Shown: in pieces, positions 1 to 29,284 of the stretch
Layout of the letters: each line of letters opens with the position of its first letter
Numbering within the stretch: the stretch's first letter is position 1
Position numbers and translations under genes: made by a program
IMG/VR virus record: IMGVR_UViG_3300027976_000150
Span: 1-29,284 of that record
DNA: 29,284 bases
Strand: one strand, 5' to 3'
From: a virus
The notes under the pieces: model-generated
The model's input: the letters and a program-made list of their open reading frames with translations, nothing else
What the model was told of the DNA's origin: nothing
Database searches by the model: none

Positions 1-1099
1 TATAAAATCCACCGTCATCTGCTGTATAAATTAATTCATCATAACCATGTCCTACTAAATCAATTCTGTGAGTATCAACCTCAACATCGTTAAATGCAGT
101 ATTTTCTAAATCAATTAAATCTAATTTATCTCCATCGATCGCACACATAACTCCAGTGGTAGGGAATAATCTGTTAACTAATCTATCAATTGAAATTGAA
201 TTTCCGGTTTGATCCTTGAAATCAGGTATTAAACATCCTACTGTTCTACTTATTACTTTAATTTCTCTAAGAGCAAAGAAGTCTGATGTTTTTGCATCTA
301 TTAATCCTGACGCATTAAAGAACTGTTTGTAAACTGGATCCTTAGATAACTTTAAATAATTAGTCCAATTCCCACTTACCATCATTACCTCAACCATATA
401 GTCTGATATAAAATCATCTTCATGAACGTATGATGGAAATTCAATTTCTTCTCCTCCTCCTACTGTATTATACCATTCTTGTGATGTTATATCAAATCCA
501 GTAGTTGAAGCTTTTCTTACCCATATTGTAGTGTTAGATTTACCTGTATTTACAAATGATAATAATTTATTAGAAGCAATAGATGTATTACCAAATCCAT
601 TTAGATTAAGTACTTCGTCGTCTCCATTAGCAACGTTTTTAGTTTTATTTAATTCTTCCGCGTCTGCAAACCATAATCTTCTTTTATTAAAGAAATTAAT
701 CATTGGGTTTGACATCGGATTTCCACCACTATTATTTGATGATGATTCTGTATTAAACGTAGTAAAGAATGCATTATCCTCATTTAAGGTAGTATCTAAA
801 GTAGTATCTAAAGGCATTACATTTAATGCAAATACCGGTCCTTCTCTAAGAGCAACCTCTATTGATCTATGAAAATAACCTCCTGATTTTTCTAATTTAG
901 GGTCTATTTCCCCGAACACTGCTTTAAGTGTTCTTACGTCGTTTACCAAAACGATAGTGTTGAACGGTCCAACTCTACTTGATCCGATTACTAATCTACC
1001 TGATGTAAGTGGAAGTGCAACATTTTCGCTTTGATCAATCTCAACGGTATATACACCGCTGGATTTATAATTGTTTAAATTGATCCTTCTTTCGGCCAT
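1..1099 (-). CDS. 18: Tail sheath protein (gp18-like), C-terminus beyond window
   Basis: Reading the minus strand from the ATG at 1097-1099 gives an uninterrupted frame to the window edge (about 366 codons), beginning MAERRINLNNYKSSGVYTVE. The early segment LPLTSGRLVIGSSRVGPFN followed by TLKAVFGEID is typical of contractile-tail sheath proteins, which start with a short extension and then a 'G..rGP.n.p..v.s...f...FG' domain. Gly/Asn/Ser-rich surface-loop stretches follow. The sheath polymerises round the tail tube and contracts during infection. T4 gp18 is 659 aa, so roughly the C-terminal 45% lies outside the window. A late-promoter octamer sits 28 bases upstream of the start. The matching tail tube gene is not adjacent but about 15 kb away at 15953-16522, unlike T4, where 18 and 19 are neighbours. 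The family call is confident; the gene number is by analogy. Confidence 0.88.
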   Translation of the reverse strand, partial: MAERRINLNNYKSSGVYTVEIDQSENVALPLTSGRLVIGSSRVGPFNTIVLVNDVRTLKAVFGEIDPKLEKSGGYFHRSIEVALREGPVFALNVMPLDTTLDTTLNEDNAFFTTFNTESSSNNSGGNPMSNPMINFFNKRRLWFADAEELNKTKNVANGDDEVLNLNGFGNTSIASNKLLSFVNTGKSNTTIWVRKASTTGFDITSQEWYNTVGGGEEIEFPSYVHEDDFISDYMVEVMMVSGNWTNYLKLSKDPVYKQFFNASGLIDAKTSDFFALREIKVISRTVGCLIPDFKDQTGNSISIDRLVNRLFPTTGVMCAIDGDKLDLIDLENTAFNDVEVDTHRIDLVGHGYDELIYTADDGGFY

Positions 1100-1119
1100 T
1101 TTTCAAAGATATTTTTTAT

Positions 1120-1127
1120 TATTTATT
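1120..1127 (-). promoter_or_regulatory. Putative T4-type late promoter octamer (AATAAATA)
   Basis: On the minus strand the octamer AATAAATA, followed by ATAAAAAAT, lies 28 bases before the sheath ATG. T4 late promoters use TATAAATA. The same octamer at nearly the same distance precedes the tail tube gene (16543-16550) and the gene at 16951-17178 (GATAAATA), which argues against chance in AT-rich DNA. Confidence 0.55.
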
Positions 1128-1260
1128 CATTAATATTCACAATAAACCTAAAAAATATACTAAAGTATAGATCGTGAGCTTATATATTTAGTATAATAAT
1201 TTAATAAATGATCAAATGTTTGCTTCTAAGTATATAAAGCATATAATATCATTTACTAAA

Positions 1261-1270
1261 TATAAAATAA
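1261..1270 (+). promoter_or_regulatory. TATAAAATAA start-associated element
   Basis: TATAAAATAA lies 21 bases upstream of the ATG at 1282. The same decamer occurs 22 bases before the starts at 9355, 12749 and, on the minus strand, 15935. It could be a promoter core or an A/U-rich translation enhancer in place of a Shine-Dalgarno. Its presence here is the main reason for preferring the start at 1282 over the ATG at 1216. Confidence 0.35.
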
Positions 1271-1281
1271 ATCATAACAAT

Positions 1282-1518
1282 ATGGACATGTTAAACGGAG
1301 AAAATAATAATCCTGGCCAATTAACAAGTGAACAGTTAAAGGATGGCGAGGATATTACATGTGAAAACTGTGAATGTAAAGTTTTCGAAGAAAAGATTAT
1401 GCTACGAAAAGTCTCAAAATTTATAACAGGCCAAGACCGAGATAGTATTTCACCAATACCTGTGATTGCATGCTCGTCATGTAACCATGTTAATGAAATG
1501 TTTATACCACAACTTTAA
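1282..1518 (+). CDS. Small zinc-ribbon protein
   Basis: This 78-residue protein starts MDMLNGENNN. It has two Cys pairs, CENC near residue 28 and CSSC near residue 64, separated by about 32 residues, which is the spacing of a zinc ribbon. No other domain is visible. An in-frame ATG exists at 1216, but it would add a peptide encoded by the A/T-rich leader, and the recurrent TATAAAATAA element lies 21 bases before the 1282 ATG, so the shorter form is preferred. It is the first gene of the rightward replication operon and ends 3 bases before the polymerase start, so co-expression with gp43A is likely. The function is unknown; a nucleic-acid or transcription-factor contact is only a guess. Confidence 0.6.
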   Translation: MDMLNGENNNPGQLTSEQLKDGEDITCENCECKVFEEKIMLRKVSKFITGQDRDSISPIPVIACSSCNHVNEMFIPQL

Positions 1519-1521
1519 AAT

Positions 1522-2949
1522 ATGATAATAGGAGTAGAAGTACAGGACCATGATTTAATGATTTCTTATTATGATGCTAATGGAAAGATAGCATACATAC
1601 GGAAACGTTTAGCCGACCATGAGATATTTAACTGGGCACCAGCTGATAAGCCATCATTACATAAAAATTGGGACGGGGCTAATATACGACAAGATAAGTC
1701 TGATCCTAAGTGGTTAACTCGAACTAGATTAGAAGAATTGATAATTGAAAAATTAACTCCGGACGAGCGTGCGCTCATTTACAACTTTGATAATCACCCT
1801 AACAAAGAATATATTGATATTGAGATATTACTAACAGATGATACTTTTCCTAAACCAGAAGAAGCAAAGATGCCTGTTGGAATGATATCATTCGGTAATG
1901 AAGATGGCGTTAACTATATATTATCTATCATGCGATCCGATGAATTTCCTAACGGTATTGGAAAACCTGAAATCGAGAAAATGGAACTTGAAGTAAATCA
2001 ATATTTCAAAAATACAATTCCACATGATCCAAGAGATAGAAAGATACTAGATCAAAACTTCACGGTAAAGTACATGTTCTTTGAAACGGAGAAAGAGTTA
2101 ATGGAATTTTATTTCCATAAAATAGCACCTCGTCAAGCATTTTTAACAGGATGGAATGTAATTGACTTTGATTGGCAATACTTAATGAACCGATCATCTA
2201 AAATAGGAGTAGATTCATTACAAAATATGACATCTAGGAAGACCTTTTCTAAGAGACATAAGTTACCAACCCATACGGGTATAGTTGATTACATGCAACT
2301 CTTTATTGATCCTGGATATAAACCTTACCAAGTTGTTGAAAATACAACACTTGATTATATATCAAACAAAGCATTAAACACAAGTAAGCTTAAACATCCT
2401 TATAATAGTTTCAGAGAATTTCAAAAAGATTTATACATGTTTACTCTATACAATATAATTGATAATATCCTTGTTAAATTATTAGAGGATAAATTTGGAT
2501 TACTAGATGTAGCGTTTTCAGTGGCAAATATAGCAGAAGTAGAAGTTAATAAGATTTTTAGTCCGGTGCATATAACTGAGGTTTTAATGTGCCGTCAATT
2601 CCTTAAAACTAATCAGAAAATGCTTAAGAAACCATGGGAAAGTAAAAAGGAAGAAGACTCAACATATGCGGGAGCGTATGTAATGCCTCCTGTTCCAGGT
2701 TATTATAAATTTGTATCATGTTATGATTTTAAATCAATGTACCCTAATATACAAATGCAGTTCAATTGTTCTCCTGATACGTATCTAGGTAAGATTGGAA
2801 TGATAAAGGAAAATGGAACTGAGATTAAAACTAAAAATGATACACTATTTAATAGTCAAAAAGATTCGGTTGCACGTTTAATTCTAGAAAAACTATATAA
2901 TGCTAGAATAGAAGCACAGGATGAAATAAAAGATTTAAAATTCAACTAG
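1522..2949 (+). CDS. 43A: DNA polymerase family B, N-terminal/exonuclease part (gp43A-like)
   Basis: This 475-residue protein aligns by motif with T4 gp43. Exo I is IDIEI (D99, E101; T4 D112, E114). Exo II is GWNVIDFDWQYLMNR (D217). Exo III is YNIID (Y310, D314; T4 Y323, D327). Polymerase motif A is CYDFKSMYPNIQ (D402; T4 D408), followed by NCSPDTYLG, which matches T4 NISPETI. The frame then runs through the finger-helix region (LEKLYNARIEAQ) and stops. Motif B (KxxxNSxYG), motif C (DTDS) and the thumb are absent, and T4 gp43 is 898 aa. The protein therefore has the complete 3'-5' exonuclease but only half of the palm. Split gp43A/gp43B polymerases are known in other T4-like phages; the B part is not in this window. 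No intein N-fragment is present at the end. Confidence 0.9.
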   Translation: MIIGVEVQDHDLMISYYDANGKIAYIRKRLADHEIFNWAPADKPSLHKNWDGANIRQDKSDPKWLTRTRLEELIIEKLTPDERALIYNFDNHPNKEYIDIEILLTDDTFPKPEEAKMPVGMISFGNEDGVNYILSIMRSDEFPNGIGKPEIEKMELEVNQYFKNTIPHDPRDRKILDQNFTVKYMFFETEKELMEFYFHKIAPRQAFLTGWNVIDFDWQYLMNRSSKIGVDSLQNMTSRKTFSKRHKLPTHTGIVDYMQLFIDPGYKPYQVVENTTLDYISNKALNTSKLKHPYNSFREFQKDLYMFTLYNIIDNILVKLLEDKFGLLDVAFSVANIAEVEVNKIFSPVHITEVLMCRQFLKTNQKMLKKPWESKKEEDSTYAGAYVMPPVPGYYKFVSCYDFKSMYPNIQMQFNCSPDTYLGKIGMIKENGTEIKTKNDTLFNSQKDSVARLILEKLYNARIEAQDEIKDLKFN

Positions 2950-2950
2950 T

Positions 2951-3193
2951 ATGAAATTAATAAAATGGCTGAAGCGTAATATTAACAATAAAGTGGTAAA
3001 TCAATGTACTAACATAATATATGTCACGTTAATTAATACGCTTAAACATAAAACATCTAATGTAGTTCTAACTACTGAATATAATGAGTCTATTTGGAAT
3101 TCAACAATAACTTTACCTATTCCGGTATTTGAATTTAAAAATCTATATAATTATGAAGTTACCAAATTGGATACAGAAGATAATAAAAAATAA
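2951..3193 (+). CDS. Hypothetical 80-aa protein downstream of gp43A
   Basis: The ATG lies one base after the gp43A stop, so the gene is likely translationally coupled. The protein begins with a basic helix (MKLIKWLKRNINNKVV) and continues with Thr/Asn-rich beta-like sequence. No motif was recognised, and in particular no polymerase motif B or C, so it is not the missing half of gp43. It ends 14 bases before the next ATG. Confidence 0.5.
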   Translation: MKLIKWLKRNINNKVVNQCTNIIYVTLINTLKHKTSNVVLTTEYNESIWNSTITLPIPVFEFKNLYNYEVTKLDTEDNKK

Positions 3194-3206
3194 TAAACGT
3201 GAAATT

Positions 3207-3863
3207 ATGACAGAGCAACAATTAATTAACTATCAACAGAATTTTTCAGGTCAGCAATTCCAGTGGATAAAAACAGATAGACCTGAGCTAATAGGAAAAC
3301 TTGTTAAAGTACGAGATATTCGTCAACAGGGACGTGGTGCTGTTGCTATATTTGATGATGGATCACAGGTAGATATCGACAAGATAAACAGCGATCTTAT
3401 GATGATTCATGGAGATATGCAACCATTAAGTAAGAGTGAAGTTCAGTCTATACATACTCCTAGAAAACCTGAGGCTATACCATCTACTAAACTAGCTAAT
3501 GGAGAAATGTCAGAGGCGGTTACTCCTAAGCCTCAGCATATTGTATCTAATGCACATAATCCTGCTCCTACTGTTGAGAGAGCGGCACCGGTGGTTAACC
3601 CATTCGCAATGTTTAATTCAGATGAAACTGAAATTATTCTAAAAATGAATATTAAAATACCCGACAGGAAATTATTAAAAATGATGTATAATAATGCAGA
3701 AAATAAAGAGCTGTTCATAGATCAACTATCTAAATACGTAAACTCTTTGATAAATAATAAAGTAGTTAACGAATCAATGGTTAAGATATTAGACGGTAAG
3801 AAAACTACAACTCCTAAACCGAAAGGCAGTGAGGTAAAATTAACAGAAGTAAATGAACAATAA
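3207..3863 (+). CDS. Hypothetical protein with SH3/KOW-like N-terminus
   Basis: From the ATG at 3207 the product is 218 aa. Residues about 28-55 (ELIGKLVKVRDIRQQGRG, then AVAIFDDGSQVDIDKIN) look like a small SH3-type beta barrel of the KOW/Tudor kind. A Pro/Ala/Thr-rich flexible linker follows at about residues 70-130, then a helical C-terminal domain with an FAMFNSDETEIILKMNIKIPDRKLLKMM pattern. A longer form from ATG 3129 would overlap the preceding gene by 65 bases and seems less likely. The gene overlaps the next by 11 bases. Position between gp43A and uvsX suggests a replication or recombination accessory protein; this is inference and the protein was not matched to a named family. Confidence 0.6.
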   Translation: MTEQQLINYQQNFSGQQFQWIKTDRPELIGKLVKVRDIRQQGRGAVAIFDDGSQVDIDKINSDLMMIHGDMQPLSKSEVQSIHTPRKPEAIPSTKLANGEMSEAVTPKPQHIVSNAHNPAPTVERAAPVVNPFAMFNSDETEIILKMNIKIPDRKLLKMMYNNAENKELFIDQLSKYVNSLINNKVVNESMVKILDGKKTTTPKPKGSEVKLTEVNEQ

Positions 3864-4404
3864 AGATTTTAAATCGACTGATTTGTATCATGACGGCAAG
3901 TACAAAGTGCTTAATATCACAGATGGCAATTCTAACCTAAGAAGAGTGGTTTGTGAAGTTGATAGCGTATGTTTAATTCCATTTGACACAAGCGAATCCA
4001 AAGTTAAGAACATATACTTAGCTAGGTATTTAGATTACTTAAGTAATGAACAGGGTCATACTTGTATTACTTCTGATTTTAGTGAAAGCTCAGATTCTAT
4101 ATTTGATGAACTACATGAACTCATAAATGGTGAGCTTGGATTAAATGTAGACGTTAATGACTTATATTTCTTAGGAAATATTAAACATAATTTACCGTTC
4201 TCTAAAACATATAAATGTTATGCTTTAAACCTAGATGAGTATTCAAAGGATCTTAGTGGATTTGCTCTTGATTTATCAGATGATGAAAAAGATAAAAAAT
4301 TGTATAGTCTCGATAAAATAAAATTAACAAGGGTTCTAAAGGGTGATATTGAAGATTCTTTAACTATGTCTGCTGCTCTTCTCCTGATTTCATACTTACA
4401 TTAG
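3853..4404 (+). CDS. Hypothetical protein, possibly a degenerate Nudix fold
   Basis: This 183-aa protein starts inside the end of the preceding gene (11-base overlap). Its middle part (VCLIPFDTSESKVKNIYLAR... then SIFDELHELINGELGLNVDVNDLYFLG) resembles the strand-helix-strand layout of a Nudix hydrolase, with ELINGELGL sitting where the Nudix box REUxEExGU would be. Several catalytic acids and the upstream Gly are not conserved, so if it is a Nudix fold it is probably a non-catalytic or diverged one. The end is acidic/Ser-rich with a hydrophobic tail. The next gene (uvsX) begins 53 bases later behind an A/T-rich leader. The family call is weak. Confidence 0.5.
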   Translation: MNNKDFKSTDLYHDGKYKVLNITDGNSNLRRVVCEVDSVCLIPFDTSESKVKNIYLARYLDYLSNEQGHTCITSDFSESSDSIFDELHELINGELGLNVDVNDLYFLGNIKHNLPFSKTYKCYALNLDEYSKDLSGFALDLSDDEKDKKLYSLDKIKLTRVLKGDIEDSLTMSAALLLISYLH

Positions 4405-4457
4405 TAAAACTTATCGATTTTTCGTAGTAAAAAAATATAAATTAAAACACTATAGTT

Positions 4458-4769
4458 ATGTCGAAAGCAACAGATTTAATATCAGCATTCAGTCGATTCA
4501 GTACTGATCTTGAGAAAACAACAAAGAAAAGAGTAAAACTTAAAGGATTCTCAGATGTCACTGAATATATCCCATCTGGCAACTATTTATTAAACGCCCA
4601 ATTATCGGGATCACTTAGAGGGGGATATCCAAATGCAAGAAGTTTAGGTATTGGTGGAGATTCCGGATGTTTAATAAAAAGTGAAAAGATTCTAATATAT
4701 AAAATAAAGAGTAAGGAGATATTCAGAAATGTATTCGATGAAAAATCTACAGAACCTATTCAAGATTAA
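4458..4769 (+). CDS. uvsX: UvsX recombinase N-terminal part fused to split-intein N-fragment
   Basis: Residues 1-70 are the N-terminal part of a UvsX/RecA-type recombinase: VTEYIPSGNYLLNAQLSGSL then GIGGDSG, the first half of the Walker A loop. At residue 71 (codon 4668-4670) a Cys begins an intein N-fragment, CLIKSEKILIYKIKSKEIF, only 33 residues long before the stop. The extein resumes at 6479 in another gene as TGKTF, so splicing would restore GDSG-TGKTF. UvsX forms the presynaptic filament on ssDNA for strand exchange, so the break through the P-loop means neither half can bind ATP unspliced. A normal intein N-fragment is about 100 residues and includes block B; here block B lies on the other piece, making this an atypical split. 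The 3' end overlaps the endonuclease gene by 41 bases. Confidence 0.88.
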   Translation: MSKATDLISAFSRFSTDLEKTTKKRVKLKGFSDVTEYIPSGNYLLNAQLSGSLRGGYPNARSLGIGGDSGCLIKSEKILIYKIKSKEIFRNVFDEKSTEPIQD

Positions 4770-6478
4770 TAGAGTTAAATATCATAGCTCTCCATTATCA
4801 TTTACTGAGTATTTTAATATAATTAGTGATAATATTAAATTATTAAATGTTATCAATCCTAATAAATTTGTGAAACATTATAATTTATATGTCGAATTAT
4901 TTAATCATCATAGTAAATTAATATCACCAATACGCGAAGTAGCTAGACCTACTTCGCTTGGTTTTTATAGCATTTCTAATTCAAATATTAATTATTACAT
5001 CACACGAGGATGGAGTAAATTTAAAGCTATTAAAATGCTAAAGGATAGGCAATCTACTTGGAGAATTAATAATGTAATGTTATCAAATGAATGTGATAAG
5101 AATACTGCTATTGATATCGTAACTAATAGATCTAAATTAGTTACTGCTAAAATTAAAAACAGACAAGATTACGACGATATATGTAAATCTAAAGGTAATT
5201 CTAATAGATGGGAGTTTTATATTGATAAGATTAATCCAGAAACTAATTTAAAGTACACTGAATTAGAATCAAGGGAAAAGATTAGAATAAAACAGTCAAT
5301 GGGTCCGATTAAATTTTGGAAAGATGTAAGAGATGGCAGGAAATATTATACTGCCCCTACTAGTTTACAATACTTTTTAAATAATGGAATATCGATGATG
5401 GATGCTAAGAAGGCATTATATGAAAGGCAACATACATTTTCACTTGATATATGCATAGAGAAACATGGTGAGATTAAAGGATTGAAAATTTTCAATAAAC
5501 GTCAAGAAAAATGGCAAAATAATTTAAATAGTAAATCTGTTGAGGAACTACTTGACATTAAGATTAGAAAATTATCAAATCATAATGTCAAGTTCTACTC
5601 TAATGAGTCCGCTATATTTTTTGATGATATAATAGATGTACTTAGATCTGATTATAAATTAGAATTAAATGATATAAGATATAAAGAAAAAGAGCATTTT
5701 ATAGTAGACGAAAATAATAAAATATTCTTTTATGATTTATGTATTCCATCACTTAATATAATAATAGAATACAATGGATCTCATGTTCATCCTAATAAAC
5801 ATAGACTAAGTGAACATGAATGGAACAATTGGAAATCTGCGTATTCCAAAGAGTCATCTGATTTCGTATATAAAAAAGATCAATACAAGCTAAACCTAGC
5901 TGTAAATAACGGGTATAAAATATATGAAATATGGGATACTGATAATAAAATTGATAGTATTGATATGTTTTGCAAAATAATAAAAACTAAATATGATAAA
6001 AGTCGAAAAGATAACCGAACTTAAGGAATTTTATTCAGATTCTGAATTAGAAATACTATTAACTAATAAGAATATTGACGAGGTATTTAATGATCATGTA
6101 TCTCAATATTCAGAGGAGATTGAAATATACGATCTATTCAAAGATGATACTTATGTTAATAATGGATTATTAATAGACACGCCTGATGGATTTCAAGAAG
6201 TCGGTGACTTCTATCGAAAATCCCCTAGGTCATGTTACGAGATTAATACTGAAAATGGCCATACGTTAAGTGGATCACTTGATCATTTAATAGAGACCCA
6301 ACGTGAAGGCAATTGGATAAAGGCTGGCGATCTTAATATAAATGATGAAGTGATTACGCTAGATGGCCTATCAAAAATTTCATCCAAACAATTATTAGAT
6401 GAACAGGAGGTATTTGACTTCGAAGTATTACATGATAATCATAGATATTGGGGCGGGACTGGAATATCATCACATAAT
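4668..6478 (+). mobile_element. Split intein with inserted homing-endonuclease gene in uvsX P-loop
   Basis: The unit consists of a 33-residue IntN (4668-4766), an endonuclease gene (4729-6024) in a second frame, and a 162-residue IntC (5993-6478) in a third frame, ending ISSHN before Thr. The three frames differ and overlap at both joints, so a continuous intein cannot be read. Intein block B-like sequence (HTLSGSLDHLIET) and the C-terminal blocks (VFDFEVLHDNHRYWGG, HN) are on the IntC piece. This matches the 'fractured gene' arrangement described in metagenomic phage DNA, with an atypically placed split as in AceL-TerL-type inteins. Confidence 0.85.
4729..6024 (+). CDS. Vsr-like (EDxHD-type) homing endonuclease inside the uvsX intein
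   Basis: This is a 431-aa protein. Residues about 100-310 hold diverged DNA-binding repeats of the form 'Y...rGwS...A...L..RQstw' (near 110 and again near 220, YFLNNGISMMDAKKALYERQ) followed by 'KHGEIKGLKIFNKRQEKWQ'. The C-terminal nuclease domain from about residue 330 has FFYDLCIPSLNIIIEYNG then SHVHP (D336, E347, H352, H354), the Vsr-like PD-(D/E)xK core of EDxHD homing endonucleases, and ends with NNGYKIYEIWDTDN. The same domain occurs in the gene at 25588-26523. AAGGAG at 4713-4718, 10 bases before the ATG, is one of few Shine-Dalgarno-like sites and supports this start. The gene overlaps IntN by 41 bases and the IntC gene by 32. It presumably cuts intein-free uvsX to spread the element. 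Confidence 0.8.
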   Translation: MYSMKNLQNLFKINRVKYHSSPLSFTEYFNIISDNIKLLNVINPNKFVKHYNLYVELFNHHSKLISPIREVARPTSLGFYSISNSNINYYITRGWSKFKAIKMLKDRQSTWRINNVMLSNECDKNTAIDIVTNRSKLVTAKIKNRQDYDDICKSKGNSNRWEFYIDKINPETNLKYTELESREKIRIKQSMGPIKFWKDVRDGRKYYTAPTSLQYFLNNGISMMDAKKALYERQHTFSLDICIEKHGEIKGLKIFNKRQEKWQNNLNSKSVEELLDIKIRKLSNHNVKFYSNESAIFFDDIIDVLRSDYKLELNDIRYKEKEHFIVDENNKIFFYDLCIPSLNIIIEYNGSHVHPNKHRLSEHEWNNWKSAYSKESSDFVYKKDQYKLNLAVNNGYKIYEIWDTDNKIDSIDMFCKIIKTKYDKSRKDNRT

Positions 6479-7483
6479 ACTGGAAAAACATTTTTATGTC
6501 TTAATGCAATAAAAAATGCCCAAGATATTGGATATGCAGTATTCTATATTGATACAGAGGGTGCACTAGATAAAAAAGATTTCGTTAATTTTGGAATTAA
6601 TATGGATCTTTTAAATTACAAGAGAATCGGAATTATATCAGAGGTTAAATTCTTCGTTTATGATATAATTCAGATGAAAGAGAATAATCCCGATTTAAAA
6701 ATAATGATTATTGTAGATTCACTTACTCATCTTGAGACTAATAAAGAAGTTGAAGATATTGCAAAGGGAAGTAATGCGCAAGACATGGGTCTTAGAGCCA
6801 AAGAACTTAGACAACTATTCAAATCATTCACTCTAGATTTATCAAACCTTAAGGTTCCATTAATTTTTACATCACACACTTATTCTAGTATGGACAAATA
6901 TAATCCTAAGGCTATGTCTGGAGGATCTGGTCCATTATATTCCGCATCGGTTGTACTTATGTTAAGCCGCGGAGTACTTAAAGGAGAAGATGACGTTGAA
7001 TCAAATGCGGATCCTAAGGAAAAAACAGGAGTAAAAGTTAGGAGCAATACTGATAAAAACCGTTTAGCTAAACCTGAAAAGATTGAATTTCATATTAGTT
7101 TTCATAAAGGTATGAATCCATATGTTGGATTACAAGATTACTTAAGCTGGGAAAATTGTGGAGTAGAAAGAGGTAATAAACTTACTGAAACAGAATTCTC
7201 AAAATTAAAGGGAGCTGAATCTGAATCGTGTAGTATGTTCGAAGTGAACGGAGAAACATTTTATTTTTTACCAAAAGCGGCTGCTCGTAATTTCATCATC
7301 AAATTCAATGGAGATGTTGTACCGTGGAGAGAGATATTCTCAAGTAGAGTATTCACAGACGCAGTAATAGATGAATTAGATAAAAATGTAATTCAACCTA
7401 AATTTAAATATAGCTCATTAGCTGATGTTGAAGCTGCTGAATTAATTGAATTACAAATGGAAGACGACGAAGATGGAGCTTAG
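5993..7483 (+). CDS. uvsX: Split-intein C-fragment fused to UvsX C-terminal part
   Basis: This is a 496-aa protein. Residues 1-162 are intein. An N-terminal extension of about 50 residues comes first, then LLIDTPDGFQEVGDFYRK, the block B-like GHTLSGSLDHLIETQ (H98), WIKAGDLNINDEVIT, and C-terminal blocks VFDFEVLHDNHRYWGG and SSHN (H161, N162). T163 is the first extein residue (codon 6479), giving TGKTFLCLNA, the second half of Walker A. The rest is classic UvsX: VFYIDTEGALD, Walker B IMIIVDSLTHLE, the DNA-loop region SGGSGPLYSASVVLML and an acidic tail (QMEDDEDGA). The spliced UvsX would be 70 + 334 = 404 aa, close to T4 UvsX (391). The start overlaps the endonuclease end by 32 bases. Confidence 0.88.
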   Translation: MIKVEKITELKEFYSDSELEILLTNKNIDEVFNDHVSQYSEEIEIYDLFKDDTYVNNGLLIDTPDGFQEVGDFYRKSPRSCYEINTENGHTLSGSLDHLIETQREGNWIKAGDLNINDEVITLDGLSKISSKQLLDEQEVFDFEVLHDNHRYWGGTGISSHNTGKTFLCLNAIKNAQDIGYAVFYIDTEGALDKKDFVNFGINMDLLNYKRIGIISEVKFFVYDIIQMKENNPDLKIMIIVDSLTHLETNKEVEDIAKGSNAQDMGLRAKELRQLFKSFTLDLSNLKVPLIFTSHTYSSMDKYNPKAMSGGSGPLYSASVVLMLSRGVLKGEDDVESNADPKEKTGVKVRSNTDKNRLAKPEKIEFHISFHKGMNPYVGLQDYLSWENCGVERGNKLTETEFSKLKGAESESCSMFEVNGETFYFLPKAAARNFIIKFNGDVVPWREIFSSRVFTDAVIDELDKNVIQPKFKYSSLADVEAAELIELQMEDDEDGA

Positions 7484-7811
7484 TATAAAGGATGACACTC
7501 CGATAAAATACCAATTGAACATGCACTTAATGAAGGATTTCATTAGCATGGATGCAATAGGGTTTGAAATTACAAAATATATAATCAATGATATTAATTC
7601 AAATGAAAAAAAAGAGTTGGCACTTGATAACTTTAAATTTACAACAAAAACGTTAAAGTACATTTTCGGAGATAGAATGAAAGACTCTGAATTTAAGGAG
7701 TATATTATATCCAAGCTAAAACATATGATTTCTATAAATTGGATAACCCCAGTTAATAAATCACTATGCATTAATAGCGAGATGATTTCACATTTTTATA
7801 ATATTAATTAA
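7473..7811 (+). CDS. Hypothetical protein in the gene-40 position (between uvsX and gp41)
   Basis: From the ATG at 7473 (overlapping the uvsX stop by 11 bases) the product is 112 aa: MELSIKDDTPIKYQLNMHLM... A longer form from a TTG at 7446 is possible but unneeded. It is a mixed alpha/beta protein with no motif I recognise. In T4 a similar-sized gene, 40 (114 aa), lies between uvsX and 41, so position and size match. I could not establish sequence similarity and therefore give no symbol. The stop and the ATG of gp41 share one base (TAATG), which suggests translational coupling to the helicase. Confidence 0.55.
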   Translation: MELSIKDDTPIKYQLNMHLMKDFISMDAIGFEITKYIINDINSNEKKELALDNFKFTTKTLKYIFGDRMKDSEFKEYIISKLKHMISINWITPVNKSLCINSEMISHFYNIN

Positions 7812-9337
7812 TGATAGACTTTGCAGAAAATATAGATTCGTTAGAAACGATGGTATGGAATTTTGTTTTAAATCCAGATAATGATATGTCTGAATTAAAG
7901 CCACATAACCATGCATCATTAACTAGAGAGGAATTAATAACCATGATACTTCCTAAGTACTTTGGTGCAGAAGAACGAAATGAAACATATAAATTCGCAT
8001 TAAAGTTTTACAAAAAGTATAATAAAATACCAAACAGAAAGGAGCTTAAAAGTTTCTTAGAATTAAATAACTACTTTGTAGAAGATTCAGAATTTGATGA
8101 ATTATATTTGTTCAACCTAAAGGATTATAGTTACGACTATCTTTATACCTATGTTAAATCATTTGTTCTTCTTAGAAATCTTAATTTAACTATGTTTGAT
8201 ATGATTGCTTTCTTAAAAACGGCGGCAATCAATCCTGATAATATCGATGAAATCACCAATAAGATACGAAACGATATTAATGGCAAACTCGCGGTTAGTT
8301 TTGATAACGCCAGTCATGGACTAAACTTCTTAGACCCAAAATCACATATTCAAATTGCTAAGGTTGGCACCCCATCCGGATTTGACTTTATTAATAAAAC
8401 ACAAGGCGGAGGTTGGAACCTTAAAACATTAGTAGTATTCCAAGGTAGGCCCAAAGTCGGTAAATCGATGGTACTTGGAAACTGTGCTGCACGGTCATTT
8501 TTAGCTGGAAATAACACCGGACTTGTAACAGTTGAACTTGCCGACAGAAGTTATATGAAACGTATAGGTTCTAATATTCTTAATATCAAAAAGGATGATT
8601 ATGAGAATATCAATGACGAAACACAAATGGGAATGGTTATTGATAAAATTCAAAAACTTAAAGATTCAGGCAAAGATATTGGACATCTAGAGGTAGTTGA
8701 ATTCCCTACTGGAGGAGCAACTGCGATCGACATTGAAAATTACTTCCTACGACAAGAGGCTAAACTAAATAAGAAATTTAAGGTAATTGTTGTTGATTAC
8801 TTAAACCTGCTTAAGCCTATAAAGGCTCAAGCTGGATTATATGAGAAGATAAAATGTATCTGTGAAGAATTAAGAGGAGTAGCAATGCGAAATGAATGGT
8901 GTGTTGTTTCAGCCACGCAGATTAGACGAGATGATGTAGATAACTTTGATCTAGGAATGGATTCAGTTGCTGAATCATTTGGTTTAGTACACACGGTTGA
9001 TGCTTTATATGGTCTTATGAGAAGCCCACTAGAAGGAAGAATGAAAATAAAGGTAATTGCAAATAGAGATAATGGATATGAAGAAAGTTATAAATTCTAT
9101 GCCATGAATAAAGATCATTTCCGACTAGAAGAAGAAGACGGAATGAATAGTGAATACTATAGTGATGATGACGCGGCTAATTCAATAGTTGACGAAGTTA
9201 GAGCAGAAATGAATAACGCAACACGCTCACAGTTAACCGCACTAACAGAAGCTACTACACAAACCGAACCATATAATTTAACATCTACTTCAAATATGCC
9301 GGACGACGATTATGATGCACTATTCAATTCAATATAA
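7811..9337 (+). CDS. 41: Replicative DNA helicase, DnaB family (gp41-like)
   Basis: This is a 508-aa protein. The N-terminal helical domain (about 1-165) is followed by a RecA-type helicase core. Walker A is FQGRPKVGKS (GRPKVGKS at 212-219), then TGLVTVELADRSYMKRI, which corresponds to the T4 gp41 segment LYISMEMAEEVCAKRI. Walker B is VIVVDYLNLLKP (D329), followed by SATQIRRDDVDNFDLGMDSVAES, the arginine-finger region, as in T4 WTAAQVGKQAWDSSDVNMSDIAES. The Ser/Thr/Asp-rich tail ends DDYDALFNSI. The hexamer unwinds DNA 5'-3' ahead of the polymerase on the lagging strand and activates the gp61-type primase, which is not in this window. No intein is present, unlike the gp41 genes in which several fast split inteins were first found. 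Confidence 0.9.
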   Translation: MIDFAENIDSLETMVWNFVLNPDNDMSELKPHNHASLTREELITMILPKYFGAEERNETYKFALKFYKKYNKIPNRKELKSFLELNNYFVEDSEFDELYLFNLKDYSYDYLYTYVKSFVLLRNLNLTMFDMIAFLKTAAINPDNIDEITNKIRNDINGKLAVSFDNASHGLNFLDPKSHIQIAKVGTPSGFDFINKTQGGGWNLKTLVVFQGRPKVGKSMVLGNCAARSFLAGNNTGLVTVELADRSYMKRIGSNILNIKKDDYENINDETQMGMVIDKIQKLKDSGKDIGHLEVVEFPTGGATAIDIENYFLRQEAKLNKKFKVIVVDYLNLLKPIKAQAGLYEKIKCICEELRGVAMRNEWCVVSATQIRRDDVDNFDLGMDSVAESFGLVHTVDALYGLMRSPLEGRMKIKVIANRDNGYEESYKFYAMNKDHFRLEEEDGMNSEYYSDDDAANSIVDEVRAEMNNATRSQLTALTEATTQTEPYNLTSTSNMPDDDYDALFNSI

Positions 9338-9342
9338 AATAA
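9333..9342 (+). promoter_or_regulatory. TATAAAATAA start-associated element
   Basis: TATAAAATAACAAGTATA begins at 9333, 22 bases before the ATG at 9355. The sequence before 12749 is the same except for one base (CAAATATA) at exactly the same distance. It overlaps the last codons of the gp41 gene. Confidence 0.4.
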
Positions 9343-9354
9343 CAAGTATATATA

Positions 9355-9909
9355 ATGGATAACAAAGAGAGAGAGAAAATACGAAGACAAAAGATAAAAA
9401 ATGATAAGATATTCAACAATGGATATAAGACGGGAGACGGATTAAAAAGTGAAGACCGATACGAGTATCAACAGTCAATTTCAGTTAACGCTAATTACGC
9501 GGATCAATATCTAAAGGATGTATACGAATATGAAGAAACATTAGACTATAATATTGGCTTAACTAAAATATTTAAACTAATAGAAGAGGATAAAGAATTA
9601 AGTAGTCTTCTATTCAAAATAGAGAGGAACACTAAAATTAAATTATCAAAAGACGAGATTAATTGGTGCTTTAATCGTATATTAAAAGCTATGGAATCTC
9701 TTGGTGATAAAACTGAAAGATTCTATAATCCTATATATATATTAGAAGCGTTATCATCTATCTTAAATATTAACTCAAATAACCCAGTAACGGATTATAA
9801 GAAAATATTTGATTGCTTACAAGTTGACATACAAGAGGAATTAATAGTAGAGCTCAATACTAAATATAAATTCCTAGACGGAAAAATGAATAAACGAAAA
9901 ATGCACTAA
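9355..9909 (+). CDS. Hypothetical protein between gp41 and gp47
   Basis: This is a 184-aa protein with a strongly basic start (MDNKEREKIRRQKIKNDK) and a mostly helical remainder (TKIFKLIEEDKELSSLLFKIE, then KDEINWCFNRILKAMESLGD) ending in a basic tail (KMNKRKMH). No known motif was found. Size and helix content would suit a small replication accessory factor such as a helicase loader, but no similarity to T4 gp59 was recognised, so this stays a guess. It is preceded by a TATAAAATAA element at 22 bases and followed by gp47 after one base. Confidence 0.55.
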   Translation: MDNKEREKIRRQKIKNDKIFNNGYKTGDGLKSEDRYEYQQSISVNANYADQYLKDVYEYEETLDYNIGLTKIFKLIEEDKELSSLLFKIERNTKIKLSKDEINWCFNRILKAMESLGDKTERFYNPIYILEALSSILNINSNNPVTDYKKIFDCLQVDIQEELIVELNTKYKFLDGKMNKRKMH

Positions 9910-9910
9910 C

Positions 9911-11023
9911 ATGAACCTCAATAACATTAGAAACATTTATTTACTTGGAGATCTTCACATTGGTATTAAGAATAATTCTAATAGCTGGTTTGATATTCAA
10001 AATGAATTCTTAATTGGATGGTTCATAGATACTATTATCGCTGATGGATTTGACCCAACCCAAGATGTACTATTTCAAGCAGGAGACTGGAACCATGTAC
10101 GAGAATCTACTAATGTTAGAATAGCCAACGCGTCACATAATATATTCGAAGTATTTTCAAAGACATTTCCAAAGGGGGTTCACATTATATTGGGAAACCA
10201 TGACGTATACTACAAAGATAGAACTGATGTACATTCACTAAAAGAAATTCCGTTAATATTCGATAATATTACAGTATATGAGACTCCACGGGTTCTAAAC
10301 ATTAATGGAAAACACAGATTTTTAATGCTACCATGGGAACATGATAATGATCAACTTTCAATAAAAGTTAATGCTCACAAGGGAAAGGTTGACTATATAT
10401 TATGTCATGCTGATATCAAAGATTTCAAATTAAATAAATTTGTTAAACTTGCACATGGTTTAAATAAAAAAGAATTATCGAGTTTTAAGAAGATTTACTC
10501 GGGTCACATTCACACTAGACAAGAACATGCCAACATGAGCTACATAGGCACTCCTTATCAACTTGATCGTGGAGATCATGGTAACATCAAGGGTTTCTAT
10601 AAACTAAACATGGAGGGCCCCGATATAGTAGAAACATTCTTTGAAAATACATATTCTCCAAGATTTGTAAAATTTAAAGCAGATGAAATTTTAAATAAGA
10701 ATTTAAACGAGATTAAAGAGATGTTTAACAACAACTTCGTTGATATCCTTATTGATAGTGAGTTAGCTAAAGTATTTCCTATTACTCAATTTATAGAGTT
10801 AGTTAAAGACTCAGGTCATAGATTAATTGAATTTTATCCATATGCTTCTGATAAAGATGCTGAGGAACTTGACATTCACGATTCATATGAGTACAATATA
10901 TTCGATGTATTAAATGAATATCTAAAAGCTAGAGAGATACCATCAATTTTATCTGGTAAAGTATCTGCTAAATTTAAAGAAATACACGATAAAATTAAAG
11001 ACATTAAAAACTACTACGAATAA
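9911..11023 (+). CDS. 47: Recombination endonuclease subunit, SbcD/Mre11 family (gp47-like)
   Basis: This 370-aa protein has all the metallophosphoesterase motifs of Mre11/SbcD: GDLHIG (residues 13-18), FQAGDWNH (D59), LGNHD (GNHD 95-98), LCHAD (H166) and SGHIHT (198-202), followed by YIGTPYQLDRGD. T4 gp47 is 339 aa. With gp46 it processes double-strand ends, resecting 5' strands to give ssDNA for UvsX and degrading host DNA. The C-terminal part after about 250 is the less conserved capping and ATPase-contact region. The stop overlaps the gp46 start by one base (TAATG), consistent with stoichiometric production of the complex. In T4 the two genes are in the opposite order with others between. 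Confidence 0.92.
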   Translation: MNLNNIRNIYLLGDLHIGIKNNSNSWFDIQNEFLIGWFIDTIIADGFDPTQDVLFQAGDWNHVRESTNVRIANASHNIFEVFSKTFPKGVHIILGNHDVYYKDRTDVHSLKEIPLIFDNITVYETPRVLNINGKHRFLMLPWEHDNDQLSIKVNAHKGKVDYILCHADIKDFKLNKFVKLAHGLNKKELSSFKKIYSGHIHTRQEHANMSYIGTPYQLDRGDHGNIKGFYKLNMEGPDIVETFFENTYSPRFVKFKADEILNKNLNEIKEMFNNNFVDILIDSELAKVFPITQFIELVKDSGHRLIEFYPYASDKDAEELDIHDSYEYNIFDVLNEYLKAREIPSILSGKVSAKFKEIHDKIKDIKNYYE

Positions 11024-12717
11024 TGAGATTTGTAAAAATTAAATGGAAGAATTTATTATCATATGGTAACAAAATACAGGAATACGTGTTTAGTACCAGT
11101 GCTCAACTTGTACATGTGACTGGTGAAAACGGTGCTGGAAAAAGTTCAATAAAAGAGGCACTTACTATTTCAGCATATGGAAGATCAGCTCTTCGAAAAA
11201 TGAAAGACATTCCAAATTGGGTAAATAAACAAGCATATACCTACAACCAGTTTGAAACATCAAAGGGAGACATTGTTGAAATAGAAAGAGGAATAGATCC
11301 TAATTTCAGTTCTGTAAAAATAAATGGAGTTCCATATAATCTACCAGATAAACGTAAAATAGACGACTTTGTAGAATCTGAATTACTTGGACTTAATTTT
11401 CCAATATTCTGTAATACAATAAGCCTGTCATTCGACGATTTTAAATCATTTGTTAATCTAACAGCAGCCGATAAGAGGAAAATAGTAGACCCTATGTTTG
11501 GTATAGACTTATTAACTGATATGAAAACCAGCATTAAAGATGATCTAAAGGATAATAAAAAACATATCGAAATTATAGATTCTAATATACTTAAGAATAA
11601 TAGCTTGCTTGAAACATCAGTAAATCAACTAAATTCACTTAGAGAAAGGTTAAATGAGGCAGTAGAAGACAGAACAAATGAAATAAATGATGATATTACA
11701 TCGAAAACATTGGTAAAAGAATCGCATCTGTCACAATATAACGCAATAAAAGCTAAAATTGATGGAATAAAAATAAAAGCTACTAATTTTAGACAAAAAA
11801 CCGCAACTAGTAACGCAAATATTGCTGAATTTGATAAAAAACTAGAGATATTTAAGAATAACCAATGTCCACACTGTTTAAGTGATCTAACCGGAGAAAG
11901 TACAGCAAAAATCAAAGAATCGATACTTGAAAAGAAACAAGCTGAGACCGATCTACTTGAAAAAATAGCAAGAAATCAACAAACAGTAGCTACGTTAATC
12001 ACTGATATGACTAAAGATCAAGATGTTCAAAAGGAAGCATTCTATGCGATAAACGCAGATATTAAAAGTTTACAAGCAGAAATTCTAGCGGCAGCAAGTA
12101 ATAAGAAACCCGATGGACAGGAGGAATCAATTAATAATATCATAAACACAATAAAGGCAGATATTAGTCAATCTGAAAATGATTCTAAAGAATATAGAGA
12201 TAATCTAGAACTATTTGGAATGTTAGATGAGGTATTATCTGATACGGGTATTAAGCGTGTATTAATTGACAGAGTGATACCTTTACTTAACGGAAGAATC
12301 ACTGAAATATCAAATAGATTAGACTTCAAGTTTAACTTCGAGTTTGATAATGAATTTAACCCGATTATTAGATATCTAGGAATGGACATTTCACCTGAAA
12401 GCCTATCAACGGGTCAAAGGAAGAAAATGAACCTAATCGTACTACTATCATTCATTGAATTGATTAAATTAAAACATAATAATATGAATGTTATGTTTCT
12501 TGATGAAATATTTAGTGGACTAGATAAGAACAATGTATATATGGCGATTGAAATACTTAGAGAATACGCAGATAAGTATAATATGACAATATTTGTAGTA
12601 TCACATGAGTCTCTTCCAGAAGAATTCTTTGATCAACGTATAAATGTAACGATGCCAAATCATTTTTCAGAGATTGAAGTATCATCTAATATTAGAAAAA
12701 ACAAAGAACCAGCGTAA
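11023..12717 (+). CDS. 46: Recombination endonuclease ATPase, SbcC/Rad50 family (gp46-like)
   Basis: This is a 564-aa protein (T4 gp46 is 560). The N-terminal ATPase half has Walker A TGENGAGKSS (GENGAGKS at 34-41). Coiled-coil arms at about 165-275 and 295-395 flank the zinc hook QCPHC (C282, C285). The C-terminal half has the ABC signature LSTGQRKKMN (461-465 LSTGQ), Walker B NVMFLDEIFSGLD (D494, E495) and the switch His in VVSHES. The protein dimerises through the Zn hook and drives the gp47 nuclease with ATP. It follows gp47 with a one-base overlap. Nothing is missing or unusual in the motifs. Confidence 0.93.
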   Translation: MRFVKIKWKNLLSYGNKIQEYVFSTSAQLVHVTGENGAGKSSIKEALTISAYGRSALRKMKDIPNWVNKQAYTYNQFETSKGDIVEIERGIDPNFSSVKINGVPYNLPDKRKIDDFVESELLGLNFPIFCNTISLSFDDFKSFVNLTAADKRKIVDPMFGIDLLTDMKTSIKDDLKDNKKHIEIIDSNILKNNSLLETSVNQLNSLRERLNEAVEDRTNEINDDITSKTLVKESHLSQYNAIKAKIDGIKIKATNFRQKTATSNANIAEFDKKLEIFKNNQCPHCLSDLTGESTAKIKESILEKKQAETDLLEKIARNQQTVATLITDMTKDQDVQKEAFYAINADIKSLQAEILAAASNKKPDGQEESINNIINTIKADISQSENDSKEYRDNLELFGMLDEVLSDTGIKRVLIDRVIPLLNGRITEISNRLDFKFNFEFDNEFNPIIRYLGMDISPESLSTGQRKKMNLIVLLSFIELIKLKHNNMNVMFLDEIFSGLDKNNVYMAIEILREYADKYNMTIFVVSHESLPEEFFDQRINVTMPNHFSEIEVSSNIRKNKEPA

Positions 12718-12726
12718 TAACTAAGG

Positions 12727-12736
12727 TATAAAATAA
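12727..12736 (+). promoter_or_regulatory. TATAAAATAA start-associated element
   Basis: TATAAAATAACAAATATA starts 22 bases before the ATG at 12749, in the 31-base gap after gp46. It matches the element before 9355 in 17 of 18 bases at an identical distance. Confidence 0.4.
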
Positions 12737-12748
12737 CAAATATAAAGT

Positions 12749-13627
12749 ATGAAAATTTACTCAGGTGATAGTTTTGCAGATGTATATTCTACAAGTTTAA
12801 ATGATTTACTCTTAAACCCACAGTTTGAAACTGAACCTCGTGGAATGAAGGTTAAGGAGAATCTTCAGATTTCATTAGAGATTAAAAACCCAATGCTGTC
12901 AACATATAATAATAATAGAAGAGGATCTCAGAATAAATATATCGCTGCTGAATTACTTTGGTATTTTTCAGGACGACGTGATGTTGAATTTATAAGTGAA
13001 TACGCTTCGTTTTGGAAAAAGATTCAAAACGAAGATGGAACTGTAAACTCTTCATACGGACACCTCCTATTTAAAAATAAGAATAGGTATGGAACTACTC
13101 AATATCAGTGGGCATTAGATTCATTATTAAACGATAAAGATTCAAGACAGGCAGTAATGCACTTTAATCTCCCTGAACATCAATATATGTCAAACAAAGA
13201 TTTTGTATGTACTATGTATGGAATATTCCATATTAGATATGATAAGTTGTACCTATCTATCAACATGAGAAGCAATGATGCTATTCTAGGTACACCAACA
13301 GATATCGCGTTCTTTACATTGTTACAACAACAGATGTTAAAGCACCTACAGTTAAAATATCCTAATCTTACACTAGGATCGTATACACATAATGTTGATT
13401 CTTATCATATATACGAAAGACATTTTGATTTAGTAAGGGATATGATTTCACAAGAATGGCATGATGTAGTATTTCCAACTTTAACTGAGAATTTAATATC
13501 AACAAGTGGTTCTCCAATGGTTAAATTAAAACAACTTGAAAAATATCATAAAGATGATACAATGGTGTCAAACGACCCAGTATATAGCTGGATTCAAAAT
13601 AATATAAAAGATGAAATTAATAATTAA
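12749..13627 (+). CDS. Thymidylate synthase/dCMP hydroxymethylase family enzyme
   Basis: This is a 292-aa protein of the ThyA/gp42 superfamily. R133 is in DSRQAVMHF, the catalytic Cys is C154 in DFVCT, phosphate/base contacts are NMRSND (R174, S175, D177) and the late His/Tyr motif is SYHIYERH (H220, Y222). The surroundings DFVCT and NMRSND resemble T4 dCMP hydroxymethylase (DFMCT, NMRSND) more than canonical TS (LPPCH, QRSCD). At the position of E. coli TS Asn177, which selects dUMP, this protein has Asp185 (GTPTDIAFF), as T4 gp42 does; Asp there is known to favour dCMP. It may therefore make 5-hydroxymethyl-dCMP (or methylate dCMP) rather than dTMP. The neighbouring dCMP deaminase would instead suit a dUMP user, so the substrate is open. 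The 3' end overlaps the next gene by 17 bases. Confidence 0.85.
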   Translation: MKIYSGDSFADVYSTSLNDLLLNPQFETEPRGMKVKENLQISLEIKNPMLSTYNNNRRGSQNKYIAAELLWYFSGRRDVEFISEYASFWKKIQNEDGTVNSSYGHLLFKNKNRYGTTQYQWALDSLLNDKDSRQAVMHFNLPEHQYMSNKDFVCTMYGIFHIRYDKLYLSINMRSNDAILGTPTDIAFFTLLQQQMLKHLQLKYPNLTLGSYTHNVDSYHIYERHFDLVRDMISQEWHDVVFPTLTENLISTSGSPMVKLKQLEKYHKDDTMVSNDPVYSWIQNNIKDEINN

Positions 13628-13862
13628 TATAATATCATGGCTAGCATCACAATCCGTACTTGCATTAATATGTTATATACTTTATAACTATACATTAATA
13701 GATTTAACAAATCTTGGAATTAATTATAGCCAATGGCTTGCTATAATAGTTATAGCAACCTGTGTATTTCCTGAGGGAAATACACTAAATACTAAATCTA
13801 ATACTAGTGTACCTAAAATAGAATCATTTATTAATTCAATTATTAAAAAGCATGAACGATAA
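13611..13862 (+). CDS. Small membrane protein
   Basis: This 83-aa protein has two hydrophobic helices, about residues 3-25 (LIINIISWLASQSVLALICYILY) and about 40-55 (SQWLAIIVIATCVF), followed by a polar tail. It overlaps the preceding gene by 17 bases and the dCMP deaminase by 11. The function is unknown. The overlap with two nucleotide-metabolism genes implies co-translation but does not by itself indicate a shared role. Confidence 0.55.
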   Translation: MKLIINIISWLASQSVLALICYILYNYTLIDLTNLGINYSQWLAIIVIATCVFPEGNTLNTKSNTSVPKIESFINSIIKKHER

Positions 13863-14274
13863 ACAACATATAAAACATATTTCATATCTTAAAATGGCAA
13901 GTGAATGGTCTAGTAACTCATGTTGTAAAAGAAAGAAAGTGGGTGCAATAATTGTAAAAGATCAGATGATTATATCTGATGGATATAATGGAACACCGGC
14001 AGGTTTCAACAACGATTGTGAGGACATTAACGGCAACACTAATTGGTATGTACTACATGCTGAAGCAAATGCTATTACTAAATTAGCAAAAAATGCATCT
14101 GGTAATGCTGATGGATCAACTCTATATGTCACTCTTTCGCCATGTACTGAATGCTCAAAATTGATTATTCAAACTGGTATTAAGCATGTAATTTACAAGG
14201 AAGAATATAGAGACTTAGATGGATTAAAAATACTAAAAGAATCAGGTATCACAGTATCTCAATTAACCTACTAA
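13852..14274 (+). CDS. cd: Deoxycytidylate deaminase
   Basis: This 140-aa zinc-dependent dCMP/cytidine deaminase has HAEANA (H69, catalytic E71), SPCTECSKLI (C98, C101) and the dCMP-deaminase hallmark YNGTPAGFNNDCE (45-57). It also has the N-terminal CCKRKKVGAIIV. It converts dCMP to dUMP for thymidylate synthesis; T4 Cd is 193 aa and dCTP/dTTP regulated. It starts within the end of the small membrane protein gene and ends one base before the next gene. Together with the ThyA/gp42-family enzyme it forms a pyrimidine module. Confidence 0.92.
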   Translation: MNDKQHIKHISYLKMASEWSSNSCCKRKKVGAIIVKDQMIISDGYNGTPAGFNNDCEDINGNTNWYVLHAEANAITKLAKNASGNADGSTLYVTLSPCTECSKLIIQTGIKHVIYKEEYRDLDGLKILKESGITVSQLTY

Positions 14275-14275
14275 T

Positions 14276-14686
14276 ATGGAAGACGAAATAGAAGATAGAA
14301 CATTAAATATAATATTTATTAGAGAGTTTAGAAGTTTCACAACAGTTCACTATAAGAAGAATAAGGATGATTACATATTAAATGTTAATAAAATAATTAA
14401 AGATAAATTTGATTCTAAGTTCATTATTCCTAATAAAGTTCAATCATTTCTTATAAACTATGAAATACGAAAACTTTTAGATAAAGCTATACACATTAAA
14501 AATAAAAAGTATAAAAATATAATTTATTTAAATTCTAACCTGTCTATTACGTTAATATCTAACGCGATTCAATTTATTGAGGACGAATACCATCCTATAA
14601 TATTTAAATTTAATTTAATTGAGCCTAAGGAATTTGATAGTGATGGACTTGATCGAATCGAGCAGCTTTCTATTGTTCGCCTTTAA
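14276..14686 (+). CDS. Hypothetical protein, last gene of the rightward operon
   Basis: This 136-aa, Lys/Ile/Asn-rich protein begins MEDEIEDRTLNIIFIREFR. It has alternating strand/helix character and no recognised motif. Its last 17 bases overlap the 3' end of the convergent PAS gene. No terminator hairpin is visible between the two genes, so transcripts from the two strands would collide or overlap here. Confidence 0.5.
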   Translation: MEDEIEDRTLNIIFIREFRSFTTVHYKKNKDDYILNVNKIIKDKFDSKFIIPNKVQSFLINYEIRKLLDKAIHIKNKKYKNIIYLNSNLSITLISNAIQFIEDEYHPIIFKFNLIEPKEFDSDGLDRIEQLSIVRL

Positions 14687-15119
14687 TTAATTGATGGATA
14701 CCAACCATTCTTAGAGGAGTGCCATCCTTATTCCATGACACAATACTTCCAGTACACCTGATTTTTATCTTATGTCCGAGTTTGTGAGTATATGTTACCA
14801 CTTGATCAAACGGATGTTCACCATTAGTATCCACATGTTTGTTAAAATTGTCTAATGTTATTTTAAGGTCAACCTTATCAATTATTGCCATCCATGCACT
14901 TGGTGCATTTTCCATTTCATTAACTCCGTACCCTAACATTTCTTTGTATTTACTACTTAAATATTGGTAGCCATTTGGAATATGTAAATCCCAGTATCCA
15001 TCGGTTATAGTATCTAACACAAATTCTAAAATTTCCATCTCTTCATTCAAGTTCTTCTCAACTCTACTCAAAGTATCTGTTAATTTAATTATATTATCTA
15101 TGTTTCCAACGGTTCCCAT
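14670..15119 (-). CDS. Stand-alone PAS-domain protein
   Basis: This is a 149-aa protein. After an N-terminal helix (about 10-35, NIIKLTDTLSRVEKNLNEEMEI) comes a PAS_3-type sensor fold. It runs from LDTITDGYWDLHIPNGYQYL through SSKYKEMLGYGVNEMEN, PSAWMAIIDKVDLKITLDNF, HPFDQVVTYTHKLGHKIKI and RCTGSIVSWNKDGTPLRMVG, ending GIHQLI. These match the usual 'GyWdw...g.v.ysp.y..mLGY...e' and 'r..hkdG....i...G...wd.dG.p.r.vG...DI' segments. No kinase, cyclase or HTH domain is attached. PAS domains bind small ligands, haem or flavin, or mediate dimerisation, so a phage copy with no output domain may bind a host signalling partner or be structural. It ends the minus-strand block that includes the tail tube. 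Confidence 0.8.
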   Translation of the reverse strand: MGTVGNIDNIIKLTDTLSRVEKNLNEEMEILEFVLDTITDGYWDLHIPNGYQYLSSKYKEMLGYGVNEMENAPSAWMAIIDKVDLKITLDNFNKHVDTNGEHPFDQVVTYTHKLGHKIKIRCTGSIVSWNKDGTPLRMVGIHQLIKGEQ

Positions 15120-15121
15120 TA

Positions 15122-15496
15122 TTATAATTTATCTTTAAACATCATAAACAACGAGAATGCAACTTGAATAGCAATTACTATTCCAATAACTCGCTGATAA
15201 TAACCCTTTTGTTTATAAATTTCATTTTTTGATTGCTGCATTTGAGTAGGAGACCATATTTCAATGACGGATTTCTTCCACTCTTGAATATCTACAACCT
15301 CTTTCTCTAATGTTTTAAACTCCGATATTCTATCATTTAGATTCTGAAATTTAGCATCGAGATCTATTTTCATTTCCTCTTGTCCTGCATTTAATCTTTG
15401 AAGTTCGGCTAATACCAATCTTCCATACTCGGACCACCCATTTTTCGATACATTATCATTATCTTGTCTCATATTATCATTATTGTTGTTTCTCAT
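15122..15496 (-). CDS. Coiled-coil protein with C-terminal membrane anchor
   Basis: The start at 15496 (MRNNNNDNMRQDN) gives 124 aa. A longer frame from 15541 would lie in the Cys-rich tail of the upstream gene and is less likely. The Asn-rich start is followed by coiled coil (WSEYGRLVLAELQRLNAGQEEM to about residue 70), then a WSPTQMQQ segment, and one transmembrane helix near the end (YYQRVIGIVIAIQVAFSLFMMF) with a basic tail. Haemolysin XhlA-like and other phage-encoded small coiled-coil/TM proteins have this layout, but no lysis role can be shown here. It overlaps the upstream gene by 17 bases and ends 2 bases before the PAS gene start. Confidence 0.6.
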   Translation of the reverse strand: MRNNNNDNMRQDNDNVSKNGWSEYGRLVLAELQRLNAGQEEMKIDLDAKFQNLNDRISEFKTLEKEVVDIQEWKKSVIEIWSPTQMQQSKNEIYKQKGYYQRVIGIVIAIQVAFSLFMMFKDKL

Positions 15497-15935
15497 CGCA
15501 TGTACATTCTCCAGTATTACCGCAATCGCAATCTGTATCATCTAATTTAGCAGATTCTATAATAAACGAATAAAAATCTGAGTAACATTTACCCTCATTA
15601 GTCGACTTACTTTTCTTCTTATTAACAACAACAACTGGAATTCCCATATCATCGTATGAATCCTTGTAAGAATAAGGATTTTTACCATTACTTTGTTTAT
15701 GAACTAAATCTCCTCCCATTGCTTTATACGTTGGGTCGTATACTTGGTTCTTAAATTGATCATGTCTAACTACTATGTTCTGAAAATCCTTTAGTTTCCT
15801 ATCCTTATTCACTTCATTACCTTTAGTATCCTTTAAAAGTTTACCTGAATTAGGTCCACCAAATCCTGGTTTTTTAAGATCCATATAATCATCAAAATTA
15901 TAAACGTCTCTTCTATGTATATCAAAAATTTCCAT
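15480..15935 (-). CDS. Hypothetical protein with Cys-rich C-terminus
   Basis: This is a 151-aa protein. The N-terminal half is polar and Lys/Asp/Gly-rich (YMDLKKPGFGGPNSGKLLKD), the middle has a short strand (GIPVVVVNKKKSK), and the tail DCDCGNTGECTCDEKQQ has four Cys within nine residues, suggestive of metal binding or disulphides. No family was recognised. It lies between the tail tube and the coiled-coil membrane protein, 17 bases downstream of the tube stop, with its own TATAAAATAA element 22 bases ahead. Expression with late structural genes is inferred. Confidence 0.5.
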   Translation of the reverse strand: MEIFDIHRRDVYNFDDYMDLKKPGFGGPNSGKLLKDTKGNEVNKDRKLKDFQNIVVRHDQFKNQVYDPTYKAMGGDLVHKQSNGKNPYSYKDSYDDMGIPVVVVNKKKSKSTNEGKCYSDFYSFIIESAKLDDTDCDCGNTGECTCDEKQQ

Positions 15936-15947
15936 TCTAATTAATAA

Positions 15948-15957
15948 TTATTTTATA
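15948..15957 (-). promoter_or_regulatory. TATAAAATAA start-associated element (minus strand)
   Basis: Read on the minus strand, TATAAAATAA starts 22 bases before the ATG at 15935, the same distance as the copies at 9333 and 12727. It overlaps the last codons of the tail tube gene. Confidence 0.35.
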
Positions 15958-16522
15958 TTTCAATTTGACCTACTCTAGTTTCTTTAAAGCTATCACAAAC
16001 AAACTTTGCCGTTAATTTATAAATAGTGTTTTCTACATATGATAATGTAATCTGAGTTAAAGGTTCTTCTAAAAATGCAGGTGAGAATTTATATTCTCTG
16101 AATATATCTCCAGCTTTATTAAATACAACTACTGCTATTTCTCCAACGTAATCTTTCTTTAATCCCTGTCTTCCTGTAAGTGGATCATAGATTAAATCTC
16201 CCCATCCTCTTAATGTATTATAAACATACATATTATTATCATCATTAAGATTGACTTCAAATACAACTGTTAGATGTGTTAATGTATCATTTGGAGTTGC
16301 CTCAGCATATGCACGCTTAGCGAATTTATATTGTTGTACGGTTTTCGCTAATGTAAATAGTTCAGGAAGTCCTGATACAGATATTACTTGTTCTACTAAT
16401 AGATCAACATTATCTGTTATTGCAGAAGGTGGGGTAATAATAACCTCGAATTGATTCTGAAAAATCGGTTCGAAGTAATTAGTTGCAGCTTGTGCGTTAT
16501 CCCAATGTGGTAATCCAGCCAT
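15953..16522 (-). CDS. 19: Tail tube protein (gp19-like)
   Basis: This 189-aa protein begins MAGLPHWDNAQAATNYFEPIFQN. It has the tube-protein layout: 'y.ep...nqFevii.pP' at the N-terminus, VEQVISVSGLPELFTLAKT, then QQYKFAKRAYAE, LTVVFEVNLNDDNNMYVY with the conserved NTLRGWGDLIYDPLTGRQGL, and a C-terminal 'AFLEEPLTQITLSYVENTIYKLTAKF' beta region. T4 gp19 is 163 aa. It stacks as hexameric rings inside the sheath, forming the conduit for DNA. A late octamer stands 28 bases upstream. The paired sheath gene is at the far left of the window on the same strand. Confidence 0.88.
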   Translation of the reverse strand: MAGLPHWDNAQAATNYFEPIFQNQFEVIITPPSAITDNVDLLVEQVISVSGLPELFTLAKTVQQYKFAKRAYAEATPNDTLTHLTVVFEVNLNDDNNMYVYNTLRGWGDLIYDPLTGRQGLKKDYVGEIAVVVFNKAGDIFREYKFSPAFLEEPLTQITLSYVENTIYKLTAKFVCDSFKETRVGQIEI

Positions 16523-16542
16523 GTTAAATGTGTTATTTTAAT

Positions 16543-16550
16543 TATTTATT
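16543..16550 (-). promoter_or_regulatory. Putative late promoter octamer (AATAAATA) for the tail tube gene
   Basis: Minus-strand AATAAATA followed by ATTAAAATAAC lies 28 bases before the tail tube ATG, the same octamer and spacing as before the sheath gene. Confidence 0.55.
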
Positions 16551-16557
16551 TGGTTTT

Positions 16558-16593
16558 ATTATAAAGTTTCTATAAATATAATTTCTTTATAAT
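16558..16593. repeat. Inverted repeat flanking a TATAAATA
   Basis: ATTATAAAG (16558-16566) and CTTTATAAT (16585-16593) are perfect 9-base complements. The 18-base loop holds a plus-strand TATAAATA at 16571-16578. It lies in the 144-base gap between two minus-strand genes. No gene follows on the plus strand until 17255, so its use as a promoter is doubtful; it may be a weak terminator or structured RNA for the minus-strand transcript. Otherwise I see nothing in this gap except A/T-rich sequence and the tube promoter. Confidence 0.3.
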
Positions 16594-16666
16594 CATATAT
16601 CTAAATATAGCACAACGCTAGAAATTTATAAGATGTCTCACTTCGTGTTTGTAATTTAAATATTTA

Positions 16667-16939
16667 TTACTTATTTTTCTCTTCGCTATTATTTCTATTT
16701 CTAGTAATTTTATAGTTTTTCCAAAGTTCATTATATATGCTACATGACGCTCCTAAGAAATTAATAATACCGACATACTTCTTTTTCTCAAGTCCTTCCA
16801 TATTAGCAACCTTAATTCCAATCGTCTTGGCATCTTTAGTAGTTAACTCCTCATCTTTCTTCTTTCCTACAAGTTTCTTTAGATCTCCTTTCTTTTCGAA
16901 AAGACTAAAGTCATTGAAGCTTTCAAATGCTTTATTCAT
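16667..16939 (-). CDS. Small Lys-rich protein, possible processed virion protein
   Basis: This 90-aa protein starts MNKAFESFNDFSLFEKKGDL. It is very rich in Lys/Glu (KKLVGKKKDEELTTKDAK), has one more hydrophobic stretch (YVGIINFLGASCSIYNELW) and a polar tail. The N-terminal SLFE/K site fits the (L/I)xE cleavage rule of the T4 prohead protease gp21, and the short amphipathic 'F..F..F..FE' start resembles propeptides of T4-like internal head proteins. This is inference from one tripeptide. The ATG lies 11 bases after the stop of the upstream gene, so the two are probably co-transcribed from the promoter at 17200. Confidence 0.5.
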   Translation of the reverse strand: MNKAFESFNDFSLFEKKGDLKKLVGKKKDEELTTKDAKTIGIKVANMEGLEKKKYVGIINFLGASCSIYNELWKNYKITRNRNNSEEKNK

Positions 16940-16950
16940 CAGGTGTCTTA

Positions 16951-17178
16951 TTATTTTTTACCTACGATATTCTTCTTATTAACCTTAGCTAAATGCTCTT
17001 TAGTAAATTTGTCAATTGCCGCAGTTCCTTTAATTGATGATCCGCTAGCTAAGCTTTGGTTAATTGTTTTACCACCATTATCTTTATTAGTGATGTTAGC
17101 TTTTTTTGAGTACTTTCCCTCTGCCGACTTAAATGCCGACATAAAAGAGTTATAGTTCATTACAGGATTTTTCTTCAT
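16951..17178 (-). CDS. Small basic protein, first gene of the leftward late block
   Basis: This 75-aa protein starts MKKNPVMNYNSFMSAFKSAE. An in-frame second Met begins MNYNSFMSAF, which is similar in layout to the next gene's MNKAFESFNDF. The rest is Lys/Asn/Gly/Ser-rich and probably disordered (NKDNGGKTINQSLASGSSIK), ending KKNIVGKK. There is no known domain. A basic, low-complexity composition together with a late promoter octamer 29 bases upstream suggests a virion or DNA-associated protein, without proof. Confidence 0.5.
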   Translation of the reverse strand: MKKNPVMNYNSFMSAFKSAEGKYSKKANITNKDNGGKTINQSLASGSSIKGTAAIDKFTKEHLAKVNKKNIVGKK

Positions 17179-17199
17179 GGTATCCAGATTATTTTTTAT

Positions 17200-17207
17200 T
17201 ATTTATC
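17200..17207 (-). promoter_or_regulatory. Putative late promoter octamer (GATAAATA)
   Basis: Minus-strand GATAAATA followed by ATAAAAAAT lies 29 bases before the ATG at 17178. The thirteen bases TAAATAATAAAAA are shared with the element before the sheath gene. It lies in the divergent gap between this block and the plus-strand gene at 17255. Confidence 0.55.
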
Positions 17208-17254
17208 TTTAAACTATGCAACTTTTTAAGTAAATTAGTTTAAAATATATAACT

Positions 17255-17755
17255 ATGAAACTATATGATGTGCCGAGAGGATCCTATGTTAGACCTTTAC
17301 TAAAACAGTATCTAGAATCTAATGATAATCCTCAAAATGTTGGTAAAAGTGCTGAGATTTCTACACCAATCGGGTCTCGCCCTGTTTCTACCGATGAATT
17401 AATATACTTTGATCATATAGATGGAATGTATTCGTTATGTTACGAAGTAGATGAAATCACAATGAAACATCTAAACGTTAAACATGTAGCAGCATGGACT
17501 GAAGTCGAAGTCATTGAAATTGAATCATTATTTACATTTGAGCAACTTCGAGAAAAAATCGGAAGATCTGGATACGGCAAGGATGGCATAGGATCATTTA
17601 GAGAAGCATCACTTTCCGACATGAATGACGAATGGGTTAAAGCATCTATTGATTTTGTTAGAATCGACCATCCACATCGACCATTATACATTAAAGAATT
17701 AGAATACCGTAAAGAACATAACATTACAATACCTGATGTAGAATTATTAAGATAA
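17255..17755 (+). CDS. Hypothetical protein
   Basis: This 166-aa protein starts MKLYDVPRGSYVRPL. It has a beta-rich first half (GKSAEISTPIGSRPVSTDELIYFDHIDGMYSLCYE), then helical segments with FTFEQLREKIGRSGYGKDG and DEWVKASIDFVRIDHPHRPLYIKELEYRK. No catalytic signature was recognised. It is the first gene of the second rightward run, behind an A/T-rich leader with no Shine-Dalgarno. Confidence 0.55.
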   Translation: MKLYDVPRGSYVRPLLKQYLESNDNPQNVGKSAEISTPIGSRPVSTDELIYFDHIDGMYSLCYEVDEITMKHLNVKHVAAWTEVEVIEIESLFTFEQLREKIGRSGYGKDGIGSFREASLSDMNDEWVKASIDFVRIDHPHRPLYIKELEYRKEHNITIPDVELLR

Positions 17756-17792
17756 ACAAACCTAAAAATAACTAAATTAATAAACACGGTTT

Positions 17793-18077
17793 ATGAGAAC
17801 ACATAACAAATCATTAGAAATTATCGCGAATGATATTTTAGACCAAAATGCAAGTGAAAATGGTGCGGAGAAACCGAACTATTCAAATAGGGATTTTTTA
17901 AATACTATATTGATTTTTCAAACTGCACTGATGGACAAAGTTTATGACAATCAAGACTACGATAAAATGGATTTTGAGGACAGAAAAAATATGGTAATGC
18001 AATGCGGAAAAGATTTACGTAAGTTAATACACACATATACAGGATTAGACACTCACAAAATTGAGGAATTTCTGTAA
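17793..18077 (+). CDS. Hypothetical small acidic protein
   Basis: This 94-aa, largely helical protein (LEIIANDILDQNASENGAE, then DFLNTILIFQTALMDKVYDN, and a C-terminal RKNMVMQCGKDLRKLIHTYTG) has no motif I can name. It starts 37 bases after the preceding gene and is followed by a 105-base gap with no gene before the helicase. Confidence 0.5.
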   Translation: MRTHNKSLEIIANDILDQNASENGAEKPNYSNRDFLNTILIFQTALMDKVYDNQDYDKMDFEDRKNMVMQCGKDLRKLIHTYTGLDTHKIEEFL

Positions 18078-18182
18078 ATGTTTTATAACGATGTGATGCA
18101 TGCAGGTTGATAATAGAGGATTGAATAATTAAACCTAACGGTTAGTATAAAACGGTATTATACATAGTAAAAACAAAAACAT

Positions 18183-19772
18183 ATGAAGGATATTAGATTA
18201 AAACATGAGCCTAGGCCACAACAAATAGAGATATTGGATTTCGTAAAAGACTCTGTTGTTAACAAGGAAATGAAATTCATGATGATCGATGCTCCTACTG
18301 GAACTGGTAAATCGTTTGCGGCTGTTATGATAGCCGATTGGTATCAAAAAGAAGTTAATAAGGACGCTAAGTTTGATATTATAACAAACACTAAACTACT
18401 ACAGGATCAATACACTAACGATTTTGATTTTATGGCATCTCTTAAAGGAAAAGGAAGTTATTGGTGTAGATCCAATTTAATGAACTGCGGAGAAGCTAAA
18501 ATGTTAAATAAAGTAAAGGGTAAAAAATGTGGAGCATGTCCTCATACTATAGCATCTAGTCAATTTCAACGCGAAAGAATCAGTATCACAAATTATCATT
18601 TACTTACGGCGTATGCAATGTATGCTCCTGATAAATTAGCTGATCGTGGAGCCAACGTCCTTATTATTGATGAAGCTCATTCGTTCGAAGAAGCATTCTG
18701 CGATTTCATTGCATCTACGTTTTCTGAGAGAAGTTTAGATAACTTAGGTATATGGGAACCCGGGATGACTGCTGATCTAGAAGAAATAACAACATTACGC
18801 CAATTATCATCATATATAAGTAAGGTAATTGTACCTCGATTAACTAAACATATTGTTGATCTAATCGAAGAAGCCAAATCCACTAGCAGTAAGAAAAAAA
18901 GAGCAGAATCTGTTAAGAAAGCGGATCATTGTGACAAATCAATGTGTAAGTATAATAGGTTCATAGATGACGAAGACAATTACAACACAAACTGGGTATT
19001 TGAAAAAGATTTAGACCAAAATGGTAAAACTAGAATACTAGTAGAACCGATATGGGGAAATGCATACATGAAAGACATGTTTTTCAATAAATATGACCAC
19101 GTAATAATGATGTCGGGTACTATACTCGACCCCAATATGATGGGATTTCTTATGGGATTAAATGATGATGAATATTCATACTTGGAATTACCTTGTCCGT
19201 TTGATGTTAAGAAACGCCCAATTATATATCTAAAATTCGGTAAGATGTCATATTACGATAAGAAGGAAACATTTAAAATAGCAATTCCTGTAATTAAAAA
19301 GATTCTAGAAAAAAATAAAGAGTATAAGGGAATTATACACTCTGGTAACTATCAATTTAGTGATTGGATTCGCAGAAACATTAAAGATGATAGATTATTA
19401 ATACATGACTCATCTACACGAGAAGAATCATTAACTCATCATATTGAATCTGAATTTGAAACGGTCTTAGTTTCTCCATCAATGATGAATGGTATTGATT
19501 TAAAGGATGAACTATCAAGATTTCAAATTATATTAAAAGTACCATTCCCCAATCTACAGAGTAGTAAAATAAAAAGAAGATTAGATACTAAACCTGACTG
19601 GTACAATTGGAAAACTCTAATTGAGATTATGCAATCATACGGTAGATCAGTTAGAAATGAAGATGACTGGGCAGAGACTTATGTATTAGACACATGTTTT
19701 GATCAAGTGCTTCAACGACGAGTACCTCAGTACTTTAGAGATGCATTAAAGGTAAAATATATAAATAAATAA
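18183..19772 (+). CDS. DinG/XPD-like Fe-S superfamily 2 helicase
   Basis: This is a 529-aa protein. Q-motif-like RPQQIEILDFV is followed by Walker A DAPTGTGKS (37-44), then TNTKLLQDQY (motif Ia). A four-Cys cluster (C95, C102, C116, C119) in YWCRSNLMNCG...KKCGACPH is the Fe-S insert typical of the XPD/DinG/Rad3 group. Next come TNYHLL, the DEAH box IIDEAHSFEE (163-166), SGTILD (motif III), and motifs V and VI: VSPSMMNGIDLKD and IMQSYGRSVRNEDDWAETYVLD. The enzyme should be a 5'-3' ATP-dependent DNA helicase acting in repair, recombination or R-loop/D-loop removal. It is shorter than E. coli DinG (716 aa), and no exonuclease domain is attached. In this phage it may serve where T4 uses Dda or UvsW, but those are different families. 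Confidence 0.88.
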   Translation: MKDIRLKHEPRPQQIEILDFVKDSVVNKEMKFMMIDAPTGTGKSFAAVMIADWYQKEVNKDAKFDIITNTKLLQDQYTNDFDFMASLKGKGSYWCRSNLMNCGEAKMLNKVKGKKCGACPHTIASSQFQRERISITNYHLLTAYAMYAPDKLADRGANVLIIDEAHSFEEAFCDFIASTFSERSLDNLGIWEPGMTADLEEITTLRQLSSYISKVIVPRLTKHIVDLIEEAKSTSSKKKRAESVKKADHCDKSMCKYNRFIDDEDNYNTNWVFEKDLDQNGKTRILVEPIWGNAYMKDMFFNKYDHVIMMSGTILDPNMMGFLMGLNDDEYSYLELPCPFDVKKRPIIYLKFGKMSYYDKKETFKIAIPVIKKILEKNKEYKGIIHSGNYQFSDWIRRNIKDDRLLIHDSSTREESLTHHIESEFETVLVSPSMMNGIDLKDELSRFQIILKVPFPNLQSSKIKRRLDTKPDWYNWKTLIEIMQSYGRSVRNEDDWAETYVLDTCFDQVLQRRVPQYFRDALKVKYINK

Positions 19773-19777
19773 TCATC

Positions 19778-19937
19778 ATGGAAAATGAACTAATGGAACG
19801 TATCCGTAATATAATAATGAAACCATTGCACTGAGTAATGATATAGAATCATACACAATTTAGATTTAATATGGTATAAAGATAATGTTAAAAAACAAAG
19901 CAAGTGTTCTATTTCAATAGAACACTATCATATCTAA
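19778..19937 (+). pseudogene. Possible decayed small gene between helicase and topoisomerase
   Basis: The gap 19773-19984 contains three consecutive protein-like stretches in three frames: MENELMERIRNIIMKPLH (ATG 19778, stop 19832-34), ALSNDIESYTI (from 19828), and DLIWYKDNVKKQSKCSISIE (from 19863) ending at TAA 19935-37. Read in series they would make a peptide of about 50 aa broken by two frameshifts. TATAAATA lies at 19760-19767, 18 bases before the ATG. This may be a remnant, or chance in AT-rich DNA. Confidence 0.25.
19903..19926 (+). terminator. Perfect 10-bp hairpin, possible terminator
   Basis: AGTGTTCTAT (19903-19912), loop TTCA, then ATAGAACACT (19917-19926). The stem is perfect. 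The following bases (ATCATATCTAATTTT) give only a poor U-tract, so it could be a weak terminator, an RNA processing site or a protein-binding palindrome between the helicase and topoisomerase genes. Confidence 0.4.
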
Positions 19938-19984
19938 TTTTAATAATAGCGAAACCGTTCACATCTTTTAAAATATAATACAAC

Positions 19985-21772
19985 ATGAAACATAGTATAG
20001 AAGATAAATATAGAAAACTAACAGACATTGAGCATGTACTCGCAAGAAGTTCAATGTATGTTGGATCTACTGAACCACACACTGGAAATCACCATATATT
20101 TGACGGTGATAATATTGAACTAAAAAAAGTAACATACAACCCTGCATTTCTAAAAATATTTGATGAAATACTATCAAACTCAGTAGATGAACATCGTAAA
20201 ACCAAAAGCCTAAACGAGATAAAGGTAACATTCAACCTAGATTCAGGAGAAATAAAGGTTTGGGATAATGGCGGAATACCTGTAAAAAGGCATTCCACGC
20301 ATAAAGAATGGATTCCTGAAATGATATTCGCTAATTTAAAAGCTGGAAGTAGTTTTGATGATAGTAAAGACCGTGATACGGCTGGTACAAATGGAGTAGG
20401 CGCAACATTAACTAACATATTCAGTACTAAGTTTATTATTAAAACATGTGACGGAACAGATAGGTTCGAGCAAACGTTCACCAATAACATGAATAAGCGA
20501 TCTACCGCTAAAATCAGCAAATCTACTAAGAATTTTACAGAAATATCATACACTCCGGATCTACCTAGATTCCAAATGAAAAAAATCGATGATATTAGTT
20601 ATAAAATATTATATAAACGATGCGCTGACGCGGCTGCATGTAATCCTAGACTTAAGATTAAGGTATCAACAGTAAAAGATGGACACTCGACATCAAAGGA
20701 TGTTAAATTTAGAAAATTTGAAGACTATATTAAATTATATGTTAATGATGAATATTTCTATGAAGATTCAAAGGATTGGAGAATTGGATTTGCAAAATCA
20801 CAAGATGGATTCAATAACATTAGCTTTGTAAACTCTGTACATACAAAAGAAGGAGGAACACACGTAGATTATATTACGAATCAACTAATATCACACTTAA
20901 GAGATATGATAAAAAATAAACATAAAGTTGATGTTAAACCTAATGATATTCGTAACCACTTATATGTATTCATTGATTGTATGGTGGTAAACCCAGCATT
21001 CTCATCTCAAACCAAAGAGAAACTAATCACTGAGACTAGAAAATTTAAAACATCACATGATGTAACTGAATCTATAGCCAAAAGGATATTTAAATCTGAG
21101 ATAATTCAATCTGTTCTAGACTGGGTTGAACGAAAACATGCAGCAGATGAACGTGCAGAACTTAGAAAACTCAATAAGTCTCTTGACAGAGGAAGAGTTG
21201 GTAAATTAATCGATGCGCAAAAGAAGGGTGATAGATCTAAATGTATACTTGGAGTATATGAAGGAATGTGCATAGATGAAGATACTGAAATTATAGTAAT
21301 GAGAGGCGGTTTAATTTCTAATATAAAGATTAAAAATATAAACATAAATGACTGTGTTATATCATGCGATAATAAAATAGAAGAAGTATACCAGGTCTCT
21401 AAGAAAATAGAAAAATCTAAAACTATAAAATTAACTGACGGATCACATATTAAGTTATCGGAAAATCACAGGTTATTTATATACAATTCAAATACTGAAA
21501 CTTTTGAATATATAAAGGTTAAAAATATAAACATAAATGTTCATAAGATTGTTAAGAACAAACTATGTAACATAGATTCATTTAACCTAATAGTTAAGAA
21601 TGAACTGATACTAGATAAATACAATTTAATATTAGATAATGGTGAAATTATTGTATCATCTCATGATACTAAGATTTGTGTATTTGATAAACTTGAACAT
21701 TCATTTAGTATGGTACCCGCTGAAGATATACGTGAAGATTTACATGTATTTATTGGATTTACAAAAATATGA
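19985..21772 (+). CDS. 39: DNA topoisomerase II large subunit N-part (gp39-like) fused to split-intein N-fragment
   Basis: This is a 595-aa protein. Residues 1-428 are a GHKL-ATPase/transducer: FDEILSNSVDEHRK (N-box, Mg/ATP), VWDNGGIPV, AGTNGVGATLTNIFS (ATP lid), then the transducer and the start of the Toprim domain, RSKCILGVYEGM. At C429 (codon 21269-71) an intein N-fragment begins, CIDEDTEIIVMRGG, with a block B-like IKLTDGSHIKLSENHRLF. IntN is 167 residues and appears to contain a second, diverged copy of its block B region. The extein resumes at 22106 with SALSAVRKF; splicing gives EGM-SA, the catalytic EGxSA of Toprim. The T4-type topoisomerase acts in replication initiation and untangling. 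The stop codon lies in a 20-base palindrome. The start has no Shine-Dalgarno. Confidence 0.88.
   Translation: MKHSIEDKYRKLTDIEHVLARSSMYVGSTEPHTGNHHIFDGDNIELKKVTYNPAFLKIFDEILSNSVDEHRKTKSLNEIKVTFNLDSGEIKVWDNGGIPVKRHSTHKEWIPEMIFANLKAGSSFDDSKDRDTAGTNGVGATLTNIFSTKFIIKTCDGTDRFEQTFTNNMNKRSTAKISKSTKNFTEISYTPDLPRFQMKKIDDISYKILYKRCADAAACNPRLKIKVSTVKDGHSTSKDVKFRKFEDYIKLYVNDEYFYEDSKDWRIGFAKSQDGFNNISFVNSVHTKEGGTHVDYITNQLISHLRDMIKNKHKVDVKPNDIRNHLYVFIDCMVVNPAFSSQTKEKLITETRKFKTSHDVTESIAKRIFKSEIIQSVLDWVERKHAADERAELRKLNKSLDRGRVGKLIDAQKKGDRSKCILGVYEGMCIDEDTEIIVMRGGLISNIKIKNININDCVISCDNKIEEVYQVSKKIEKSKTIKLTDGSHIKLSENHRLFIYNSNTETFEYIKVKNININVHKIVKNKLCNIDSFNLIVKNELILDKYNLILDNGEIIVSSHDTKICVFDKLEHSFSMVPAEDIREDLHVFIGFTKI
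21322..21350 (+). repeat. 29-base direct repeat within IntN, copy 1
   Basis: The 29 bases 21322-21350 match 21511-21539 at 28 positions and encode IKIKNININ here. The copies are 189 bases apart (63 codons, in frame). See the finding on the IntN duplication. Confidence 0.8.
21511..21539 (+). repeat. 29-base direct repeat within IntN, copy 2
   Basis: Second copy of the repeat at 21322-21350, with one mismatch, encoding IKVKNININ. Confidence 0.8.
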
Positions 21773-21786
21773 AGGCGCCTTCATAT
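21767..21786 (+). terminator. Perfect 20-base palindrome at the IntN stop codon
   Basis: ATATGAAGGC followed by its exact reverse complement GCCTTCATAT. The TGA stop of the large-subunit N-part lies inside it. Because there is no loop, an RNA hairpin would open the central bases (GGCGCC). It may terminate transcription or shield the upstream mRNA. Its last three bases overlap the late octamer TATAAATA that follows. Confidence 0.45.
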
Positions 21787-21791
21787 AAATA
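21784..21791 (+). promoter_or_regulatory. Putative late promoter (TATAAATA) for the insert ORF
   Basis: An exact T4 late consensus TATAAATA lies 33 bases before the ATG at 21817, overlapping the right arm of the palindrome at 21767-21786. The equivalent place in the small-subunit gene (25562-25569) also has a late octamer just downstream of a hairpin. Confidence 0.5.
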
Positions 21792-21816
21792 AGAATCAAA
21801 ATTAACAATTTATCAT

Positions 21817-21987
21817 ATGTTTAGTATAAAAAGTGGATTTATAAGTGGTATAAATCCAGATATAATAGGTAATATAGAAAATATAGATTATATTACTAAA
21901 TCTAAAAATTCAAGTAAAAGATCAGATAATTCAATTGAATTATCTGAATTATTATTAAACGTAAAAACATCAAAATATGGAGAATAA
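21817..21987 (+). CDS. 56-codon ORF between the intein halves, possible endonuclease remnant
   Basis: ATG at 21817, TAA at 21985-87. The product begins MFSIKSGFISGINPDIIGNI and ends ELLLNVKTSKYGE; it is Ser/Asn/Lys-rich. It occupies the place where the other two split inteins carry a complete endonuclease gene. The 'KSGF.SGINP..IGN' pattern looks like a short DNA-binding module of the NUMOD kind, but no nuclease residues are present. It overlaps the IntC gene by 11 bases, as a live upstream gene would for coupling. It may be a remnant or a tiny active protein. Confidence 0.4.
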   Translation: MFSIKSGFISGINPDIIGNIENIDYITKSKNSSKRSDNSIELSELLLNVKTSKYGE

Positions 21988-22684
21988 TTTTCTGCAACTT
22001 TGTGATATTGAATCTATTGAAGATTCAGGATACGCAAATATGGTTGACATAGGAGTAAATGGCGATGCCACGTTTATACTGGCTAATGGAATAATGTCAC
22101 ATAACTCAGCACTATCAGCCGTGCGTAAGTTTAGGAACACACAGGAAATGGGAGCGTTTCCACTAAAGGGAAAATTCATAAATGTTCATGAACTACCTAA
22201 TTCAAAGGTTATTCAAAACGAAGAAGTAAAAGGATTAATGGGATCGATTGGTCTTAAATTAGGAGAAGATCCTATCAATTTAAGATATGGTAAAGTATAC
22301 ATATACACCGATGCAGATCCTGATGGAAACTCAATTGCGGGTCAATTAATAAACTTCTTTGCTAAATATTGGCCAGAATTATTTGAAAAAGGTATAATAT
22401 ATAAAGTTATGACTCCATTGGTTGTAGCTAAAAAAGGAAAGCAAATGGAGACCTTTTATACTAACAGTGAATATCAGATTTGGTCATATAAGAAATCTAT
22501 TAATGTTTCATCGTGGGAGATAGAATATAAAAAGGGATTAGCGTCACTCGACGATAGGGAATATGAAGAAATATTAAATAATCCTGCCATTGTACAAATT
22601 ACATATGATAAAGAAGCTAGACATTCCTTAGAAGCATGGTTTGGAAAAGACTCCAATCTTAGAAAGGATCGACTTTTAAGATAA
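21977..22684 (+). CDS. 60: Split-intein C-fragment fused to topoisomerase II large subunit C-part (gp60-like)
   Basis: This is a 235-aa protein. Residues 1-43 are IntC, ending NGDATFILANGIMSHN (H42, N43). S44 is the +1 residue. The C-extein SALSAVRKFRNTQEMGAFPL then KGKFINVHELP continues the Toprim fold, with the metal-binding DxD in YIYTDADPDGNSIAG. The final LEAWFGKDSNLRKD parallels the end of T4 gp60 (LFEMLMGDNADLRKE), so the C-terminus is complete. The spliced protein would be 428 + 192 = 620 aa, similar to T4 gp39 + gp60. Neither half alone has a full Toprim site, so activity requires trans-splicing or close association. The gene is followed by a hairpin/promoter element and a free-standing HNH endonuclease. 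Confidence 0.88.
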   Translation: MENNFLQLCDIESIEDSGYANMVDIGVNGDATFILANGIMSHNSALSAVRKFRNTQEMGAFPLKGKFINVHELPNSKVIQNEEVKGLMGSIGLKLGEDPINLRYGKVYIYTDADPDGNSIAGQLINFFAKYWPELFEKGIIYKVMTPLVVAKKGKQMETFYTNSEYQIWSYKKSINVSSWEIEYKKGLASLDDREYEEILNNPAIVQITYDKEARHSLEAWFGKDSNLRKDRLLR

Positions 22685-22686
22685 GA

Positions 22687-22722
22687 GCTTGCCGCTCTTA
22701 TAAATAATAAAAAGCGGCAAGC
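22687..22722 (+). promoter_or_regulatory. 10-bp hairpin enclosing a late promoter, ahead of the HNH endonuclease gene
   Basis: GCTTGCCGCT (22687-22696) pairs perfectly with AGCGGCAAGC (22713-22722). The 16-base loop contains TATAAATA. The 3' arm ends 5 bases before the ATG at 22728, so read-through RNA would bury the leader. RNA started from the late promoter (about position 22712) would lack the 5' arm and stay open. An alternative small hairpin, AAGAGC-TTGCC-GCTCTT (22683-22699), could act as a terminator of the large-subunit gene. This reproduces the control known for I-TevI in T4. Confidence 0.65.
22699..22706 (+). promoter_or_regulatory. Late promoter TATAAATA for the HNH endonuclease gene
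   Basis: Exact T4 late consensus followed by ATAAAAA, 29 bases before the ATG at 22728. The string TAAATAATAAAAA is also found at the sheath-gene promoter and at 17200. Confidence 0.6.
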
Positions 22723-22727
22723 ATATT

Positions 22728-23486
22728 ATGGCAAGTGGAAGAAGATTAACAACAACTGAAATAGTGATACGATTTAAAGAAATGCACGGAGACCGATATA
22801 ATTATGATAATGTAGAATATGATATGCTCCATACTAAAGTATCAATACTATGTGATAGACATGGAGAATTTGAACAAACTCCTAAAAATCACTTACGTGG
22901 TCAAAATTGTAGAAAGTGTTATTTAGAAGATACTAATGGTAAATTCATGAAAGATCCTATTTGGAGAAAGTGGGCATCTGATAATATGAAGATGAATATC
23001 GATAAACTTAGACACGGAATGATCGATAAATATGGAGAGGAATATCCAATGCGAGTTGAAAGTATACGTGATACTATTAAAGATACAATAACAAGCAGAT
23101 ATGGAGTTGAAAATCCATATCAGTTAAATGTAGAATCTAGAATACAAAAAGCTAAACAGACTAAAATTAATAATGGAGATTGGATATCAGATGAAAACCG
23201 TAAGCCCTTTGATTTATATAAGAAGAAAGTATGGTGTGCAACTAATAAATCTATACTTAAATATAATGCAGGATGGTTACTAGAAGGTAGATCTAGGACT
23301 GGAAATCATCTAGATCATATACATTCAATATTTGAAGGATTTAAAAAATGTATTAACCCTAATATAATAGGTCACGTGTTAAATCTTCAAATACTAGATG
23401 CAAAGATCAATAGGAGTAAAGGCATAGAATCATGGATAACAATAGAAGAATTAAACAAAAACATAGAAAAATTTAATAAAACATGA
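22728..23486 (+). CDS. Free-standing HNH homing endonuclease
   Basis: This is a 252-aa protein. The N-terminal module contains 'HGDRYNYDNVEYDMLHTKV' followed by ILCDRHGEFEQTPKNHLRGQ then CRKC, a Cys/His module common in phage homing endonucleases ('C..HG.F...p..H..G..C..C'). The middle has two repeats of the type 'm..kYGeeyPmrve' and 'tsRYGVENPYQLN', which also occurs in the gene at 25588 (LARYGVDNISKS). The C-terminal nuclease part GNHLDHIHSIFEGF then INPNIIGHVLNLQIL fits an HNH fold (DH pair near residue 195 and later N/H). It lies just after the intact end of the topoisomerase large subunit, not inside a gene, so it resembles T4 mob/seg genes. The 3' end overlaps the next ATG by 4 bases. 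Confidence 0.78.
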   Translation: MASGRRLTTTEIVIRFKEMHGDRYNYDNVEYDMLHTKVSILCDRHGEFEQTPKNHLRGQNCRKCYLEDTNGKFMKDPIWRKWASDNMKMNIDKLRHGMIDKYGEEYPMRVESIRDTIKDTITSRYGVENPYQLNVESRIQKAKQTKINNGDWISDENRKPFDLYKKKVWCATNKSILKYNAGWLLEGRSRTGNHLDHIHSIFEGFKKCINPNIIGHVLNLQILDAKINRSKGIESWITIEELNKNIEKFNKT

Positions 23487-24097
23487 AAAGAATAACTAAA
23501 AAAGTAATGAATGATTTTTTAACTAAATCATTTGACATCAAACCAAGTACTATTAAAGACGATGAAAATAATATGATCTATTATTCTAAACTTGATGGAT
23601 CGTATGCTACACGAGTTGGAATGGAAGATGAACTCAAATTTCTATTAAAAAGAGGAGTAGTGGATCAATTACAATCAAGTGGAGGTAATATAATGTCGCT
23701 GGGATTTAACCCTGAGGAAAATAAATGGTATGGATGGTCACATCGTGCTATGCTTGGATTTACTATAGGAAGTGAATGTAAGCCTGAGTATTGTCACTAT
23801 AAACCTAAAAATAAAGAGGAATTCAAACATTATTGTTTAAGATTTTGGGGAGATACTGATATGGACGGTGATACGCATAAAACTAATCCTATTGCCATAG
23901 AAAAAACACAGGATGGTAAATTAGGAATATATGTTGAATATACATACAACAATAAATTACGTAATGAAAAACTGAGAGGTCAAATCTCTGGTGTATTTTC
24001 AGAATATCCTGAAGTATGGGGTAAGGGAGAATGGACTGCTGAAACAATGGAAGACGCCAAACAGATGGCTAAGGATTTTTCACAAGGAGTAAGTTAA
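23483..24097 (+). CDS. Hypothetical protein
   Basis: This 204-aa protein has an N-terminal basic helix (MKRITKKVMNDFLTKSF), GGNIMSLGFNPEENKWYGWS then HRAMLGFTIGSECKPEYCHY, KHYCLRFWGDTDMDGDTH and a C-terminal acidic helix. The aromatic/Gly-rich 'GFNPEENKWYGWSHRA' segment recurs in phage proteins of unknown function as far as I recall; no enzymatic motif is clear. It starts 4 bases inside the endonuclease gene (ATGA overlap), so the two may be coupled. It lies in the island between the two topoisomerase genes. Confidence 0.55.
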   Translation: MKRITKKVMNDFLTKSFDIKPSTIKDDENNMIYYSKLDGSYATRVGMEDELKFLLKRGVVDQLQSSGGNIMSLGFNPEENKWYGWSHRAMLGFTIGSECKPEYCHYKPKNKEEFKHYCLRFWGDTDMDGDTHKTNPIAIEKTQDGKLGIYVEYTYNNKLRNEKLRGQISGVFSEYPEVWGKGEWTAETMEDAKQMAKDFSQGVS

Positions 24098-24101
24098 TTA
24101 T

Positions 24102-24464
24102 ATGAGAGTAATAATAGCAGGAGGAAGAGATTTTAATGATTACACTAAACTTAAGGAATATTGTAATCATTCATTTCAAAAAATAGATAAATCAAATATT
24201 GAAATAATAAGTGGAACATGTAGTGGCGCAGATTTATTAGGTGAACAATACGCGTCGGATCTTAACTTAAAAATAAAGAAGTTTCCTGCTAACTGGGATA
24301 AATTTGGAAAAGGAGCAGGCTTCAAAAGAAATACAGAAATGGCAGAATATGCCGATGCTCTAATCGCATTTTGGGATGGAGAAAGTAAAGGTACCATGCA
24401 CATGATTAATCTAGCATATAAAAATGGAATTCAAGTTAAGGTTGTAAAATATGATAGCATATAA
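24102..24464 (+). CDS. SLOG-superfamily protein (DUF2493/YspA-like)
   Basis: This 120-aa protein has the signature of the DUF2493 branch of the SLOG fold: VIIAGGRDFND (residues 3-13), EIISGTCSGADLLGEQYA, KKFPANWDKFGKGAGFKRNT then EMAEYADALIAFWDGESKGT. The Gly-rich loops form a Rossmann-like nucleotide pocket. SLOG proteins bind or cleave nucleotide derivatives such as ADP-ribose/NAD-related ligands; the ligand of the DUF2493 group is not settled. It starts 4 bases after the preceding gene. The following gene may have an ADP-ribosyltransferase-like fold, so a linked nucleotide-signalling role is possible but unproven. Confidence 0.85.
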   Translation: MRVIIAGGRDFNDYTKLKEYCNHSFQKIDKSNIEIISGTCSGADLLGEQYASDLNLKIKKFPANWDKFGKGAGFKRNTEMAEYADALIAFWDGESKGTMHMINLAYKNGIQVKVVKYDSI

Positions 24465-24556
24465 ATGGTAATCTTATTATCAGAATTAGTGATTTCGATC
24501 TTATCGATCACCCAGATAAAATAGTATTTGATATTATCATTCCAAGATTATTTAAA

Positions 24557-25009
24557 TTGAAAAAATTTGGTTTTATTCCAACATTTATAGAAAAAATAAA
24601 AAGTTACCATGCATTTAACATTACTATGTCCGCTTTGACTGAAAATAAAAAAATCGATATAGAATACGGATATCATTATTCTGATCGTAAGAACATCGAA
24701 AATATAATGGAAAATGGACTAATTCCTACTAATTCATTAAATAGTAAATCACTTGTAGGTTCTCCATGGGATGATAATATTCTAATAAACGGATTATATG
24801 AAGATCCTAGAGTTTATTTTTTTACTAGGATAGATGATGCAGATGCAGCATTGATGTTTAGCAATTCTAATCTAGTGCGCTTCAAAATAGATTTACGTAA
24901 AATTCCGACGTATGTTGACAATTTAATGATAGGAGACGAAGATGACATTGTAGAATCAATTTGGACAAATAGTAAAATTAATACAAATAATATTAAATAT
25001 GAAGGATAA
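24557..25009 (+). CDS. Possible ADP-ribosyltransferase-like protein, start uncertain
   Basis: From a TTG at 24557 the product is 150 aa. EYGYHYSDRKNIENIMENGL then IPTNSL, RVYFFTRIDDADAALMFSNS and LVRFKIDLRKIP resemble the 'yH.t...n...Il.nGL.p......vYf....' layout of small ART/Tpt1-like folds; the catalytic residues are not certain. The frame is open back to 24458 with coding-like sequence (IIRISDFDLIDHPDKIVFD) but no ATG or GTG start. An ATG at 24451 in a neighbouring frame reads MIAYKW then TAA, so the true start may have been lost by a one-base frameshift near 24469. The end overlaps the topoisomerase small-subunit start by 11 bases. Confidence 0.45.
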   Translation: MKKFGFIPTFIEKIKSYHAFNITMSALTENKKIDIEYGYHYSDRKNIENIMENGLIPTNSLNSKSLVGSPWDDNILINGLYEDPRVYFFTRIDDADAALMFSNSNLVRFKIDLRKIPTYVDNLMIGDEDDIVESIWTNSKINTNNIKYEG

Positions 25010-25535
25010 TGCAACAATAACAGAATACCTAGATACCGATTATCATGAGTATGCTAAGTATGTGATTGAACACCGTGCTATACCGTCAATTATTGATGGA
25101 TTAAAGCCAACACAGCGTAAAGTAGTATACATCGCTAATAAAGTTTGGAAGAACGGAAATGAAAAACCATATAAAGTATTCCAACTTACCGGACTAATAG
25201 CAGCCCGTGCACACTACCATCATGGTGACTGTCTTGATCCTAATACTGAGATATTACTAAGTGACGGTTCATATATCACAATACATGAATGGTTTGAAAA
25301 ATATCGAGATACTAAACTTAAAGTTTTAGCATTTGATGAATCTACTAATAAATTTGTAGAAGCAATCGGTCATTCTCCTAGGATAGGTCAAGTTACTAAT
25401 CTTGAGTATGAAATTGAAATGGAAGATGGTAGTATATTCAAATGTACAGACAATCATCCGTTCTTAACTCAGCGCGGATGGATTAAAGCTAAAGATTTAG
25501 AGGAAGATGATGACATATTAAATTTAAAATCATAA
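24999..25535 (+). CDS. 52: DNA topoisomerase II small subunit N-part (gp52-like) fused to split-intein N-fragment
   Basis: This is a 178-aa protein. Residues 1-77 are the start of a GyrA/gp52-type breakage-reunion domain: YAKYVIEHRAIPSIIDGLKP then TQRKVVYIANKVW and ARAHYHHGD, the counterpart of GyrA 'YHPHGD'. C78 (codon 25230-32) starts a 101-residue intein N-fragment, CLDPNTEILLSDGSYI, with KLKVLAFDESTNKFVEA, block B CTDNHPFLTQRGWIKAKDLE and end DDILNLKS. This resembles the NrdJ-1/gp41-1 class of fast split inteins in length and in the LAF..T.....A and CT..HP patterns. The extein resumes at 26640 with SSLNSAII. A hairpin and a late promoter octamer follow the stop. Confidence 0.88.
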   Translation: MKDNATITEYLDTDYHEYAKYVIEHRAIPSIIDGLKPTQRKVVYIANKVWKNGNEKPYKVFQLTGLIAARAHYHHGDCLDPNTEILLSDGSYITIHEWFEKYRDTKLKVLAFDESTNKFVEAIGHSPRIGQVTNLEYEIEMEDGSIFKCTDNHPFLTQRGWIKAKDLEEDDDILNLKS

Positions 25536-25538
25536 TCC

Positions 25539-25552
25539 ATCACCTTGGTGAT
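25539..25552 (+). terminator. Short hairpin after the IntN stop
   Basis: ATCACC-TT-GGTGAT lies 3 bases after the stop codon of the small-subunit N-part and 9 bases before the late octamer. The 6-bp complement would open to a larger loop in RNA. The position is the same as that of the palindrome at 21767 in the large-subunit gene. Confidence 0.35.
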
Positions 25553-25561
25553 ATTTAGCCT

Positions 25562-25569
25562 AATAAATA
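25562..25569 (+). promoter_or_regulatory. Putative late promoter octamer (AATAAATA) for the endonuclease gene
   Basis: AATAAATA followed by AAATAAAA, 26 bases before the ATG at 25588. The octamer is identical to those ahead of the sheath and tube genes. It would let the endonuclease be expressed late, separately from the early topoisomerase transcript. Confidence 0.5.
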
Positions 25570-25587
25570 AAATAAAAGCTATCAATC

Positions 25588-26523
25588 ATGGGGTTAAAAT
25601 GTGAAAATTGCAATATGATATATAATAACAGTCCATATCTAAATATTAATAGAATCAATAACAGTCCTATTAGATTTCTACATACATGTAAGGAATGTAG
25701 AAAAATTAAGAGATGTGGAAATTGTAATAGTGAATTTAAACATTATCAAAATCAAACGTGTTCTAAAAAATGTGCAGCCAACCTAAAGGAGAAAACATAT
25801 ATGTTAACACAGGGAGCTCCGCATAACTTTTCTAAGAATTCGAAATCTAAAATTAAAATGCAATTAGAACTACTAGAAAATGAAGGAATATCTAATGTTT
25901 TTCAAAGGGATACGGTAAAGGATTCAATTGAAGCTACTATGTTGGCACGATACGGTGTAGATAATATATCGAAATCTGATGATATTAAAACTAAAAAGAA
26001 AGAAACACTTCGTCAAACACTAATAGATAATCCAGATTTACTTAAGAACCAATGGTGGGATAGACATCATCGATTCATCAAAGATATAGGATATGATCCA
26101 AGATTAGGCGTATTCGGAAAAGCGTCAATTGAGTCAATGTTAATATTTAATCCAATATCTAAATTATGCAAATCGTTAGGAATACTAGAATCTGATATAT
26201 ACATAGGACATGGTACTAAGTCTGAATATTTCATTAATACCGGTACTAAAACATATTTCTATGATTTCTGTATTAGATCTAGAAATATAATAATTGAATA
26301 TCACGGTATCGGATTTCATGCAAATCCTACATGGGAATTGACTAAGTTAAATGAATGGAAATCTGCATTTACTAATGAGACATCAAGTGAGAATATTAGA
26401 AAGACTAAAATAAAAAATAATGTAGCGATTAATAAAGGATTCAAGATTCTTGAAATATGGAGTGATTCCGATATAGAAAACAATATTAATTTGTGTAAAG
26501 CATTTATAAATGATAACATATGA
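25588..26523 (+). CDS. Vsr-like (EDxHD-type) homing endonuclease inside the topoisomerase small-subunit intein
   Basis: This is a 311-aa protein. The N-terminal Cys-rich zinc modules are CENCNMIY, CKECRK, CGNC and CSKKC (to about residue 65). A DNA-binding repeat 'TMLARYGVDNISKSDDIK' lies near residue 130, also present in the HNH enzyme at 22728. The nuclease domain from about 222 has YFYDFCIRSRNIIIEYHG then IGFHANP (D226, E237, H244), followed by LNEWKSAFTNE and NKGFKILEIWSDSD. The nuclease domain is clearly related to that of the uvsX-intein endonuclease (4729-6024): both share FYD.CI.S.NIIIEY.G, EW..WKSA/EWKSAF and GYKI/GFKI.EIW. The N-terminal DNA-binding halves are unrelated, as expected for enzymes with different targets. 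It has its own late octamer; the stop overlaps the IntC start by 4 bases. Confidence 0.82.
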   Translation: MGLKCENCNMIYNNSPYLNINRINNSPIRFLHTCKECRKIKRCGNCNSEFKHYQNQTCSKKCAANLKEKTYMLTQGAPHNFSKNSKSKIKMQLELLENEGISNVFQRDTVKDSIEATMLARYGVDNISKSDDIKTKKKETLRQTLIDNPDLLKNQWWDRHHRFIKDIGYDPRLGVFGKASIESMLIFNPISKLCKSLGILESDIYIGHGTKSEYFINTGTKTYFYDFCIRSRNIIIEYHGIGFHANPTWELTKLNEWKSAFTNETSSENIRKTKIKNNVAINKGFKILEIWSDSDIENNINLCKAFINDNI

Positions 26524-27770
26524 AAATAAAATCTATTAAAATAAACAATCTAGAATCTCCTAAGAAATTCTATGATATAACCGTAGATAAGCATCATAAT
26601 TTTGTAATTGGTCGCAACTCTAAAATAGTAACACACAATTCTTCTCTTAATTCGGCAATCATCGGAATGGCACAAAAGTTTAAAAATTCGATGCCGCTAC
26701 TTAAAGAAATCGGTCAGTTTGGATCGTTACGATCACCTGACGCAGGAGCGCCTCGATATGTTTCTACTAAACTACATGAGAATTTTAGATTAATATATAA
26801 GGACTTTGAATTATTATCTCCGAGATATGAAGAAGGGTCCCAGATTGAACCCGAATACTTCCTTCCAATAATTCCTACTGTACTATTAAACGGATCCTCA
26901 GGTATAGCCGTAGGCTTCGCTACATCAATCCTAAATCGTAATCCCTTAGAATTAATCGAATGTTGCTTAAAGGAATTAAACGGAAAAGGATTTAAAGAAC
27001 CTACGCCGTGGATCAATGGATTTAATGGTGAGGTTGTACCGAATCCAGATAGCGAAAACTCATGGTTATTTAGAGGAAAATACGAATTGAAAAATACAAC
27101 GACTATTCATATAACTGAATTACCACCATCTGTTACATATGAAAAGTTCGATAGCTATATGAATGAATTAGAGGATGATAAGCGAATATCATCATACGAT
27201 AACAATTGTAAATCTGATATAAACTATACTATCAAAATGAGCAGATCGACGCTAACTGGCCTTCATGCAGGTAATAAGATTAGTAGGTTCTTAAAGATGG
27301 AGGAGAAACAAACTGAAAACTTCACGGTACTTGATGAATTTGGAAAACTAAAGATATTTAATAGTGCGACTGATATAATTAAATACTTTGTTAAATTTAG
27401 AATGGAGTTTTACATTAAGCGCAAAGCGTTTATAATCGACAAGATAAAACGTGAATTACTTAATCTTTCTAACAAGGCTAGATTTATTAAGATGATTATC
27501 GACGGAAAATTAAAAATCAACAATGTTGCTAGATTAGTGTTAATTGGAGAATTAACTAAATATAAATTCGATGAAATAGATGGATCATTCTCGTATCTAC
27601 TATCAATGGCAATTCATACTCTTACTAAAGAAAAATACCAAGAATTATTAAATCAAGAGTCTGATAAAAATAAGGAATTAGTTAATATGCGAAAACTTCA
27701 ACCTACTGATATGTATATAACGGACTTGGGAGATCTTAAAAAGGTACTGAAGAAGGAGTATAATAATTAA
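26520..27770 (+). CDS. 52: Split-intein C-fragment fused to topoisomerase II small subunit C-part (gp52-like)
   Basis: This is a 416-aa protein. Residues 1-40 are IntC (KFYDITVDKHHNFVIGRNS then KIVTHN, H39 N40); S41 is the +1 residue. The extein SSLNSAIIGMAQKF is the GyrA 'S.y...v.MAQ.f' helix. Then come IGQFGSLRSPDAGAPRYVST with the catalytic Tyr (Y80; residue 117 after splicing, close to T4 gp52 Tyr116), LPIIPTVLLNGSSGIAVGFA (GyrA 'LP..P..L.NG..GIAVGMA') and a C-terminal coiled-coil dimer region. The spliced protein would be 77 + 376 = 453 aa (T4 gp52 is 442), so it is complete. It nicks and religates DNA with the large subunit. The next gene follows after 3 bases. Confidence 0.9.
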   Translation: MKIKSIKINNLESPKKFYDITVDKHHNFVIGRNSKIVTHNSSLNSAIIGMAQKFKNSMPLLKEIGQFGSLRSPDAGAPRYVSTKLHENFRLIYKDFELLSPRYEEGSQIEPEYFLPIIPTVLLNGSSGIAVGFATSILNRNPLELIECCLKELNGKGFKEPTPWINGFNGEVVPNPDSENSWLFRGKYELKNTTTIHITELPPSVTYEKFDSYMNELEDDKRISSYDNNCKSDINYTIKMSRSTLTGLHAGNKISRFLKMEEKQTENFTVLDEFGKLKIFNSATDIIKYFVKFRMEFYIKRKAFIIDKIKRELLNLSNKARFIKMIIDGKLKINNVARLVLIGELTKYKFDEIDGSFSYLLSMAIHTLTKEKYQELLNQESDKNKELVNMRKLQPTDMYITDLGDLKKVLKKEYNN

Positions 27771-27773
27771 ACA

Positions 27774-28562
27774 ATGAAAATAAATAAATCCCGTAAACTA
27801 AAAACCGCCGATAAAATCATTGAGGATAGAACTATTCCTGAGATAATAGATTCGGTTAAGCATATTGAATTAATAAACACGTCAAGTGTTATTGAAAAGT
27901 GGGAATCATTTAATAATGCTAGAAAGTTTCCAAAGTTTAATGTTGGATTATTAAAACGTGAGTCATTTTGGGTTAACCCTAATAATCAAACTGCCTTTAA
28001 CTATGGAAACTTTACACATCAAGATTTTATAGATTGGGCAAACGGAACTGGAAAAGCAATTAAGGGAAACGTACAAGATGAAAAAGATAAATTCATGAGG
28101 TATTCTAAAGCCTCGCTTGAATATAACTCATCTGTTTTCTTATATATTGAACACTTACATAAAATAGATAATGAGTCAGATACTGTTATAAGTTACGGAA
28201 GAAGCTGGAATAATACTACTAAAAAATCAATTAATCTTAGTAATCGCAGAGATTCTATTACTGTTATTCGAGAAATGCTTAGTACATTCGTTCAACCTAC
28301 CCTTAATGATATTAAGGAATCTATTAAATGGGGAAGAGACGTGTCCGATGTTCGTAGAACTAATAAAGATTTTATGAATGGAGTATGCCAAACCCTCGCA
28401 AAAGGAGGTCATGGATATTTTGATGCATGTAATACTCCAACTACGCTTGATAATCTATCATGGTCTAGTGATTTAGTATTTGCTAAAGCGTATTCATTAT
28501 ATCTAGAGGAGATTGATCCGGGTATAATTGAGTGCATATTATGGTGCCAATATAATAGATAG
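27774..28562 (+). CDS. Hypothetical phage protein
   Basis: This is a 262-aa protein. It has a basic start (MKINKSRKLKTADKII), a helical region (VIEKWESFNNARKFPKFNVG), Asn/Trp-rich segments (ESFWVNPNNQTAFNYGNFTH) and ends DPGIIECILWCQYNR. It contains no catalytic motif I can name and no transmembrane segment. It starts 3 bases after the topoisomerase small subunit and is probably in the same transcript. Confidence 0.5.
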   Translation: MKINKSRKLKTADKIIEDRTIPEIIDSVKHIELINTSSVIEKWESFNNARKFPKFNVGLLKRESFWVNPNNQTAFNYGNFTHQDFIDWANGTGKAIKGNVQDEKDKFMRYSKASLEYNSSVFLYIEHLHKIDNESDTVISYGRSWNNTTKKSINLSNRRDSITVIREMLSTFVQPTLNDIKESIKWGRDVSDVRRTNKDFMNGVCQTLAKGGHGYFDACNTPTTLDNLSWSSDLVFAKAYSLYLEEIDPGIIECILWCQYNR

Positions 28563-28577
28563 TTTAAATTAAATACA

Positions 28578-28829
28578 ATGAATAATACGCCAAATCCTAT
28601 ATTTGTAATCAGACTTAACAGTAAAATATCTCCTATTGAGAGATCGTCTATCTTTGCTAATATGAAGTTAGAAATGCCCGATTTATTCGAACAATATCAT
28701 GTGATATTTACTTCAGGTGAAAATAAACACATTGATTTTGAATGTTATAATCCAGATACTATTCCAGAAGAAATTAGAAATAAAACAAGTGGCTTAATTA
28801 TGGATTTAATAGCTAAATATCAACTATAG
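28578..28829 (+). CDS. Hypothetical small protein
   Basis: This is an 83-aa protein, MNNTPNPIFVIRLNSKISPI... It has a strand-helix-strand-helix pattern (IFVIRLN, PIERSSIFANMKLEMPD, YHVIFTSGENKHIDFECY, GLIMDLIAKYQL), typical of small phage proteins of unknown role. It is the last gene on the plus strand and ends 2 bases from the convergent membrane-protein gene; no terminator is visible. Confidence 0.5.
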   Translation: MNNTPNPIFVIRLNSKISPIERSSIFANMKLEMPDLFEQYHVIFTSGENKHIDFECYNPDTIPEEIRNKTSGLIMDLIAKYQL

Positions 28830-28831
28830 CT

Positions 28832-29284
28832 CTAATTATTAGTAATCTTATATACCTTTCTCAACACTAAAATATGATATAAACATAGCGCGCCAATCGC
28901 TATTATTTCAGCAACTGTCATACTAAATGGCAATGCTAAAGCTGATGTTAAATATATCCATATGCACCATTTAAAACGATTCGCACTAATTATTGGATAA
29001 ATATTAGCAAGAAAGAACGATACCGCTAATATATTATGCACATTAGGGAATAACACTAATGAAAAAGCAGTAACTAATATTAATAATATAGCAGATATCC
29101 TCCATTTACTTATTGTAAACATATAATATGAAGTTGCTATATTAGATATAATAAACATTGGTTGTAAGTCAGTATTCCAACAACTTGATATTGACGGTTT
29201 ATATCCATATGTAAATATACATATAAACGGAGAAATAGCAGCTAACAATATAACCACTATTCTAATTCTATACTGTGTTATACT
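28832..29284 (-). CDS. Multi-pass membrane protein, N-terminus beyond window
   Basis: The minus-strand frame is open from 28832 to the window edge. A GTG at 29257 could be a start, but the upstream codons (SITQYRIRI) continue the frame and look coding, so the start is probably outside. About five hydrophobic helices are visible (VVILLAAISPFICIFTYGY, MFIISNIATSYYMFTI, ISAILLILVTAFSLVLF, ILAVSFFLANIYPIIS, WIYLTSALALPFSM, IIAIGALCLYHILVL) with a basic end (RKVYKITNN). It resembles PnuC- or DUF-type small transporters in general layout, but no signature residue confirms this. Confidence 0.45.
   Translation of the reverse strand, partial: SITQYRIRIVVILLAAISPFICIFTYGYKPSISSCWNTDLQPMFIISNIATSYYMFTISKWRISAILLILVTAFSLVLFPNVHNILAVSFFLANIYPIISANRFKWCIWIYLTSALALPFSMTVAEIIAIGALCLYHILVLRKVYKITNN

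What the first reader, a model, noticed from the sequence alone, without database searches (positions are those of the whole stretch)
24999..27770. Topoisomerase small subunit fractured at YHHGD/S by a gp41-1/NrdJ-1-like split intein with a nested Vsr-like endonuclease
IntN is 101 aa and IntC 40 aa, with all terminal residues intact (Cys1, HxxL-like block B, His-Asn, Ser+1). The sizes and sequence style match the fastest known trans-splicing inteins. A fractured topoisomerase gp52 is not an arrangement I know as standard.
Basis: partly seen in the sequence, partly recalled or inferred. Interest (0 to 1): 0.82.

Follow-up and report, generated by a model that had tools for sequence, protein, structure and literature searches.

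The report
Split-intein fractured phage topoisomerase gene gp52
A phage gene for one half of a DNA-untangling enzyme is broken in two by a mobile element whose two protein-splicing halves should rejoin the enzyme after translation; the arrangement is a known kind ("fractured genes"), here in a host gene for which I found no earlier description, with clear DNA evidence that the element jumps between phages.

Summary
Gene 52 (T4-type topoisomerase II, GyrA/ParC homologue) is broken at YHHGD|SSLN into gp52N-IntN (24999-25535, 77+101 aa) and IntC-gp52C (26520-27770, 40+376 aa), with a 311-aa nuclease gene between (25588-26523). The intein halves pass NCBI's curated intein N- and C-terminal models. 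All residues needed for splicing are present, and they are invariant in 9 fractured alleles compared. In 80 viral loci examined, 67 carry an uninterrupted gp52 joined exactly at this site and 13 are fractured. One fractured relative, L083, differs by about 30% in the exteins but only 4-11% inside the element, with the step exactly at the intein edges; synonymous divergence is saturated outside and 0.17-0.40 inside. Fractured and intact alleles are interleaved on the gp52 tree. This is a laterally spreading element under purifying selection. The nuclease has a Vsr/I-Bth0305I-like fold; relatives sit between split-intein halves in gp39, gp41, uvsX and ribonucleotide reductase. The closest solved intein is NrdJ-1, not gp41-1. 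It is a new member of the "fractured gene" class (Dassa 2009). Splicing, its speed and DNA cleavage remain untested. uvsX and gp39 are also fractured in this window.

The parts
24999..25229 (+). gp52N: N-extein, residues 1-77 of the topoisomerase II medium subunit, ending YHHGD
   Evidence: PF00521 E 1.6e-13, phrog_551 E 1.8e-22; joins gp52C exactly in intact relatives
25230..25535 (+). IntN: 101-aa N-half of split intein (Cys1; block B TDNH) and stop codon
   Evidence: TIGR01445 intein_Nterm from residue 78, 51.4 bits vs cut-off 24.5; C1, T73, H76 invariant in 9 alleles
25536..25587 (+). Intergenic spacer with late-promoter-like TAATAAATA (25561-25569)
   Evidence: ATAAATA columns invariant in 6 alleles; motif over-represented upstream of this nuclease family but not in the window as a whole
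25588..26523 (+). Nested Vsr-like homing endonuclease: N-terminal zinc-finger-like CxxC repeats, C-terminal catalytic domain
   Evidence: 39-member family with invariant S180, E213, D226, E237, H244; AlphaFold2 model matches Vsr 1cw0 (prob 0.98) and I-Bth0305I 3r3p (prob 0.91); dN/dS about 0.15
26520..26639 (+). IntC: 40-aa C-half of split intein ending VTHN
   Evidence: TIGR01443 intein_Cterm 30.0 bits vs cut-off 15.6; D120, H127, H140, N141 invariant
26640..27770 (+). gp52C: C-extein beginning with Ser+1, rest of the topoisomerase medium subunit
   Evidence: PF00521 E 2.7e-66, phrog_551 E 1.8e-111

Best explanation
A mobile split-intein/homing-endonuclease element sits in gene 52 of a T4-superfamily phage. 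The three reading frames are made separately from one gene cluster. IntN and IntC associate, cut themselves out and join gp52N to gp52C at HHGD-SSLN, giving a normal topoisomerase medium subunit. The nested Vsr-like nuclease cuts intein-free gp52 alleles of co-infecting phages near the same site, so repair copies the whole element in; the two intein halves make the insertion harmless. The insertion point lies in the conserved DNA-gate motif (HPHGDS of GyrA, at about D82|S83 of E. coli GyrA), so imprecise loss should be lethal. Shown: anatomy, intact splicing residues, exact empty site, lateral spread, purifying selection, nuclease fold, decay of the nuclease in some alleles. Inferred: that splicing happens and how fast, that the nuclease cuts the empty site, and that spliced topoisomerase is active.
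For: Curated intein models hit both halves. Splicing residues are invariant in 9 alleles. Exact empty sites: 67 of 80 loci joined with 0 extra bases, 13 fractured, no unsplit intein at this site. Nucleotide identity of window vs L083: gp52N 71%, IntN 95%, spacer 90%, nuclease 89%, IntC 96%, gp52C 68%, with the step at the intein edges; dS 0.17 (IntN), 0.40 (nuclease), 0.20 (IntC) vs 1.5 to saturated in exteins. Tree: 10 fractured rows need 9 changes of state (at least 7 forced by well-supported branches), no more clustered than shuffled labels. Residue +1 is Ser in all fractured alleles but S/T/G/A in intact ones (Fisher p 0.014), including the close pair L009 (occupied, Ser) / L032 (empty, Gly). 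Purifying selection: dN/dS about 0.17, 0.15 and 0.05 in IntN, nuclease and IntC. Nuclease fold. Same nuclease family between intein halves of gp39, gp41, ribonucleotide reductase and uvsX. Decay stage: L042 keeps both intein halves but only a 44-aa nuclease remnant.
Against: No expression, splicing or cleavage data. The contig is a 29-kb fragment, so an intact second gp52 elsewhere in the genome is not strictly excluded, although longer fractured relatives (up to 462 kb) have only the one copy. Fold matches of the nuclease have modest E-values (0.02-0.09). The tree is a quick one and includes three distant long-branch rows.
Confidence: 0.9

Rival explanations
1. The halves do not splice; gp52N-IntN and IntC-gp52C simply associate, as split T4 gp39/gp60, Aeh1 NrdA and phage-25 gp43 do, and the intein is a relic.
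For: Nuclease insertions that leave functional non-covalent split enzymes are documented in T4-like phages (PMC2988022).
Against: All splicing residues are invariant in 9 divergent alleles; both halves are under strong purifying selection; intein halves persist where the nuclease has decayed (L042, L085), as expected if splicing is needed for gp52 function; the Ser+1 requirement is always met.
Confidence: 0.05
2. The break is removed at RNA level (group I or II intron, or other RNA processing) and the hint-like sequence is incidental.
For: Group I introns with nested nucleases are common in phages, and Vsr-like nucleases occur in introns (own knowledge).
Against: No Rfam family, intron families included, matches the locus at E<=1; curated intein models match both sides exactly at the breaks.
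Confidence: 0.01
3. Sequencing or assembly artefact, or a dead pseudogene.
For: Single-contig metagenome sequence.
Against: Same arrangement in 13 contigs and in LR756500.1; all three frames open and under purifying selection.
Confidence: 0.01
4. The intein splices but the nuclease is not the homing enzyme for this site (passenger or regulatory gene); spread came by ordinary recombination.
For: Cleavage untested; some alleles carry degraded nuclease (L042, L085).
Against: The sharp identity step at both element edges against saturated flanks is what double-strand-break homing gives and flank-dependent recombination would not; the nuclease co-travels at a similar divergence to the intein; the family recurs inside split inteins of several genes.
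Confidence: 0.08

Closest known systems
Fractured genes (Dassa, London, Stoddard, Schueler-Furman, Pietrokovski, NAR 2009, doi 10.1093/nar/gkp095)
   Same: A phage replication/repair gene broken in two by a split intein with a free-standing nuclease gene between the halves; Vsr-related nuclease family (content from own knowledge; the title was seen in reference lists; the paper is not held).
   Different: Host gene here is gp52; whether topoisomerase is among that paper's host enzymes (eight types, as I remember) could not be checked.
NrdJ-1 split intein (PDB 8ubs)
   Same: Closest solved relative of the joined IntN+IntC profile, E 9.1e-14 over nearly the whole length; similar split position.
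   Different: Host is ribonucleotide reductase; sequence only distantly related; splicing rate of the gp52 intein unknown.
gp41-1 split intein (PDB 6qaz)
   Same: Same fold class and split position; gp41-1-like loci with the same nuclease family exist (L122: 6qaz E 1.5e-25).
   Different: Weak sequence relation to the gp52 intein (E 3.6e-6).
I-Bth0305I (3r3p) and Vsr endonuclease (1cw0)
   Same: Catalytic-domain fold match, Foldseek probabilities 0.91 and 0.98.
   Different: Low sequence similarity (profile E 0.15-0.64); conserved residues are E213, D226, E237, H244 with no invariant final Asp; extra N-terminal zinc-finger-like region.
Fractured uvsW of Salmonella phage S16 (gp114 / gp114.1 / gp115)
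   Same: Cultured T4-like phage with an IntN-like tail on gp114 (profile E 1.6e-19), a third ORF in between, and an IntC-like start on gp115.
   Different: Different host gene; the middle ORF does not match the Vsr-like profile.

Membership tests
Inteins (split, class 1) | N-terminal splicing region starting with Cys/Ser, block B TxxH | tested here: met
   TIGR01445 51.4 bits (cut-off 24.5) starting at C78 of ORF 1; C1, T73, H76 invariant in 9 alleles
Inteins (split, class 1) | C-terminal splicing region ending His-Asn followed by Ser/Thr/Cys | tested here: met
   TIGR01443 30.0 bits (cut-off 15.6); THN|S in window, H140-N141-S142 invariant in 9 alleles
Inteins (split, class 1) | Insertion leaves the host reading frame exactly restorable | tested here: met
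   0-base junction in 67 of 80 loci at the same residue
Inteins (split, class 1) | Protein trans-splicing activity | not testable with these tools
   needs co-expression
Fractured genes (Dassa 2009) | Conserved enzyme gene broken by split intein with a free-standing nuclease gene between | tested here: met
Fractured genes (Dassa 2009) | Vsr-related nuclease (in part of the loci) | tested here: met
   top fold hits 1cw0, 1vsr, 3r3p
EDxHD homing endonucleases (I-Bth0305I) | E-D-x-H-D catalytic motif | tested here: inconclusive
   E213, D226, E237, H244 invariant in 39 members; no invariant last Asp seen
EDxHD homing endonucleases (I-Bth0305I) | Vsr-like fold of the catalytic domain | tested here: met
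   3r3p prob 0.91, TM normalised by target 0.58
Homing elements | Lateral transfer of element without flanks | tested here: met
   identity step at element edges, dS contrast, interleaved tree
Homing elements | Nuclease cleaves the empty allele | not testable with these tools
   needs purified protein
gp41-1 / NrdJ-1 ultrafast inteins | Close sequence relationship | tested here: inconclusive
   NrdJ-1 E 9e-14, gp41-1 E 4e-6: related, not close
gp41-1 / NrdJ-1 ultrafast inteins | Splicing within seconds to minutes | not testable with these tools
   kinetics required
Group I/II intron | Conserved ribozyme structure | tested here: not met
   no Rfam match

The most novel reading that the evidence does not exclude
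gp52 is a previously undescribed host gene and insertion site (the GyrA HPHGD|S motif) for an actively homing, always-split intein. In this phage the topoisomerase (both gp39 and gp52) and the recombinase UvsX each depend on separate, non-cross-reacting trans-splicing reactions, so early DNA metabolism is gated by three protein-splicing steps.
Probability: 0.45. Interest if true: 0.55.

Novelty: new member of a known kind. Interest (0 to 1): 0.45.

Why it matters
It adds a conserved DNA-gate enzyme to the genes in which natural split inteins live and supplies a set of 9-11 diverged natural IntN/IntC pairs at one site, useful for comparing trans-splicing rate and partner specificity. It also gives one of the cleaner natural records of homing: occupied and empty alleles, a recent transfer with edges visible to tens of bases, a probably co-converted +1 Ser, and alleles with a decayed nuclease. 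No unsplit intein was found at this site, which bears on how split inteins arise.

Tried and rejected
RNA intron: no Rfam hit. Conserved RNA hairpin controlling nuclease translation in the gp52 spacer: single-sequence fold not better than shuffles (z -0.6) and no covariation, so not claimed; strong hairpins over the nuclease start exist only in gp41 relatives (L148, L167). Late promoter in the window as a whole: TATAAATA is not over-represented; it is enriched only upstream of this nuclease family (8 of 31 vs 6% of control ORFs), with the caveat of shared ancestry. Profile search of the nuclease with 8 close members gave nothing useful; the wider 39-member set and a fold comparison were needed. 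Defining paper of fractured genes not held; literature searches for fractured or intein-bearing gp52 found none. Second gp52 gene sought and not found.

Full report
1. What is there. The window is a 29,284-base IMG/VR virus record with T4-type replication genes. Three consecutive plus-strand frames cover the finding. Frame 1 (24999-25535) is gp52 residues 1-77 followed by a 101-residue intein N-half. Frame 2 (25588-26523) is a 311-residue nuclease. Frame 3 (26520-27770) is a 40-residue intein C-half followed by the remaining 376 residues of gp52; its ATG overlaps the stop of frame 2. Pfam, PHROGs and NCBIfam agree: topoisomerase (PF00521, phrog_551) is divided between frames 1 and 3, intein_Nterm TIGR01445 starts exactly at the break in frame 1 and intein_Cterm TIGR01443 ends at the break in frame 3, both above their curated cut-offs. 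TIGR01063 (gyrA) is covered to position 75 by frame 1 and from 76 by frame 3, so nothing of the enzyme is missing at the break.

2. Comparison with empty sites. Two scans of IMG/VR with the two halves and one with an alignment of fractured alleles gave many gp52 loci. In the last set 67 of 80 have N- and C-parts joined with zero extra bases at HHG[D/N]|[S/T/G/A], and 13 have 681-1465 extra bases at exactly that point. All 13 carry intein halves; none has an unsplit intein. The 13 contigs are about 11 distinct sequences; one equals LR756500.1, a 462-kb unannotated phage record. Among 50,697 phage records that is the only one with this fracture that I found. The most closely related intact alleles are about 75-78% identical to the window in nucleotides.

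3. Evidence of mobility. Against L083 the window's exteins are 68-71% identical in DNA, while IntN, spacer, nuclease and IntC are 95, 90, 89 and 96% identical; in 50-base steps the change falls at both intein edges. Synonymous divergence is 1.5 to saturated in exteins and 0.17-0.40 in the element, with dN/dS about 0.17 (IntN), 0.15 (nuclease) and 0.05 (IntC). On a tree of 58 gp52 exteins the fractured state changes 9 times (at least 7 required by strong branches), as scattered as shuffled labels. Residue +1 is Ser in every fractured allele, while intact alleles have Ser, Thr, Gly or Ala (Fisher p 0.014); in the close pair L009 (fractured) and L032 (intact, about 90% identical) Gly-Ser stands against Ser-Ser, which fits co-conversion of the +1 codon. 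L042 has kept the split intein but only a 44-residue zinc-finger remnant of the nuclease, and L085 has a frame-broken nuclease: the expected decay stages of a homing element whose intein the host gene still needs.

4. The intein. Nine alleles share Cys1, T73, H76, D120, H127, H140, N141 and Ser+1 without exception. The joined profile's best solved match is NrdJ-1 (8ubs, E 9.1e-14), then DnaE inteins; gp41-1 is much weaker (E 3.6e-6). So 'NrdJ-1-like' is fair and 'gp41-1-like' only in the broad sense. Speed cannot be inferred.

5. The nuclease. A family of 39 members collected with one scan keeps Ser180, Glu213, Asp226, Glu237 and His244 in all. The AlphaFold2 model (mean pLDDT 80; catalytic domain mostly above 90) matches Vsr (1cw0, probability 0.98) and the homing endonuclease I-Bth0305I (3r3p, 0.91) as its top hits, though with modest E-values. 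Profile search also ranks 3r3p and Vsr, weakly. Family members lie between intein halves of gp39 (L100-L106, L129), gp41 helicase (L122, L125, L128, L144, L148 and others), ribonucleotide reductase (L126, L132, L138, L140 and others), and of uvsX in this same window; a few are free-standing. L122's intein is a close relative of gp41-1, which ties this nuclease family to the loci from which the known fast split inteins came.

6. Insertion site. Intact relatives align with T4-type topoisomerase medium subunits and GyrA. From knowledge of GyrA, the break is between Asp82 and Ser83 (E. coli numbering) in the HPHGDS motif on the DNA gate, a different site from the mycobacterial GyrA intein near the catalytic Tyr. 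A conserved, essential site is what homing elements favour.

7. How it works. Shown: anatomy, residues, empty sites, spread, selection, fold. Inferred: trans-splicing restores gp52; the nuclease opens the empty allele so that repair copies the element. Alternatives (non-covalent assembly, RNA intron, artefact, passenger nuclease) are set out with their tests; none fits as well.

8. Place among known things. This is a member of the 'fractured gene' class named by Dassa and colleagues in 2009. That paper is not in the library, so whether it lists topoisomerase is not known to me. Searches found no report of a fractured or intein-bearing gp52; T4's own split topoisomerase gene (39/60, mobA) is a different, non-splicing break in the large subunit (PMC2988022). 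I therefore call it a new member of a known kind, of moderate interest, raised by the unusually clear homing record and by two further fractured genes in the same 29 kb.

Noticed in passing
window 4458-7483 (+): uvsX is also fractured, inside its Walker A motif (GGDSG|TGKT): IntN of only 33 aa (4668-4766), a nuclease of the same Vsr-like family (4729-6024), and an IntC of 162 aa (5993-6478) matching the atypically split intein VidaL (6vgv, E 1.9e-14).
   Followed up: partly
window 19985-22684 (+): gp39 (topoisomerase large subunit) is fractured too: gp39N 428 aa, IntN 167 aa with what look like two block-B-like repeats (21269-21769), IntC 43 aa (21977-22105). The spacer encodes a 53-aa remnant of an HNH nuclease (21817 onward; E 3e-10 to the HNH nuclease lying next to gp39C in LR756500). 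Residue -1 is Met (EGM|SALSAV) where intact homologues have EGDSA.
   Followed up: partly
window 22728-23486 (+): HNH-type nuclease (DUF7487, phrog_5104) directly downstream of gp39C; a relative lies just upstream of the IntC-gp39C frame in LR756500 (L169 2657-3778).
   Followed up: partly
gp39 loci L100, L101, L103, L105, L106, L129: gp39 split inteins with a long IntN (about 150-180 aa) that seems to contain a duplicated block-B segment, with the Vsr-like nuclease between the halves; looks like a conserved unusual intein architecture.
   Followed up: no
L148 4230-4335, L167 2840-2940: Strong RNA hairpins (z -5.5 and -7.8) cover the nuclease start codon with TATAAATA near the loop, like the late-promoter/hairpin control of T4 intron nucleases (from knowledge).
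   Followed up: partly
window 1522-2949 (+): DNA polymerase gp43 frame ends at residue 475 with no C-part beside it; matches phrog_2062 (N-half of split phage polymerases).
   Followed up: no
Salmonella phage S16 HQ331142.1 104626-107352 (L250): uvsW is fractured: gp114 ends in an IntN, gp115 begins with an IntC ending HN|C, and gp114.1 lies between; annotated only as helicase fragments and a hypothetical protein.
   Followed up: partly
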